Shown here piece by piece: positions 1 through 64,000 of a DNA stretch of 64,000 bases. How positions within the stretch are numbered: position 1 is the stretch's first letter; each line of letters starts with the position of its first letter. The position numbers and the translations under genes are program-made. This DNA comes from Cupriavidus sp. WKF15 (GTDB lineage: Bacteria; Pseudomonadota; Gammaproteobacteria; Burkholderiales; Burkholderiaceae): assembly GCF_029278605.1 (NCBI RefSeq), contig NZ_CP119573.1, positions 1,054,001 to 1,118,000 of the forward strand, in the 5' to 3' direction. The notes under the pieces were generated by a model. That model was not told the DNA's origin. It saw nothing but the letters and a program-made list of their open reading frames with translations, and made no database searches.

Positions 1-77
1 TGTTCCTGGCGAGCGACATGTCCGCCTACCTGACCGGCATCACGCTCGACGTCAACGGCGGCATGCTGATCCACTAA
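1..77 (+). CDS. SDR-family oxidoreductase, 3' end only
   Basis: The reading frame enters from the left edge and stops with TAA at 75-77. The visible C-terminal residues (…SDMSAYLTGITLDVNGGM…) match the end of classical short-chain dehydrogenases, where a 'SDxSxYxTGxxxxVDGG' segment closes the Rossmann domain. Cofactor and substrate cannot be judged because the N-terminus lies outside the window. It precedes an MFS carrier and a split transketolase on the same strand, so it probably belongs to the same sugar or polyol catabolic operon (inference). Confidence 0.8.
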   Translation, partial: FLASDMSAYLTGITLDVNGGMLIH

Positions 78-160
78 ATTCAAAAGAAGCCGCCCGACAG
101 AGGCGGAACCTTCAATAGCCGGGGCACCGCAGCGCGGCGCCAACAGGCAGGAGACAACCG

Positions 161-1489
161 ATGAAGACCAAATACGCGGCTTCGCCCCTTGGCGGCGAAG
201 CGACGCTGCACGCCGATTCCGCCACCTTTGAGACCCGCACTTACGCCAAGGTGGTGAAGCGGCTGATCCCGTTCCTGATGCTGTGCTACCTGGGTGCCTA
301 TCTGGACCGGGTCAATGTCGGCTTTGCCAAGCTGCAGATGCTGAGCGACCTGCAGTTCAGCGAAACCATCTACGGCCTGGGCGCCGGCATTTTCTTCCTT
401 GGCTACTTCCTGTTTGAAGTGCCGAGCAACGTAATCCTGCACAAGGTCGGCGCCAAGCGCTGGCTGGCGCGCATCATGCTGACCTGGGCGGTGATCTCGG
501 CCTGCTTTGCCTTTGTCACTACGCCGACCCAGTTCTATGTGCTGCGCTTCCTGCTTGGCGTCGCCGAGGCCGGCTTTGCGCCGGGCGTGATCCTGTACAT
601 GACCTACTGGTTCCCGTCGGAGCGCCGCGCCAAGGCTTTGTCGATGTTCTTCATGGCGATTCCGCTGGCCGGCATTGTGGGCGGGCCGCTGTCGGGCTGG
701 ATCCTGCATGCCTTCCACGGCATGGGCGACCTGGCTGGCTGGAAATGGCTGTTCCTGCTCGAGGCGCTGCCCTCGCTGTGCCTGGGCGTGGCCATCCTGT
801 TCTACCTGGACAACGGCATCGAACAGGCGCACTGGCTGAACGACGCCGAGAAGGCGCTGCTCAAGCGCAATATCGAAGGCGACAATGCGCAGAAGATCGA
901 GCACATGTCGATCCGGTCGTTCATGGGCGACCGCCGCCTGTGGCTGATGGCAGCGATCTACTTCTGCGTGGTGCTGGGCCAGTACGGGCTGACTTTCTGG
1001 CTGCCCACCATCATCCGCAAGGCCGGCGTTGCCGATCCGCTGTGGGTAGGCATCTACACCGCGCTGCCGTACCTGTGCGCCATCGTGGCGCTACCCCTGG
1101 TCGGCATGAGCGCAGACCGCCGCCGCGAACGCCGCTTCCACCTGATCGTCCCAATGGTGATTTCCGCTGCCGGGTTCGCCACCTTGCCGCTGCTGGGCAG
1201 CGTGAGCGCATCGCTTGTGTGCCTGTGCATCGCCGCAGCCGGCATCCTGGCCTCATCGTCGCAGTTCTGGGCTCTGCCCACTGCGCTGCTGGGCGGCATG
1301 TCGGCCGCAGCCGGAATCGCCGCGGTCAACTGCGTCGCCAACCTCGCCGGCTTCTTCTCGCCCGCCATCGTCGGCTGGCTCAACGACCTGACCGGCAAGT
1401 CCACCGCCGGGCTGGTGTTTATCTCGGCCACCGTGGTCTTCGGCGCCATGCTGGTGTTCCTGGTCCCGGCCAGGTCCGTGAATCGCTGA
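161..1489 (+). CDS. MFS transporter, anion:cation symporter (ACS) type
   Basis: This 442-aa protein has about 12 hydrophobic segments and the ACS-family hallmarks: an N-terminal 'LDRVNVGFAKLQM' segment after TM1, 'FEVPSNVIL' in TM2-3 and a 'RRAKALS' cytoplasmic loop. Such carriers import organic anions (sugar acids, tartrate, phthalate) with protons. The start at 161 is supported by AGGAGA eight bases upstream. It lies 40 bp before the split transketolase genes and 83 bp after an SDR gene, so the likely cargo is the substrate of that pathway. The substrate itself cannot be read from the sequence. Confidence 0.9.
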   Translation: MKTKYAASPLGGEATLHADSATFETRTYAKVVKRLIPFLMLCYLGAYLDRVNVGFAKLQMLSDLQFSETIYGLGAGIFFLGYFLFEVPSNVILHKVGAKRWLARIMLTWAVISACFAFVTTPTQFYVLRFLLGVAEAGFAPGVILYMTYWFPSERRAKALSMFFMAIPLAGIVGGPLSGWILHAFHGMGDLAGWKWLFLLEALPSLCLGVAILFYLDNGIEQAHWLNDAEKALLKRNIEGDNAQKIEHMSIRSFMGDRRLWLMAAIYFCVVLGQYGLTFWLPTIIRKAGVADPLWVGIYTALPYLCAIVALPLVGMSADRRRERRFHLIVPMVISAAGFATLPLLGSVSASLVCLCIAAAGILASSSQFWALPTALLGGMSAAAGIAAVNCVANLAGFFSPAIVGWLNDLTGKSTAGLVFISATVVFGAMLVFLVPARSVNR

Positions 1490-1529
1490 TGCCCCTTTCT
1501 TGAAACACCAATCGATTGCAGGAGACACC

Positions 1530-2375
1530 ATGCAACAACCAATCACCGACAAGGCCGTGTCCTTGCGGGAACGCGCCTACCGCATCCGCCGCAACGCCTT
1601 GCTGATGGGCGAAGTCCAGGGCCAGGGCTATATCGGCCAGGCGCTCGATATCGCCGATGTGCTTGCCGTGGCCTACTTCGACGCCATGCGCTATCGCCCG
1701 GATGACCCCGAATGGGAAGGGCGCGACCGCTTCCTGCTGTCAAACGGCCACTACGCGATCGCGCTGTATGCGGCGCTGCTGGAAGCTGGCATCCTGCCTG
1801 CGGAAGAGCTGGAGACCTATGGCAGCGATGACAGCCGCCTGCCGATGTCGGGCATGGCCAGCTACACCCCCGGCATGGAAATGTCCGGCGGATCACTGGG
1901 GCAAGGCCTGACCATCGCGGTGGGCCGCTGCCTGGGCCTCAAGCGCAAGGGATCGGAAAATTTCGTCTACACGCTGTTCTCCGACGGCGAGCTGGACGAG
2001 GGTGCGATCTGGGAGGGCATCCTCTCCGCCGCGCACTGGAAGCTCGACAACCTGATCGCGATTGTCGACGTCAACAACCAGCAGGCCGACGGACCCTCCA
2101 CGCAGATCATGGCGTTCGAGCCACTGGTGCCCAAGCTGGAAGCCTTCGGCTGGTTCACGCAGCGCGTGGACGGCAACGACATCGACGCCGTGGCCGCCGC
2201 CTTCCGCGCGGCGCGCGAGCATCGAGGCGCGCAGCCGCGCATGATCGTCTGCGATACGCGCATGGGGTGCGGTGTGCCATTCCTCGAACAGCGCGAGAAG
2301 AACCACTTTATCCGCGTGGATGCCCACGAATGGCAACTCGCACTGCAGGCCCTGGAAGCCGGGAGACAAGCATGA
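1530..2375 (+). CDS. transketolase, N-terminal (thiamine-diphosphate binding) subunit
   Basis: This 281-aa protein corresponds to the first half of transketolase. It carries the TPP/Mg site 'SDGELDEGAIWEG…NNQQADG' (residues ~150-190) and the upstream 'LSNGHYAIALYAALLEAG'. The frame is open from 1500, but the ATG at 1530 has a GGAGA motif just upstream and starts at the normal family position. Its stop overlaps the start of the C-terminal half (ATGA), so the two are translationally coupled. Split transketolases are usually dedicated to secondary sugar pathways (apulose or sulfosugar routes are known cases); which sugar applies here is unknown. Confidence 0.92.
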   Translation: MQQPITDKAVSLRERAYRIRRNALLMGEVQGQGYIGQALDIADVLAVAYFDAMRYRPDDPEWEGRDRFLLSNGHYAIALYAALLEAGILPAEELETYGSDDSRLPMSGMASYTPGMEMSGGSLGQGLTIAVGRCLGLKRKGSENFVYTLFSDGELDEGAIWEGILSAAHWKLDNLIAIVDVNNQQADGPSTQIMAFEPLVPKLEAFGWFTQRVDGNDIDAVAAAFRAAREHRGAQPRMIVCDTRMGCGVPFLEQREKNHFIRVDAHEWQLALQALEAGRQA

Positions 2376-3379
2376 GCAATACCACCGCCACCAACGCCAA
2401 GCCGAAGCTGAAGACCTCGGCAATGATCGCGTCCATCGCCGGCGAAGGGCAGGCCACCAAATCCGCCCCTTTCGGCCACGCGCTGGTCGGGCTGGGCCGC
2501 CAGAAGCAGAACGTGATTGGCATGACCGCCGATCTCGGTAAATACACGGATCTGCATATCTTTGCGCAGGCGTTCCCTGAGCGCTATTACCAGATGGGCA
2601 TGGCCGAGCAGTTGCTGATGGGTGCTGCCGCCGGCTTTGCGCATGAAGGGGCACAGCCATTCGTCACCACCTATGCGGTGTTCGCCACGCGCCGCGCCTA
2701 TGACTTCATGCACCAGACCATCGCCGAGGACAATCTCGATGTGAAGATCGTCTGCGCGCTGCCCGGTCTGACCACCGGCTATGGCCCCAGCCACCAGGCC
2801 GCCGAAGACCTGGCGCTGATGCGTGCCATGCCCAACATGACCGTGATCGACCCGTGCGATGCCATCGACATCGAACAGATGGTGCCTGCCATCGCCGCGC
2901 ACCGGGGACCAGTGTACGCGCGCCTGCTGCGCGGCAACGTTCCGACGGTTCTGCATGAGTACGACTATAAGTTCGAACTGGGCAAGGCTAAGCTGCTGCG
3001 CGATGGGGCCGAGGTGCTGGTGATTTCGTCTGGCATCATGACAATGCGTGCGCTCGAGGTGGCCAAGGCACTGGAGGCTGACCGCATCGGCGTGGCCGTG
3101 CTGCACGTGCCAACCATCAAACCACTGGATACCGAGACGATTCTGCACGAGGGCAAACGTCAAGGCCGTCTCGTGGTGGTGGCCGAGAACCACACCGTGA
3201 TCGGCGGCCTCGGCGAGGCTGTGGCCACCACGCTGATGCAAGCGGGTGCTGTAGTGCCGTTCCGGCAGGTTGGTCTGCCGGATGAGTTTCTGGACGCAGG
3301 GGCGCTCCCAACGCTGCACGATCGCTATGGCATATCGACGAACGTGATGGCTGAATCGATTCGGCAGTGGATCAAGTAG
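2372..3379 (+). CDS. transketolase, C-terminal (pyrimidine-binding) subunit
   Basis: This 335-aa protein has the transketolase pyrimidine-binding domain, with 'MTADLGKYT' and 'RYYQMGMAEQ' (the Glu that activates TPP) near residues 45-80, and the C-terminal transketolase domain with 'VVVAENHTVIGGLGEAV'. The ATG at 2372 overlaps the previous stop and has GGGAGA upstream; an upstream in-frame extension would lie inside the partner gene. With the N-terminal subunit it should form a heteromeric ketol-transfer enzyme. A hairpin terminator follows about 70 bp downstream. Confidence 0.92.
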   Translation: MSNTTATNAKPKLKTSAMIASIAGEGQATKSAPFGHALVGLGRQKQNVIGMTADLGKYTDLHIFAQAFPERYYQMGMAEQLLMGAAAGFAHEGAQPFVTTYAVFATRRAYDFMHQTIAEDNLDVKIVCALPGLTTGYGPSHQAAEDLALMRAMPNMTVIDPCDAIDIEQMVPAIAAHRGPVYARLLRGNVPTVLHEYDYKFELGKAKLLRDGAEVLVISSGIMTMRALEVAKALEADRIGVAVLHVPTIKPLDTETILHEGKRQGRLVVVAENHTVIGGLGEAVATTLMQAGAVVPFRQVGLPDEFLDAGALPTLHDRYGISTNVMAESIRQWIK

Positions 3380-3445
3380 GGATCGGGTGCGGGCGCCTTG
3401 CGCAGCTTCACTAGTACGGCGGCTTCGCAAGCACATCAAGAGGGA

Positions 3446-3475
3446 AGGGCTGAAGTAGAGCAGACTTCAGCCTTT
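3446..3475 (+). terminator. putative terminator after split transketolase
   Basis: GGCTGAAGT (3448-3456) pairs perfectly with ACTTCAGCC (3464-3472) over a 7-nt loop. A G·U and an A·T pair extend the stem, and a short T run follows. The position about 70 bp after the transketolase stop fits the end of the operon. The T tract is short, so efficiency is uncertain. Confidence 0.55.
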
Positions 3476-3595
3476 CGGATAGATCGGCCCTCGCCGCTAG
3501 ATTGAGACGGAAATCTGGGCGGATCGCCCGCCTGGCATATCCGTCACGCTCCAAAATGGTCTCATTCTGGATCAGCCAGGTGCCTCTTGTGACGC

Positions 3596-3624
3596 TTGAA
3601 ATTCCGCTCGCTCGTTACTATTTT
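3596..3624 (+). promoter_or_regulatory. candidate promoter for the hsp20 cluster
   Basis: TTGAAA (3596-3601) and TATTTT (3619-3624) are separated by exactly 17 bases. The -35 with its preceding C (CTTGAAA) also matches the heat-shock sigma-32 -35 box, but no clear CCCCAT-type -10 is present, so sigma-70 or a mixed promoter is possible. It would give a leader of roughly 115 nt that contains the hairpin described next. Confidence 0.45.
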
Positions 3625-3682
3625 ATTTTTGCTCAGGCAGTCGCGACGTCGCGCTGCGTGTTTCTGTTTGTTTGCCGGCAGC

Positions 3683-3749
3683 CAGGCAGGTGAATGGGAG
3701 CGCGTGATGCCCATCCCTCCTTGCTGCATTGAAGGAGGTTACGACCATG
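3683..3749 (+). promoter_or_regulatory. putative RNA thermometer covering the hsp20 Shine-Dalgarno
   Basis: The ribosome binding site AAGGAGG (3732-3738) is perfectly complementary to CCTCCTT (3716-3722), with a 9-nt loop between them, so the SD is fully paired in the folded leader. The anti-SD strand runs into TTGCT (3721-3725), the short motif typical of ROSE-type thermometers. A second weak hairpin (ATGGG/CCCAT, near 3694-3714) lies just upstream. Position directly before a small heat-shock gene is where such elements occur. The pairing is seen; the thermosensing function is inferred. Confidence 0.6.
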
Positions 3750-4187
3750 AGTGAAGCATTCTTCGGAACCGACTTGTTCAGTGAACTCGATCGCCTGCAA
3801 AGGCAAATGACGTCGCTGTTCGGCGGCTTTCCTTCCAGCATCCGCGCTGGACGCTTCGGCGCATTTCCTGCAATCAACATCGGCGCGACGGACGACTCCA
3901 TCGAGATCGTTGCTTTTGCGCCCGGAGTGAAGCAGGAAAATCTCGAAGTCTCGATCGACAGGGGCTTGCTGACAATCAGCGGCGAACGCCAATCCGTCTG
4001 TCCGGACGACACGTCGGAGGCCCGACGCTACGCACAGGAGCGCTTTGTCGGCACCTTCCGCCGGGTGATCGAGCTTCCTACCGACGTAGATCCCGACAAG
4101 GTGCAAGCGCGCTACGCCAACGGCTGCCTGTCGGTCACCGTGGGCAAACGCGAGGCATCGAAGCCGCGAGCGATCACCGTCCAATAA
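3747..4187 (+). CDS. Hsp20/alpha-crystallin small heat-shock protein (paralogue 1)
   Basis: This 146-aa ATP-independent holdase has an alpha-crystallin domain from about residue 35 to 135. It includes 'FAPGVKQENLEVSIDRGLL' and the family motif 'ANGCLSVTV', and ends in an IxV-type tail ('AITVQ') used for oligomer contacts. The ATG at 3747 is chosen because AAGGAGG lies 8 bases upstream; the frame is open from 3729. It is the first gene of a run of three hsp20 genes and probably the only one under direct leader-RNA control. Paralogue 2 starts 16 bp after its stop. Confidence 0.95.
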   Translation: MSEAFFGTDLFSELDRLQRQMTSLFGGFPSSIRAGRFGAFPAINIGATDDSIEIVAFAPGVKQENLEVSIDRGLLTISGERQSVCPDDTSEARRYAQERFVGTFRRVIELPTDVDPDKVQARYANGCLSVTVGKREASKPRAITVQ

Positions 4188-4203
4188 CCGGAAGGAGACT
4201 GCC

Positions 4204-4620
4204 ATGAACGATTCTTCGCAAGTCGTCGAACGCGATCCGGGCGCCGTGGCGCAACCCAGGGACGACAAGGCCGCACAGGGCACGCGGCCCGTCACGCTAC
4301 TGCCGGCGGTGGACATCGTCGAGGACAGCAGCGGCGTTACGCTTTGGGCCGACCTGCCGGGCGTGACCCGCGACAAGCTGCAAGTCAGCGTCCACGACGG
4401 CAGCCTCCACATCGAGGCGGAAGCCGTCGTGCCGACGCCGACCGGGTTACGTGTGCAGCATGCGGAAATCCGTCAGCCACACTTTGCCCGGGCCTTCGCG
4501 CTGAGTCCGGACCTGGATTCAACGCAAATCGGCGCTCAGTTGCAGGATGGCGTGCTGAAGCTGACCATTCCCCGCCGCGAGGAAGCGCGTCCGCGACGCA
4601 TAACCGTCAACGTAGCGTAG
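4204..4620 (+). CDS. Hsp20/alpha-crystallin small heat-shock protein (paralogue 2)
   Basis: This 138-aa small heat-shock protein has a short hydrophilic N-terminal arm, then the alpha-crystallin domain starting near residue 37 ('DIVEDSSGVTLWADLPGV'), the conserved 'LQDGVLKLTIP' and a C-terminal 'RITVNV' anchor. It starts 16 bp after paralogue 1 with a GGAAGGAGA ribosome binding site, so the two are almost surely co-transcribed. Pairs of divergent Hsp20s in one operon often form mixed oligomers (family knowledge; not shown here). Confidence 0.95.
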   Translation: MNDSSQVVERDPGAVAQPRDDKAAQGTRPVTLLPAVDIVEDSSGVTLWADLPGVTRDKLQVSVHDGSLHIEAEAVVPTPTGLRVQHAEIRQPHFARAFALSPDLDSTQIGAQLQDGVLKLTIPRREEARPRRITVNVA

Positions 4621-4704
4621 GGACTTTCATGACGCGTCATGCGCCATTGCTGCCGCAGCGCATGACGCCTTCGACACTCGATGATCCTCAATCGGAGCCG
4701 CGAC

Positions 4705-5271
4705 ATGAAAACGGAACTCAAGTGGAACCCCTTCAAATTCCTGCGGAAGACAACTGCCGACAAACCGGCCGCCAGTGAAGAGGCGTCCGGCACCGTCCCA
4801 CCACGGCACCGGGTGCCGGAATGGCCGGACGTCTCGCGTTTCTTCTCCGGCGATCCTTGGCGTGCCATGAGCGAATTCCTGCATGAACCTCTCGCCAACT
4901 TCAGCGGCCTGGACCGCTGGTTTGGCGACTTCAGCTCGTCGCGCTTCCAGCCTCGGATCGACGTCGTCGACGACGGCGCGGCACTTCGGATCACTGCCGA
5001 ATTGCCCGGCATCGAACGCGAGGAGGTGCAGATCAGCATCGAGGATGGCGCGCTAGTGCTGAGGGGCGAGAAGAAGCAGGATGTTCAGACGGAGGAAAGC
5101 GGATGCTATCGCCTTGAGCGCGCGTACGGCGCCTTCATGCGTAGCATTCCCTTGCCGGACGGGCTTGACCTGGACAACGTCGAAGCCCGATTTGACCAAG
5201 GCGTTCTGACGCTGCGCTTGCCTAAGAGCGACACGTCATCGTCCTCCGTGCGCAAGATCAACATCCAATGA
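4705..5271 (+). CDS. Hsp20/alpha-crystallin small heat-shock protein (paralogue 3)
   Basis: This 188-aa paralogue has a longer, Trp- and Phe-rich N-terminal arm (~85 residues, including 'WNPFKFLRK') than the other two. The alpha-crystallin domain spans about residues 86-180 ('IDVVDDGAALRITAELPGI', 'DQGVLTLRLPK') and the tail is 'KINIQ'. The frame is open from 4681 but ATG 4705 is preferred because CGGAGC precedes it at a suitable distance. It lies 84 bp after paralogue 2 and 34 bp before a protein of unknown function on the same strand. Confidence 0.93.
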   Translation: MKTELKWNPFKFLRKTTADKPAASEEASGTVPPRHRVPEWPDVSRFFSGDPWRAMSEFLHEPLANFSGLDRWFGDFSSSRFQPRIDVVDDGAALRITAELPGIEREEVQISIEDGALVLRGEKKQDVQTEESGCYRLERAYGAFMRSIPLPDGLDLDNVEARFDQGVLTLRLPKSDTSSSSVRKINIQ

Positions 5272-5305
5272 ACCGCTGAGACCTATTACATAGCAGAGGC
5301 CTCTC

Positions 5306-5689
5306 ATGGAATTCGATACTGACTGGATGACACTGGGCAAGCATCGCGTGCGGCTTTTATGCGTGCGTGGTTTTCCGACCGAAAAGACGCGCTGCGTGGC
5401 GGAGGTCGCACGGCTTGCAATTGAGCACAACCTGAGCGCGGCGGCACGCCTGCTCGAGGTAACGGCGGTCGGGGAAAGTGCCTACACGATTAGTATTGGC
5501 ACGACCTTCCCCAAGGATAAAGACGCCGCCCTGCCTCTTGAGGTTGCATTGGCCACAGTGTTCGGCCTGAAGCCCGATCGGATCAGCATGGAAATCACGG
5601 TGGTCAATCAGGCCGAGGTGGACTTGCATTTCGGCGTCTACGAGCGGATGTTGGCGGAAAAGGTCGGCATCGTCGCGCCGATACATTGA
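5306..5689 (+). CDS. protein of unknown function in the hsp20 cluster
   Basis: This 127-aa soluble protein has no signal peptide or membrane segment and no motif I recognise. It has one Cys pair in the N-terminal part (…LLCVRGFPTEKTRC…), a predicted helical middle and a mixed alpha/beta C-terminal half ('VYERMLAEKVGIVAPIH'). Its SD overlaps the palindrome AGAGGCCTCT immediately before the ATG at 5306. The 34-bp gap to hsp20 paralogue 3 suggests co-transcription and a role in proteostasis or stress, but this rests on context only. Confidence 0.75.
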   Translation: MEFDTDWMTLGKHRVRLLCVRGFPTEKTRCVAEVARLAIEHNLSAAARLLEVTAVGESAYTISIGTTFPKDKDAALPLEVALATVFGLKPDRISMEITVVNQAEVDLHFGVYERMLAEKVGIVAPIH

Positions 5690-5886
5690 CTTATCGAATT
5701 GCCATGTGCTGCTGTGATCGGGTGCAATGGTTGACGGCGGCCAAGCAGAGTTCTTCGGCCCGGGAAAGTGGTGCGTCGTCATGGTCCATCTCACGGGCCG
5801 AAACCGAGTGAATCGACGTTGGGAACCGATTTACTAAAACTTTCTGATTTAAGGCGTCCGAGGCAATTTTTCGAGGAGGAAGAAAA

Positions 5887-6054
5887 ATGCTCGAAAGATC
5901 GCAGCTTGATCAAGCAATCGATCAGATCCACGCGCTCTATGCGGCATTGAGCACGGTTTTGGCGTCAGGCCTCACCGATGAGACCAGAGGCTTCGCCGAA
6001 GAGATCTTAAGAGATGCGCGGCCATTCCTCGACGCGCAAGAGCGAAGCACTTAG
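5887..6054 (+). CDS. 55-aa small protein
   Basis: This short gene starts at ATG 5887 with a strong GAGGAGGAAG ribosome binding site (5874-5883) and ends at TAG 6052-6054. An excellent intrinsic terminator follows 11 bases later. The product (MLERSQLDQAIDQIHALYAA…) is acidic and looks mostly helical and amphipathic, with no Cys and no membrane span. The clean SD and terminator make it a credible gene. Function is unknown; it follows the hsp20 cluster but is about 200 bp from it and may have its own promoter. Confidence 0.65.
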   Translation: MLERSQLDQAIDQIHALYAALSTVLASGLTDETRGFAEEILRDARPFLDAQERST

Positions 6055-6065
6055 GCGTATCAAAC

Positions 6066-6090
6066 GGCCGGCGCGAGCCGGCCTTTTTTT
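6066..6090 (+). terminator. intrinsic terminator
   Basis: A perfect 7-bp GC stem (GGCCGGC 6066-6072, GCCGGCC 6077-6083) with a GCGA tetraloop is followed by seven T residues. It ends the transcript of the 55-aa gene and possibly the whole heat-shock cluster. Confidence 0.9.
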
Positions 6091-6516
6091 ACGGAAAGAG
6101 CCCTTGCTAGCCAGCTCGTGATCCGTCTCGAGTCCAAGGCGAGATAGGCAAACTCGGTCGTCAGGCTCGGATGCCCTTGTACTGTCGTCGCATCGGGGCA
6201 GTCAGTGCGTCGCGGGATCCCCCGCTCCTATTGGCCAGCCGGCGCCTGGTTGTTCCGAACGTTCGACGCCGCACACTGCGAGCTCGCGTGCGCTTACGCG
6301 GTGAGCCCCCCGTGGAGTCGAATCGCCTAAGCTATTGTCAGGACAACAACGCCTCGTGAAGGGATCGGTTTGTGCAATCCAGTTAGCGCCATGCTGTGCA
6401 CTCATGGGCTCAGCATGCGTGCCGACTGGGCAGAACTACCTTTAGATGTTCCGTACGGAACGGGCGCAATATGCAGTGAAATTGTCCAGATTGAAATTAT
6501 AAATCGGGAGGGGGAC
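6091..6516. other. intergenic region with one perfect palindrome
   Basis: These 426 bases hold no convincing gene. The only clear element is the perfect 14-bp palindrome GTTCCGTACGGAAC at 6448-6461, about 55 bp upstream of the next start codon, in a suitable place for a repressor or activator site. A TATAAA at 6498-6503 lies too close to the SD to be a convincing -10 box. Confidence 0.5.
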
Positions 6517-7677
6517 ATGGTTTCCAATTCACGTTTCGTGCGCAGAGCCCTGCTGGGGCTGTTATCCAGTGTGTTGTCGGTCGTCGCGACCGCCGCCACG
6601 CCTACCGAGAACGTCCGCGATGGCAAAGAGCCAGCGCCAGATGCAGACGGCGTGATTCCACAAAAGATCGTGCACCGGACGGCTCCCCCGATAGGGGTGA
6701 CCATTAATCCGTTTGGTAAGACGCCTCCGTCGGCGTCCATGGGCTACCAGCCGCCTGCCGGTGGTACGAGCTCCAACGCCTATCCGATCCAGTACTACGG
6801 CGGTCCGGTCATGGCTTCCATCAGTAAGGTGGTTCTAATCTGGTATGGCAACTGGAATCAGAGCAACAGGACCGATACTCCGACAGGACAGCAGATCATT
6901 CGGAACGCGATCTACGGCTTAGGCTACGACGCAGGTATGCAGAATAGCTATGGCTCGTATGCCGATTACTCTGGCGTCACCACTGGCGCCAATGGTATCG
7001 GCGGATTCGGGCAGTACACGCAGTCGGTGGCAGGGGGGGTGACGCGCGTGGCGTCTACGACGATCCTCGAGTGCACGCAGCCGACCTCTTTGACCTACGG
7101 CGGGAGGACTTTATCGGATTCCGCCGTCCAGTCGCTGGTGAAGGCTGCCGCGAAGTCCTCATGTTCTGGAGGTACGCCCGATGCGAATGCAGTCTATCTA
7201 GTGTTGTCCTCGTCTGATATCCGGGAATCCTCCGGATTCCTGACCAAATACTGCGGCTGGCACACCTACACGACAATGTCGACCCCTTCCGGGAACGCGG
7301 CAATCAAGTATGGCTTCATCGGCAATCCCTCGAAGTCGATCGGCTCCTGTACTTACCAGACCACCAGTTCGCCCAATAACAACCCCGGCGTGGATGCTAT
7401 GGTGTCTGTGATCGCCCATGAGCTGGACGAAACCGTCACCGACCCGGAGCTCAACGCTTGGTACAACGCCCTGGGCAGCGAGAACGGTGACATGTGCGCT
7501 TGGACCTTTGGATCCAGTCAGGCTCTGCTGTCCAACGGCTCCTACTACAACGTGACTTTGCCGGTGCCGACCACTCCCGTCGTCCCTGGCAACTACAGCG
7601 GTCAATACCTGATCCAGCGCGCCTTGGGGGTCAATAATTCGGCGTGCTATGTCAATGCCAACCCGATTATCCAATGA
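6517..7677 (+). CDS. secreted EXORDIUM/phosphate-induced-protein-1 (Phi_1)-like protein
   Basis: The 386-aa product has a Sec signal peptide (RFVRRALLGLLSSVLSVVATAA, mature from ~residue 28) and a mature domain resembling the plant EXORDIUM/Phi-1 family. It has an 'ISKVVLIWYGNW' strand early on, 'VYLVLSSSDI' with a later 'GWHTY', and near the C-terminus 'VIAHELDETVTDPELNAWY' followed by 'GDMCAW', the bacterial form of the family's 'HELAE…NPLVNAWY…GDLC' block. The HExxE-type pattern could bind a metal, but no activity is established. The frame is open from 6370; ATG 6517 is chosen because GGGAGGGG precedes it and the signal peptide follows. Role is unknown and the gene stands alone. Confidence 0.75.
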   Translation: MVSNSRFVRRALLGLLSSVLSVVATAATPTENVRDGKEPAPDADGVIPQKIVHRTAPPIGVTINPFGKTPPSASMGYQPPAGGTSSNAYPIQYYGGPVMASISKVVLIWYGNWNQSNRTDTPTGQQIIRNAIYGLGYDAGMQNSYGSYADYSGVTTGANGIGGFGQYTQSVAGGVTRVASTTILECTQPTSLTYGGRTLSDSAVQSLVKAAAKSSCSGGTPDANAVYLVLSSSDIRESSGFLTKYCGWHTYTTMSTPSGNAAIKYGFIGNPSKSIGSCTYQTTSSPNNNPGVDAMVSVIAHELDETVTDPELNAWYNALGSENGDMCAWTFGSSQALLSNGSYYNVTLPVPTTPVVPGNYSGQYLIQRALGVNNSACYVNANPIIQ

Positions 7678-7855
7678 ACCGATCGCGCTTCCAGAGGGTC
7701 CTATCACCCTTGCGGCGGGTCGACATGGCCCTGGAGTTGACCGACCACCCGCGTGCGCGCATAGGCATGTCGCAGCTACTGCGGCGATGCGGCGGGCAAT
7801 ATGAGGGCTTGTGCGGAACCAAATGGCTCGGAACAACCCTTCTCTGCCGCTGGCG

Positions 7856-8914
7856 TCACCTGCCGTATAAACGTAGGCCGGACGCGCATTTTTGCGCTTC
7901 CTCCCAGAGGCGCTGCGTTAGAAGCCCCGCATCTTCCTCACGCGCCATTGCCGCCGCTTCGCCCGCCCAGAGGATCGAAAAATCACTGTATCCGCCTTTT
8001 TCGTACGCGAAGCGAAGCGGATCGACTGCACCGGTTGCCAGTGGAAACGTTGGTGCTGCTGCGCTCATCGGCCCTTGCTCGCGCATGAAGCGCGTCAACA
8101 ATCCACGTGCCGGGCGACCCGTGTAAAGATTGGTCAGCCGCGTCATGTCGTCACGCGCAGAGCGCAAGGCTGCGCGGTGAATGCCGGACCTGCCAGCCTG
8201 AGGCGTCATCAAGTAGGCCGTTCCTAACTGCACTGCACTCGCACCAAGAGCAAAGGCTGCCGCAATCCCCCTGCCGTCCGCAATCGCGCCGGCTGCGATA
8301 ACAGGGACACCCACTGCGTCCACAACCTGCGGTAGCAGCGCAAATAACCCGGGCTGCGCGTTGATGTCGGTGGTGAGGAACATGCCTCGATGGCCGCCGG
8401 CCTCTGCGCCCTGCGCGATGATGGCGTCGACACCGCGACTCTCAAGCCAGCGCGCCTCTTCGACCGTCGTCGCAGAAGACAGAATCATTGCACCGGTATC
8501 CCTTGCCCGCGCAAGCAAGCGCTCGTCGGGGAGCCCGAAATGGAAGCTGATCACAGGTGGACGGCATTCTTCGATGACTTCGCACATCGACTCGTCGAAA
8601 GGCGCTCTGCCAGGTCCTCTTTGGGCAGCCGACAGACCGAGACCGACTTCCCTGTAATAGGGCGCGAGCAATTCGAGCCATTTCGCGTCACTCTCCTCAT
8701 CCTGGCTCGGCGAGACGTGGCAGAAGAAATTGACATTGAACGGCGCCGACGTTTCCGCGCGAATTAAAGCGATCTGTTCGCGTAGTTGCGCCGGAGTGAG
8801 CGCTGCACAAGCAAGGGAACCCAAGCCACCCGCCTCGCTGACGGCAATAGTGAGAGGGCTCAGAGAACCGACCATCGGAGCTTGAATAAGAGGAATGCGG
8901 GAAGAGAGCTTCAT
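7856..8914 (-). CDS. nitronate monooxygenase family (2-nitropropane dioxygenase-like) flavoprotein
   Basis: This 352-aa FMN-dependent TIM-barrel enzyme has the N-terminal 'IPLIQAPMVG', the catalytic-His/FMN segment 'IIAQGAEAGGHRG' (~residues 170-182) and the phosphate-binding 'IAAGAIADGRGIAAAFALGA'. Family members oxidise alkyl nitronates such as propionate-3-nitronate; some act as enoyl reductases. It is the distal gene of a minus-strand group with a VOC protein and a tautomerase-like protein, 18 bp from the VOC gene, which suggests one catabolic or detoxification unit. The true substrate is unknown. Confidence 0.9.
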   Translation of the reverse strand: MKLSSRIPLIQAPMVGSLSPLTIAVSEAGGLGSLACAALTPAQLREQIALIRAETSAPFNVNFFCHVSPSQDEESDAKWLELLAPYYREVGLGLSAAQRGPGRAPFDESMCEVIEECRPPVISFHFGLPDERLLARARDTGAMILSSATTVEEARWLESRGVDAIIAQGAEAGGHRGMFLTTDINAQPGLFALLPQVVDAVGVPVIAAGAIADGRGIAAAFALGASAVQLGTAYLMTPQAGRSGIHRAALRSARDDMTRLTNLYTGRPARGLLTRFMREQGPMSAAAPTFPLATGAVDPLRFAYEKGGYSDFSILWAGEAAAMAREEDAGLLTQRLWEEAQKCASGLRLYGR

Positions 8915-8932
8915 TGTTGTTAGCGTGCGCGA

Positions 8933-9361
8933 TCACGGGAGTCTGTTTTCTGCTGCTGCAGCGTGACATACTGTCTCAACGCGGTTGCCGGCTGGGTCAA
9001 CCAGGAACGCTGCATAGTAGTGAGGGTGGTAATGAAGCCTTAAGCCGGGATTCCCGTCTGAGTTCCCGCCCGCCGCGAGTCCTGCATAGAAAAAAGCATC
9101 CACATGCTCACGAGACGGGGCCTTGAAACACCAGTGTCGTTTGTTCGACCCTATTTCTGTGGGGTCAAGATAGACTGCTAAGAAGGTCGATGCCGTATCT
9201 TGCGCAGAGCAACGCTCGCCGTAACCGAGTGCAGCGGGTCGGTCATAGACCTTGCATGCACCCAATGCTGTCATGATGGCATCGTAGAAGCGCCGCGCTT
9301 CCTGAATATTCGGAACACCGATGGACACATGATCAAGTAATTGCATCGTATGTACTCTCAT
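8933..9361 (-). CDS. VOC-superfamily (glyoxalase/dioxygenase fold) protein
   Basis: This protein of about 142 aa has a single vicinal-oxygen-chelate module. It begins 'LLDHVSIGVPNIQEARRFYDA', where the first metal-ligand His normally sits, and ends 'HYYAAFLVDPAGNRVETVCH' with the C-terminal Glu ligand. An alternative start is the internal ATG at 9346 (MQLLDHV), closer to the family start. Members include glyoxalases, resistance proteins and ring-cleavage enzymes. It lies between the nitronate monooxygenase gene (18 bp) and the tautomerase-like gene (48 bp) on the same strand. Confidence 0.88.
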   Translation of the reverse strand: MRVHTMQLLDHVSIGVPNIQEARRFYDAIMTALGACKVYDRPAALGYGERCSAQDTASTFLAVYLDPTEIGSNKRHWCFKAPSREHVDAFFYAGLAAGGNSDGNPGLRLHYHPHYYAAFLVDPAGNRVETVCHAAAAENRLP

Positions 9362-9409
9362 TGAACTCGCGCCAAAGGCATGGATCGCTGCTTGTTCACC
9401 GTGGAGTTG

Positions 9410-9946
9410 CTATTCCTTGGCTGCTCCAAAACATGCTGCATCCAGAGCGGCTTCCAGCATCCTCCGCGCGTCGTCGCGCCGCTTGCCTGCGAGGCGCTCG
9501 GATCCGACGCTCCGTTGCTCAGGGTCATCGACGAGCATTGCATGAATGTCGGCTACCGTCCGAATGCCCCCGCGACTGCCCCATTGGCCCTCCGGAATCT
9601 CCGTAGGGAAAACCCAGACGCGCATTGCAACGTCCTCGAACGCGCCATTTTCAGCACGAGCCACGGCCTCTGTGATTGCCCTAACGAGTTTCTTGCGCGA
9701 CTCGTCGGTGTATTGCCCCTCAGGCACGGTAGGAATGATCCGGTAACGCGGCAACTTCGATAGCTCTCCACCAACGTACACGGCCTCAGGCCGATGAAGA
9801 TTGAGCACGGTGACGCTCTGCGCAATCCGGTTGTCACGATCGTAGCCTTCCGCTTCGATCAGGATGTTCGACAGTTCCTTGAATAGGCGGGCCTCCGCGT
9901 GCGGGGTCAGGGCATCTGCAGGGATCAGCACGTCGATCATTGGCAT
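9410..9946 (-). CDS. tautomerase-superfamily-like protein
   Basis: This 178-aa protein begins Met-Pro (MPMIDVLIPADAL), and Pro-2 would become the catalytic N-terminal proline of the 4-oxalocrotonate tautomerase superfamily. The middle 'YTDESRKKLVRAITEAVARA' resembles the conserved helix of a second beta-alpha-beta unit, so it looks like a fused two-unit member. First gene of a minus-strand trio with a VOC protein and a nitronate monooxygenase. The intergenic region facing the GlxA-type regulator (9947-10050) contains repeated TGGCA half-sites. Confidence 0.75.
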   Translation of the reverse strand: MPMIDVLIPADALTPHAEARLFKELSNILIEAEGYDRDNRIAQSVTVLNLHRPEAVYVGGELSKLPRYRIIPTVPEGQYTDESRKKLVRAITEAVARAENGAFEDVAMRVWVFPTEIPEGQWGSRGGIRTVADIHAMLVDDPEQRSVGSERLAGKRRDDARRMLEAALDAACFGAAKE

Positions 9947-10011
9947 CGTATTTCTCTCTAATCAGTTGTGTTGATGACGCGATCTTCAGGGTTTACCGGG
10001 CACAACGGGAG

Positions 10012-10037
10012 TGGCAGAATTGCCATTCTTTATGGCA
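10012..10037. promoter_or_regulatory. candidate operator in the divergent promoter
   Basis: Three alternating half-sites are present: TGGCA (10012-10016), TGCCAT (10021-10026) and ATGGCA (10032-10037). They form two overlapping perfect inverted repeats with 4- and 5-bp spacers and roughly one helical turn of pitch. They lie between the divergent tautomerase and GlxA-type regulator genes, so they probably bind that regulator. Confidence 0.5.
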
Positions 10038-10050
10038 TATCGGACACGCG

Positions 10051-11070
10051 GTGACAACTATCCGGATCTGGGTCTATGACGGAATTCTGGCCTCTGGTGT
10101 CGCTGGGCCCATTGACGTTTTCAATGCCGTCAATCATTTGAGCGGTCACAGGTCCACACGGGAGGGCGGTCGTTCCCCAAAATTCAGTTGGCGAGTCGAG
10201 TCAATTGACGGCCAACCGGTCAAGGCCGCTTCGGGGCAGATCATTCCGGTGGATGGCAAGATCGATGGGCGCAAGCGCGCAGAAGCAATTTTGCTAACCG
10301 CTCCATTTGTCCCCGACATGGACGCTTTCCTTGCTCGCGAGGATCTGTTGAACACTCTGCGATCTGCCATACGTAGCCAGCACAAGGCCGGTGCGGTGGT
10401 CGCCGCGTATTGCACTGGTAACTATCTGCTTGCTGAAGCCGGGTTGCTCGACGGCCGCGTTGCAACAACACACTGGGAGAAGTCCGCTGACTTCGCACGG
10501 CGTTATCCGCGCGTAAGACTTCGGGTTCAGGAAGTTCTGACCATGCAGGACAGGATTATCTCGAGTGGAGCCGTGACGTCGTATCTCAATCTAGCGGTGC
10601 GGCTGGTCGAAATATTTGCTGGCGAGAAACTCGCCGCGATGACTGCAAAGACGCTATTGATCGATACGAACAGGACCGCCCAGGCTTCATATGCGAAGCT
10701 CATCGGCGAACATGGGCACGCAGACTCGCTCGTTGCGCGCGCACAGGAGCATATGGAGGCGACGCTCGAAGACGGGCTTCTGCTAAGCGAACTGGCCGCA
10801 TATCTCGCAGTCAGCGAACGAACACTGAGCCGGAGATTCAAGCAGGCCGTAGGGGTGTCGCCGTTGGCATATCTACAGAATCTCCGCATCGAAGTCGCAA
10901 AGGCATTGCTTGAGTCACGACCAATTGGTGTTGACCTGGTTAGCCAGCGCGTTGGGTACGGCGACGTGAGTACCTTTCGACAACTGTTCAAGCGTAAAAC
11001 CGGACTCTCGCCCCGGGAATATCAACTCCGGTTTGCGCGTACCTCCAGTCCGGTCCACGCATGTAGCTGA
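10051..11070 (+). CDS. GlxA-type transcriptional regulator (DJ-1/PfpI-like domain plus AraC HTH)
   Basis: The 339-aa product has an N-terminal class-I glutamine-amidotransferase-like (DJ-1) domain with 'IWVYDGILASGVAGPIDVF' and the nucleophile-elbow-like 'VVAAYCTGNYLLAEAGLLDG'. A C-terminal AraC double helix-turn-helix follows ('LSELAAYLAVSERTLSRRFK', 'DVSTFRQLFKRKTGLSPREY'). The GTG at 10051 is chosen; the open frame upstream to 9940 would overlap the divergent tautomerase gene and is not conserved in style. Regulators of this type activate catabolic genes and probably control the neighbouring nitronate monooxygenase cluster. Confidence 0.88.
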   Translation: MTTIRIWVYDGILASGVAGPIDVFNAVNHLSGHRSTREGGRSPKFSWRVESIDGQPVKAASGQIIPVDGKIDGRKRAEAILLTAPFVPDMDAFLAREDLLNTLRSAIRSQHKAGAVVAAYCTGNYLLAEAGLLDGRVATTHWEKSADFARRYPRVRLRVQEVLTMQDRIISSGAVTSYLNLAVRLVEIFAGEKLAAMTAKTLLIDTNRTAQASYAKLIGEHGHADSLVARAQEHMEATLEDGLLLSELAAYLAVSERTLSRRFKQAVGVSPLAYLQNLRIEVAKALLESRPIGVDLVSQRVGYGDVSTFRQLFKRKTGLSPREYQLRFARTSSPVHACS

Positions 11071-11119
11071 AGGTCGCATTCCGGTTCGAAGCCCGGAGTA
11101 TGCGGAAACCTGGCCATGA

Positions 11120-11250
11120 AAGTCGATCACCGTGGTTGTGCCATTTCCGGCTGGCGGCGGTGCCGATCTGGTGGTTCGCTCTGGCGCTATTACATCAAGG
11201 CACACAAGATTGCCGCCATTGCCGTGACCGGACCACGGAAGCTGCTGTGA
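11120..11250 (+). pseudogene. relic of a Bug/TctC-type tripartite tricarboxylate receptor gene
   Basis: Two fragments of a Bug solute receptor are recognisable in different frames. The N-terminal signature SITVVVPFPAGGGADLVVR lies at 11123-11179. About 3 bp further, in another frame, comes a mid-protein piece 'YYIKAHKIAAIAVTGPRK' (11188-11241), which matches the 'IKAGKLRALAVTGPKR' segment of the family. About 150 codons between them are missing, stops close both frames (11117-11119 and 11248-11250) and no start is present. A deletion has joined the ends of a dead gene. Confidence 0.7.
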
Positions 11251-11489
11251 GCGTCAACGACGGTTTGAGATAACTAATTGATCTGTAAGCGGTTTCCACG
11301 ATTGTGACGTCCAGCACAGTTGTTCATAGGGAACCGTTTGGACCATCTGCACTCCATCGCACCGCGCACCATCGCGGCGCACGATGCCCGCTTTGCGGGC
11401 CGCCAGGCAATTCAGGGTGATGTTCGCGCCCCTCTTTGGTTACAAATCTTGCATACAAGCATGGCATACCACTTGCTCATGTGGTTGCC
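11251..11489. other. intergenic region, little content
   Basis: Between the Bug relic and the GntR gene there is no coding signal. A small perfect hairpin (CCCGC-TTT-GCGGG, near 11389-11401) and the possible GntR operator at 11448-11459 are the only elements seen. Confidence 0.45.
11448..11459. promoter_or_regulatory. candidate GntR/FCD operator
   Basis: CTTGCATACAAG is an inverted repeat (CTTG-N4-CAAG) resembling the TTGTATACAA-like operators of FCD-subfamily GntR proteins. It lies about 30 bp upstream of the GTG start of the FCD regulator gene, consistent with autoregulation. Confidence 0.4.
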
Positions 11490-12254
11490 GTGAACGCTAC
11501 GACTGAAAACTCCCCTGCTGACATTGCCAATCGCATCACGGAGGCAATGCTTGGCCAGAAGCTGCTCCCCGGCTCCCGCCTTGGCGAGCAGGAACTTGCC
11601 ACGTTGTTTGGCGTGAGCCGGACGCTGGTGCGTGAAGCATTGTCGCGGCTGGCGGCGCGCGGCATGGTAACCGTCAGCGCGCGACGCGGCTGGTTCCTGG
11701 TGGAACCCGGCACTGACGACATCCGCTCGGCGTTCGACGCCCGCCGCATTATCGAAACCGGGTTGCTGCGCGAAGTCAGCCCGGATCGGCCGGCGAGTGC
11801 GCAGGCTATTCATTCGCTCAAGGTTCATATCGCGCGCGAAAAGGCCGCGCTCCATGGCGACGACGCCAGCATGCGCAGCTTCCTGCTGGGCGATTTTCAC
11901 GTTTGCCTGTGCGCATCATTGGGGTATGGCCTGCTGGTGGATACGCTGCGTGACCTGACCGCGCGTACGACGCTGGTGGCCAGTCGCAACCAGTCCGCCG
12001 CCGATGCCGGCCGCTCATGCGGCCAGCACGAAGACATCGTCAATGCGCTTGCGCAAGGCGATGGCGCGCTGGCCGCGCGGCTGATGGCCGAACACCTTGG
12101 CGAGGTGCATACGAGTCTCGATGCCGTTGGCCCTGCCGATCCGCTCGCACACCTGCGCCGCGCGCTGGCACCCGTCGATTCGGCACGCGTTCCGCATTCC
12201 GCATCACCCGCCGCGGAAGTTTCCGCGGATCACCCATTCCCATCCCGAACCTGA
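11490..12254 (+). CDS. GntR-family regulator, FCD (FadR/VanR-like) subfamily
   Basis: This protein of about 254 aa has an N-terminal winged HTH ('LPGSRLGEQELATLFGVSRTLVREALSRL' region, residues ~20-65) and a helical FCD effector domain (~residues 85-220) with the conserved 'AFDARRIIETGLLR' and C-terminal 'HEDIVNALAQGD'. No good SD precedes any start. GTG 11490 is used; TTG 11436 and GTG 11481 are in-frame alternatives. It sits immediately upstream of an amino-acid ABC transporter on the same strand (12 bp to the binding-protein gene) and probably controls it in response to its substrate. Confidence 0.88.
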   Translation: MNATTENSPADIANRITEAMLGQKLLPGSRLGEQELATLFGVSRTLVREALSRLAARGMVTVSARRGWFLVEPGTDDIRSAFDARRIIETGLLREVSPDRPASAQAIHSLKVHIAREKAALHGDDASMRSFLLGDFHVCLCASLGYGLLVDTLRDLTARTTLVASRNQSAADAGRSCGQHEDIVNALAQGDGALAARLMAEHLGEVHTSLDAVGPADPLAHLRRALAPVDSARVPHSASPAAEVSADHPFPSRT

Positions 12255-12265
12255 GGAAACACGCG

Positions 12266-13072
12266 ATGTTCCATGCCCTGTCCCAATCCAAGTTGTCCCG
12301 TCGCGGCCTGATGTGTGCACTGCTGGCCGGTTTTTGTGCGGCTGTGCTACCGGCGCAGGCCGATACGCTCGCCGACATCACCAAGGCCGGCGTACTGCGC
12401 GTGGCCGTGCCGCAGGATTTCCCGCCGTTCGGCTCGGTGGGGGCCGATATGGCTCCGCAGGGTCTCGATATCGACGTGGCCGCGCTGGTGGCAAAGAAGA
12501 TGGGTGTAAAGCTGCAGCTGGTGCCGGTGACCAGCACCAACCGTGTGCCGTATCTGCAGACGCGCAAGGTAGACCTGGTGATTTCGAGCATGGGAAAGAA
12601 TCCCGAGCGCGAGAAGGTGGTCGATTTCTCTGAGGCCTATGCGCCGTTCTTCAACGGCGTGTTCGGGCCGGCGGATCTTGCCGTAAAAAGCGCGGCCGAT
12701 CTGGCGGGCAAGACCGTTGGCGTCACGCGCGGTGCCGTGGAAGACCTGGAACTGAGCAAGATCGCGCCGGCCAGCGCGAACATCAAGCGCTATGAAGACA
12801 ACAACGCCACGATCTCGGCCTTCCTGTCGGGGCAGGTGCAACTGATTGCTACCGGCAACGTGGTGGCCTCGGCGCTGATCGCCAAGCATCCGCCCAAGGC
12901 GCCCGAGACCAAGTTCCTGATCAAGAATTCACCGTGCTTCATCGGCATGAACAAGGGCGAAAAGGCGCTGCAGGACAAGGTCAATGCCATCCTGGCCGAA
13001 GCCAAGAAGGATGGCTCCCTGAACACGCTGTCGATCAAGTGGCTGCTGCGTCCGCTACCGGCGCAGCTCTGA
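12266..13072 (+). CDS. amino-acid ABC transporter, periplasmic substrate-binding protein
   Basis: This 268-aa family-3 solute-binding protein has a signal peptide with core 'GLMCALLAGFCAAVLPAQA' and a mature domain starting 'DTLADITKAGVLRVAVPQDFPPFG'. Signature 'DLVISSMGKNPEREKVVDFSEAY' lies near residue 105. ATG 12266 has TGAGGA 8 bases upstream; the long upstream extension of the frame overlaps the regulator gene and is spurious. First structural gene of the transporter operon, followed by two permeases and an ATPase. Ligand class is polar amino acids; the exact ligand is unknown. Confidence 0.93.
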   Translation: MFHALSQSKLSRRGLMCALLAGFCAAVLPAQADTLADITKAGVLRVAVPQDFPPFGSVGADMAPQGLDIDVAALVAKKMGVKLQLVPVTSTNRVPYLQTRKVDLVISSMGKNPEREKVVDFSEAYAPFFNGVFGPADLAVKSAADLAGKTVGVTRGAVEDLELSKIAPASANIKRYEDNNATISAFLSGQVQLIATGNVVASALIAKHPPKAPETKFLIKNSPCFIGMNKGEKALQDKVNAILAEAKKDGSLNTLSIKWLLRPLPAQL

Positions 13073-13094
13073 CGCGTACCGTCCGGAAGCAAGC

Positions 13095-13763
13095 ATGGCT
13101 TACTCGTTCGAATTCGTGTCGGTGCTGGATTACACCGACGTGTTGCTGAAAGGCATTGCGGTCACGGCGCAGCTCACGCTGACGGGCGGCGTGCTTGGCG
13201 TGGCCGTTGCGGTGGCTGGTGCCTGGGCCAAGACCCAGGGCCCCGCCTGGCTGCGCGCGATGGTCAGCACCTATGTGGAGCTGATCCGGAATACGCCGTT
13301 CCTGATCCAGCTGTTCTTCATCTTCTTTGGTCTGCCCAGCCTGGGCGTGCACCTGCCTGAAATGGTGGCGGCATCGCTGGCGATGGTTATCAACCTGGGC
13401 GCCTACGGTACGGAGATCGTGCGCGCCGGCCTGGTGGCTACGCCGCGCGGGCAGTTCGAAGCCGGCGCCAGCCTGGCCATGTCACCGTTCCAGGTGTTCC
13501 GGCATGTGGTGCTGCGCCCCGCATTGCAGAAGATCTGGCCGGCGCTGTCGAGCCAGATTGTCATCGTGATGCTGGGGTCCGCGGTCTGTTCGCAGATCGC
13601 GGCGCAAGACCTGACCTATGCGGCCAATTTCATCCAGGGACGCAACTTCCGCGCTTTCGAGGTGTATCTGGTCAGCACCGCGATCTATCTGCTGCTCGCC
13701 ATCTTGCTGCGTCAGCTACTCCGCGGCATTGGCCGCCAGCTTTTTGCGAGGAGCGCGGGATGA
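13095..13763 (+). CDS. amino-acid ABC transporter permease (HisM/GlnP family), subunit 1
   Basis: This 222-aa inner-membrane protein has about five TM segments, the N-terminal 'LLKGIAVTAQLTLTGGVLGV' and 'YVELIRNTPFLIQLFFIFFGLP' typical of HisMQ permeases. The EAA loop ('GTEIVRAGLVATPRGQFEAG…') contacts the ATPase. It follows the binding-protein gene by 22 bp and overlaps the second permease by 4 bp (ATGA), so the complex is probably a heterodimeric permease. Confidence 0.93.
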   Translation: MAYSFEFVSVLDYTDVLLKGIAVTAQLTLTGGVLGVAVAVAGAWAKTQGPAWLRAMVSTYVELIRNTPFLIQLFFIFFGLPSLGVHLPEMVAASLAMVINLGAYGTEIVRAGLVATPRGQFEAGASLAMSPFQVFRHVVLRPALQKIWPALSSQIVIVMLGSAVCSQIAAQDLTYAANFIQGRNFRAFEVYLVSTAIYLLLAILLRQLLRGIGRQLFARSAG

Positions 13764-14416
13764 TCGAGTTTTCGTTGTGGGATATCGTCCGCAACCTGCT
13801 GCTGGCGGCGCGCTGGACGGTGCTGCTGTCATTGGTCGCGTTTGTGGGCGGTGGCATCGTTGGCCTGCTCGTGCTGTTGATGCGTACCGGCAAGCGCCCG
13901 ATGGCACGGCGTCTGACGCAGGCCTATATCGAGCTTTTCCAGGGCACGCCGCTGCTGATGCAGCTGTTTCTCGCCTTCTTCGGACTTGCGCTGTTCGGCA
14001 TCGAGGTGCCGGCGTGGCTGGCCGCCGGGGTGGCGTTGACGCTGTGGACGTCGGCCTTCCTTGCCGAAATCTGGCGCGGCTGCGTGGAAGCCATACCGCG
14101 CGGCCAGTGGGAAGCCTCAGGCAGCCTGGCCATGAACTACGTACAGCAGATGCGTCACGTGATCCTGCCGCAGGCCCTGCGGATTGCCGTGGCACCGACC
14201 GTTGGCTTTGGCGTCCAGGTCATCAAGGGCACGGCGTTGGCGTCGATCATCGGCTTCACCGAGCTGTCCAAGGCGGGCACGATGATTGTAAATGCCACAT
14301 TCCAACCCTTTACCGTATATGCCGCCGTGGCACTGATGTACTTCGCGCTGTGCTGGCCGCTTTCGCAATACAGCAAGATGCTGGAGAGGAAATTCCATGC
14401 CGCTCATCACCATTGA
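13760..14416 (+). CDS. amino-acid ABC transporter permease (HisM/GlnP family), subunit 2
   Basis: This 218-aa permease has the motif 'YIELFQGTPLLMQLFLAFFG' and the EAA-loop 'EIWRGCVEAIPRGQWEASGS' (~residues 100-120), with about five TM helices. It overlaps the preceding permease by 4 bp, and its 3' end overlaps the ATPase gene by 20 bp. That tight packing argues for one polycistronic unit with coupled translation. Confidence 0.93.
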   Translation: MIEFSLWDIVRNLLLAARWTVLLSLVAFVGGGIVGLLVLLMRTGKRPMARRLTQAYIELFQGTPLLMQLFLAFFGLALFGIEVPAWLAAGVALTLWTSAFLAEIWRGCVEAIPRGQWEASGSLAMNYVQQMRHVILPQALRIAVAPTVGFGVQVIKGTALASIIGFTELSKAGTMIVNATFQPFTVYAAVALMYFALCWPLSQYSKMLERKFHAAHHH

Positions 14417-15128
14417 TCAGGTTCGCAAGTCGTTTGGCAGTAACGAGGTCCTGAAGGGCGTATCGCTTTCCGTTGAGCCAGGCGAGGTCATCGCCATCAT
14501 CGGCAAGAGTGGCTCGGGAAAGAGCACGCTGCTGCGTTGTATCAACGGGCTGGAGAGCATTGATTCAGGTGCCATCACGGTGGCGGGCGCCCACCTGGCT
14601 GACAGCGAGCTGCAATTGCGTGCACTGCGGTTGAAGGTGGGTATGATTTTCCAGCAGTTCAATCTGTTTCCGCACCTGAGCGCCGGCCGCAACGTGATGC
14701 TGTCGCCGATGATCGTCAAGGGCGTGCCGGAGGTCCAGGCCCGTGAGCTGGCCGAGCTGAACCTGGCACGGGTCGGGCTTTCCGCGAAGTTCGATGCGTA
14801 TCCGGACCAACTGTCTGGCGGACAGCAGCAACGTGTCGCCATCGCCCGCGCGCTAGCCATGCAGCCGATCGCGCTGCTATGCGACGAGATTACGTCGGCG
14901 CTGGACCCGGAACTCGTCAACGAGGTACTGCAGGTGGTGCGGGGACTGGCCGCCGAAGGTATGACGTTGCTGATGGTGACGCATGAGATGCGCTTCGCGC
15001 GCGAGGTGTGCGATCGAGTGGTATTCATGCATCAGGGCAAGGTCCACGAGATCGGCGCGCCCGATGAAGTGTTCAGCCAGCCACAGACGCCCGAACTGCA
15101 ACAGTTCCTTGGGATGGTCGAGGCCTGA
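14397..15128 (+). CDS. amino-acid ABC transporter ATP-binding protein (GlnQ/HisP type)
   Basis: This 243-aa ATPase has Walker A '[13 protein letters not shown]' (~residue 35), the Q-loop '[12 protein letters not shown]', the ABC signature '[15 protein letters not shown]', Walker B '[14 protein letters not shown]' and the H-loop 'MLVTHEM'-like 'MVTHEMRFA'. Start ATG 14397 lies within the end of the permease gene with GGAGAGGA upstream. Last gene of the operon; a strong shared hairpin separates it from the convergent acxC gene. Confidence 0.95.
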
Positions 15129-15198
15129 CAGGCTACGCAACAGCCCGCGCCGAGGGCTTCATCTCGCGCTGATCTGGGCCCACGTTGATCGTTAAGCC

Positions 15199-15227
15199 GC
15201 GGGGAACAGGCAGTACCTGCTCCCCGC
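15199..15227. terminator. bidirectional hairpin terminator between ABC operon and acxC
   Basis: GCGGGGA (15199-15205) pairs with TCCCCGC (15221-15227), and CAGG (15207-15210) pairs with CCTG (15216-15219) across one A/C mismatch, with a CAGTA loop. It lies midway between two convergent genes. There is no long T tract on either side, so termination may be only partly Rho-independent. Confidence 0.55.
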
Positions 15228-15241
15228 TCATCACGCGGCGA

Positions 15242-15751
15242 TCAGTCCCCGGCGCGCTCGGGGACCGGTAGCTGTACCCACTCCTTATAGAAGGCCTCGA
15301 TGTCCGGCTCGAAGTCATGGATCACCGGATACCATGGCGTGGGCGCCTCGACGTCGTGCATGGTGCCGCAGGCCGGGCAGTAGTACTCGCGATATACCTG
15401 CCACTGGGTGTCCGGGGCCATCAGCTTGGGGTAGACCTCCGTCATTGCTTCCTCGGTGTCGCGCACGTAGATCGAGGCATGCAGCTTCCAGTTCTCGCGG
15501 TAGTCGCAGAACTCGTGGCCGCAGTCGCACTTGACCACCCACTTCTTGCTCGCGGCCGATTGCACGATAAACATGTGCGGGCCAAGCGGGAGCACGATGC
15601 GGTCCGGGAAGCTCACCTTGGCTTGCAGGGCCGCCAGGTACTGCTCGAAGCGGCTGTCATCCTTGGGCATCGAGAGCATGCGGAAGGTGGTTTCCCAGTC
15701 CAGGGAACCTTCGACGAGGTGGGCAACCTGTTCATTGGTGTAGGCAGACAT
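15242..15751 (-). CDS. acxC: acetone carboxylase, gamma subunit
   Basis: This 169-aa small subunit of the alpha2-beta2-gamma2 acetone carboxylase is recognisable from the zinc-ribbon-like cysteines 'CDCGHEFC' (~residues 75-82) and 'YYCPACGTMHDVEAPTPWYP' (~residues 124-143), and from the family N-terminus 'MSAYTNEQVAHLVEGSLDW'. The complex performs ATP-dependent carboxylation of acetone to acetoacetate. It is the last gene of acxABC, 23 bp after acxB. A GGAGCTGAAC site precedes its ATG. Confidence 0.93.
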   Translation of the reverse strand: MSAYTNEQVAHLVEGSLDWETTFRMLSMPKDDSRFEQYLAALQAKVSFPDRIVLPLGPHMFIVQSAASKKWVVKCDCGHEFCDYRENWKLHASIYVRDTEEAMTEVYPKLMAPDTQWQVYREYYCPACGTMHDVEAPTPWYPVIHDFEPDIEAFYKEWVQLPVPERAGD

Positions 15752-15774
15752 TGTTCAGCTCCTGGATTCGGTGA

Positions 15775-18099
15775 TTACTCTTCGACCTGGACGACGGTGG
15801 TGACGTCGGGCAGCAGGGAGAGGTCCATGCGGTGCTTGGCGCCGTAGGACGGCACGCCCAGTTCTTCCTCCGGCAACTGCCAGTCCGCGGGAAGATTCCA
15901 GAATTCCTTGAATTCCCGCGTGAACTTCTCCGACAGTGCGAAGCTGGTGGCAAACATGTGTTGCACCTGCACGGACGCGTGCTTGTTGAGGATGCGTTCG
16001 CGCTCTTCCTTCATCCATTCGCGGGTTGGCAGGGAGCGGGCCAGGCGCTCCTTGCGGATCTCGGCACGGCGGGCCTGGGTCTTGCCTGCATCGACCGTGA
16101 ACACGCCCTTGGCGTCCTGGGTGAAGACGGCGCCATAGACCTTCTGGGCATACTCCGGCAGCAGGAATTTCTGGTTGAGGTCCGCCTCGATGGCTTTCGG
16201 ATCCCGATCGATCGGATCGCCGAAGCCCGGGCCCCCGCGCAGGTAGTTGAGGTACAGGTCGTGGTTGGCGTAGCAGTCCTCGGTGGTGATGCACTGCTTG
16301 TCACGCTTGACCACGGCAGTGGCATCGATGTGGCGCTCGTAATCCGGCTTGCCCGGATCGATGTCGCCGCCCAGAGGCAAGGAATCGCCAATGGCGATGC
16401 GCTTGTCCAGCCCTGTCTTGTGTGCCTCAAAGCGGTAGCCGGTGGCGGAAGGGTAGCCGCCCATCATGCCCCAGTCGCTGTTCATGAACCCGTTGCCCAT
16501 GAAGAACATGGTCCAGTCCTGGGCGTTCCACACCATGCGCAGCGTCTCGAAGCCGCAACCGCCACGGTACTTGCCGTAGCCACCGGAGTTGGCCTTGACG
16601 TTCCGGCCGAGGTAGAGCAGAGGCTCTGCCATCTCCCAGATCTCGATATCGCCCATATCGCCTTCCGGGTTCCAGATGGCGGCGGCGTGGTTGAGGCCGT
16701 CCTTGACAGCGCAGGCGCCCGTGCCGCACGAACTGGCCTCGAAGCTGTTGACCGCGTGGATCTCGCCGTCCTGGTTGATGCCGCCACCCTGCAGCCAGTT
16801 GGAGGTGTTGGCGTTTCCGGCGTTGACCTCTTCCAGATAGCCACGGCTGAAATAGGACTGGGACAGGCCGCGCCACAGCGCCGCCCAGCCGGAGACCAGG
16901 AAGTGCCAGGCGTAGGCGTGGCCGGTGCGGCGGTCATCCGGATTGCACCAGGTGCCCTTTGGCAGGCGAAACTCGGTGGCGAAGTAGGCGCCGTCGTTGA
17001 TGCGCTGTGTGGGCACCAGGGTCTGGCACATCATCACCCAGATTCCGGAAGTGAATGCGACCTGATGGGCGTTGAAGGTGTGCCAGCCCCAGCGGCTCGC
17101 GCCCTCGAAGTCCAGGCGCCACTTGCCGTCCGGCCTGATGGTCATCTCCACCGGCGAGTGCATGATGGAGTCCAGCTTGGCGAAGGCGTTGGAGACCTGC
17201 ACGTCGTCATGCTTGTAAGGCACGTCGACAAAGGAGACCTTGCGGTACTTGCCTGGCAGGGTCATGGCCTTGATGCGGCTCTGCAGTCCGCGGCGGCCTT
17301 CTTCGATGACCTCGAAGGCAAACTTCTCGTAGGCTTCGATGCCGTCGGCGCGGATCACTTCCTCCACCAGCTCGCGGATCATGTGGCAGCCGGCGATGCG
17401 GGTCTTTTCGTCGAGGATCCAGTACTTGGGCGTGCGCACCGAGCGCTGGGACTCGTGCAGCCAGTCACGCAGCGGCTCGTCGTTCACCCCGGTCTTGCGG
17501 CAGGTGATCATATAGCCGTCGCCGAAGCGCTGGGTCTGGCCGGTGGACATCGAGCCCGGCGTCACCGAGCCGGTGTCGATGACGTGCGTGACGCCGCCGA
17601 CCCAGCCGATCAGCCGGCCTTGCCAGAAGATCGGGACGATGGTGGCGATATCGCAGGGGTGGACGTTGCCGATGGCGCAGTCATTGGTCGTGAACATGTC
17701 GCCGGGATTGATGCCGGGGTTGGCTTCCCAGTTGTTCTCGATCATGTACTTGATTGCCGCGCCCATGGTGCCGACGTGGATGATGATCCCGGTCGAGGTC
17801 AGGACGCAGTCGCCGGCGGCGTTGTAAAGCGTGAAACAGAGTTCGCCTTCCTGCTCGACGATGGGGCTGGCGGCGATCTTCTTGGCGGTTTCGCGAGCGT
17901 GTACCAGGCCGCCCCGCAGCTTGGAGAACAGCTTCTCGTAGCCGATCGGGTCGCTGTCCCGGAATTCCAGCTTCCTGAGGCCGTTGTAGTGGCCGGTGGC
18001 CTTGGTGCGGTCAATGATGCCGTCGCGGTACTGCTTGAGCGTCTGGCCGTTCTGCAGCAGGTCGGCGAAGCCGACTTCTTTATTGCTCATCATGTTCAT
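15775..18099 (-). CDS. acxB: acetone carboxylase, alpha subunit (hydantoinase B family)
   Basis: This 774-aa protein of the HyuB/oxoprolinase-B superfamily begins MNMMSNKEVGFADLL. It contains family blocks such as 'GDMFTTNDCAIGNVHPCD' and 'EASSCGTGACAVKDGLN', and a C-terminal acetone-carboxylase-specific region. In the known enzyme this subunit carries the Mn site where acetone and phosphorylated bicarbonate react. ATG 18099 is chosen because AAGGAGA lies 6 bases upstream; the frame runs on to 18273 inside acxA. It starts 11 bp after acxA. Confidence 0.95.
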   Translation of the reverse strand: MNMMSNKEVGFADLLQNGQTLKQYRDGIIDRTKATGHYNGLRKLEFRDSDPIGYEKLFSKLRGGLVHARETAKKIAASPIVEQEGELCFTLYNAAGDCVLTSTGIIIHVGTMGAAIKYMIENNWEANPGINPGDMFTTNDCAIGNVHPCDIATIVPIFWQGRLIGWVGGVTHVIDTGSVTPGSMSTGQTQRFGDGYMITCRKTGVNDEPLRDWLHESQRSVRTPKYWILDEKTRIAGCHMIRELVEEVIRADGIEAYEKFAFEVIEEGRRGLQSRIKAMTLPGKYRKVSFVDVPYKHDDVQVSNAFAKLDSIMHSPVEMTIRPDGKWRLDFEGASRWGWHTFNAHQVAFTSGIWVMMCQTLVPTQRINDGAYFATEFRLPKGTWCNPDDRRTGHAYAWHFLVSGWAALWRGLSQSYFSRGYLEEVNAGNANTSNWLQGGGINQDGEIHAVNSFEASSCGTGACAVKDGLNHAAAIWNPEGDMGDIEIWEMAEPLLYLGRNVKANSGGYGKYRGGCGFETLRMVWNAQDWTMFFMGNGFMNSDWGMMGGYPSATGYRFEAHKTGLDKRIAIGDSLPLGGDIDPGKPDYERHIDATAVVKRDKQCITTEDCYANHDLYLNYLRGGPGFGDPIDRDPKAIEADLNQKFLLPEYAQKVYGAVFTQDAKGVFTVDAGKTQARRAEIRKERLARSLPTREWMKEERERILNKHASVQVQHMFATSFALSEKFTREFKEFWNLPADWQLPEEELGVPSYGAKHRMDLSLLPDVTTVVQVEE

Positions 18100-18110
18100 G
18101 GCTTGTCTCC

Positions 18111-20255
18111 TTACTTCACTTCCTTGAGATGGAACAGGCGGTGCTTGTCGATCGTGGTTGCGAAGCCGTCGGGCACGACGAAGGTCGTGGCGTCGGATTC
18201 GATGATGGCGGGACCCACGATGTGGTTGCCGGCCTTGAGGGCTTCCATCTTCCAGAGCGCGGCATCCACCCACTTCTTGTGGCGGTAGAAGGGACGAGTA
18301 CCGAGATAGGCTTCCTTAGGCGGCGTCGGGCCGGCATCCGGGTCTTCCGGCAGCACCGGCTTCTGGGTCACGACGGTGCCGCGCAGGATGGCGCCGGTGA
18401 TCGAGAAGCCCAGTTCGGGCGAGCGGGCGGAACTCGCATAGACGCGGCCGTAGGTGTTCTCGAAGGCCTCGACGATCTGGTCCCAGTCGGCCGCGGTGGC
18501 GGCGCTGGTCACCGGCGAGACGATCTCGAGGTCATTCAGCTGGCCCATGTACTGCATCTTGTAGCCGGGAATCAGCAGCACGTCCTCGGGCTTGTAGCCG
18601 TTGAGGACAAATTCGTCGATGACCTTGACGGCCAGTTCAGACCAGGCTTCCTGCAGGCTCTTGCAGGCGGCTTCCTTGTCGGTGTCAGGCGCGTGCTGCG
18701 CAACGCCAAGGTCCACCGACTTGTCGTAGCGGTACTCGAAGTCGGCGCAGGCGCAGCCGAAGGCCGAGAAGCCGGCCGCCCAGGCCGGCACGACGACGTC
18801 CTTGAAGCCGACACCCTCGGTGTAACCGTAGGTGTGCACCGGACCGGCGCCGCCGTAGGAGAAGCAGGTGAAGTCCGCCGGGTTGTAGCCCTTGGCACTG
18901 ATGTTGGCGCGCAGGTACTCGGAGAGAGTGAGGTCGAGCAGTTCGATGACGCCGGCGGCGGCATCCTCGACCGACAGGCCGAGCGGGTCGGCGATCTGCG
19001 CCTTGATGTGGTCGCGGGCGCGCTGCACGTCGAGCTTGATGGCACCGCCCAGGAAGTTGTCCGGGTTCAGGTAGCCGAGCACGACATGGCAGTCGGAGAC
19101 GGACACCGTGTCGAGGCCGCTTTCCGGCCAGCAGGTGCCCACGCGGTAGCCGGCGCTGTCGGGGCCGAGCTTGATCGATTTGCTGTAGGGGTCGAGGCGC
19201 ACAAAACTGCCGGCGCCGGCGCCGACCGAGTCCATCGCCACCAGGGGCAGGGACAGCACCAGACGGGCCATGTCGGGATCGGACTTGATGGCGAAATTGC
19301 CCTTGGTGATCAGGGCCACGTCGAAGCTGGTGCCGCCGATGTCGGAGCAGGCAATGTTCTCGTCGCCCAGGTACTCGCCCAGCAGCTTGGAGCCGATGAC
19401 GCCGCCGATGGGGCCGGAAACGATCGTGCGCGCGAGCTCCTTGGCCTTCCAGCTGATGGTGCCGCCGTGCGTGGCCATCACGCGCAGGTCGAATTTGGCG
19501 CCGTGCTTCTTGAACCGGTCGCTCACCTTCTTCAAGGTCTGGCGCGAAGGCTCGGCACCGTAGGCCTCGAGGATGGTGGTATTCATCCTGTGGCTCTCCT
19601 TGCGCGACGGGTAGTAATCCACCGAGGCGAAGACCGGGATATCCGCCTTCAGCTTTTTCAGCTCCTCGCGCACGATGTCACGGGCGCGCTGCTCGCTCGA
19701 TTCGTTCTTGTGGGATTGCAGCAGGCAAATGACGATGGCTTGTGCGTTGGCCTCTACCAGTTCCCGCGTAGCCTGGCGGACTTCTTCCTCACGCAGCGGG
19801 ATCACGACCCGCCCCTGCACGTCGGTTCGCTCAGTGACGCCACGCGTGCGCGAGACGGGAACCAGGGGTTCATCGTAGCGGTGAGTATTAAGGTGGATAC
19901 GGTCCTCCAATGCATAGCCCAGATAGCTCTGCAGGGCGCGGCCCATGGAATGAATCTGCTCGAAACCGCGGTTGCAGATGAGGCCGACAGCGAGGCCCTT
20001 GCGCATGAGGATGCGGTTGAGCATGGCCGTACCGGAATAGACGCAAGTCACCAGTTCGGGATAGACGTCGTCTACGGTCCGATCCCAGTGGGCGAGGGCA
20101 TCTTCGGAAGAGTTGTAGATGGCAAGGGATTCGTCGCCAGGATTGCTCTGCGCCTTGCCTACCACGAAGCGGCCATCGGAGCGCACGAAGAATGTGTCGG
20201 TCATCGTGCCACCGGCATCGATGCCCATCACCTGTACTGTGGACTGCGGTTGCAT
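18111..20255 (-). CDS. acxA: acetone carboxylase, beta subunit (hydantoinase A family)
   Basis: This 714-aa ATP-binding subunit has the HyuA N-terminal phosphate loop 'GIDAGGTMTDTFFV' (~residues 10-23), 'GGTISWKAKELARTIVSGP' in the middle and the sugar-kinase/actin-like block 'DIGGTSFDVALI'. The subunit phosphorylates acetone and bicarbonate with ATP in the known enzyme. ATG 20255 has AGGAGG just upstream and gives the normal start; the frame runs another 88 codons into the promoter. First gene of the acxABC operon behind a sigma-54-type promoter. Confidence 0.95.
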   Translation of the reverse strand: MQPQSTVQVMGIDAGGTMTDTFFVRSDGRFVVGKAQSNPGDESLAIYNSSEDALAHWDRTVDDVYPELVTCVYSGTAMLNRILMRKGLAVGLICNRGFEQIHSMGRALQSYLGYALEDRIHLNTHRYDEPLVPVSRTRGVTERTDVQGRVVIPLREEEVRQATRELVEANAQAIVICLLQSHKNESSEQRARDIVREELKKLKADIPVFASVDYYPSRKESHRMNTTILEAYGAEPSRQTLKKVSDRFKKHGAKFDLRVMATHGGTISWKAKELARTIVSGPIGGVIGSKLLGEYLGDENIACSDIGGTSFDVALITKGNFAIKSDPDMARLVLSLPLVAMDSVGAGAGSFVRLDPYSKSIKLGPDSAGYRVGTCWPESGLDTVSVSDCHVVLGYLNPDNFLGGAIKLDVQRARDHIKAQIADPLGLSVEDAAAGVIELLDLTLSEYLRANISAKGYNPADFTCFSYGGAGPVHTYGYTEGVGFKDVVVPAWAAGFSAFGCACADFEYRYDKSVDLGVAQHAPDTDKEAACKSLQEAWSELAVKVIDEFVLNGYKPEDVLLIPGYKMQYMGQLNDLEIVSPVTSAATAADWDQIVEAFENTYGRVYASSARSPELGFSITGAILRGTVVTQKPVLPEDPDAGPTPPKEAYLGTRPFYRHKKWVDAALWKMEALKAGNHIVGPAIIESDATTFVVPDGFATTIDKHRLFHLKEVK

Positions 20256-20308
20256 ACTGCCTCCTGTCATTAGTGTCGTCATGGTGGGATGTCCCACAAC
20301 CCATCCAT

Positions 20309-20324
20309 GGCAAAGCCTGTGCCA
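20309..20324 (-). promoter_or_regulatory. sigma-54 (-24/-12) promoter of acxABC
   Basis: Read on the minus strand the sequence is TGGCAC-N5-TTGCC, differing from the consensus TGGCAC-N5-TTGCW only in the last base, with the invariant GG and GC at the correct distance. Transcription would start near 20297, about 40 nt before the acxA ATG. The neighbouring acxR encodes a sigma-54 activator, which fits. Confidence 0.8.
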
Positions 20325-20425
20325 GGCGTGGCTGGCACTCGGGAGCAGCCACGCAAGACGATTGAAATCAACGAGTTGCCGGTATTCCTCGGACACTTCG
20401 CTGGTCGCCGGGAGCCTGCTGTCGC

Positions 20426-20472
20426 TGTCCGGATTCCAGACGTCGCGAGCAGCGGTGTCTGGGAATCGGACG
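20426..20472. promoter_or_regulatory. paired upstream activator sites for acxA
   Basis: Two degenerate copies of the TGTCCGG-N3-CCGGACA palindrome are present: TGTCCGG-ATT-CCAGACG (20426-20442) and TGTCTGG-GAA-TCGGACG (20456-20472). Their centres are 30 bp apart, three helical turns. They lie about 140 and 170 bp upstream of the predicted sigma-54 start, the usual distance for enhancer-binding proteins. Confidence 0.7.
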
Positions 20473-20681
20473 TTTTCTGGCCAGCGATCGACGCAACCGT
20501 CGTTTGGAAGTCCAAGCACTGACGGTTGTCCAACGCCCCTGCGTGGACATGCAGGCCTGCCTGCCCGTCACTGCCGCGATGGGCATTGGCTTGCCACTGT
20601 GTCGCGACGCCTGTCGCTTGTAGCGCTGGCACGCGCTATGCACGGCTCTCGTGCGGATAGCAGCGTGACGCGGTGAAGACC

Positions 20682-21221
20682 ATGAAGAATTCAGCGAAGC
20701 CAGTACGACGGATTGTCGAAGCGGATGCCGACACGGACTTGGCGATCGGCGCCCACCTCGTTGCCGATCGGCTTTGGTACACGCATCACGGCGTCTACGC
20801 GGGAGCCGGGAAGGTTGTGCATTACGCGGGTCTGTCGCGGTCACTACGTCGCGGCCCGGTGCACGAAGTCACGCTGGCGGAATTCGCGCATGGGCATCCG
20901 CTCTGGGTCCGGCAAAGTCCCGGCGCCATGTTCGCGGGTGTGGAAGCTGTGCAGCGCGCCTACTCCCGCATCGGCGAGGATCGCTATCGCTTGATTTCGA
21001 ATAACTGTGAACACTTCTGTATGTGGTGCTTGTATGGCGAGAGCCGCAGCGAGCAGATCGACGTATGGAGGTTCTGGGCAAGCGATGTGGTTGCGGCCGG
21101 GTTCAAAGTTGTCAGGCTGCTTTCGATCGCAATCTCGGGAAGTCTGTCCATGCTGCATGCAGTGTCCCGATTCGGCTGCGAGGGCCAGGCATTCGCGAAC
21201 TCAACGCAATCCACTTCCTGA
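20682..21221 (+). CDS. LRAT-domain (NlpC/P60-like acyltransferase fold) protein
   Basis: This protein of about 179 aa has a single LRAT-like domain. The N-terminal 'WYTHHGVYAGAGKVVHYAG' supplies the His pair, and 'NNCEHFCMWCLYG' (~residues 107-119) carries the catalytic Cys of the family (NCEHF). LRAT-fold enzymes move acyl groups or cleave lipid or peptide bonds. A hydrophobic stretch ('VVAAGFKVVRLLSIAISGSL') near the C-terminus could contact the membrane. ATG 20682 or GTG 20673 may start it. It lies between divergent acxA and acxR; a role in acetone metabolism is not evident from the domain. Confidence 0.8.
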   Translation: MKNSAKPVRRIVEADADTDLAIGAHLVADRLWYTHHGVYAGAGKVVHYAGLSRSLRRGPVHEVTLAEFAHGHPLWVRQSPGAMFAGVEAVQRAYSRIGEDRYRLISNNCEHFCMWCLYGESRSEQIDVWRFWASDVVAAGFKVVRLLSIAISGSLSMLHAVSRFGCEGQAFANSTQSTS

Positions 21222-21292
21222 GCCCGCGCGCTGGAGCATCGGACAAGACCCATGGCGAGTCGGCACGGAAGGCCTCTCAACATGGCGCGCGC

Positions 21293-21339
21293 TGTCCGGT
21301 TTCCGGACACCTGAAGCAGCAATGACCGGAAACCGGACA
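21293..21339. promoter_or_regulatory. paired palindromes upstream of acxR
   Basis: A perfect palindrome TGTCCGG-TTT-CCGGACA (21293-21309) and a near-perfect one TGACCGG-AAA-CCGGACA (21323-21339) have centres 30 bp apart. This repeats the arrangement upstream of acxA. They end about 60 bp before the acxR start, so AcxR probably binds them and controls its own gene. Confidence 0.7.
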
Positions 21340-21399
21340 CTTCCCTATTGGCATGCTGCAAAGCACAAATGCTTGATCTAAAAAGAGATTGTTGACTTG

Positions 21400-23550
21400 A
21401 TGATGGCGCGCGGATACGGTTACTCCAGTCAACTGGAGAGCGACCGTCCAATGGCGTTTTCACATTGCGGCACCCTGATTCCCCGAATCGGCGACGAGTC
21501 CGTCGTGGCTTCCGCCTGGGAGCGTTTTGTGCAGCACCAGCCGCTGGAAGTGGCAGGTGTGCGCAGCGTCGTCCTCGCGTCGTGGCAGCGGTGTCGTTCG
21601 GAGGCCGTAGACCCTGCCAGGCACTCCGCACCAGGGGCTGCTGCCGAACGTGTCCGCCAGTTGCAGCGGCAGAACCGGGAGCTCTGCGAATCCGCGCGTC
21701 CGGCACTCGAGAGCCTGCGCGATATCCTGCGCGAATGCGGCACGCTGATCATGCTCTGCGACCCAGGCGGAACCGTACTCCATCTCAATGGCGAGACCAG
21801 GGCCCGCAGCGTTGGCGAGGGGATCAACCTGGCCACCGGTGGCTGCTGGAACGAGGATGTCATCGGCACCAATGCCATCGGCACCGCGATTGCCACCGCC
21901 GCTCCGGTCCAGATCCATGCCGACGAGCATTTCTGTCTGGACGTGAAGCGCTGGACCTGCGCCGCGGCCCCAATTCTTGACCCCTTTAGTCGCACCCTGT
22001 TGGGGGTCGTGGATGTTTCTGGCGTCAAGGAAACCTTCCATGGCCACACCCTGGGCCTGGTAGTGACTGCCGCCAGGCAGATCGAAGGCGAACTCGCCCG
22101 CCGCGATGTTGCTCTACATGAGCGTCTGCTGACCCGCGCCATTGATCATTTCATCCGTTACGCCAGCGACTACGTGGTGCTTGTCGACAGCCGTGGGCGC
22201 ATTGTCCGTACGAATGGAAATGCGCAGGCGGCGCGGGAGCGTTATGAAGTGCGCCTGCCCTCGGAAATCGGCAGCCAGGTGCCAGGACTCAACCTTGCAC
22301 AGTCCGAAATCGATCGGTCCTGCCAACGCCCGGAATGGCTGCGTCCCGAATGGCTGCACTCAGTGAAGGACCATGACGGCGTGCTCGGTACGGTGCTGGT
22401 GATCCCGCTCGGGACGCGCCAGAGTCGAACCGCGATATCGCTGCCCGCGGCCACAGTCACAGCCAGGGCACCCGCGGCAGGAAACGATGCGTTTGGTGAA
22501 ATCATAGGGCGAAGCGAGGTGCTGGAGGCGACCAAGGCACGCGCGCGCCGTATCGCCCCTCTGGATCTTCCGGTACTGATCCTGGGCGAGACCGGCGCAG
22601 GGAAGGAGCTCTTTGCCCGAGCCCTGCATCGGGCAGGCAACCATCCAGACGGTCCGTTCGTTGCCGTCAATTGCGGCGCTTTTACCCGTGAACTGCTGGC
22701 CAGCGAACTCTTTGGCTATTCCGAAGGCGCCTTTACAGGTGCCCGCCGTGGTGGCCTTCCCGGGAAGTTTGAGCAAGCCGACGGGGGCACGCTCTTCCTG
22801 GACGAGGTCGGGGAGCTGCCACTTGATATGCAGCCACACCTGTTGCGCGTGCTGCAGGATGGTGTCGTGGTCCGACTTGGCGATACCCGCGAACGGCGTG
22901 TCGCGGTGCGCATCGTCGCAGCCACCAACCGTGACCTGCAGAAGGAGATCGCTGCCGGGCGCTTCCGCGAAGACTTGTACCACCGCCTCTGCGTGGTCAG
23001 CCTGCCACTGCCGCCGCTGCGCGATCGACCTGGCGATATCGAGGCAATCATCGCGCATTTCAACAGCCAACTCGCGCGCAAGTACGGCTGTGAGCCCAAG
23101 CAGCTTGAACCCGCGGTGCACCAGGCGCTTGTGAGCCATCGTTGGCCGGGCAACATACGTGAATTGCAGAATGTCTTCGAGGTGATGTTTGCGCTTGGCG
23201 AGGGCAACACCATCGATACTTCTCTGCTACCCCCGAACATCGCTCAGACGGCAAAGGAGTCACTTCCCATATCAACCGCGACGCGGATACCCGGCTCGTT
23301 CGGCCGGCTTGAGGAATTGGAGAGACAAGCGATACTTGACGCGATTGCGAATGCCCACGGAAATATGTCGATGGCCGCCCGGACTCTCGGTATTTCGAGG
23401 AGTACGTTGTACGTAAAGCTGGCCACGATTCGGACTGAGCCTGGCACGATTGGTCCCGCGGTGCCCATTTCCTCTCCCGGGGACTCGCCTTTGCGTAAAA
23501 GCGCAATGAATCGACCGGCCGGGAAGCCCCACAAGCCCAACAAGCCATGA
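21400..23550 (+). CDS. acxR: sigma-54-dependent activator of the acetone carboxylase operon (AcoR/AcxR type)
   Basis: The protein (~716 aa) has an N-terminal sensory part with a GAF domain (~residues 75-235, '[10 protein letters not shown]') and a PAS-like segment (~245-330). An AAA+ domain follows with Walker A '[11 protein letters not shown]' (~396), the sigma-54 contact loop 'GAFTGA' (~443) and '[13 protein letters not shown]'. The C-terminal Fis-type HTH is '[20 protein letters not shown]' (~655-675). ATG 21400 is used; 21451, preceded by GGAGAG, is an alternative. Located next to acxA and to matching palindromes, it is the probable activator of acxABC on acetone or a related inducer. Its stop overlaps the next gene by 4 bp. 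Confidence 0.92.
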
Positions 23551-24389
23551 AGCCGGTAGGAGGCGTCGCCCGTCAGCAAGTTGGGCAAACCTTAAAAAGG
23601 ACTCTGTATATTGCTGCACTGGTCTATTGCCTGATAGTGGTGTGGGTGTATGTGCGCCAAGACCACTTCATCTACTTCCCGACAACAACCGAGGCGTCGC
23701 TGTGGCGGGAAAAGGCCGTGCATGCCGGGGCTCAGATCATTCCAGGCGTGAACGCGATTGTGGTGGAACCTCCAGTGGTCGACGCATCGACGAAAACAGC
23801 CCTTTTCTTTCACGGAAACGACAGCGATGCCTTCGAGCGCCTTAGCCTGACCAAGGTCTTCAATGCCCGGAGGTACCGCCTTGTCCTGGCAGAGTATCCC
23901 GGGTATGGCCCTAACCCGGGCAATCCGTCACAGGCCACCATTGTTCCCTCTGCGATAGCCTTGATGCGTGAGATTACCCAGCGTTGGCCTGGCCGCGTGA
24001 CGCTGGTGGGTGAGTCTTTGGGGAGTGGTGTGGCGGCACAAATTGCCGCTGCCATGCCTGAGAGTGTAGGTAAGCTGGTGCTCATCACGCCGTTCAGCAG
24101 TCTGCGAGAAACAGCGGCCCAGAAAATGTGGTTCGTTCCAGTCAGCCTGCTATTGAAATCCCCGTTTGATTCCAGTGCGGCGCTCAAGAACTATCACGGG
24201 CTTTCCTCCGTGGTGGTCGCTGGTCAGGACGAGGTGGTCGGCCCTCAAGCGGGATTAACACTTCAAATGCAGCTCGCCAGCCAAGGGCCGTCCGATTTAC
24301 TTGTGTTGCCCCAGGCGACACACAATACCTGGTTGTCTGGCCTTACCGAGCAGCAGTGGGACCGGCTGCTACGGATCACACCTCAATAA
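23547..24389 (+). CDS. membrane-anchored alpha/beta hydrolase
   Basis: This 280-aa protein has an N-terminal TM anchor ('LYIAALVYCLIVVWVYV', ~residues 20-36) followed by an alpha/beta hydrolase domain facing the periplasm. The probable triad is Ser in 'VGESLGSG' (~residue 153), Asp in 'AGQDEVVG' and His in 'ATHNTW'; an oxyanion-type 'FFHGNDSD' lies at ~88. It overlaps acxR by 4 bp (ATGA), so it is translated from the same message. Similar to BEM46/YfhR-like hydrolases; substrate unknown. Confidence 0.87.
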   Translation: MKPVGGVARQQVGQTLKRTLYIAALVYCLIVVWVYVRQDHFIYFPTTTEASLWREKAVHAGAQIIPGVNAIVVEPPVVDASTKTALFFHGNDSDAFERLSLTKVFNARRYRLVLAEYPGYGPNPGNPSQATIVPSAIALMREITQRWPGRVTLVGESLGSGVAAQIAAAMPESVGKLVLITPFSSLRETAAQKMWFVPVSLLLKSPFDSSAALKNYHGLSSVVVAGQDEVVGPQAGLTLQMQLASQGPSDLLVLPQATHNTWLSGLTEQQWDRLLRITPQ

Positions 24390-24436
24390 GGTCTTGTGGT
24401 TACGCAGCAAACGCCGTGTGAGGGGGCCATCGCTCA

Positions 24437-25498
24437 TTAAAGGAATTCCTTGCGCAAATCGACACTGCAGCGCTCGCCGATTGCACTGTAGTTCTGCGCC
24501 AGCCAATGCTCGGCCTCATTGCGCCCCTGATCGCGCAGGTGGCAAAGAAAGTCCCAGTCCGCATTGAACTTGCTGGACACGCTGAGCGCCGTCATGGTCT
24601 GGTCCGAGCGGATTGCATGGATCAGCATTTCCTTCATCTCGGTCCGGTCTATCTTGCCGTCCTGGATGAGGGTGGTGACGAAGCTGATCGCACGAAGCTC
24701 GCGGATCAACGAAGAGTTGAAGCTGACTTCGTTAATGCGATTGAGAATCTCTGCTGCAGTCTTCGGCACGCCCTTGCGAACGATCGGGTTGATATGGACG
24801 ATCACCACATCTCGTGTGCTGCAGTGATAGATCAGCGGAAAGATCGCAGGGTTGCCGACATAGCCGCCGTCCCAGTAGTACTGGCCGTCGATCTCCACAG
24901 CCTGGAACAGGGACGGCAGGCAGGCCGAGGCCAGCACCGCCTTGAGACAGATTTCCTCGTGCGAGAACAGGCGCACCTTGCCGGTCTCGACATTGGTGGC
25001 GCACAGGTAAAGCTGGATCGGGCAATCCCGGCTCAGGACGTCGAAATCGACATGGTGGACAAGAACGTCGCGCAGCGGGTTGAGATTGAAAGGATTGAAC
25101 TGATAAGGGGAGAGTACGCGCAGCAGCAGGTCCGTCAGCAGATACATCGGCGAGCTGTCGAGCCCATAGCCGCTACGCATCCAGATCTCCCATGGCAGTT
25201 TGCGGAACGGGCTGTAGATCAGCGCGGTGCTGGAAACGTCATGCCAGAAGTTGTGCAGGGCGGTGCGAGCGCCAGGCGGCCCACCCTTGAGCAAGCCGTA
25301 GGCGAGTACCACGGCATTCATTGCGCCGGCGCTGGTGGCACTCACGCCTTCGATGGCGAGCCGCTTGTCTTCGAGCAGGCGGTCAAGTACGCCCCAGGCA
25401 AAGGCGCCATGGGCGCCCCCGCCCTGCAAGGCGAGCGCGATGGGCTTCACGAAGTCATCGGCTTCACCTGCATGGCGCGTTCCCGGGTTGGCAGACAT
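24437..25498 (-). CDS. patatin-like phospholipase (RssA-type)
   Basis: This 353-aa serine hydrolase of the patatin family has the oxyanion hole 'LQGGGAHGAFAWGVL' (~residues 27-41), the nucleophile 'GVSATSAGAMNAVV' (Ser ~60) and the catalytic Asp in 'YYWDGGYVGNPAIFPL' (~residue 206). No signal peptide is seen, so it is probably cytoplasmic or membrane-associated. Such proteins act on phospholipids or acyl esters, and some in this group are linked to polyhydroxyalkanoate granules. It is convergent with the hydrolase gene. Confidence 0.92.
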   Translation of the reverse strand: MSANPGTRHAGEADDFVKPIALALQGGGAHGAFAWGVLDRLLEDKRLAIEGVSATSAGAMNAVVLAYGLLKGGPPGARTALHNFWHDVSSTALIYSPFRKLPWEIWMRSGYGLDSSPMYLLTDLLLRVLSPYQFNPFNLNPLRDVLVHHVDFDVLSRDCPIQLYLCATNVETGKVRLFSHEEICLKAVLASACLPSLFQAVEIDGQYYWDGGYVGNPAIFPLIYHCSTRDVVIVHINPIVRKGVPKTAAEILNRINEVSFNSSLIRELRAISFVTTLIQDGKIDRTEMKEMLIHAIRSDQTMTALSVSSKFNADWDFLCHLRDQGRNEAEHWLAQNYSAIGERCSVDLRKEFL

Positions 25499-25845
25499 GT
25501 CGCGACCCTCTTTCCAGGCAAACTCCGAGGTCAGCTTTCCTGCTCATAACTGTAATGGCCGGAGAGCCTGCTTGCAGGATTTCGACGTCGTTTCAAGCCG
25601 GCGCCGAGGTTGGCTTCGGAGCGCGACTGTCTCATTAGATCGCTTTCGCCTCGCCGCACGCCTTAAACGCAATTAATCGCCAGGATCGAGGGCCAACAAC
25701 CAACCAGGGCCAGTAGTCGAGCGGCGGCGCGCCGATCCCCACGCTGGGGCCGTGTTCGCGGCACTCGGGAGGAGTCTGGGCAGGTCAGGTCAAAGACGAA
25801 GAAACTCTGACCAGCCTGCAGACTACGCAAAGTTGCTGAGGTAAC
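25499..25845. other. intergenic region with a small hairpin
   Basis: This region separates the divergent patatin and CapA-pair genes and should carry both promoters, but no convincing -35/-10 pair was found. A perfect CCTGC-TT-GCAGG hairpin lies at 25567-25578. Nothing else is evident. Confidence 0.4.
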
Positions 25846-26334
25846 ATGCCCTCGTCCGGTGCGAGAGCCCACGTGATAGAGACCCAACCAATGCGCCAGG
25901 CCAGCCTCCCCAATTGCCGCCCGTCCTGGGGCACAAGTGTTATTGCTTTGATGACGCTCATCACGTGCCAAATTGCTGGAGCGAATGCCGGACCACCCCT
26001 GCTTCGTTGTGAAATCAGCCAAGGCGGCGGCAATCCTCGCGTCTTCGAGTTCAAGCAGGCTGCCGACCCTTATTCCGTGAAGTCCGTCGATATAGACGGA
26101 CATTTTCGTTTCAAGGCAGTCATGGTTGGAGCCAGGGCCACTGCCTACATCAAGCTCTACACCTACTACCAGGATTCGGATCGGTACATCCTGCTGCATG
26201 AGGCCAAATACGTCCCTCGTGCAGCGCCTTCTCACTCTGACTCGACCGGCTCCTTCACGGGTATCAACTATCTCTATTCACCCGTTCTTGGAAGGGAACT
26301 GCAATATAGCTGCATGCTGACGGGGACGGCATAG
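25846..26334 (+). CDS. secreted small protein of unknown function
   Basis: This 162-aa protein has an N-terminal signal peptide ('SVIALMTLITCQIAGANA', cleavage expected ~residue 48). The mature part, about 115 aa, is rich in beta-strand-forming residues and has two cysteines (CEIS… and YSCML), probably one disulfide. ATG 25846 has GAGGT upstream; ATG 25891 is an alternative that gives a shorter signal peptide. It overlaps the CapA-type gene by one base (TAGTG), so the two are co-expressed. No family recognised. Confidence 0.65.
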   Translation: MPSSGARAHVIETQPMRQASLPNCRPSWGTSVIALMTLITCQIAGANAGPPLLRCEISQGGGNPRVFEFKQAADPYSVKSVDIDGHFRFKAVMVGARATAYIKLYTYYQDSDRYILLHEAKYVPRAAPSHSDSTGSFTGINYLYSPVLGRELQYSCMLTGTA

Positions 26335-27356
26335 TGCGGGAGGGCACGTCGGGCCGTGCAATCGCGCGATTCCTTGTCGCGGGTCTCCTCTACCTCGGCG
26401 TCGCGGGACAAGCCGCTGCGGACGACGCGCCCGCCGCCCCTGTGGTCTCGCTTGCCTTTGTCGGCGACATCATGCTCGACGGGATTCCTGGTGGTGCCAT
26501 CAAGGCGGGGCGTAATCCCTTTGCGTACTTCGCACGAATCCTGGATTCCGCGGATATCCGGATTGGTAATCTTGAGTGCGTCATTGCCTCCAGGGGCCGG
26601 GGCCGCCCGGAGCGCAAGCCGTTCACGTTTCGTGCCAATCCAGATGCGGTCAATGTACTGAAGGGCCATTTCACCGCGCTCTCCCTCGCCAACAACCACA
26701 CTGGCGATTTTGGCCGCGCCGCCTTTTCCGACATGCTTGATCTTCTCGAAGCGCAAAAGATCTCATTTTTCGGAGGGGGGCGAAACCTGGCCGAGGCACA
26801 TGCACCGCTTCTGATCGAGCGTAACGGCCTCAGGATTGCTCTCCTTGGCTACAACGAAATCTTCCCGCGGGGCTTCGAAGCCGATCACGATACGCCTGGG
26901 CTGGCCTGGAGCGAAGATGAACAGGTGATCGCCGACATCCGGAATGCACGAAGCGTCCACCATGCGGACCTCGTCATACCATTCATGCATTGGGGGATCG
27001 AGCACGAGCATCATGCCAGTGCACGCCAGCGCCAGCTCGCACGTGCGATGATCGACGCGGGCGCCAACGCAGTCATCGGCGGGCATCCGCACGTTACCCA
27101 GGACATCGAGCAATACAAGGGAAGCCCGATTTTCTATAGCCTGGGAAACTTTGTTTTTGACGGCTTCAAAGACGAAGACAACAATACCGGTTGGTTGATC
27201 CGGCTCGAAGTGGACCGGAGTGGGGTACATCGTTGGCAACTCTATGTGGCACGTACCGACCGCGAGGGCATTCCCCACCCTGTATCGCCAAGGCCCCGTT
27301 CATGCTGGCAAAGAGGGCAGGGGATGAAGACAGTGTGCGGGGACAGCGGGGACTGA
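26334..27356 (+). CDS. CapA-family metallophosphoesterase-like protein
   Basis: The 340-aa product has a signal peptide ('FLVAGLLYLGVAGQAAA') and a CapA (poly-gamma-glutamate capsule protein) domain. It shows 'SLAFVGDIMLDG' at the start, 'IGNLECVIAS', 'LANNHTGDFG', 'HWGIEHEHHASARQRQLAR' and 'VIGGHPHVTQ', the metal-binding blocks of the calcineurin-like fold. GTG 26334 starts it, overlapping the preceding stop. The last ~30 residues look poorly conserved. With no PgsB/PgsC genes nearby, a polyglutamate role is doubtful; the enzyme may act on cell-envelope material. Confidence 0.88.
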   Translation: MREGTSGRAIARFLVAGLLYLGVAGQAAADDAPAAPVVSLAFVGDIMLDGIPGGAIKAGRNPFAYFARILDSADIRIGNLECVIASRGRGRPERKPFTFRANPDAVNVLKGHFTALSLANNHTGDFGRAAFSDMLDLLEAQKISFFGGGRNLAEAHAPLLIERNGLRIALLGYNEIFPRGFEADHDTPGLAWSEDEQVIADIRNARSVHHADLVIPFMHWGIEHEHHASARQRQLARAMIDAGANAVIGGHPHVTQDIEQYKGSPIFYSLGNFVFDGFKDEDNNTGWLIRLEVDRSGVHRWQLYVARTDREGIPHPVSPRPRSCWQRGQGMKTVCGDSGD

Positions 27357-27526
27357 TCCGAATGGCGCAGATTGCTGATTTTCATTTGACGGTACTTTGG
27401 GGGCTTAAATAGAAAAAGGTCCGGTCTGTCGGCTGTGGACGCGCTGAGCCATCCAGCGCCGGTATTGACGGACGCGGCAGCCGCGGCACGCGTTGGACAG
27501 CCGCTGCAGGATCAGCGCGCGCAGCG

Positions 27527-27853
27527 GTGACAACCCGGGATCCGTGGCCCGAGAATCGTACGCTGCTGCCGCCCGACCTGGCGCAGTGGAAGCATGGCTC
27601 GTTGATTGAAACGCTCCGCAGCAAGGTGCAGGACATCGAGGCGCTGCAGGCGCGGCTCGCGCAAAGCAAAGCGCACCTTGTCGCGCTTTTGGCGGAGATC
27701 GAGGCGAAACCCGAGGAAATCGACTGCGCCACCAATGCCAGGAGGGTGCTGTCGCGGATGCGATCCGGGGAATTGGAAAGCCCGGCCCTGGCGACCGGCG
27801 ATGTCACTACCCTTCGCAAGGCGAGCCGGCGCCGGTCGCTCAGGAAGGGCTAA
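27527..27853 (+). CDS. small coiled-coil protein of unknown function
   Basis: This 108-aa protein from a GTG start has a central heptad-like helix ('LIETLRSKVQDIEALQARL…' to ~residue 65) and a basic C-terminal tail ('LRKASRRRSLRKG'). No known domain. Codon use is typical of the genome, but the SD is weak, so it may be spurious. It ends 94 bp before the molybdenum hydroxylase operon on the same strand. Confidence 0.4.
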   Translation: MTTRDPWPENRTLLPPDLAQWKHGSLIETLRSKVQDIEALQARLAQSKAHLVALLAEIEAKPEEIDCATNARRVLSRMRSGELESPALATGDVTTLRKASRRRSLRKG

Positions 27854-27947
27854 TGGATCGCCGGCGAGCCTGTACCACAGCGGGGCCAGGGCGCCTGGCA
27901 TGCGCGGCAAGCCAACATGAACTTCGGTAAGGGCAGAGAGATAACAG

Positions 27948-28415
27948 ATGAATCTGGAGGTTAACCACCAGCCGGTCAGCGTCGAATGCGACCCGGCCAC
28001 CCCCTTGCTGTGGGTGCTGCGGGACCACCTGAACCTGACGGGCACGAAGTTCGGCTGCGGCGTCGCGGCTTGCGGCGCGTGCACCGTGCATCTGGATGGC
28101 GCGGCGGTGCGGTCCTGCGTGCTGCCCGTGGCGGCGGTGGCCGGCAAGCGCATCACCACGATAGAAGGGCTGGCCAGCGCGCCGGGCAAGCGCCACGCAC
28201 TGCAGCAGGCCTGGATCGACGAACAGGTGCCGCAATGCGGCTACTGTCAATCGGGCATGCTGATGGCGGCGGTGGACCTGCTGGCCCGGCAGCCCGACCC
28301 GAGCGATGCCGACATCGACGCGGCCATCACCAACCTGTGCCGCTGCGGCACGTATCCGCGCGTGCGCACCGCCATCAAGCGTGCAGCGAAGGCGCTGCGG
28401 GAGGGCCGCGCATGA
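27948..28415 (+). CDS. [2Fe-2S] subunit of a molybdenum hydroxylase (IorA type)
   Basis: This 155-aa protein binds two [2Fe-2S] clusters. The plant-type cluster is in '[16 protein letters not shown]' plus 'SC' (~residues 40-60), and the helical C-terminal domain has 'QCGYCQSGM' and '[10 protein letters not shown]' (~residues 98-132). It passes electrons from the Mo cofactor of the large subunit. It overlaps the large subunit gene by 4 bp (ATGA). The family covers isoquinoline oxidoreductase and aldehyde dehydrogenases; substrate not determinable. Confidence 0.93.
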
Positions 28416-30715
28416 ACACCAGCGCAACGACCCCACGCCGCGGACGGCGCCGGTTCCTGCTGGGGTCACTCGGCATTGGCGGCGCGCTGGTGGTGGGCTG
28501 GGGCGTGATGCCGCCCCGCAGCCGGCTTGGCGATCCCGCAGCGTTCCCTGAAACGTCCGGCCAGGTTGCCCTGAACGGCTGGATCAAGATCACGCCGGAA
28601 GGTAACGTCATCCTTGCCATGCCACGCGTGGAGATGGGGCAGGGCATCCACACCGCGCTGTCCATGCTGGCCGCCGAGGAGCTCGATATTCCGCTGGCGC
28701 GGGTGAGCATCGAGTCATCACCCATCGAGCGCGTCTACGGCAATGTCGTCGTCATTGGCGACAGCTCGCTGCCGCTGCATCCGGACGATACCGACAAGAG
28801 CTGGGTGCGCGCCCTGCACTGGATCATGGCCAAGAGCGCGCGCGAGATCGGCCTCATCATCACCGGGGGCAGCAGCAGCGTGGCCGACGGCTGGCAGCCC
28901 GTGCGCGAGGCTGCCGCAACCGCGCGCGCCACGCTGGTGGAAGCGGCGGCGCGCGAGTGGGGTGTGCAGGCGGGACAGGTCACGGTGCAAGAAGGCCAGC
29001 TCATTGGACCGGGCGGCAGGCAGATGCCTTTCTCCGCGGTCGCGCGGAAGGCGCGCGAGATCGCGCCGCCATCGAACGTAACGCTCAAGCCGGCTGCGCA
29101 GTACCAGCTGATTGGCAAGCCTGCGCCGCGCAACGATATCGCGGGCAAGACGGATGGCAGCGCACGCTTTGCCATCGATGCGCGGCCGCCCGGTATGTTG
29201 TACGCGGCTGTCGTCATGTGTCCGGTGTTTGGCGGCAAGCTCAAGAGCTTCCAGTCGAAGGCGGCGCTTGCCATGACTGGCGTGCGGTATGTCGTGCCGT
29301 TCGACGGCATGGCGGGCGGCGCGCCGGGTGTGGCCGTGGTGGCCGACCACTACTGGCAGGCACGCCAGGCCATGGCGGTGCTCGAACCGGTCTGGGACAA
29401 GGGGCCGCATGCGACGCTCGATTCGGCCGGCATCCGGCAACAACTCATCGGCGCGCTCGACAGCGGCGAGGGCGGGGGCGGCTTCACCTATCGTTCGCTG
29501 GGCGATGGCCTGAAGGCCTTTGACAAGGCGCCGGGCGCGACCATCGTCGAGGCGGAATACAGTGCGCCCTACCTGGCGCATGCCGCCATGGAGCCGATCA
29601 ACTGCACGGCGCAGGTGACGAAGGACCGCGTGCAGCTCTGGGCGCCGACCCAGGTGGCCACGCTGGCGCAACTGGTCGCCGCACGGGCCGCGGGTGTGAG
29701 CCGGGACCAGGTGCATATCGACATTCCGCTCATTGGCGGCGGCTTCGGACGGAGACTGGAGTCGGACTTCATTGGCCAGGCCGTGTCGATCGCCACCAAA
29801 ACAGAGGGCCGCCCGGTACAGGTGATCTGGTCGCGCGAGGACGACATCCGCCACGACTTCTATCGCCCGCAGGCCATCGCACGGCTGAAGGCCCGCGTCG
29901 AGAACGGCAAGGTGACGGCCATCGCCTCGCGCAGTGCCGGGCAGTCGATCCTGGCCGGCGAGCTGGAGCGACTGTTCGGCGCGCCGTCGCTCGGCATCGA
30001 CCGCTACACAGCCGAGGGCCTGTTCGACCTGCCGTACGAGATCGAGCATGAGCACATTGCACACGTGGCAGTTGATTTGCCGGTGCCGGTCGGATTCTGG
30101 CGCAGCGTTGGCCACTCGTACACTGGCTTCTTCCTGGAAGGCTTCCTGAACGACGTGGGGGCCGCCGCCGGGCTCGATCCGCTGGCGATGCGGCGCGACT
30201 TGCTCAAGGCGCACCCGCGCGAGCTGATGGTGCTCGACACCGTAGCGCGGGCGGCAGGATGGAACCAGCCGCTGGCACCGGCCGCGGACGGCGCACCGCG
30301 TGCGCGCGGGCTTGCGCTGCACAACTCGTTCGGCTCGGTGGTGGCACAGGTAGCGGAGGTATCGCTCAAGGACGGCAAGCCGCGCGTGCATCGCGTTGTC
30401 TGCGCCGCGGACTGCGGCACCGTGGTCAACCCCGACATCGTTGCGCAGCAGCTGGAAAGCGGGATCATCTTCGGGCTGACTGCGGCGCTGTACGGCCAGG
30501 TCCAGATCAAGGACGGGCAGGTCGTGCAGAGCAATTTCCCCGACTACCCGGTGCTGAGGATGGCGGAGTCGCCGCTGATCGAGACCCACCTCGTGCCCAG
30601 CACGGCCGAGCCAGGCGGGGTCGGTGAAATCGCCGTGCCGCCGATCGGACCGGCTGTGGCGTATGCCATCGCCCAGCTCACCGGCAAACCGGTGCGGGAG
30701 CTGCCGATGGTGTAG
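28412..30715 (+). CDS. molybdopterin-binding large subunit of a molybdenum hydroxylase (IorB/xanthine-dehydrogenase family), Tat-exported
   Basis: This 767-aa protein begins with a twin-arginine signal ('[22 protein letters not shown]'-type, residues ~9-28) that would export the folded holoenzyme. The Mo-binding domain shows '[22 protein letters not shown]', '[14 protein letters not shown]' and '[12 protein letters not shown]' near the end. ATG 28412 overlaps the small-subunit stop; the longer frame from 27986 is a shadow of that gene. Electron acceptor is probably a periplasmic cytochrome, as in related IorAB and aldehyde dehydrogenase complexes; no cytochrome gene is adjacent. Confidence 0.92.
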
Positions 30716-30815
30716 GCAGTGGGCTCCTGGCGGAGGCCACTCATCGACTCTCCGGCGGCCCGACGGCGTAAGGGGACCGCTAGCTTCGCCGCGGGAATTC
30801 CAATTGTTCTTTCGC

Positions 30816-32783
30816 TCAGTGAACGTTCATTGGTAACAGCACCATCTGCTTTCCCTGCAGGTGCAGCCGGTCCTGGATCTCGCCAGGCGTCTGGTTGTGC
30901 AGCCATGACGTCAGGAAATTGACGTGGCGGAAGATGAGTTTGCTGGCAAAGCAGACGCTATTTGGAAACTCTGTTGTCGCCCCATCCACGAGCCGCATGA
31001 ATTCCATGACGGGGTTGGTCCCGAATGCCGCGCGGGAGTCGGCCGCCAGTCCGTGCCGCTGGCAGGTGGCCACGTAGTACTGCAGGGCTTCTCCAATCGT
31101 ATGCTGCAGACGGTGCAACGATTCCTGGCCCTCGTAGCTCTGCGCATCGACTTCGCCAACCGCAAGGAATATGAAGTTATGGAAGTGGCCGGGGAACAGG
31201 CGTTGGATCCAGAGCAGCGCATGCATGCTCACGCCGCGATGCTTTCCCACAAGAACAATCGCAGTTGGCTTGCCCGGGTCGAGCGGCAGAATCCGCGCCG
31301 GGTCAACCGCAGGAGGGCTGCCTGCGAACATCGCATCGGCGTGGGAAAGTTCCGCTCTGGTCGCCATATAGTGACGCTTCACCAGGACGCAGAGCGCGAT
31401 CACGATGCCCGTGACCAACAAGGTAAGCCAGCCGCCAGAGGTGAACTTTTCGATCACGGTGACAGCGAGAATCGAGGCGGTAACCGTCAGGCCCAACAAC
31501 GACAGGCCGAATCGGACGATCCAGCGCGGCTCCTGCTTGTGGCCCCACCAGTAGATGCACAGGCCAAGCAGGGACAGGCTAAATGTCAGGAACACATTGA
31601 TGCTGTAAAGCACCACAAGCACGGCGACCTGGCCATGCGTCCAGAACAGGATCAGGGCGCTGGCCATGCCCATTACGATGATGCCGTTCTGGCGTACCAG
31701 GCGTGTGGACAGATCCCTGAAGTGGCGTGGAACCCAATGGTCGCCAGCCATGTTCGACAGCACCGCGGGCCCATCCAGGAATCCGGTCTGGGCGCCCACC
31801 AGCAGCAACCCCGCCTCGAACGCCAGCACGGCTGCCAGAAGTGCATGGCTTGCCGTCGGCGAGCCGAGGCCGAAGCTGTCGATGACGTGCGCGAATACCA
31901 CGGCGTTTAGCGTCTGGCCTTCGACCGGGGCGGCATGCCACAGCATATACAGCAGGATGATGCCGCCAGCCGTGAAGGCCAGCGATGTTGCCATATAGAA
32001 CATCGTCCACTTGCCGTTGGCGACACGAGGCTCGGCAAGCATGTTCACGTTATTGGAAACAGCCTCGAGCCCGGTGTAGGTGCCGCCGCCCAGAGAAAAA
32101 GCTCGCATCAGAATGGCCAGCATGGCGACGGGCCCCAGGGCCTGGGAGATCGTCGATGCCTCGCTGGCGGCATCGGGCACCACGCGGCCGAGGTTGCCGG
32201 CATGGGCAACGACGCCATACACGATAAGCCCGAAATGCAGCACGACAAAGCCCATGAAGATGGGCAGCAGGACAAGGATCGATTCCTTCATGCCGCGGAA
32301 GTTCAGTACCGTCATGATGACGACGATCGCAATCTCGGTTGTCAGCTTGTAAGGCTGGGCACCGAGCGGCAGCAGGCTATAAAACGCATCGACACTGCTG
32401 GCAAGGGACGTCGCCACGGTCAGAACGTAATCGACCAGCAGCGCAGCTCCCGAAACAAGCCCGGGACGGGGCCCCAGCAATGCTGTGGCGACGCGATAGC
32501 CACCTCCGCCGGTGGGAAACAACTCGATGACCTGGTTGTAGCCGACCGCAATGATGAAAACCGTGGTGGCCGTGGCAAGCGCAAGGAAGATGGCCAGCGG
32601 TGTATGGCTTCCGAGTGCCAGGAACGCTTCCTCCGGCCCGTAGCAGGAGGAGGACAGGCCGTCCGCGCCGAGCCCGACCCAGGCGAGCACGGGGGCTACC
32701 GCAATGGCATGGCGCGTGGCGGGCGCGAGAGGGTCAAGCGGCTTGCCGGCCAGGTAAGTCCACCATCTGGATGGTTGCGCCAT
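30816..32783 (-). CDS. APC-superfamily permease with C-terminal cytosolic domain (KimA/amino-acid-permease-like)
   Basis: The 655-aa product has about 12 TM helices, beginning after 'LAWVGLGADGLSSSCYGPEEAF' (unwound TM1 'GLGADGLSS') and with 'PTGGGGYRVA' in the TM3 region. A soluble tail of ~130 residues follows. The architecture resembles the KimA-type potassium importers rather than short amino-acid permeases, but the cargo is not proven. ATG 32783 is chosen (AGGGGAA upstream). It stands alone, facing the molybdenum hydroxylase operon tail-to-tail. Confidence 0.85.
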   Translation of the reverse strand: MAQPSRWWTYLAGKPLDPLAPATRHAIAVAPVLAWVGLGADGLSSSCYGPEEAFLALGSHTPLAIFLALATATTVFIIAVGYNQVIELFPTGGGGYRVATALLGPRPGLVSGAALLVDYVLTVATSLASSVDAFYSLLPLGAQPYKLTTEIAIVVIMTVLNFRGMKESILVLLPIFMGFVVLHFGLIVYGVVAHAGNLGRVVPDAASEASTISQALGPVAMLAILMRAFSLGGGTYTGLEAVSNNVNMLAEPRVANGKWTMFYMATSLAFTAGGIILLYMLWHAAPVEGQTLNAVVFAHVIDSFGLGSPTASHALLAAVLAFEAGLLLVGAQTGFLDGPAVLSNMAGDHWVPRHFRDLSTRLVRQNGIIVMGMASALILFWTHGQVAVLVVLYSINVFLTFSLSLLGLCIYWWGHKQEPRWIVRFGLSLLGLTVTASILAVTVIEKFTSGGWLTLLVTGIVIALCVLVKRHYMATRAELSHADAMFAGSPPAVDPARILPLDPGKPTAIVLVGKHRGVSMHALLWIQRLFPGHFHNFIFLAVGEVDAQSYEGQESLHRLQHTIGEALQYYVATCQRHGLAADSRAAFGTNPVMEFMRLVDGATTEFPNSVCFASKLIFRHVNFLTSWLHNQTPGEIQDRLHLQGKQMVLLPMNVH

Positions 32784-33070
32784 AGTCGTTCCCCTAGCCA
32801 GCGAGCCACGAGAGGCGGGCTGAACGCAGTACCGGCATGTCATGAGCCAGGGAGGGCACATTCAGTCCTGCGACTACTGTAGGCGCGCGGGGACGTCGGC
32901 CCAAGCAAGCAAAGCGCTGGAGGAGCAATGCAGGAGAATTTTTATGGGATCTTTATCCCCGGCGGATACTTTTTGACGCAGGTCGTACGGCCCCTTGCGT
33001 ACTCTTAAGTCAGGGTAATTGGAGGTTGTCTCGTCGCCTCCAGGTTTCGCAACAGGATGAAGGTCAGAAC

Positions 33071-33592
33071 ATGATCAAGATACTTGTACCGGTAGACGGT
33101 TCGGAGTGTGCCTTAGCGGCGGTGCGACATGCCGCGTTCCTGTTCCGGGAAGGCAGCATTTCCGAGGTGGTACTGCTGAACGTGCAAGCCCCTCTTGAAC
33201 GCAGTCGGGCGAGCGCATTTCATTCGTTTGCCGAGCTAAGGGAGTACGAATGCCGTCAAGGCGAGTCCGCGCTCTCGCGGGCTTGCGAGATCCTTGAGGA
33301 TTCCGGCGTGCGCTATAGCGCGATCATCGGCTTGGGAAATGCCGCAAGAACGATTGCCAGCGCGGCGGCGTCGACCCAGTGCGACAGTATTGTGATGGGT
33401 GCGAGCCTCTGGTCGCAGATCAAGGCCTGCATTGGGGGCGGGCTGCCCGCGAAGGTCATGCGCAGGACGTCCGTGCCCGTGACGGTTGTGAAGTCTTCCC
33501 GCGCCGCGGGCACGATCGATCTTCCACGGCCTGCGGCATCGCCGCGTCAGCATCCCCGTCCTCAACTTGTCGTTTATCCAGCGGCGTATTGA
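33071..33592 (+). CDS. universal stress protein (UspA family)
   Basis: This 173-aa Usp begins 'IKILVPVDGSECALAAVRHAA' and carries the nucleotide-binding pattern 'IVMGASLWSQIKACIGGGLPAKVMRRTSVPVTVV' (G-2x-G-9x-G(S/T)-like, here 'GAS…GGGLP', ~residues 108-140). The family's usual GS before the final strand is changed, so ATP binding may be weak. A basic, Pro-rich tail of ~25 residues is unusual. ATG 33071 is preferred over the open frame from 33026. Confidence 0.9.
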   Translation: MIKILVPVDGSECALAAVRHAAFLFREGSISEVVLLNVQAPLERSRASAFHSFAELREYECRQGESALSRACEILEDSGVRYSAIIGLGNAARTIASAAASTQCDSIVMGASLWSQIKACIGGGLPAKVMRRTSVPVTVVKSSRAAGTIDLPRPAASPRQHPRPQLVVYPAAY

Positions 33593-33760
33593 TCCAGGGC
33601 GCAATCGTTCGGTGAGCGGCTGCCGCAGTTGCGCGCGGGGTGTGCCTTTTGGTGCGCAAGCCTTTTCTATGAGATGCCCAGCCGGTGACTTCGCAATGTA
33701 GTCTGTCCGTCGGACCGGGCAGTATACTTTCGACTTTCGCCACGCACCCAAGAATTACCC

Positions 33761-34102
33761 ATGAGCGCTCTACCCTCCTGCCCGAAATGTCATTCCGAGT
33801 TCACCTATGAAGATGGGGGTCTCTATATCTGCCCGGAATGCGCTCATGAGTGGTCGGCGCAGGCCGTGGCGCTGGCCGAAGCGGAAGTCACGGTTTATCG
33901 CGATTCAGCGGGCAACGTATTGCAGGACGGGGATACCGTCACGGTGATCAAGGATCTCAAGCTGAAGGGATCGGCCGGCGTGATCAAGATGGGCACCAAG
34001 GTAAAGAACATCCGGCTGGTCGGCGGTGACCACGATATCGATTGCAAGATCGATGGCTTCGGTGCCATGAGCCTGAAATCGGAGTTCGTCAGGAAGGTGT
34101 GA
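33761..34102 (+). CDS. yjdM: zinc-ribbon protein YjdM/PhnA
   Basis: This 113-aa protein has an N-terminal zinc ribbon (Cys at 'SCPKCHSEF' and '[10 protein letters not shown]', residues ~7-30) and a C-terminal SH3-like barrel ('[32 protein letters not shown]'). It is the PhnA/YjdM family, historically named after the phosphonate operon but of unknown function in most bacteria. No phosphonate genes are near. A TATACT at 33723-33728 could be its -10 box. Confidence 0.9.
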
Positions 34103-34345
34103 CGAAGGCAGCGGTGCCCCTGGCTGGCAGCGATGCCTGCCCCGGGCAGTAGCGCTTAGGGAAGGGAGTATATTAAGTGCCGAACGAGATACTTCCGGAG
34201 GTCTGTTTGAAAAGAACTTGCAAATTGGCCGCGGCGGCATTAGTATTCGCTCCCCGCTCGCAGAGGACCGCGTAGCGGGCGAAGACTTCCTGGCAGCAAC
34301 TCAAAAACGAGCCGCTTTCCAGAATGAAGAATTTCTCAGAAATGC

Positions 34346-34374
34346 TTGCATAATCGCTGAAAGTTCTTTATAGT
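34346..34374 (+). promoter_or_regulatory. rRNA operon promoter
   Basis: TTGCAT (34346-34351), 17-bp spacer and TATAGT (34369-34374), about 250 bp upstream of 16S. Position and strength fit the rrn promoter. The AT-rich stretch upstream could act as an UP element. Confidence 0.7.
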
Positions 34375-34433
34375 CTTGCTTCTTCGCTGCTGACGAAAAA
34401 GCAGCGACGCAAAACGGCAAAGCCGATTGCGAA

Positions 34434-34445
34434 GTTCTTTAACAA
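34434..34445 (+). promoter_or_regulatory. boxA antitermination element (rRNA leader)
   Basis: GTTCTTTAACAA matches the rrn boxA that loads the Nus/S4 antitermination complex. An identical copy lies in the 16S-23S spacer at 36305-36316. Confidence 0.8.
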
Positions 34446-34453
34446 ACAGACAA

Positions 34454-34465
34454 CCGATAAGTGTG
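34454..34465 (+). other. RNase III processing stem of 16S rRNA (5' strand)
   Basis: CCGATAAGTGTG is perfectly complementary to CACACTTATCGG at 36186-36197, beyond the 16S 3' end. Together they close the 16S precursor loop, where RNase III normally cuts. Confidence 0.75.
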
Positions 34466-34624
34466 GGCGCTTGATGACGGATGCGAAAGACTTCGGTCTT
34501 TTAGCTCAAAAGTTATCAGTGCTCGCACAGCAAAACGTGACTGGATTTTCGGATCTGGTCAGTCAGTTTTCTGAGAGTGAGCGACCGCTCGAAAGAGCGA
34601 GGGCCTTCGGGTCCACACAGAGAT

Positions 34625-36157
<1,533 letters not shown>

Positions 36158-36225
36158 CCAGAGTGTGCATCCCAAGTCGAGCGTTCACACTTATCGGTTT
36201 GTTTGTGGTTTCAGCCTGGGCTGAA

Positions 36226-36265
36226 GCCAAATGCAAGCGCTTAAATCTGAGCGCTTGCATTTGGC
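36226..36265. repeat. perfect 16-bp inverted repeat in the rRNA spacer
   Basis: GCCAAATGCAAGCGCT (36226-36241) and its exact reverse complement (36250-36265) flank an 8-nt loop. It occupies the place where spacer tRNA genes are expected and would form a very stable RNA hairpin that could serve as a processing or antitermination structure. Confidence 0.9.
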
Positions 36266-36304
36266 ATTTGCCAAGCGATCGCGGGTCTGACCTGCGGATC
36301 GGCT

Positions 36305-36316
36305 GTTCTTTAACAA
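36305..36316 (+). promoter_or_regulatory. boxA element before 23S
   Basis: GTTCTTTAACAA, identical to the leader copy, which maintains antitermination through 23S. Confidence 0.75.
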
Positions 36317-36492
36317 TATGGGATGTAGTAAAGGTGTCGCGCGAGCGTTGATGAGACGCTGCAGTACCAACGCGATACCGGGTTGTGATTGTATCAACCA
36401 AAGTATTTAAGTGATCGAAAGATGACTTGGAATACGGCACAAATGCGAGAACTCACCTGTAGCGAAGGTCTCACTGAGACACACTCGTTATA

Positions 36493-39373
<2,881 letters not shown>

Positions 39374-39500
39374 TATAACCAGTGTGTTTTAGCCTGGTGA
39401 GTGGAAAATCGCCTTGTGCCGATACAGCACAACCCGAAGACTACAAAGACTACATCCCGAATTGGTGACGCTGACCGAGTGTCAGCGCCACAACCCCTTA

Positions 39501-39617
39501 TGCCTGGTGACCATAGCGAGTTGGAACCACCCCTTCCCATCCCGAACAGGTCCGTGAAACGACTCCGCGCCGATGATAGTGCGGATTACCCGTGTGAAAG
39601 TAGGTCATCGCCAGGCT
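39501..39617 (+). rRNA. rrf: 5S ribosomal RNA
   Basis: TGCCTGGTGACCATAGCGAG at the 5' end pairs with the 3' end GCCAGGCT, and the core CCCATCCCGAACAGG is typical. It lies about 130 bp after 23S; no tRNA is found between or after. Confidence 0.95.
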
Positions 39618-39627
39618 CTTACAATGT

Positions 39628-39663
39628 AAAACCCCTCGACAGCGTGTGCTGCGAGGGGTTTTT
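39628..39663 (+). terminator. rRNA operon terminator
   Basis: A hairpin of AAACCCCTCG/CGAGGGGTTT with an inner CAGC-GTGT-GCTG stem (one bulged A) is followed by a T run. It ends the rrn transcript 11 bp after 5S. Confidence 0.9.
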
Positions 39664-39695
39664 GCTTTGGGGCGGCGGCTCGCGCAGTTTTGACG

Positions 39696-40313
39696 CTACG
39701 CTGACTTGATCCGCTCGATTTCTTCTTCGACGTCGCGCAAGCGGTCTTTCCCAAAATAGATCTCGTCATTGACGAAGAAGGTTGGCGAGCCGAAGGCGCC
39801 GCGCTCGAATGATGCTTGTGTGTTCTTTAGCAGCATTTCCTTGATTTCCGGATCGCTTATCCGTCCAAGCAGGCGCTCGGCATCGAGGCCGGCCTCGCGC
39901 AGCACGGTTGCGATCGTTGCAGGATCGTCCATCTTCTTTTCCTGTTCCCACATCGCCGAGAACACCGCATCGACATAGCGCTCGAAGCAGCCCTCGAACC
40001 GGGCCGCGACCGCGCCACGCATGATTTGCAGGGTGTTGACGGGAAAATGCGGGTTGAACCGGTAAGCAGTGAGTCCGTGCTTCGTGACAAAGCGCGTGAT
40101 TTCCAGCTGACCGTACTCCGGCTTGTTCTTGATGCCCGCGAAGGCTTCACCTGGCGAGCGGTTGCCCGTCAGCCGGAACAGGCCTCCCAGAAGGACCGGC
40201 ACATACTCGAACTTCACCCCGGTGCGCTGCTCGATGGACGGGATGACCTTGTGAGAGAGGTACGAATTGGGGCTGCCAAAATCAAAGTGGAACTGCACGA
40301 CGGGGGTATTCAT
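39696..40313 (-). CDS. DsbA-fold 2-hydroxychromene-2-carboxylate isomerase family protein
   Basis: This 205-aa thioredoxin-like protein of the kappa-GST/HCCA-isomerase class starts 'VVQFHFDFGSPNSYLSHKVI' with the 'DFxSP' motif. The serine in this motif replaces the CxxC of DsbA and activates glutathione. It contains 'GAFGSPTFFVNDEIYFGKDRL' near the C-terminus. HCCA isomerase acts in naphthalene degradation, but many relatives have other glutathione-dependent isomerase roles. It is followed by an SDR gene on the same strand (40358), which suggests one unit. Confidence 0.88.
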   Translation of the reverse strand: MNTPVVQFHFDFGSPNSYLSHKVIPSIEQRTGVKFEYVPVLLGGLFRLTGNRSPGEAFAGIKNKPEYGQLEITRFVTKHGLTAYRFNPHFPVNTLQIMRGAVAARFEGCFERYVDAVFSAMWEQEKKMDDPATIATVLREAGLDAERLLGRISDPEIKEMLLKNTQASFERGAFGSPTFFVNDEIYFGKDRLRDVEEEIERIKSA

Positions 40314-40357
40314 TTGATGTCACTCCAGTGTGGCGTTCTTCAACCAGTCACAAGGCA

Positions 40358-41086
40358 TTACCAGGCCTCGATCCAGGGGCGCAGGTCGAGTTCGTGGGTC
40401 CACGCGTCGCGCGGTTGCTGGTGCAGCATCCAGTAGGTGTCGGCGATGTGCTCGGGATTGAGAATGCCGTCGCGATCCTTCAGGGCGTAGCGCTCGGGGA
40501 AGGTCTCGCGGATAAACTCGGTATCGATGGCGCCATCGATGATGGGATGGGCCACGTGAATGCCCTTGGGGCCAAGTTCCTTGGCCATGGATTGCGCCAG
40601 CGCGCGCAGTCCGTGCTTGGCCCCTGCAAACGCGGAGAAGCCCGCCCGGCCGCGCAGGCTGGCCGTCGCACCGGTGAAGAAGATGGAGCCGCGGCCGCGG
40701 GGTGCCATTACCTTTGCCGTCTCGCGTCCCATCAGGAAGCCGGCAAAGCACGCCATTTCCCAGACCTTGTAGTAGACGCGAGCGGTCGTTTCCAGGACGT
40801 CGAAGCGGACATTGGCACCGATGTTGAAGACCGCAATCTCGATCGGCGCGATGTTCGCCTCGATGTTCTGCACCAGCGCCGTCATTTCCTCTTCCTTGCG
40901 CGCGTCCGAGCCGAAAGCATGGGCGACGCCGCCTTCGGCTTCGATCTGGGCGACCAGGGGCGCGAGCTTGTCTGCATTACGCCTTGTGACGCACGCGATA
41001 TATCCCTCGCGTGCAAAGCGGCAGGCAATGGCGCCGCCCGTCGCATCGCCTGCGCCGACGACGAGGATGGCCTTCTTTTCACTCAT
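40358..41086 (-). CDS. SDR-family protein with altered catalytic Tyr
   Basis: This 242-aa SDR-like protein has a Rossmann start 'KAILVVGAGDATGGAIACRF' and 'VFNIGANVRF' (the NAG-equivalent). At the YxxxK site it reads 'FSAFAGAKHGLRALAQ', so the catalytic Tyr is Phe while Lys is kept. The subgroup with FAxAK is found among other proteobacterial SDRs and its activity is unclear. ATG 41086 has AAGGAGA upstream. Presumed partner of the HCCA-isomerase-like gene, and divergent from an IclR regulator. Confidence 0.87.
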   Translation of the reverse strand: MSEKKAILVVGAGDATGGAIACRFAREGYIACVTRRNADKLAPLVAQIEAEGGVAHAFGSDARKEEEMTALVQNIEANIAPIEIAVFNIGANVRFDVLETTARVYYKVWEMACFAGFLMGRETAKVMAPRGRGSIFFTGATASLRGRAGFSAFAGAKHGLRALAQSMAKELGPKGIHVAHPIIDGAIDTEFIRETFPERYALKDRDGILNPEHIADTYWMLHQQPRDAWTHELDLRPWIEAW

Positions 41087-41102
41087 GGTGTCTCCTTGTA
41101 AA

Positions 41103-41116
41103 TATTCTGCGGAATA
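41103..41116. promoter_or_regulatory. candidate IclR-family operator
   Basis: TATTC-TGCG-GAATA is a perfect inverted repeat built around TTCYGCGGAA, similar to the TTCCGC-type sites of IclR-family regulators. It lies 17 bp upstream of the SDR start in the region shared with the IclR gene. Confidence 0.5.
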
Positions 41117-41198
41117 ACAAACTGCATTGCGGGTCAGTATGGATTTCACCTTTGCGAGTGTCAACGAGGAGCTCTTAAGATGCCGGAAGATTTGTCAT

Positions 41199-41233
41199 CT
41201 TGTGGACTGCATATCGAGCTTGTAGACTGCATA
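41199..41233. repeat. tandem 15-bp direct repeats, 20-bp period
   Basis: CTTGTGGACTGCATA (41199-41213) and CTTGTAGACTGCATA (41219-41233) differ in one base and are spaced by exactly two helical turns. The position between divergent SDR and IclR genes suggests a regulator binding array. Confidence 0.6.
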
Positions 41234-41376
41234 GCGGTTCATTGGAGCGGATCCGGAGACACGGCGAGTGATCCGAGCGCTGGTTCGGCTTCCGCGGCAC
41301 CCAACGGAAAACCGCCCAAGGGTGATATGAAGAAGCGGCCGCAAGCGTGCGAGGCAATCGCGCAAGGAAAATCAGC

Positions 41377-42252
41377 ATGGCAACAGAATTGAAGCAAGAG
41401 GAGTTGAGCCGCGCATTGGCCACGGACGTCAACGACGCCGAGCAAGAGGCCCGGGGCGACGAGAGTCAGGACCGGCATTTCGTCACGGCGCTGGCGCGGG
41501 GCCTTGAGGTACTCAGCTGTTTTCGCAGCGGAGACAGCTTCCTTGCCAACCACGAGATTGCCATGCGCTGCGGGCTGCCGAAATCGACCGTCACCCGGCT
41601 CACCTATACCCTGACGAAGCTCGGCTATCTGCATCTCGTTCCGGACAGCGGAAAGTACCGGCTTGGCACGGCGACGGCCGCGCTGGGCAGTTCCATGCTG
41701 GTCAATCTTGACGTGCGGCAGGTGGCACGACCGTACCTGAGGTCATTGGCAGCCGAAACCGGCGCGGTCGTGGCGCTGACGACGCGCGACCGGCTCTCGA
41801 TGCTGTATCTCGAGTGCTGCCGCAGCACGTCGATCGTCACCCTCAGCCTGGATGTCGGGTCCCGCATTCCACTGGGAACCAGCGCGTCGGGGATGGCTTT
41901 GCTGGCAGCGCTGCCAGCGAGCGAGAGGGCCGACCTTATGGAACGCATCCGGGACCTGGATCAGGGCAACTGGCCGCACACCGAGCGCGGCATCCTGAAG
42001 GCGATCGAGGAATATCGCGCCACGGGATGCGCGACCTCGGCCGGCAACTGGATCAGGGAGGTCCATGGTATTGCCACGCCACTATGGCCGGGCAGGGGGC
42101 TGCCCTTGATGACAATCAGCGTGGCGGGGGCAGCGGGGTATTTTCCCGTTGCACGCCTGCACGAGGAGATCCGCCCGAAGCTTCTGGATACCGTCAGGGA
42201 AATCGAACGGAATCTCGGGCAGCGCCCGGAAGCGCCGGCTCCGATGCCGTAG
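41377..42252 (+). CDS. IclR-family transcriptional regulator
   Basis: This 291-aa regulator has an N-terminal winged HTH ('NHEIAMRCGLPKSTVTRLTYTL', residues ~60-82) preceded by a longer than usual acidic arm. The effector domain (~120-280) begins 'LRSLAAETGAVVALTTRDR' and contains 'IPLGTSASGMALLAALP'. Start ATG 41377 has AGGAAA upstream. It is divergent from the SDR/HCCA-isomerase genes and probably controls them. Confidence 0.9.
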   Translation: MATELKQEELSRALATDVNDAEQEARGDESQDRHFVTALARGLEVLSCFRSGDSFLANHEIAMRCGLPKSTVTRLTYTLTKLGYLHLVPDSGKYRLGTATAALGSSMLVNLDVRQVARPYLRSLAAETGAVVALTTRDRLSMLYLECCRSTSIVTLSLDVGSRIPLGTSASGMALLAALPASERADLMERIRDLDQGNWPHTERGILKAIEEYRATGCATSAGNWIREVHGIATPLWPGRGLPLMTISVAGAAGYFPVARLHEEIRPKLLDTVREIERNLGQRPEAPAPMP

Positions 42253-42448
42253 CGCTGCGCGCCTCGGTTCAGCGCCACCGGGCAGGCCGTCCCGTCGGAG
42301 GGGCGCCTGCGGGGCACGGATATGGGCTTCGGCCCACCTCACCGGAGCGCGCTACAGAACCTCATGGTAAGGTTGCCGAGATGCGCTCACAGACTTCAAC
42401 TGGTGATAGCTGGGCGCCACTTATTTGCTGTCTGGAGAATGACGCAGC

Positions 42449-42880
42449 GTGGGTGATGCGAAACAGAATACGCGGCATACGCTGCTGGCCGAGAAGGTGG
42501 CGATCAGCCGGGCCTTGCGCCTGAGCGTGCCGCCAGAGGCCAGGCCCGCGCCGGTCAGCAGGCAGGAGTGGCTGCGGCAGCGCAAGGAGCAGCTGCGGGC
42601 TGCCCGCGCCGCTGCGAAGCAAAGGCGCGAACTGCTCAAGGCGGAAATCCTGTCGGCCGCGCGCGATATCGCCCGTGAGGAGCGTGTTGCCGCGCGGCTG
42701 GAGGCTGATCGCCTGAAGGCCAATGCGAAGAGCGAGCGGACCTACGCACGGGAGGACGAACGCGCTGCCGCCAAGTTCGAACGCGGGCAGCCCGCCCGTG
42801 CGGCGTCAAAACGAAAGACGCTTGCCAAGGAGAAGCGCAAGCTGGTCTCCTACACTGACCTGCTGCGCATGCGCGGGTGA
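42449..42880 (+). CDS. basic coiled-coil protein of unknown function
   Basis: This 143-aa, Arg/Lys/Ala/Glu-rich protein has a long predicted helix (~residues 40-130, e.g. 'RAARAAAKQRRELLKAEIL'). It begins at GTG 42449 and ends 10 bp before the convergent metC-like gene. No known domain. Strong positive charge suggests nucleic acid or membrane binding, but this is only composition. Confidence 0.5.
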   Translation: MGDAKQNTRHTLLAEKVAISRALRLSVPPEARPAPVSRQEWLRQRKEQLRAARAAAKQRRELLKAEILSAARDIAREERVAARLEADRLKANAKSERTYAREDERAAAKFERGQPARAASKRKTLAKEKRKLVSYTDLLRMRG

Positions 42881-42890
42881 ACAGGGCAGG

Positions 42891-44117
42891 TCAGGTCGCG
42901 CAGATCGGCTCGGAGCCCACGTCTTCATTTTCCGTCAGGGACTCATGCACGGTGAGCGCCAGCAGACCCCGTTGGAGATCGTCGATCAGGTCCTGCGGGT
43001 CCTCAAGTCCCACATGCAGACGCACTGCCTGTCCCTGGTAGGGCCAGCGTGAGCCGGTGCATCCCTTGCCCGGGGTGAACGGGATCGCGAGGCTTTCATA
43101 GCCACCCCAGGAAACACCTAGTCCGAAATGATCGAGCGCGTCGATGAAGGCCGCGAGCGACGCCTTCGAATTCGTGCGCAGCACCGCCGAGAAGAGGCCG
43201 CAGGCGCCGGTAAAGTCGCGCTTCCATAGTGCATGTCCCGGGTGGGATGGCAATGCGGGATGCAGGACCGCCTCGACCTGCGGCTGACGCTCCAGCCATT
43301 GCGCGACGTGCAGCCCGGATTGCCAGTGACGCTGCAATCTGACGGCCAGGGTACGCAGGCCGCGCAGGGCCAGATAGATGTCATCCGGGCCGGCAGTCTG
43401 CCCCAGGTCATGCGTCGTCTGCTTGACCAGGGGCCAGGTGTCCCGATTGCAGGTCACCACGCCGAGCATGGCGTCGGAATGGCCCACGATGTATTTCGTG
43501 GCGGCGTGGATCGAGACGTCGACGCCGTGCGCGAATGGCTTGAAATAGAGTGGCGTCCCCCAGGTGTTATCCATGACGACATAAGCGCCGTGCTTGTGCG
43601 CCGCCGCGGAGATGGCGGGTATATCCTGGATGTCGAGGGTCTCGGAGCCGGGCGATTCCACATAGACGACGCGGGTATTGGGCCGGAACAGGGCCTCGAT
43701 CGGCTTGCCGTCAACAGGATCATAAGTCTCGACTTCGACGCCGAAGCGCGCCATGACGCGCTCCAGGAAGGCGCGTGTCGGCGAATAGGCGCTGTCGCTC
43801 ACGAGGACATGGTCGCCTGCCGACAGCAGGGCGGTCAGCGCCGTACTGATCGCGGCAAGGCCCGAAGGAAAGACCAGCGATCGGTGTCCACCTTCAAGGG
43901 CGGCCATGGCTTCTTCGAACGCATGGGTCGTGGGTGTGCCATAGCGGCCATAAGTAGTGGCCCCGGGTTCTTCCGCGGCGCGCGCGCGCTTCATCTCTTC
44001 CCATTCGGCCATCGACCCCGCGAGGATGGTCGATGCCCGGAAGATCGGGGTGTTCACTACGCCGCCAAAGCGCTCCGGGTGGCGGCCGGCACAAACGAGT
44101 TGGGTGCTTTCCTTCAT
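42891..44117 (-). CDS. metC: cystathionine beta-lyase (Cys/Met metabolism PLP enzyme)
   Basis: This 408-aa PLP-dependent enzyme has the Schiff-base lysine in 'SIHAATKYIVGHSDAMLG' (~residue 205), with 'VFPSGLAAISTALTALL' and 'SDSAYSPTR' upstream. It cleaves cystathionine to homocysteine, pyruvate and ammonia; many also act as cysteine or cystine lyases. ATG 44117 is the family start (AGGATCT upstream); the longer frame overlaps dcyD. Distal gene of a sulphur amino-acid operon, so a cystine-lyase role is also possible. Confidence 0.9.
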   Translation of the reverse strand: MKESTQLVCAGRHPERFGGVVNTPIFRASTILAGSMAEWEEMKRARAAEEPGATTYGRYGTPTTHAFEEAMAALEGGHRSLVFPSGLAAISTALTALLSAGDHVLVSDSAYSPTRAFLERVMARFGVEVETYDPVDGKPIEALFRPNTRVVYVESPGSETLDIQDIPAISAAAHKHGAYVVMDNTWGTPLYFKPFAHGVDVSIHAATKYIVGHSDAMLGVVTCNRDTWPLVKQTTHDLGQTAGPDDIYLALRGLRTLAVRLQRHWQSGLHVAQWLERQPQVEAVLHPALPSHPGHALWKRDFTGACGLFSAVLRTNSKASLAAFIDALDHFGLGVSWGGYESLAIPFTPGKGCTGSRWPYQGQAVRLHVGLEDPQDLIDDLQRGLLALTVHESLTENEDVGSEPICAT

Positions 44118-44191
44118 AGGATCTCCATGGATGTTCGATGCGGCATCGGTATTGCAAGTGCCGCCGGGATGTCTGATACGCAGGCGGACGG

Positions 44192-45205
44192 CTAGAGTGG
44201 GGCCGCCTGGAGCGCGTCGCGATAGGCGAACAGCGCCGGAGCGCCGCCGGTATGCAGGAACAGCAGCGGACCGTCGCCATCGAAGCGTTTGCGCATCACG
44301 CCGTCGAGCAAGCCGGCCATCGCTTTCGCCGTATAGACAGGGTCGAGCAGCACGCCCTCCGTGCGGGCCAGCAGGCCGATGGCATCGAGCGCAGCCTGGT
44401 TGGGTTCGCCATAGCGGGGCAGGAAGTATTCGTCCCACAGTTCGAGCCGAAGATCCGCTGGCACTTCGATGCCGAGCAAATCCGCCGTTCCGTCGATCAG
44501 GCCCGCCACCTTGGGTGCCTGTGCCGCGACAGTTCGCGAGACGGTGATGCCGATGACTTGTGCATCGGGCATGGCATGGGCCAGTGCCAGCGCAAGCCCC
44601 CCGTGGGTTCCGGCACTCCCGGACGCCAGCACGACGGCAGAGAATGAAATGCCCATCGCTTCGGCTTGCTGCGCGAGTTCCAGGCCGGCCTGTACATATC
44701 CCAATGCGCCAAGCGGATTGGATCCGCCGATCGGGACGATGTAGGGCTTGTATCCGTCGCTACGCAGCCGTTCAGCCAGCGCTTGCAGCTGTGCGTCGGC
44801 GTTGTCGAGCGTGGCAACCGGCTCAGCGTGCGCGTCGAACAGGTCGAGCAGCAGGCGGTTGCCGCTGTGCAGGTAGTCGGCGTCGGTGGTGCCAGTGGGA
44901 TTTTCCAGCAACGCGTGGCAGCGCAGTCCGAGACGGGCTGCGACGGCGGCTGTCTGCCGGACATGATTCGACTGAATCGCGCCGGCAGTCACTAGCGTAT
45001 CGGCACCGTGGCGCAAGGCATCGGCCGCCAGGAATTCAAGCTTGCGCAGCTTGTTTCCGCCAAAAGCGAGTGGCGTGGTGTCATCGCGCTTGATATAGAC
45101 ATCGCGACCGAGCATGCCGGACAAGCGCTCGAGCTTCTGCAGGGGGGTGACCGCGCCAACCAGTTCGAGGCGTGAAAATGAAGCAATGCGATCCGAGATT
45201 TTCAT
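44192..45205 (-). CDS. dcyD: D-cysteine desulfhydrase
   Basis: This 337-aa fold-type II PLP enzyme (ACC-deaminase family) has the PLP-binding Lys in '[12 protein letters not shown]' (~residue 51), the substrate loop '[18 protein letters not shown]' (~residues 73-90) and '[14 protein letters not shown]' for the phosphate. It converts D-cysteine to pyruvate, sulfide and ammonia. It sits inside the cystine transporter/metC operon, as dcyD does next to the fliY/yecSC cystine transporter genes in enterobacteria. Confidence 0.9.
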
Positions 45206-45300
45206 GGGTTTGGACTCTGGGGAGGTAAACCAGGCAAGGCGGATGCCGCCAGGGGAGCGACTCCCCGACTTCCGTCTTCATGCCAGCCAGCACGCCTGCA

Positions 45301-46026
45301 TCAGTGCAGGATCTTCGCCAGGAACTCCTTTGCACGGGCTGACTTGGGATCGCCGAAAAAGGCTTCCTTGCCTGTGTCCTCGACGATGGCGCCGCTATCC
45401 ATGAAGATCACGCGGTTGGCAACCTTCTTCGCGAATCCCATTTCGTGGGTGACGCAGATCATCGTCATGCCTTCGCGAGCGAGTCCCGTCATGACGTCGA
45501 GCACCTCGTTGATCATTTCCGGGTCGAGTGCCGATGTGGGTTCATCGAACAGCATGGCGACAGGATCCATCGACAAGGCGCGTGCGATGGCAACGCGCTG
45601 TTGCTGTCCGCCGGAAAGCTGCGCGGGGAACTTGGCGGCATGCGTTTTCAGGCCGACGCGCTCCAGCAGCCTCAAGCCCTTCTCGCGGGCCTCGTCCTTG
45701 CCGCGCTTCAGTACCTTGACCTGCGCCAGCGAAAGGTTGTCGAGAATGCTCAGGTGCGGGAACAGCTCGAAATGCTGGAACACCATGCCGACCCGCGAGC
45801 ACAACTGCGCAAGGTTGATCTTCGGATCCCCGACGCTGACGCCGTCCACGCTGATCCGGCCCTGCTGGAACGATTCCAGCCCGTTCACCGTCTTGATCAG
45901 CGTTGACTTGCCGGACCCCGACGGGCCGCAGATGACCACGACCTCGCCTTTCTCCACACGCGTGCTGCATGTATCCAGCACCTTGAACTGACCGTACCAT
46001 TTCGATACGCCTTCGAGGGCAATCAT
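45301..46026 (-). CDS. tcyN: L-cystine-type ABC transporter ATP-binding protein
   Basis: This 241-aa ATPase has Walker A '[15 protein letters not shown]' (~residue 35), the Q-loop '[12 protein letters not shown]', the signature '[15 protein letters not shown]' and Walker B '[14 protein letters not shown]'. It groups with the polar amino-acid subfamily and, by context with dcyD and metC, is the cystine (TcyN/YecC) type. Gene order tcyJ-tcyL-tcyN-dcyD-metC on the minus strand. Subfamily assignment rests on context. Confidence 0.9.
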
Positions 46027-46080
46027 TGTCTTGTCTCCTGCTTGCAGTTTGTGGTTGTAGTGCTTTGGCGGAGCGCGGGA

Positions 46081-46752
46081 TCAGCGTGTCACGCGCAGCG
46101 TCAGCCGCGCCTCGATGCGCCGCTGCACCCACGACAGTCCCGTGCTGAGCAGCCAGTAGATGGCTGCCACCGACAGGTACAAGGGAAGCGGCTGGAACGT
46201 GGAGGCAATGATCTCCTGCGACGATCTCAGCAACTCGGTCACGGTGATGACCGACACCAGCGAGGTGTCCTTGATCAGGCTGATGAGCGTGTTGCCGAGG
46301 CTCGGCACGGCCAGCCGCAAGGCCTGCGGGCAGACGATGTAACGCAGCGTCTGCAGATGGCTCAGCCCGAGGCTGTGCGCCGCGCTCCATTGCCCGCGGC
46401 TGATGCCCAGGATCGCGCCGCGCATGCTTTCCGAGAGGTAGGCGCCGGCGTTGGCCGTGAGGGTCAGGATGCCCGCGCTGGTCGGGTCCAGCGAGATGCC
46501 GAGGTCCGGCAGGCCATAGTAGACGACGAACATCTGCACCAGCAGCGGCGTACCGCGCATGACGCTGACATAGGCGCGTGCAATGCCGCTAAGGACAGGG
46601 CTGGCGCTGATGCCCATGATGGCGACAACGATCCCGACCAGCAGGCCGAAGACCATCGAGGCCAGGGCAAACTTCACGGTGATCGCGGCGCCTTGCAGGA
46701 GCAACGGCGAGGCATGAATAATCAGATCAAAAGGGCTCATGGTGCGATCCAT
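46081..46752 (-). CDS. tcyL: L-cystine-type ABC transporter permease
   Basis: This 223-aa HisM-family permease has about five TM segments, 'YVSVMRGTPLLVQMFVVYYGLP' and the EAA-loop 'YLSESMRGAILGISRGQWSAA' (~residues 105-125). An alternative start is the internal ATG at 46740 (MSPFDLI). Second gene of the operon; a single permease gene suggests a homodimer, as in the YecS transporter. Confidence 0.9.
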   Translation of the reverse strand: MDRTMSPFDLIIHASPLLLQGAAITVKFALASMVFGLLVGIVVAIMGISASPVLSGIARAYVSVMRGTPLLVQMFVVYYGLPDLGISLDPTSAGILTLTANAGAYLSESMRGAILGISRGQWSAAHSLGLSHLQTLRYIVCPQALRLAVPSLGNTLISLIKDTSLVSVITVTELLRSSQEIIASTFQPLPLYLSVAAIYWLLSTGLSWVQRRIEARLTLRVTR

Positions 46753-46812
46753 TGCTGTGGCCAGGCACGCCCGCGCCTGACGGGACGGGCGTGTTGTCAG
46801 GCGTGGCGGTGA

Positions 46813-47613
46813 TTACTGTGCGAGGGGTTGGCTGGCATCGGTGCCAAGCCACTGAACGGACAGCTTGCGCAAGGTGCCGTCCCGCTGCAGCGCGTTGAGG
46901 GCGTCGTCAATCGCCTTGGCGAACCTGGGATTGCCCTTGCGATAGGGAATACCCATCTCCAGCTTTGTGCCGGCCAGCAGCGCGCCGGTACGTAGCGGCA
47001 GGTTCGCGTTCTTGATCAGGTACGGCAGCATCAGGCGATCATTGAGCGCGGCATCGATGCGGCCGGCCGCGAGATCGCGCAGGTTTTCCGAGGTGCCCGG
47101 ATAGGTCTGCACCTGGATGCCCGACACCGATTTCGCCAGGTCGGCGTAGTTGCTGCCCAGCGTGACGCCGACGGATTTGCCCTTCAGCGCTTCCAGGGAC
47201 CCGAACTCGCGCTTGTCGTCGCTGCGCTGAAGTACCTGCACCGCGGAATAGACGTAGGGCTGCGTGAAATCGAGCGCCTGCCTGCGTGCCGGCGTCATGC
47301 TGACCTGGTTGACGATAACGTCGAACTTGCCGGCCTGCAGGCCCGCGATGATGCCGCTCCACTCGGTGGTGATGAACTGGACCTTGAGGCCCATCTTGTC
47401 CGCCACCGCCCGGGCCACCGCGACGTCGAAGCCATCGAGCTGGCCCTGGGCGTTCCGATAGCCGAACGGCGGGTACGTGCCCTCCATGCCGACCTTCAGG
47501 ACGCCGCTGGCCTTGACGGTATCGAGCAGGTCTTCAGCCTGTACGGCAGGTGCGGTGAAACCGAGGACGGTCGCCAGTAGCGCGCCTTGCAACAGCGATT
47601 GCAGCAGCTTCAT
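46813..47613 (-). CDS. tcyJ: L-cystine-type ABC transporter substrate-binding protein
   Basis: This 266-aa family-3 binding protein has a signal peptide ('LLQGALLATVLGFTAPAVQA') and the start 'EDLLDTVKASGVLKVGMEGTYPPFGY', with 'FDVIVNQVSMTPARRQALDF' (~residues 115-134) forming the ligand pocket. First gene of the operon; a GGAGACAAGGC site precedes its ATG. Ligand inferred from the neighbouring D-cysteine desulfhydrase and cystathionine lyase. Confidence 0.9.
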   Translation of the reverse strand: MKLLQSLLQGALLATVLGFTAPAVQAEDLLDTVKASGVLKVGMEGTYPPFGYRNAQGQLDGFDVAVARAVADKMGLKVQFITTEWSGIIAGLQAGKFDVIVNQVSMTPARRQALDFTQPYVYSAVQVLQRSDDKREFGSLEALKGKSVGVTLGSNYADLAKSVSGIQVQTYPGTSENLRDLAAGRIDAALNDRLMLPYLIKNANLPLRTGALLAGTKLEMGIPYRKGNPRFAKAIDDALNALQRDGTLRKLSVQWLGTDASQPLAQ

Positions 47614-47935
47614 GCCTTGTCTCCAATGTGGTTATAGGTATTGTCGAAGGGCAGCATCAGTGCCCGACAGGTTCTGTGAAACGACGACTTTCCTGATCGG
47701 TAACGGGCGCCCCCGCCGACCTCGAGACCGGCGTCTTGTCGAGACGCTGTGTCGTCCAGGCCGTGAGGGAAATCGTAGTGATCCGTCAGGGGAAAAAACT
47801 TTCAAAAGACAGCGAGGCGAAGCCTGCTCGTGGAATATTTTTCTCCGCATATCGGGATAAAGACAACGGAGTTCCCGGTATCCGGAAGGAAGTGCAAGAA
47901 GCCTCTCCCACTGGCAACGGCTTCGCTATCCGCGC
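47614..47935. other. upstream region of the cystine operon
   Basis: These 322 bases contain the leader of the minus-strand cystine operon. TATAAC on the minus strand near 47630 could be a -10 box, but no matching -35 is convincing. No gene is seen. Confidence 0.4.
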
Positions 47936-48283
47936 TCAGCCAGCCGGGCGTGCTACGCCATATTGCGACGACAGGTATCGACGGATCTGGTCGGGGGAAT
48001 CGATGAACCGGGTCTGGCCGACCATGCGGACCTCCACGCTGTCGTCGACCAGCGCGCGCCCGGCGCCGATCACCAGCACAGGGGCGGACTGGTTGGCTTC
48101 GCCGATCAACTCGACAATCGCCTGGCGCGGCCGCGGCGCATCGATGTACTCGACATCGATTTCGCTGCGCAACTGCGGGAAGAAGCTCAGCAGGCCTTCG
48201 ACTGCAATGGCATCGCCGCAGTAGAAGGGGCCTTCCGAGCCTTGATAGAAGCCAGGGCGGAGCATCAGTAGCTTGTCTTTCAC
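47936..48283 (-). CDS. DUF3088-like protein
   Basis: This protein of about 115 aa from GTG 48283 (GAGAG upstream) resembles the DUF3088 family, a thioredoxin-like fold without CxxC. Signature parts are 'KDKLLMLRPGFYQGSEGPFYC', 'DVEYIDAPRPRQAIVELIGE' and 'APVLVIG'. The frame is open further upstream to 48673, but that part is not protein-like. It lies alone between the cystine operon and a divergent GlxA-type regulator, which may control it. Function unknown. Confidence 0.75.
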   Translation of the reverse strand: MKDKLLMLRPGFYQGSEGPFYCGDAIAVEGLLSFFPQLRSEIDVEYIDAPRPRQAIVELIGEANQSAPVLVIGAGRALVDDSVEVRMVGQTRFIDSPDQIRRYLSSQYGVARPAG

Positions 48284-48519
48284 GTTGTCTCTCACTATGG
48301 ATTGAAGGTTGAAGTTGGTGGTGTACGCAGTTCCCGATGTTTGCCGGGCCGCCAACCACCGGACAAAGGATAGGGTCGGGTAGGTAAACCCACTAGTGGC
48401 ACGAACGACAATTAACGTCCGGATCATGCCAAAATGCGCTGCAGGGTGAATCGCGTGAAAGATGGCGCGCTGATCTCCCCGCCAGGTGGTCTCAATCGCT
48501 ACTTCAATCGATCTCTTTC

Positions 48520-49509
48520 GTGCCAGGAAACAAAGCGCAATCCAATGCCAAAGGCGGGTTGGTAGCCGTCGTCGTCTACGATGGCCTGAGCCTTTTCGAA
48601 TACGGCAGCGCCGTTGAAGTATTCGGTCTGCCCCGGCCGGAAATGGGCAACGAGTGGTATCGCTTCGCGACATGCTCGGCCGATCCCGGGACGTTGCGCG
48701 GGGCGGGTGGCATCCAGGTGCAGGCCGACGGCGGTCTGGATCTGCTGTCGAAGGCGAATACGATCATCATTCCCGGCTGGCGCGGGATCGAAGCCGAAGT
48801 GCCGGAGGCGCTTTGCCGCGCCTTGCGCAAGGCGAACAAGCGCGGGGCGAGAGTCATGTCGATCTGCACCGGCGCTTTTGTATTGGCCGCCGCGGGATTG
48901 CTCGACGGCAAGCGCGCGACTACGCACTGGCGTCATGCGGCAGCACTCGCGCAGCGGTATCCGCAAGTGCGGGTGGAGGCGGACGTGCTCTACGTCGATG
49001 CCGGCGATGTCCTGACTTCCGCCGGAAGTGCCGCGGGAATCGACCTGTGCCTGCACCTGATCCGCCGGGACTTTGGTCCGCGCGCTGCCAATCAGGTCGC
49101 ACGCCGGCTGGTCATGCCTCCGCACCGTGAAGGCGGTCAGGCCCAGTACATTGCGGAGCCGGTGTCGAAGCGCAGCAGCGCTTCGCTGGCCCCGCTGCTG
49201 GATGCGGTGCGCGCAACCCTTGGAGAAGACTGGCCGATTGTCAGGATGGCGGAGCAAGCGGCCATGAGTGCCCGCACCTTCCAGCGCCACTTCGTCAACA
49301 TGATGGCCATGCCGCCGGGGGAGTGGCTGCTGATCGAACGGATCAGCCGTGCCAGGGTATTGCTCGAAGAGACCGGTTTATCGCTGGACGATATTGCGGT
49401 GCAAGTGGGCTTCGGCGCCGCGGCCGCATTGCGCAATCATTTCCGCACAAGGCTTGGAACGAGTCCCGGTGACTACAGGCGGCGTTTCAGTGCCTCCGAA
49501 GAGCATTGA
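48520..49509 (+). CDS. GlxA-type transcriptional regulator (DJ-1/PfpI-like domain plus AraC HTH)
   Basis: This 329-aa regulator has an N-terminal DJ-1-like domain ('VAVVVYDGLSLFEYGSAVEVFG', nucleophile-like 'VMSICTGAFVLAAAGLLDG', ~residue 113) and a C-terminal AraC HTH pair ('AMSARTFQRHFVNMMAMPPGEW', 'LSLDDIAVQVGFGAAAALRNHF'). GTG 48520 starts it. Second member of this family in the window. It is divergent from the DUF3088-like gene. Confidence 0.9.
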   Translation: MPGNKAQSNAKGGLVAVVVYDGLSLFEYGSAVEVFGLPRPEMGNEWYRFATCSADPGTLRGAGGIQVQADGGLDLLSKANTIIIPGWRGIEAEVPEALCRALRKANKRGARVMSICTGAFVLAAAGLLDGKRATTHWRHAAALAQRYPQVRVEADVLYVDAGDVLTSAGSAAGIDLCLHLIRRDFGPRAANQVARRLVMPPHREGGQAQYIAEPVSKRSSASLAPLLDAVRATLGEDWPIVRMAEQAAMSARTFQRHFVNMMAMPPGEWLLIERISRARVLLEETGLSLDDIAVQVGFGAAAALRNHFRTRLGTSPGDYRRRFSASEEH

Positions 49510-49592
49510 TTCCGGCAAACAGCGGGCCAGGCTTCCGAAGTGACGGCCGTGGGGCTTTGCGGTGTCGGGGCGCAGACGTCACCCCGCAGACG

Positions 49593-50363
49593 TTACCCAA
49601 GCGTGCCGCCCAGCTTCGCGCTGATGGCCTGCGCCGCCCCGCGTACCGTGGGAATCAGCGCGCGCAAACGTGCCTCGTCGGTGGAATCGGCGGTGCCCGT
49701 GACGCTGACGGCGGCCACGGTCTTGCCGCTGGCATCGCGGATCGGTACCGCGACACAGCGGATGCCCGGAGCGTTTTCTTCCAGGTCGAATGCGTAGCCG
49801 CCTTGCGCGTAGGCGTGCATGCCGGCCAGCCAGGTCTCGAGCGGCAAGTTGATGTTGCCGCGCTCGGCATCGTACTGGTAGCGCTTGCGCCAGGATGCCT
49901 CGCCTTCGTCGAGGATCAGCGCCTTGCCGACACCGGTCGAGCAGACCGGCTTGCGTCCGCCGATGCGTGAGTTGACGCCGATCGGCCGCTGGGCGTCGAT
50001 CTTGTCGAGATAGATGATCTCGTCGCCGTCGAGCATGGCCAGGTGAACGGTATCGCGCGTCTCATCGGCAAGCTGTTCGATGTTCTGCCGTGCGCTGCGG
50101 GCGATGTCGGAATCGCGGTAGGCGGCGAAGCCAAGCTCCAGCAGGCGGGCGCCCAGGCGATAGCCGCGGCGCGGTTCGAACTGCAGATAGCGGGCCTGCA
50201 CCAGTGCCGAGGCCAGGCGATGCGTGGTGCTGAACGCCACGCCGGTGCGGTCGGCGATTTCCTGCACGGACTGGCAGCCGTCGGCAACGGCGTCGACCAC
50301 ATCCAGTCCGCGAAACAGCGTCTGGCTGGCCAGGGTTCGATTGGGGTTTGGCGTTCTTGACAT
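49593..50363 (-). CDS. IclR-family regulator of the aldolase/acetaldehyde dehydrogenase genes
   Basis: This 256-aa IclR regulator has the winged HTH 'SVQEIADRTGVAFSTTHRLASAL' (~residues 32-54) and the effector domain 'LADETRDTVHLAMLDGDEIIYL' with 'CSTGVGKALILDEG'. It lies 57 bp downstream of the aldolase gene on the same strand, so it is co-directional with, and may be co-transcribed with, the genes it is likely to control. Confidence 0.9.
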   Translation of the reverse strand: MSRTPNPNRTLASQTLFRGLDVVDAVADGCQSVQEIADRTGVAFSTTHRLASALVQARYLQFEPRRGYRLGARLLELGFAAYRDSDIARSARQNIEQLADETRDTVHLAMLDGDEIIYLDKIDAQRPIGVNSRIGGRKPVCSTGVGKALILDEGEASWRKRYQYDAERGNINLPLETWLAGMHAYAQGGYAFDLEENAPGIRCVAVPIRDASGKTVAAVSVTGTADSTDEARLRALIPTVRGAAQAISAKLGGTLG

Positions 50364-50420
50364 GGCATGAAGTGTAACGCCGCTGGCGGGCGACCCACCA
50401 GCGGTGCAACGCTGCTTGCC

Positions 50421-51443
50421 TTAGGCGTGCTTGAGCAGGTCCAGCGCGACGTCGACGATCATGTCTTCCTGGCCGCCCACCATGCGGCGCTTGCCCAGTT
50501 CGACGAGGATGTCCACGGTCTTCAGGCCATACTTGTTTGCGGCGACTTCGGAGTGGCGCAGGAAGCTCGAATAGACGCCGGCATAGCCGAGCGCCAGCGT
50601 TTCGCGATCCACGCGCACGGGGCGGTCCTGCAGCGGGCGCACGATATCGTCGGCGGCGTCCATCAGCTTGTACAGGTCGGTGCCGTGCTCCCAGCCCAGG
50701 CGCTCGATGGCGGCGATGAACACTTCCAGCGGCGCATTGCCCGCGCCGGCGCCCATGCCGGCCAGCGATGCATCGATGCGGTCGCAGCCTTCTTCCACGG
50801 CCACGATCGAATTGGCCACGCCGAGCGACAGGTTGTGGTGGGCGTGGATGCCCGTATGCGTGTTCGGGTCGAGTACCGCCTTCAGCGCGCGGAAGCGGTC
50901 GCGCACGTCCTGCATGCCCAGCGCGCCGCCCGAGTCCACCACGTAGATGGTGGTGGCGCCGTACGACTCCATCTTCTTCGCTTCGACAGCGAGGTTCTCC
51001 GGCGTGGTCATGTGGCTCATCATCAGGAAGCCCACGGTGTCCATGCCGAGCTCGCGTGCGCGTTCGATGTGCTGGCGCGACACATCGGCTTCCGTGCAGT
51101 GCGTGGCCACGCGCACGATGCGCGCGCCGGCCTTGTAGGCGTTTTCGAGATCGTGGATCGTGCCGATGCCGGGCAGCAGCAGCGTGGCAATCTTCGCGTG
51201 TTCGATCTCGCCCGCGACCGCTTCGATCCATTCGAGATCGGTGTGGGCGCCGAAACCATAGTTGAAGCTGGAGCCCTGCAGGCCGTCGCCGTGCGCCACT
51301 TCGATCGAATCGACGCGTGCCTGGTCCAGCGCGCGGGCGATGTCCTTGACGTTCTGGATCGAGTACTGGTGGCGGATGGCGTGGCTGCCATCGCGCAGCG
51401 TCACGTCGGAGATATACAGTTTCTTGCCGGGATTGAAAGCCAT
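50421..51443 (-). CDS. mhpE: 4-hydroxy-2-oxovalerate aldolase
   Basis: This 340-aa HMGL-like TIM-barrel aldolase has the metal-binding '[15 protein letters not shown]' (~residues 11-25) and '[18 protein letters not shown]' (~residues 195-212), plus a C-terminal communication domain. It cleaves 4-hydroxy-2-oxovalerate to pyruvate and acetaldehyde, channelled to the dehydrogenase encoded next to it. ATG 51443 has GAGGAGA upstream. The gap to the dehydrogenase is 11 bp. Confidence 0.95.
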
Positions 51444-51454
51444 GGCGCGTCTCC

Positions 51455-52396
51455 TCAGGCGTTCAGAGCGCATTGCGCCATGCGTTCGGCAGTGGCGAGT
51501 GCGGCGGAGGTCATGATGTCGAGATTGCCGGCGTAGGCGGGCAGGTAGTGGGCCGCGCCTTCCACCTCCAGGAACACCGAGGTCTTGAGCCCGCTGAAGC
51601 GGCCCAGGCCAGGAATGTTGAGCGGTGCATCGGATGCAATCACATCGAACTGCACCTTCTGCTTCAGCCGGTAGCCCGGCACATAGGCCTGCACGGCGGC
51701 GGCCATGTCGTTGATCGACGCCTCGACTTCCGTCTGGCTGGCGGCATCGCTCAGCACATAGACCGTGTCGCGCATGATCAGCGGCGGCTCCGCCGGGTTC
51801 AGCACGATGATGGCCTTGCCCTTGGTGGCGCCGCCGATCACCTCGATGGCCTTCGACGTGGTCTCGGTGAACTCGTCGATGTTGGCCCGCGTGCCGGGTC
51901 CGGCCGACTTGCTGCTGATCGACGCGACGATCTCCGCGTAGTGCACCTTCGCCACGCGCGATACCGCGGCGACCATCGGGATGGTGGCCTGTCCGCCGCA
52001 GGTGACCATGTTCACGTTGCGCGCGTCGAGACGGGCTTCGAGGTTGACCACGGGCACGCAGTACGGGCCGATGGCCGCCGGCGTCAGGTCGATCATGCGG
52101 ATGTCCGGCTTCACTTCGCGCAGCCGCGCGTCGTTCCTGACGTGGGCGCCCGCGCTGGTGGCGTCGAACACCACGTCGATGTCGCGGAAGACGGGGAGGT
52201 TCAGCAAGCCTTCCACGCCTTCATGCGTGGTGGCCACGCCCATGCGGGCCGCCCGCGCGAGGCCGTCCGAGGCCGGGTCGATGCCGACCATTGCCCCCAT
52301 TTCCAGGTGTTTGCCGTGGCGCAGGATCTTGATCATCAGATCCGTGCCGATATTGCCCGATCCGATGATCGCGGCCTTCAGTTTCCGATTTGCCAA
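51455..52396 (-). CDS. mhpF: acetaldehyde dehydrogenase (CoA-acylating)
   Basis: This 313-aa enzyme has an N-terminal Rossmann motif '[18 protein letters not shown]' (~residues 8-25) and the acyl-enzyme Cys in '[15 protein letters not shown]' (~residue 131). It converts acetaldehyde, CoA and NAD to acetyl-CoA in complex with the aldolase. The start is TTG 52396, with GGAGG six bases upstream, giving the normal N-terminus ([11 protein letters not shown]); the frame runs on to 52684. The usual hydratase partner of this meta-cleavage module is not adjacent. Confidence 0.92.
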
Positions 52397-52695
52397 TGGA
52401 GCCTCCGTCTTCGGGCCGCCATGGCGACGGACCCGCTTTTTGTGAAGTGCTGTCTGTCGCAGGCCAGGACATCGCCGATCCGGTCCGGGTTTGCCCCTGC
52501 GCTGCGACGCAAGATTACTCCTCGCTCTCTTAAATATCAACATATAAGATTTGATCTCATATATTGAGAAAAAGATGTGGCGAATTGCGCGCAGAGGACG
52601 GCTACCAGGGGGGCATATACTGCGGCATACGAATCGCACCACCAGACCCATCACCCCGGTGGCAGCCAGCTTCGACACGATCAACAGGAGCGTTC
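52397..52695. other. promoter region of the aldolase/dehydrogenase operon
   Basis: This region contains an AT-rich zone and the near-perfect palindrome ATAT-a-AGAT-TTG-ATCT-c-ATAT (52542-52562), about 145 bp upstream of mhpF. It is the likely binding site of the downstream IclR regulator or another repressor. No gene is seen here. Confidence 0.45.
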
Positions 52696-53022
52696 ATGCT
52701 TTCACCCATGTTCCACGCGCTGAGAGCCGCGTCGGTTGCGATGCTGCTGGCCGCGGCATCCTCGGCAGTGTTTGCCGCGCCGGCGGATGGCAAGCCGCTT
52801 GTGCTGGATACCCAAAGCGGCATCAGCGATGGCAAGCGCGGCGGCACCGGGCTGCAGACGGGCCCGCTCTCGCCACGTGACGCGGCAGGATCGCACCCCG
52901 GCATGACACCCGACGCGTCGCAGTATCCGGTCGTCGTCGCGCCATACATCGAGGTGCCGGTCGGTGGGTCTAGGCCCCCTTATCCGGCGCCGCGTCCGAG
53001 ACCGACGCCACACACGCCGTAA
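52696..53022 (+). CDS. small exported protein of unknown function
   Basis: This 108-aa protein has a signal peptide ('ALRAASVAMLLAAASSAVFA', cleavage ~residue 28) and a mature region of about 80 residues rich in Gly, Pro and Asp, ending 'PPYPAPRPRPTPHTP'. No conserved domain recognised. ATG 52696 is preferred over the upstream open frame because ACAGGAG precedes it. Confidence 0.65.
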   Translation: MLSPMFHALRAASVAMLLAAASSAVFAAPADGKPLVLDTQSGISDGKRGGTGLQTGPLSPRDAAGSHPGMTPDASQYPVVVAPYIEVPVGGSRPPYPAPRPRPTPHTP

Positions 53023-53045
53023 CCCGGTAACCCGGCACTTTGATG

Positions 53046-53070
53046 ACCGCCTGCCAGCCGAGCGGGCGGT
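53046..53070. terminator. possible hairpin between convergent genes
   Basis: ACCGCCTG (53046-53053) pairs with CGGGCGGT (53063-53070) with one T·G wobble and a 9-nt loop, followed by TATT. It overlaps the last codon of the helicase gene and may end the small exported protein's transcript; weak. Confidence 0.35.
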
Positions 53071-55409
53071 TATTCGACTGAAGCGTCTGCGGGCCGACGT
53101 TGCGGCTTCCTTGCTGGAACCTTCCACCATGCCGGCAGCATGTCCTGCACCTCGGGACGCGCGTAACGGTCATCGATCAGCCACACCACGCCGCGGTCCT
53201 CGCGGGTGCGGATCACGCGGCCGGCGGCCTGCACCACCTTGCGCAGGCCCGGATACAGGTAGGCGTAGTCATAGCCATGGCCCGCGCCGAAGGCGGCTTC
53301 CATGCGCTCGCGCAGTTGTTCGTTGACGGGGTTCACCTGGGGCAGGCCCAGCGTGGCCACGAAGGCGCCGATCAGCCGGTCGCCGGGAAGATCAACCCCC
53401 TCCGAGAACACGCCGCCCAGTACGGCGAAGCCGATGCCCCGGCCGCCCGGCGCGAACGCATCGAGGAAGGCGGCCTGGCCGGCCTCGGTCATGCCGCGTG
53501 CCTGCGACCACGTCGGGATACCGGGATGGAGTTCGGCCAGCAACGCCGCCGCCTGCTGCAGGTAATCATGGCTGCTGAAGAACGCCAGATAGTTGCCGGG
53601 GCGCTGCGCGAACTGGTCGGCCATCAGCGCGACGATGGCCGGCAGCGAACGTTGCCGGTGGGCATAGCGCGTGGAGATATGGCGCGCCACGCGCACGTCG
53701 AGCTGCTCCGCCTGGAATGGCGATGGCACCTCCACCCACACGGCACTGCCTGGCACGCCCAGCAGGTTGCGGTAGTAGTCGGCCGGCTGCAGCGTGGCCG
53801 AGAACAGCGTGGTCGAATGCGCGCCCGCGAAGCGCGGCGCGAGGTACGGCGCGGGCAGCAGGTTGCGCACGCACAGCGCGGCATCCACGCCGCTGCGGTG
53901 GCGCGGCGCGCGCGTGATATCGAACAGCGAATGCTTGCCGCCGTACTCCGTCATCTGCTCGGACAGGCGCAGGAAGTGCATCGCATCGAAATAGAAACGC
54001 TCAAGCGTGACGTCGTGCCGCTGCGGATGCTCGCTCATGTCGTCGATGATGGCGGTGCATAGCCGGGCCAGTGCCTCGATGAAAGCGGCGGGTTCTTCAT
54101 CGCAAGTTTCGTAGGCGGCCTCGCCGGATCTGGCGAGCGCGTTCCATTGCCGGTAGACCCGGTTCATGTCGCGCTTGAGCGTGCCCGGCGCCGACAGCCG
54201 CACGCCGCGGAAGGCGGCGTGGTCGAGCGTGGCCGTGTACATGGCGCGGCCGCGTTCGACCAGGTTGTGCGCTTCGTCCACCAGCACGCTGACACGCCAT
54301 TCGTTCAGCGCGGCCAGCGCATACAGCATCGCGCTGCGATCGAAATAGTAGTTGTAGTCGGCCACCACCAGGTCGCTCCAGCGGATCATCTCCTGGGCGA
54401 GGTAGTAGGGGCAGACCTCGTGCGTGCGAGCGATCTCGCGCACGGTGTGGCCATCGAGCAGCGCGGCATGGCTGGCGGCGTCGCGCGCGGCGGGCAGGCG
54501 GTTGTAGAAGCCTTTCGCCAGCGGGCATGAGTCGCCATGGCAGGCCAGGTCCGGATGCTCGCACGCCTTGTCGCGTGCCATCAGTTCCAGCACGCGCAGC
54601 GGCGCGTCATCGGCCCGGCGGCGCAGCTGCGCGGTGGCCTGCAGCGCAACCGCGCGGCCCGTCGAGCGCGCGGACAGGAAGAAGATCTTGTCGATGCGCT
54701 GGGTGGGCATGGCCTTCAGCGCCGGAAACACCGTGCCGATCGACTTGCCGATGCCGGTGGGTGCCTGCGCCAGCAGCGTGCGTGCGCTGGCGTTGGCCTT
54801 GTAGACCGATTCGGCCAGCAGGCGCTGCCCGTCGCGGAAGGTGGCGTGCGGAAAGGCCAGTGCCTGCAGCCCCGCATCGCGATCGCTGCGATGGGCGATT
54901 TCCCGTTCCGCCCACTGCATGAAGCGGCGGCAGCTGTCTTCGAAGAACGCACGCAGCGCCGCAGCGTCGCAGCGTTCCTTCAGCACGCGCTCGCGCTGGC
55001 TCAGGATGTCGAAATAGACCAGCGCTACGTCGATCTGCGCGAGCTTGCGCGCTTCGCACAGCAGCCAGCCGTAGATCTTCGCCTGGGCCCAGTGCAGGGC
55101 CTGGTGGTTGCGCGGAATCTCGGCCTTGTCGCCGCGTACCGTCTTGATTTCCTCGATGCGGTTGGCCACGGGATCGTAGCCATCGGCACGGCCACGCACG
55201 CGCAGGCCTTCGAACTCGCCCGACAGCGCTACCTCGGACTCATAGCCAGGCCCGCGGCGGCTGGTGACCACGCCGTGGCCTGCCACGCCTTCCTGCCCGG
55301 TGGGCGAGGGCGTGAAGCGCAGGTCGAGGTCGCCCGCCTTGGCCGTGAATTCGCATAGCGTGCGAACGGCGACGGTATAGCGCAGCGGATCGGGTGGCGT
55401 GGCGGACAA
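53070..55409 (-). CDS. XPD/DinG-like Fe-S helicase with N-terminal PD-(D/E)XK nuclease domain
   Basis: The N-terminal ~150 residues show a PD-(D/E)XK pattern: 'RVRGRADGYDP' (Asp), then 'RIEEIKTVRG' (E-x-K) and a Tyr in 'AQAKIYGWLLC'. The helicase core begins with Walker A 'LAQAPTGIGKSIGTVFPALK' (~residue 212) and has the Fe-S cysteines (CEHPDLACHGDSC… then HEVCPYY). It also has DEAH 'VLVDEAHNLVE', and motif VI 'VVQAAGRVIRTRED' near the C-terminus. XPD/DinG proteins unwind DNA (R-loops, branched substrates) with 5'-3' polarity; the fused nuclease would couple cutting to unwinding. 779 aa, no partner gene adjacent. Confidence 0.88.
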   Translation of the reverse strand: MSATPPDPLRYTVAVRTLCEFTAKAGDLDLRFTPSPTGQEGVAGHGVVTSRRGPGYESEVALSGEFEGLRVRGRADGYDPVANRIEEIKTVRGDKAEIPRNHQALHWAQAKIYGWLLCEARKLAQIDVALVYFDILSQRERVLKERCDAAALRAFFEDSCRRFMQWAEREIAHRSDRDAGLQALAFPHATFRDGQRLLAESVYKANASARTLLAQAPTGIGKSIGTVFPALKAMPTQRIDKIFFLSARSTGRAVALQATAQLRRRADDAPLRVLELMARDKACEHPDLACHGDSCPLAKGFYNRLPAARDAASHAALLDGHTVREIARTHEVCPYYLAQEMIRWSDLVVADYNYYFDRSAMLYALAALNEWRVSVLVDEAHNLVERGRAMYTATLDHAAFRGVRLSAPGTLKRDMNRVYRQWNALARSGEAAYETCDEEPAAFIEALARLCTAIIDDMSEHPQRHDVTLERFYFDAMHFLRLSEQMTEYGGKHSLFDITRAPRHRSGVDAALCVRNLLPAPYLAPRFAGAHSTTLFSATLQPADYYRNLLGVPGSAVWVEVPSPFQAEQLDVRVARHISTRYAHRQRSLPAIVALMADQFAQRPGNYLAFFSSHDYLQQAAALLAELHPGIPTWSQARGMTEAGQAAFLDAFAPGGRGIGFAVLGGVFSEGVDLPGDRLIGAFVATLGLPQVNPVNEQLRERMEAAFGAGHGYDYAYLYPGLRKVVQAAGRVIRTREDRGVVWLIDDRYARPEVQDMLPAWWKVPARKPQRRPADASVE

Positions 55410-55585
55410 GGCGCAGGACGGGGGAAATTGCGGGGCTGTATGAATATACAGTGATCCGGAACCCGCGGAAACATGCCCTCAGCGTATTCCCCGACCGGTG
55501 CATCGCCTTCGCGCCCTAAGCAAGTTTCCGTCGATATAGTGACTTACCATATTAACAACACATACAAATCATGCACTTACGACGA

Positions 55586-55614
55586 TTGTAATTAAAGATT
55601 ACGTATCCTATACT
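55586..55614 (+). promoter_or_regulatory. promoter of the MFS carrier gene
   Basis: TTGTAA (55586-55591), 17-bp spacer and TATACT (55609-55614), about 70 bp before the MFS start. The inverted repeat GTAAT-N5-ATTAC (55588-55602) overlaps it and could bind a repressor. Confidence 0.65.
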
Positions 55615-55684
55615 CCGGCCGGTTGCGCGACCCCTTAAACAAAACGCCTCAAATCGAAGGACACAAGGACAAGGAGACCCCGTC

Positions 55685-56983
55685 ATGCAATCCACGAGCA
55701 CCGCCACGACGCTGGCGATTCCGCGCAGCAGCGTGCGCTGGAAGATCTTCCTGATGATGCTGCTGCTGGTGGCCATCAACTACATCGACCGGGCCTCGCT
55801 GTCGGTGGCCATGCCGCTGATCGCGAAGGAGTTCGACCTGAGCCCCGCCATGCAGGGGCTGATCCTCAGCTCGTTCTTCTGGACCTACGCCTTCATGCAG
55901 GTGCCGGGCGGCATGCTGGCAGACAAGTACAAGCCGCGCATCGTGATCGCCTGCGCCACGGTGTTCTGGGGCTTCTTCCAGGCGATCGCGGCGGCCTGCA
56001 CCAACGCCACCTCGCTGATGCTGACCCGGCTCGGGCTCGGTGCCGCCGAAGCGCCGATCTACCCGGCCGGCGGCAAGCTCAATGCCATCTGGATGACCAG
56101 GAACGAGCGCGGCCGCGGCGCCACGCTGCTGGATGGCGGCGCACCGCTGGGCGCGGCGCTTGGTTCGCTCATCATCGCCGGGCTGATCAGCGAACTCGGC
56201 TCGTGGCGCATGTCGTTCGTGGTCGCCGGCGTCGGCACCGTGCTCGCTGGTTTCGTGGCCTGGTGGTACATCCGCAATTCCCCGCGCGAACACCGTGGCG
56301 TCAATGAACAGGAAGCCCGTCATATCGAGGACGCGCTTGCACTGGAGCACAGCGCGGAGCCGGCCAACCTGAGTGGCCGTTCGCTCGACTTCTTCAAGTA
56401 CCGCTCGGTGTGGTGCATGGCCATCAGCTGGATGTGCTTCAACGCCGTGTTCTACGGCCTGCTGACCTGGATGCCCACCTACCTGAGCAAGGCCCGCGGC
56501 TTCGACCTCAAGCAGATGGGCGGCGCCAGCTTCCTCATCTTCTTCGCGGGGTTTGTCGGCGAACTGATCGGCGGCTGGATTGCCGACAAGTGGAAGGAAG
56601 CCGGAGGACGTCCCAACGTCGTGATGCGCACGCTGTTCGGCATCGCCGCCGTGGTGGCCACGGTGTCGATCTTCTCGGTGGCCTACGTCACCGACCCCGT
56701 GATGGTTGTGGTGCTGCTGTCTTCCACCCTGTTCTTCCTGCGCTGGTGCGGCCTGTTCTGGTCGGTGCCGTCGATGCTGGGCACCCGCAACAAGGTCGGC
56801 TTCCTCGGCGGCGTGATGAACCTGGGCGGCAATATCGCCGGCATCAGCGTGCCGATCATCGTCGGCCTGATCGTGCAGGCCACCGGCTCCTACTTCCTGG
56901 CGCTGATGTTCTTTGCCGCCTGCGGGGTCGGCCTGCTGCTCGCATCCACCAGCATCGACTACGAGAAGAAGATCCCGGTCTGA
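55685..56983 (+). CDS. MFS transporter, ACS type
   Basis: This 432-aa carrier has about 12 TM helices and the ACS motifs 'NYIDRASLSVAMPLIAKEFD' after TM1 and 'QVPGGMLADKYKPR' in the TM2-3 loop. It probably imports an organic acid. The ATG at 55685 has AAGGAGA upstream. It lies alone with its own promoter and precedes a porin gene by ~150 bp; the two may serve uptake of the same compound. Substrate unknown. Confidence 0.92.
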   Translation: MQSTSTATTLAIPRSSVRWKIFLMMLLLVAINYIDRASLSVAMPLIAKEFDLSPAMQGLILSSFFWTYAFMQVPGGMLADKYKPRIVIACATVFWGFFQAIAAACTNATSLMLTRLGLGAAEAPIYPAGGKLNAIWMTRNERGRGATLLDGGAPLGAALGSLIIAGLISELGSWRMSFVVAGVGTVLAGFVAWWYIRNSPREHRGVNEQEARHIEDALALEHSAEPANLSGRSLDFFKYRSVWCMAISWMCFNAVFYGLLTWMPTYLSKARGFDLKQMGGASFLIFFAGFVGELIGGWIADKWKEAGGRPNVVMRTLFGIAAVVATVSIFSVAYVTDPVMVVVLLSSTLFFLRWCGLFWSVPSMLGTRNKVGFLGGVMNLGGNIAGISVPIIVGLIVQATGSYFLALMFFAACGVGLLLASTSIDYEKKIPV

Positions 56984-57134
56984 CGGCGAAGTCCGGCAAG
57001 CCAAGTCCGGACGTCCGCAGATACCTGTCGGCCGTGCCCTTTGCGCAGAGGAGGCTGCGCCAAGGGCCGGCACAGCCGCACCGCGCCAATCGCCTCCATT
57101 AGCGCATCGATAAGAACTTTCAAACAAGGAAAAC

Positions 57135-58241
57135 ATGAGGCTCAAACTAATCGCCATTTCCGCTGGTCTGCTTGCATCGGCTGGCGCCTGTGCCCAATCC
57201 AGCGTGACGCTCTACGGCGTCGTTGACGCCGGTATCGAATACCTGAATAGCGTCCCGAATGCAGCCAAGGCCAGTTCCAGTCTGGTGGCCATGCAATCGG
57301 GCAACCAGTCGGGTTCGCGCTGGGGCCTGCGCGGGTTAGAGGATCTGGGCGGCGGCCTGAAAGGCATCTTTACGCTGGAGAGCGGCTTCAACACGGATGA
57401 CGGAAAAATGGCCCAGGGCGGTCGGTTGTTCGGTCGCGCCGCGTACGTAGGCTTGCAAAGCCGGTGGGGCCAGTTGACCCTGGGACGCCACACGGCTCCG
57501 TTCTGGGATTTCTCCGGCGCCTTCGACCCGATGGGCAACGCTGGCCGTTTCGCCATCGGCGCACAGGATCCGTTCATGCTTGGCCAGCGTGCGGACAACT
57601 CGGCCAAGTATGTCGGCACCTTTGGTGGCCTGACTGTGACTGGCCTGTACAGCTTCAACTACAACAACGCGGAAGTCCCCGGCAATTTCACCAATGGCCG
57701 CGAGTACTCGCTGATGGCCGTGTACGCCGCCGGTCCGTTCTCGGTCGGCGCCGTGTATGACCAGACCAACCAGTCGTCTGCCGCCGCACTGACCAGCAAC
57801 CAGCTGATCCGTCGCGCGGCGCTTGCCGGCACCTATGCATTCGGCCCGGCCAAGCTCTATGCCGGCTACCGCTATGCGCGCTCGTTCAATGGCGCTTCCC
57901 TGCCCGGGACTGCCGGTGCTGCGAATACCTATGCCAACCTTGCCTGGGCTGGCCTGGGTTATCAACTGACACCGTCCTTCTCGCTGACCGGCGCCGCGTA
58001 CTACCAGAATCTTGCCAACGCCCACGTTGGCAACCCCTGGCAGTTCGTGGCCACCGCCGACTATCTCTTCTCTAAGCGCACCGACCTGTACGCATCCATG
58101 GCGTACGCGGTGAATAGCAATGCACGTTCGGCGCTGGGCGTGAACGGGTTCAACGATGTGCTCGGCGCATCGTCAAGTGAACAAGTGGTGCCGGGCAAGA
58201 ACCAGTTCGGCGCTGTCGTGGGCATTCGCCACAAGTTCTGA
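57135..58241 (+). CDS. outer-membrane porin (Burkholderiales OmpC-type, PF13609-like)
   Basis: This 368-aa trimeric general porin has a signal peptide ('[16 protein letters not shown]') and a mature start '[18 protein letters not shown]', the hallmark of beta-proteobacterial porins. Alternating hydrophobic strands run throughout and the C-terminal residue is Phe ('GIRHKF'), required for BAM recognition. Own SD (AAGGAAAAC) at the ATG. A strong intrinsic terminator follows directly. Confidence 0.93.
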
Positions 58242-58263
58242 GCGGTCACGAGCTTGCGCAATC

Positions 58264-58288
58264 AGCCCGGTTTTTCCGGGCTTTTTTT
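58264..58288 (+). terminator. intrinsic terminator of the porin gene
   Basis: AGCCCGG (58264-58270) pairs with CCGGGCT (58276-58282) across TTTTT, followed by a run of seven T, 23 bp after the porin stop. Confidence 0.9.
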
Positions 58289-58329
58289 GGTTTATCGCCG
58301 CCCTGCGCGATCGAGATCCTTACCTTCGT

Positions 58330-60138
58330 ATGCTTCCATCCATTCGCTCAAAGATTCAGGCCATTTCCACCGGCATCGTCGTGACCGCACTGGCGCTGAC
58401 CGCTGGCGTGACATACGTCATCGTTCGTCACAGCAATCTCGAAACGATTCAGCAAAATCTCGACGCCATCGCGACAGGCCATGCACTGGCTCTCGATGAA
58501 TGGGTGGCGGCAAAGTCGACGATGGTGGCTGCCGCGGCCGGGCAAATTGCACCCGGCGACCCGCACGGCTTGGTTCAGCAGCTGCAAAAGGCCGGCGCAT
58601 TCCCGATTACCACGGCTGGCTGGAAGGACAAGTCCTTCGTGTCCAGCAAGGACCGGATGCCGGAGGGCTTCGATCCCACCGCCCGCCCCTGGTACAAGGA
58701 GACTGTGGCGGCAGGGAAACAGATTGTGTCCCGGCCATACGCCGATGCTGCGAGCGGCAAGCCCTTCGTCTCGTTTGCCGCACCGATCCTGCGCGACGGC
58801 GCCCTGGATGGCGTGGTTTCGGCTGTCGTGTCGCTCGATGGCGTGCGCGACGTCGTTGCCGCAGTTCATCCGACCCCGCAGAGCCTGGGCTTCGTGGTGG
58901 ACAAGGACGGAACCATCCTGGCGCACCCGCAGGACAAGTACCTGCGCAAGCCGGCGGCCGAGCTGTCGCCGGCACTCACGCCGCTGACCCTGGCATCGCT
59001 GGCGAAAGAGACGGCTCCGCTTGAGGTGAAGCTGGATGGCGTGTCAAAGCTGCTGCGCGCCAAACCTGTTCACGGCACCGACTGGCAACTGGTCGTTGCA
59101 CTCGACAAGGCAGAAGCCACGGCTGCGCTGGACAGCGTGGTCAAGGCCTCTGCCATCGCCATCGTGCTGCTGGCCATCGCTGCAGCCGCGCTTAGCGGCG
59201 TACTTACCGCTCAGGCATTTCGCCGGCTGTCCGGCGTGCGGGACGCGATGAACGAGATTGGCTCCGGTGACGGGGATCTGACGCAACGCCTGCCTGCCGC
59301 GGGCCGTGACGAGGTCACGCAGATTGCCGTCTCTTTCAATACCTTTGTCGAAAAACTTGGCGGCGTGCTGTTGCGGATCCGCCATGGCAGCGAGTCCGTC
59401 AGGATCGCGACCCGGGAGATCGAGGCCGGCAACCAGGACCTGTCGCGGCGGACCGAGATGGCGGCCAGCAATCTGGAGGAGACGGTCGCTTCGCTGTCCG
59501 AGCTGACGGGTTCGGTGCGGCGCTCCGCCGAGGCGACGGAGCAGGCCACGCGCCTGGCATCATCCGCCAGCGAGGCCGCCGCGCGAGGGGGTTCGGTGGT
59601 TTCCGACGTGGTGGCGACGATGGAGGAGATTGCGCAGTCTTCCGTCAAGATCGTGGAGATCATTGGCGTGATTGACGGCATCGCCTTCCAGACCAATATC
59701 CTGGCATTGAATGCGTCGGTCGAAGCGGCACGCGCGGGCGAGCACGGCAAGGGCTTTGCGGTGGTTGCGAACGAAGTGCGCAGCCTGGCCCATCGCTGCG
59801 CGACGGCCGCCAAGGAGATCAAGGCGCTGATCGAGGCTTCGGATGTCAGCGTCCAGTCGGGGGCGCAACGAGTGCAGGCAGCGGGCGAGGCGATGAACGA
59901 GATCGTCGACGGTATTCGTCAGGTCACTGCGTTTATTGCCGAGATCAGTACGTCCATGGGTGAGCAGGCCACGGGCATCAGCCAGATCAACCAGGCGGTT
60001 GAACAGATGGAGCAGGCAACGCAGCAGAATGCTGCGCTGGTGGAGCAGGCTGCAGCGGCTTCTTCGCTATTGAATGAACAGGCTCATACGCTGGCGGAGG
60101 CGGTTGCAGAGTTCAGGCTCGGTGAGGGGGGGAGATAG
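58330..60138 (+). CDS. methyl-accepting chemotaxis protein with Cache sensor
   Basis: This protein of about 602 aa has an N-terminal TM (residues ~11-33), a periplasmic dCache-type domain (~35-270, with '[16 protein letters not shown]'), a second TM ('[17 protein letters not shown]'), a HAMP domain and the cytoplasmic signalling hairpin with the highly conserved '[21 protein letters not shown]' (~residue 455) and '[20 protein letters not shown]'. It signals to CheA/CheW. ATG 58330 is used; the frame is open from 58156 inside the porin region. The SD is weak. Confidence 0.93.
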
Positions 60139-60171
60139 TAGGGGGGTGGCTTGGGGGTTTGGCTTGTCGTG

Positions 60172-60202
60172 ATTGGCAGGCGCCGCTGTTTCGCCGGCTA
60201 CG
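60172..60202. repeat. left arm of the interrupted hairpin and 9-bp target duplication
   Basis: A 23-nt arm (60175-60197), extended by two pairs, matches the reverse complement of 61578-61600 except for one T/C difference. CCGGCTACG (60194-60202) is repeated directly at 61569-61577 on the other side of the insertion. Confidence 0.75.
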
Positions 60203-61568
60203 AGCCTGTCAGATTTTTAGTGTGCCGAGGTCATGAGACGATTACGGAAACGTCCAATGACCGACACGACAGTGAACAAGAAGAGCAAGAACCCGAAGGC
60301 ACCGAAGCTGTTTCCCGATGAGCTGATCGATCAACTGCTGGCCCAGGTGCAGAGCAAGGATGCCGAGTCGATCCTGGGCGAATCGGGCTTGGCCGGCCAG
60401 CTCAAGAAGCAGTTGGCCGAGCGTATGCTCGCCGCCGAGTTGAGTCACCATCTGGATAACGAGGCCGAGCAAGGCAAGACCGGCAACCACCGCAACGGCA
60501 CCAGCCCCAAGACGGTCCTGACGCCCAACGGCGAGCTGAATCTGGATATTCCGCGCGATCGGCAGGCGACGTTCGAGCCCCAATTGGTCGGCAAGTATCA
60601 ACGCCGGCTGCCTGGCTTCGACGACCACGTCATCAGCATGTATGCGCGCGGCATGAGCGTGCGCGAGATTCAGGGCCATCTGCTGGAGCTGTACGGGCTG
60701 CAGGTATCGCCCGATCTGATTTCCACGGTCACCGACGAGGTGCTGGCTGACGTCGAGCAATGGCAGCAACGCCCGCTCGAGGCCATGTATCCGATCGTGT
60801 ACTTTGACGCGCTACGACTGAAGATTCGCGACGAAGGCACGGTCAAGAACAAGGCGGTCTATCTGGCGCTGGGCATCCGCGCCGACGGCCGCAAGGAAGT
60901 GCTAGGTCTGTGGATCGAGCAAACCGAAGGCGCCAAGTTCTGGCTGAAGGTCTTCAACGAACTGAAGAACCGCGGCTTGCACGACGTCCTGATCGCGGTG
61001 GTCGACGGCTTGCGCGGCTTCCCCGAGGCGATCGAGGCGGTCTATCCGGCCGCGCAAATCCAGACCTGCATCGTGCATCTGATCCGCAATTCGCTGAATC
61101 TGGCGAGCTGGAAGGACCGTAAGCCGTTGGCTGCCGCGCTCAAGCCGATCTATCAGGCCGCCACGGCCGAGGCGGCGGCCGCAGCGCTCGACACCTTTGC
61201 GGGAAGTGAGTGGGGACGCAAATTCCCTACCGTCGCGGCCATGTGGCAGCGCCAATGGGAACAGGTGATTCCCTTCTTCGTCTATCCGCCTGAGGTGCGT
61301 CGAATCATCTATACGACAAACGCCATCGAGAGCATGCACATGCAGTTGCGCAAGATCGTCAAGAATCGCGGCCACTTCCCCAGCGACGAGGCCGCCAGCA
61401 AACTGCTGTATCTGGCCTTGCGCAACATCGAAAAGGATTGGAAGATGCCACCTATCACCTGGCGGCAAGCAGTCAATCAGTTCGCCATTCTGTTTGGCGA
61501 GCGATTCACCTCCGCCATGAGCTGAGATTTTTTAACCGACCTCAGCACACAAAATTCCTGACACCTCC
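60203..61568 (+). mobile_element. IS256-family insertion sequence
   Basis: The element of about 1.37 kb encodes one transposase. It has 26-bp terminal inverted repeats, left at 60207-60232 (TGTCAGATTTTTAGTG…) and right at 61538-61563 (complement TGTCAGGAATTTTGTG…), with 21 of 26 bases matching. A 9-bp direct repeat CCGGCTACG flanks it. The IS ends exactly between the arms of a perfect hairpin, whose original sequence is rebuilt by removing the element and one repeat copy. Confidence 0.85.
60257..61525 (+). CDS. IS256-family transposase
   Basis: This 422-aa DDE transposase has the catalytic Asp in 'VYFDALRLKIRDEG' (~residue 183), the second in 'IAVVDGLRGFPEAI' (~residue 250) and the Glu in 'IIYTTNAIESMHMQLRK' (~residue 358), plus 'IQTCIVHLIRNS', the typical Cys/His block of the family. 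No frameshift, so it is likely functional. The start is ATG 60257 (60233 is an upstream in-frame alternative). Confidence 0.95.
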   Translation: MTDTTVNKKSKNPKAPKLFPDELIDQLLAQVQSKDAESILGESGLAGQLKKQLAERMLAAELSHHLDNEAEQGKTGNHRNGTSPKTVLTPNGELNLDIPRDRQATFEPQLVGKYQRRLPGFDDHVISMYARGMSVREIQGHLLELYGLQVSPDLISTVTDEVLADVEQWQQRPLEAMYPIVYFDALRLKIRDEGTVKNKAVYLALGIRADGRKEVLGLWIEQTEGAKFWLKVFNELKNRGLHDVLIAVVDGLRGFPEAIEAVYPAAQIQTCIVHLIRNSLNLASWKDRKPLAAALKPIYQAATAEAAAAALDTFAGSEWGRKFPTVAAMWQRQWEQVIPFFVYPPEVRRIIYTTNAIESMHMQLRKIVKNRGHFPSDEAASKLLYLALRNIEKDWKMPPITWRQAVNQFAILFGERFTSAMS

Positions 61569-61600
61569 CCGGCTACGCCGGCGAGACAGCGGCGCCTGCC
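61569..61600. repeat. right arm of the interrupted hairpin and 9-bp target duplication
   Basis: CCGGCTACG (61569-61577) is the second copy of the target duplication, and 61578-61600 is the complement of the left hairpin arm. Joined without the IS, they form a 23-25 bp stem with a CTACG loop between the convergent chemoreceptor and mmsA genes, likely a bidirectional terminator. Confidence 0.75.
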
Positions 61601-61622
61601 AAGCCCGCCAACCCAAGACCCT

Positions 61623-63137
61623 TCACTTCGCCGTCGGCATCGCAAACTCAGCCCCACGCGTCATATCATCCGGCCACCGCTGCATGACACTCTTCTGCCG
61701 CGTGTAGAACCGCACGCCTTCCTCGCCATACGCATGCATATCACCGAACAGCGAGCGCTTCCAGCCGCCAAAGCCATGCCAGGCCATAGGCACGGGGATC
61801 GGCACGTTGATGCCGACCATGCCGACCTCGATGCGGCGCGCGAACTCGCGCGCGACCTGGCCGTCGCGCGTGTAGCAGGCCACGCCGTTGCCGAACTCAT
61901 GGTCGTTGACCAGCTTCACAGCCTGCGCGAAGTCGTCCACGCGCACGCATGACAGCACGGGGCCGAAGATCTCTTCCTTGTAGATGCGCATCTCGGGGGT
62001 GACGTGGTCGAACAGCGTGCCGCCCGTGAAGAAGCCTTGCTCGTGCCCCGGCACCTTGTAGTTCCTGCCGTCGACCACCAGCTTCGCGCCTTCCTCCACG
62101 CCAAGCGCAATGTAGTTCTCGATGCGTTCGAGCGCCTGCCCGGTGACGACCGGGCCCATCTCGGCGGCGGCATCCATGCCGTTGCGGATCACCAGTTCGC
62201 GCGCACGGGCCTCCAGCTTCGGCATGATCTTGTCGGCTACGTCGCCGACCAGCACCGCGACCGAGATCGCCATGCAGCGCTCGCCCGCGGAGCCGTAGGC
62301 CGCGCCGATCAGGCCATCCACGGCCTGGTCGATGTCGGCGTCCGGCATCACCACCATGTGGTTCTTGGCGCCGCCCAGTGCCTGCACGCGCTTGCCCAGC
62401 CGCGCGCCGGTCTCGTAGATGTAGTTGGCGATCGGCGTGGAGCCGACGAAGCTCACCGCCTTGACATCGGCATGATGGAGCAAGGCGTCGACCACGGTCT
62501 TGTCGCCCTGCACGACATTGAACACGCCATCGGGCAGTCCGGCCTGCTTGAGCAGCCTGGCCATGAACAGCGACGCCGACGGGTCGCGTTCGCTGGGCTT
62601 CAGCACGAAGCAATTGCCTGCGGCGATGGCCACCGGGAACATCCAGCACGGCACCATGCACGGGAAGTTGAACGGCGTGATGCCAGCCACGACGCCCAAC
62701 GGCTGGCGCAGCGTCCAGTTGTCCATGCCGGTCGAGACCTGGTCCGTGAAGTCGCCCTTGAGCAGCTGCGGAATGCCGCAGGCGAACTCGATGATGTCGA
62801 TGCCGCGACTGACTTCGCCGGCCGCATCGCTCAGTACCTTGCCGTGCTCGGCGGTGATGATGGCGGCCAGCTCGTCCTTGTGCTGGTTCATGAGCTCCAG
62901 GAACTTCAGCATGACGCGAGCGCGGCGGATCGGCGGGGTGTCGGCCCACTTCGGGAATGCCGCCAGCGAACTGGCCACGGCGGCATCGACATCCTCTGCC
63001 GTGCCGAGCCGGACCTGCCGCGCCACGGCACCGGTCGCCGGATTGAACACGGCCTGCGAGCGCGTGCCCGAACCCGCGTAAAGATCGCCGGAAACGAAGT
63101 GGATCACGTCTGCGGAATCGCTGTAGGGCGCCGTCAT
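61623..63137 (-). CDS. mmsA: methylmalonate-semialdehyde dehydrogenase (CoA-acylating)
   Basis: This 504-aa aldehyde dehydrogenase has '[20 protein letters not shown]' (~residues 145-164), '[14 protein letters not shown]' and the catalytic Cys in '[14 protein letters not shown]' (~residue 288). Family members without the classical general-base Glu use CoA and act on methylmalonate semialdehyde in valine, thymine and myo-inositol catabolism. ATG 63137 has AGGAGA upstream; the longer frame is not supported. Divergent from a LysR gene that probably controls it. Confidence 0.92.
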
Positions 63138-63324
63138 GGGAATCTCCTGTGCTGGTCTGGCGGCCTGCATCGCCCGCCGTGTCTGGGAATGGGGCGAGTG
63201 TATGAAGACCGGCGAGGCACGGGTAGCTGCCCGATGCCGAACTCACTGTTCAGGATTTTTAGCTACTGGCATGCTATAGATACGAACGATTGACGACGCG
63301 GCGTGACGAAAAGGGAGCCTGTAC

Positions 63325-64000
63325 ATGTCGAAAACCAAGGTTGAGGACCTTTGGGAGCACCTGCACTGGCTGGTTGTGCTGCAGCAGCAGGGCAGTTTCA
63401 GCAAGGCCGCCGCGCGCCTCGGCGTCAGCAAGGCCTCGATGAGCCAGCACATTGCCGATCTGGAAAAGGCCGCCGGCATCACGCTCGTGCAGCGCACCAC
63501 GCGCAGCGCGACGCTGACGGACGCCGGCCGGCAACTGGTCGATTCGATGCGCGGCGCCTTCGAGCAGATCGCCTCCGGCTACGCCAATGTCCGCGACCTG
63601 GCGGGCGCGCCGCGCGGCTTCCTGCGCGTCACCGCACCGGTGGCGTTCTCAAGGCAGCAACTGGTGCCTCTGCTGCCCGGATTCCTGCGCCGCTATCCAC
63701 AGATCCAGGTCGAGCTGGACATGTCGGACCGCCTGCGCCCGCTCGCGCAGGAGGGCTTCGACATTGCCGTGCGGCATACATCCACGCCACCTGAAACCCA
63801 CGTCGCCTGGACGCTGGCCGCGACGCGCACGGTGCTGGTGGCGAGCCGTTCCTATCTCGGCACAAGAAGCGCGCCCGAATCGCCCGAGGCACTGGCCGAT
63901 CACGCCTGCCTGCACTATCCCCGCCGGCAGGGCACCGCCACGTGGACCTTCGTGCGCGGGGCTTCCGGCGCGGGCGCCGGGCACGGTGATCCGGTCACGG
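63325..64000 (+). CDS. LysR-family transcriptional regulator, 3' truncated by window end
   Basis: At least 225 aa are visible. The N-terminal LTTR HTH ('SFSKAAARLGVSKASMSQHIADLEKAAG', residues ~26-53) is followed by the start of the effector-binding domain ('GFLRVTAPVAFSRQQLVPLLPGFL', 'GFDIAVRHTSTPPETHVAW'). ATG 63325 has AAGGGAG upstream. It is divergent from mmsA over ~190 bp and is its likely regulator; it extends past 64000. Confidence 0.92.
   Translation, partial: MSKTKVEDLWEHLHWLVVLQQQGSFSKAAARLGVSKASMSQHIADLEKAAGITLVQRTTRSATLTDAGRQLVDSMRGAFEQIASGYANVRDLAGAPRGFLRVTAPVAFSRQQLVPLLPGFLRRYPQIQVELDMSDRLRPLAQEGFDIAVRHTSTPPETHVAWTLAATRTVLVASRSYLGTRSAPESPEALADHACLHYPRRQGTATWTFVRGASGAGAGHGDPVT

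Follow-up and report, generated by a model that had tools for sequence, protein, structure and literature searches.

Bacterial enhancers can act at a distance, as is established for enhancer-binding proteins (bEBPs). At glnA, NtrC dimers have two palindromic sites, separated by about three turns of the helix (approximately 32 bp) and preceding a sigma54 promoter by about 100 bp, and the XylR system combines paired upstream sites with IHF. The acetone carboxylase regulator AcxR resembles NtrC at glnA in that paired palindromes are found some 100 bp ahead of a sigma54 promoter, but its boxes are mostly 29-31 bp apart and different in sequence, and AcxR has a GAF rather than a receiver domain.

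Passages of PMC3469447 describe how the active form of XylR (TOL plasmid, Ps/Pr) represses its own promoter, Pr; they also present XylR as a sigma54 activator whose gene is divergent from the target promoter, an arrangement that AcxR shares. AcxR differs from XylR in its target pathway and in the location of its predicted sites about 50 bp upstream of the -35 element, and the window (the whole 64,000-nucleotide stretch of Cupriavidus DNA analyzed here) has a separate pair on each side. The BmoR/PBMO biosensor, in the parts of PMC8899819 that deal with it, is built on a bEBP that responds to alcohols, with an upstream inverted repeat and a region resembling an IHF site. The BmoR upstream activating sequence is given there as 193 bp upstream of -24/-12, versus 101 bp for AcxR box A1, and the two systems are likened by layout alone.

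For acetone carboxylase itself, passages of PMC2244623 report that sigma54 and AcxR control acxABC in Xanthobacter autotrophicus Py2. In C. metallidurans CH34, a sigma54 promoter was noted in the acxR-acxA intergenic region (passages of PMC2864759), and an acxR deletion phenotype has been published. The CH34 locus (L151) is like the window in having a divergent AcxR ortholog (73.5% identical over the aligned part) and a sigma54 promoter, and its box pair is located 171/200 bp ahead of acxA. It is unlike the window in being compact, with one shared pair and no LRAT gene between acxA and acxR. In the alphaproteobacterial plasmid relatives examined, acxR and acxA have the same direction, whereas they are divergent in the window. 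The acxR-naming literature searched, in the passages available and apart from the primary papers (Sluis 2002, Rosier 2012), gives no AcxR binding site, and we claim no novelty for one. A search with the bare palindrome motif gave nothing on topic by title among the matches listed.

Paired palindromes and promoters in the window

Three minus-strand genes, acxA (18111..20255), acxB (15775..18093) and acxC (15242..15751), encode hydantoinase A and B family subunits and the acetone carboxylase gamma subunit (PF08882, E = 3e-57), as judged by Pfam. On the plus strand, acxR (21451..23550) encodes a protein with GAF, sigma54-interaction AAA+ (Sigma54_activat, E = 4.4e-65) and Fis-type HTH (HTH_8, E = 1.2e-12) domains, and an AAA+ sigma54 activator is thus encoded near the palindromes. 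The start at 21451 is the most likely one because the ATGs at 21400 and 21403 fall within the conserved promoter described below.

Boxes in the window were scored as mismatches against the 17-bp palindrome TGTCCGGNNNCCGGACA (TGTCCGG-N3-CCGGACA), without assignment to a strand. The preliminary description had reported an exact and a near-exact copy in front of acxR and a degenerate pair upstream of the acxA promoter, and both pairs are seen. On the acxR side, box R1 (21293..21309, TGTCCGGTTTCCGGACA) has perfect palindromic arms with no mismatches, and box R2 (21323..21339, TGACCGGAAACCGGACA), 30 bp from R1, has one mismatch. On the acxA side, the acxA-proximal box A1 (20426..20442, TGTCCGGATTCCAGACG) has two mismatches and box A2 (20456..20472, TGTCTGGGAATCGGACG), 30 bp from A1, has three. 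The start-to-start distance is 30 bp in both pairs. R1 and R2 are inverted copies with TTT and AAA at their centers, and R1 (21293) is the sole exact motif match in the 7.38-Mb genome.

By count, single palindromes are not rare: with up to three mismatches the window has 8 sites versus 4.68 expected, a number reached by 12 of 100 shuffles. What exceeds chance is pairing at one spacing. With up to two mismatches there are 35 single sites in the whole genome versus 96 for a reversed-pattern control; the sites are not enriched, and we set this single-site scan aside as uninformative.

The acxABC promoter has a sigma54 -24/-12 element on the minus strand at 20309..20324 (TGGCACAGGCTTTGCC, score 18 of 19), and the acxA-side pair, measured from box A1, precedes its -24 element by 101 bp. 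This enhancer distance is conserved: a sigma54 element precedes acxA in all 37 loci with AcxR orthologs compared below (scores 16.5-19 of 19) and is 98-104 bp from the first box in 35 of them.

The putative acxR promoter is of another kind. A -35-like TTGACT (21392..21397, plus strand) occurs 52 bp past box R2 and is followed, at a spacer of 17, by a -10-like TACGGT (21415..21420, plus strand), which is a poor sigma70 -10. The pattern TTGACT-(16-18)-TACGGT recurs, with no fewer than 10 of its 12 positions matched, in 34 of the 37 loci, 34 loci being anchored; its consensus was derived from these same loci and is sigma70-like by pattern only. From the end of the second box to the acxR -35 the distance is 48-54 bp in 32 of 37 loci, an arrangement that may parallel that of XylR, with activator sites upstream of or over the activator's own sigma70 promoter, if the acxR promoter, sigma70-like by pattern only, is of that kind. 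A promoter and terminator scan of 20240-21460 returned nothing at its thresholds, and the search for a sigma54 promoter directly before acxR gave scattered weak plus-strand matches at no recurrent position.

Between the second box and the acxR promoter is an IHF-like core (21366..21378, minus strand; CAAATGCTTGATC on the plus strand) with one mismatch to the consensus YAANNNNTTGATW, which we used as it is given in the relevant passage of PMC8899819. The core is perfect in 21 of the 37 loci and has at most one mismatch in 32, as compared with shuffle means of 0.02 and 0.65. Just ahead of it, at 21354-21368, is TGCTGCAAAGCACAA, and by eye similar forms are present at many acxR promoters. The IHF-like site, the acxR promoter and the sigma54 promoter of the LRAT gene (see below) had been overlooked in the preliminary description.

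Conservation and specificity of the pairs

Relatives were collected through the PF08882 family in 399 genomes of the order and 398 of the family, with matches in 19 and 46, respectively, and through a contig search for AcxR from which the best 80 of 439 were taken and further stretches fetched. Among these best 80 of 439, the closest AcxR relatives are from Cupriavidus. Requiring an AcxR ortholog with at least 55% identity encoded divergently from acxA gave 45 loci, and 37 remained after removal of 8 near-duplicates; the 37 are related by descent and are thus not 37 independent events.

Conservation in other acx loci was the test that the preliminary description had set for itself, and the claim withstood it. 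Every one of the 37 non-redundant AcxR loci has palindromic boxes on the acxA side that are paired at 29-32 bp and kept together with the activator. The mismatches of the two boxes add up to 2-7, and the hosts range from Cupriavidus and Paraburkholderia to Zoogloea and Dechloromonas. Mean pairwise identity over the 37 loci is 0.78 and 0.88 for the two boxes and 0.33 for the flanks, the box figures being somewhat raised by the selection of boxes for consensus match. The first box, the counterpart of A1, is weak (at least 4 mismatches) in 16 of 37 loci, and its GTCC and GAC are nearly invariant. A Paraburkholderia PGU19 plasmid that was outside motif building has an acxR-side pair at 29 bp with 2+2 mismatches and, on the acxA side, a single box at up to 3 mismatches.

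The spacing varies somewhat between loci: 30 bp holds for both pairs in the window, but exactly 30 bp is clade-specific, and 29 bp is the commonest value across loci. The best acxA-side spacing within 29-32 bp is 29 in 23 loci, 30 in 10, 31 in 3 and 32 in 1. When spacing was left free between 18 and 60 bp, the best pair fell at 29-32 bp in 32 of 37 loci; an equal or better pair at another spacing was found in L077, L081, L083, L086 and L100. When the 330 bp ahead of acxA were searched for pairs at 29-31 bp with a total of up to 7 mismatches, 36 of 37 loci had one, as did 0 of 40 dinucleotide-shuffled sets. Because one perfect box makes pairs cheap, other spacings in the same loci are a fairer control than shuffles. 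With up to 6 mismatches, a 29-bp pair is found in 23 loci and a 30-bp pair in 10, as against 0-3 loci at each of the other spacings from 18 to 60 bp, except 51 bp. This secondary peak at 51 bp (8 of 37 loci, including L086) comes from an additional weak box or half-box, located 51 bp ahead of the strong one.

As controls we used 37 loci that have an acxA relative and lack an AcxR ortholog, with near-duplicates kept and with less than 330 bp upstream in L169 and L176. Apart from one exception (L161), none of the other 36 has a pair at 28-32 bp with up to 7 mismatches. Their best pairs at this spacing have 8-14 mismatches, near the shuffle means of 11.5-13.1; L143, L180 and L189, with 9 mismatches, fall below all 50 of their own shuffles. 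Several controls (e.g., L152, L182, L183) have one similar palindrome before acxA; the single motif therefore also occurs outside the loci with AcxR orthologs and is shared by the sites of other regulators. AcxA is 79-85% identical in 26 of the 36 controls. In this second acx operon clade, without AcxR orthologs, other palindromes are found approximately 206-250 bp upstream of acxA (L156, L157 and L171; in L171, CGACCGGTTTCTGAACGGTCG), which are probably the sites of other activators.

The exception, L161 (G761:C1:1506700-1520537), is from C. necator A5-1, where acxABC is present a second time, here with an AcxA 98% identical to that of the window. No acxR or LRAT gene was found alongside it, yet it has a box pair with 4 mismatches; acxR of this strain adjoins the first copy (L065). 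The pair in L161 is weak proof and may be mere inheritance, because 208 of 222 and 182 of 202 upstream columns are identical between the two copies (90-94%).

A pair profile was built from 47 of 52 pair elements, leaving out the acxR-side pairs of L150 and L093 (unusual spacing) and the acxA-side pairs of L155 (a copy of L162), L083 and L092. In five Cupriavidus genomes, where 150 of 3683-5071 first-look candidates per genome were scored, all strong matches were at acx loci (10 places), and the next best had an E value of 0.05. Four of the 10 places (the second copy in G761, both in G717 and one in G662) were outside the training set, each with a near relative in it. In the genome of the window, the two pairs scored E = 5.5e-9 and 1.4e-8 and the next match 0.33. 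AcxR thus looks like a local, dedicated regulator.

Of the 45 ortholog rows, L088 ends early and the other 44 all keep the stretch LGI[SA]RSTLYVK of the recognition helix unchanged. It is missing from the 7 AcxR paralogs of the same genome that were compared, out of 21 other matches. From the alphaproteobacterial plasmids we took 8 of the 14 acx loci in the rows listed (H36-H49). All 8 have AcxR-like regulators (29-41% identical) with the helix core LGIARSTLY. When the acxR-acxA gap or up to 400 bp upstream of acxR was scanned, TGTCCG-N5-CGGACA was found with 1 mismatch in 4 of 8 and with at most 2 in 5 of 8 (shuffles 0.024 and 0.28). The other 4 of 8 lack a box at up to 1 mismatch in these zones. 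L207, L209 and L210 have no such box there, and in L207 one occurs just within the end of acxR. The distant regulators next to acxA relatives in L143 and L189 have the same helix core, along with TGTCCG...CGGACA boxes. We also considered covariation between helix and box across the acx loci of other regulators and dropped it: judged by eye it was not sharp, since L156 and L157 have another helix and still have CCGG palindromes.

The LRAT-domain gene and the second pair

Between the two pairs in the window is a plus-strand gene (20673..21221) for an LRAT-domain (PLA/AT-like) protein of 182 residues (PF04970, E = 2.1e-22). The nearest solved structures by sequence (PDB) are HRASLS/PLAAT enzymes, and the translation of the gene contains THHGVY and NNCEHF, the His and Asn-Cys motifs, which we take to be catalytic. 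It is preceded by a sigma54 -24/-12 element at 20627..20642 on the plus strand (TGGCACGCGCTATGCA, score 18 of 19). Our search of the literature for LRAT, bacteria and sigma54 in combination found nothing.

The LRAT gene is present in 15 of the 37 loci, in the direction of acxR in 8 and in the opposite direction in 7. In all 15, and thus in both orientations, a sigma54 element occurs 29-31 bp before the start of LRAT homology (shuffle p ≤ 0.02 each); it is 89-182 bp from the acxA-side pair in loci with the first orientation and 74-235 bp from the acxR-side pair in those with the opposite one. All 15 loci have a second, acxR-side pair, whose spacing (searched over 29-42 bp) is 29-31 bp in 13 and 34 and 42 bp in the others. 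The contrast between strong sites at acxR and weaker ones at acxA that had been drawn from the window extends to these loci: the acxR-side pair, which was searched over a wider range of spacings than the acxA-side pair, has fewer mismatches in 14 of 15 two-pair loci and equally many in one.

Among the 22 loci without the LRAT gene we found no independent second pair; in 7, a weak third box combines with a strong one at 6-7 mismatches. A single pair lies near both promoters in 20 of these 22, and in L067 and L071 it is missing beside acxR, being 200 and 298 bp from the best -35. On a tree of AcxR (37 rows), the three LRAT states require 4 changes versus 13.6 in shuffles, and the opposite orientation does not form one clade.

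We consider the LRAT-domain gene a probable third member of the AcxR regulon. A further reading, to which we give about equal weight for and against, is that the gene and a duplicated box pair form a regulatory insert in a compact acxR-acxA divergon. Each pair would then have promoters of its own to serve, and the LRAT gene, whichever way it points, would keep a sigma54 promoter with a pair upstream.

LRAT-domain genes are also frequent elsewhere in the genus, with a match in 43 of 60 genomes. Among 19 LRAT paralog loci that were picked, a sigma54-like element precedes the gene in 10 (shuffle p ≤ 0.035), and in 7 a gene for a sigma54 activator is located no more than 3 kb away. The association of LRAT with enhancer-binding proteins is thus a recurrent one; the loci noted in this respect, besides the gene in the window, are L218, L222, L223, L224, L228, L231, L233, L235, L236 and L237.

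A predicted AcxR enhancer system and its alternatives

The pairs can be classed, from their sequence and setting, as upstream activating sequences of a bEBP, i.e., sigma54 enhancers of a known kind. We think it highly probable that both pairs are AcxR sites, which would act as enhancers for the sigma54 promoter of acxABC and also in the autoregulation of acxR. Taken together, the literature on CH34 and the box data lead us to predict, as very likely, that AcxR binds to the pairs and that acxABC is activated through sigma54. An AcxR dimer would bind each 17-bp palindrome via the Fis-type HTH, and two dimers 29-31 bp apart may nucleate the active AAA+ oligomer. On the acxA side, the pair (20426-20472) would act as the enhancer of the acxABC promoter 101 bp away. 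Given that the LRAT gene has a sigma54 promoter of its own, 154 bp away, this pair probably serves as an enhancer for two divergent sigma54 promoters. Induction by acetone or isopropanol could take place through the GAF domain.

The acxR-side pair (21293-21339), 52 bp upstream of the sigma70-like acxR promoter and with the IHF-like site in between, would serve in autoregulation. We suspect autoregulation because the distance between pair and acxR promoter in LRAT loci is nearly that of the shared pair in compact loci; its sign would most likely be negative feedback, as for XylR at Pr. The preliminary description took the repeated geometry as strong evidence for cooperative binding. Cooperativity of the boxes is something that we infer from geometry only, and the spacings do not in themselves point to strict helical phasing: with 10.5 bp to a helical turn, 29-30 bp makes about 2.8 turns instead of exactly three, and in 2 of 15 cases the acxR-side pair has a spacing of 34 or 42 bp.

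The main rival to autoregulation is that the acxR-side pair is a strong remote AcxR enhancer that serves the sigma54 promoters of acxABC and the LRAT gene over several hundred bp, with acxR being constitutive. Enhancers of bEBPs are known to act at a distance, and this possibility would fit the 7 loci with the LRAT gene in the opposite direction, where the LRAT sigma54 promoter has the acxR-side pair 74-235 bp ahead of it, at a position suited to an enhancer, as well as the occurrence of a second pair in 15 of 15 LRAT loci and of no independent one that we could find in the 22 without. In the window, however, the LRAT gene is reversed relative to those loci, and the acxR-side pair lies downstream of it, yet is stronger than the acxA-side pair. 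Its distance from the acxR -35 in the 15 LRAT loci (48-59 bp) is, moreover, near the 42-54 bp of the shared pair (20 of 22 loci), and on balance we regard a purely remote role as rather unlikely.

That the palindromes are bound by a regulator other than AcxR is much less probable still. Similar lone palindromes do precede acxA in some loci without an AcxR ortholog, but the paired sites track AcxR orthologs (37 of 37 versus 0 of 36), the boxes are at enhancer distance from a sigma54 promoter, and recognition helix and box are conserved together. We reject, as having hardly any chance of being correct, the view that the 47-bp inverted repeat on the acxR side forms an RNA hairpin or a terminator downstream of the LRAT gene. 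It would account for the two 17-mers being inverted copies (TTT/AAA centers) that start 72 bp past the LRAT stop codon, but no terminator-like site was found in the scan of 20240-21460, the Rfam match is sub-threshold and elsewhere (20863-20900), and the same pairs are also found between divergently transcribed genes and in loci whose LRAT gene faces the other way.

The predicted AcxR boxes could aid the building of acetone or isopropanol sensors. The natural variants, with one shared pair, two pairs, the LRAT gene in either orientation, or the acxR-side pair absent, provide a series on how enhancers may be shared between divergent sigma54 and sigma70-like promoters. The analysis gives the regulator of acetone carboxylase a concrete candidate DNA recognition site and a small predicted regulon that comprises acxABC, acxR and, unexpectedly, the LRAT gene. 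If this is true, a phospholipid acyltransferase-like enzyme would be part of the acetone response, perhaps in the protection of the membrane against solvent.
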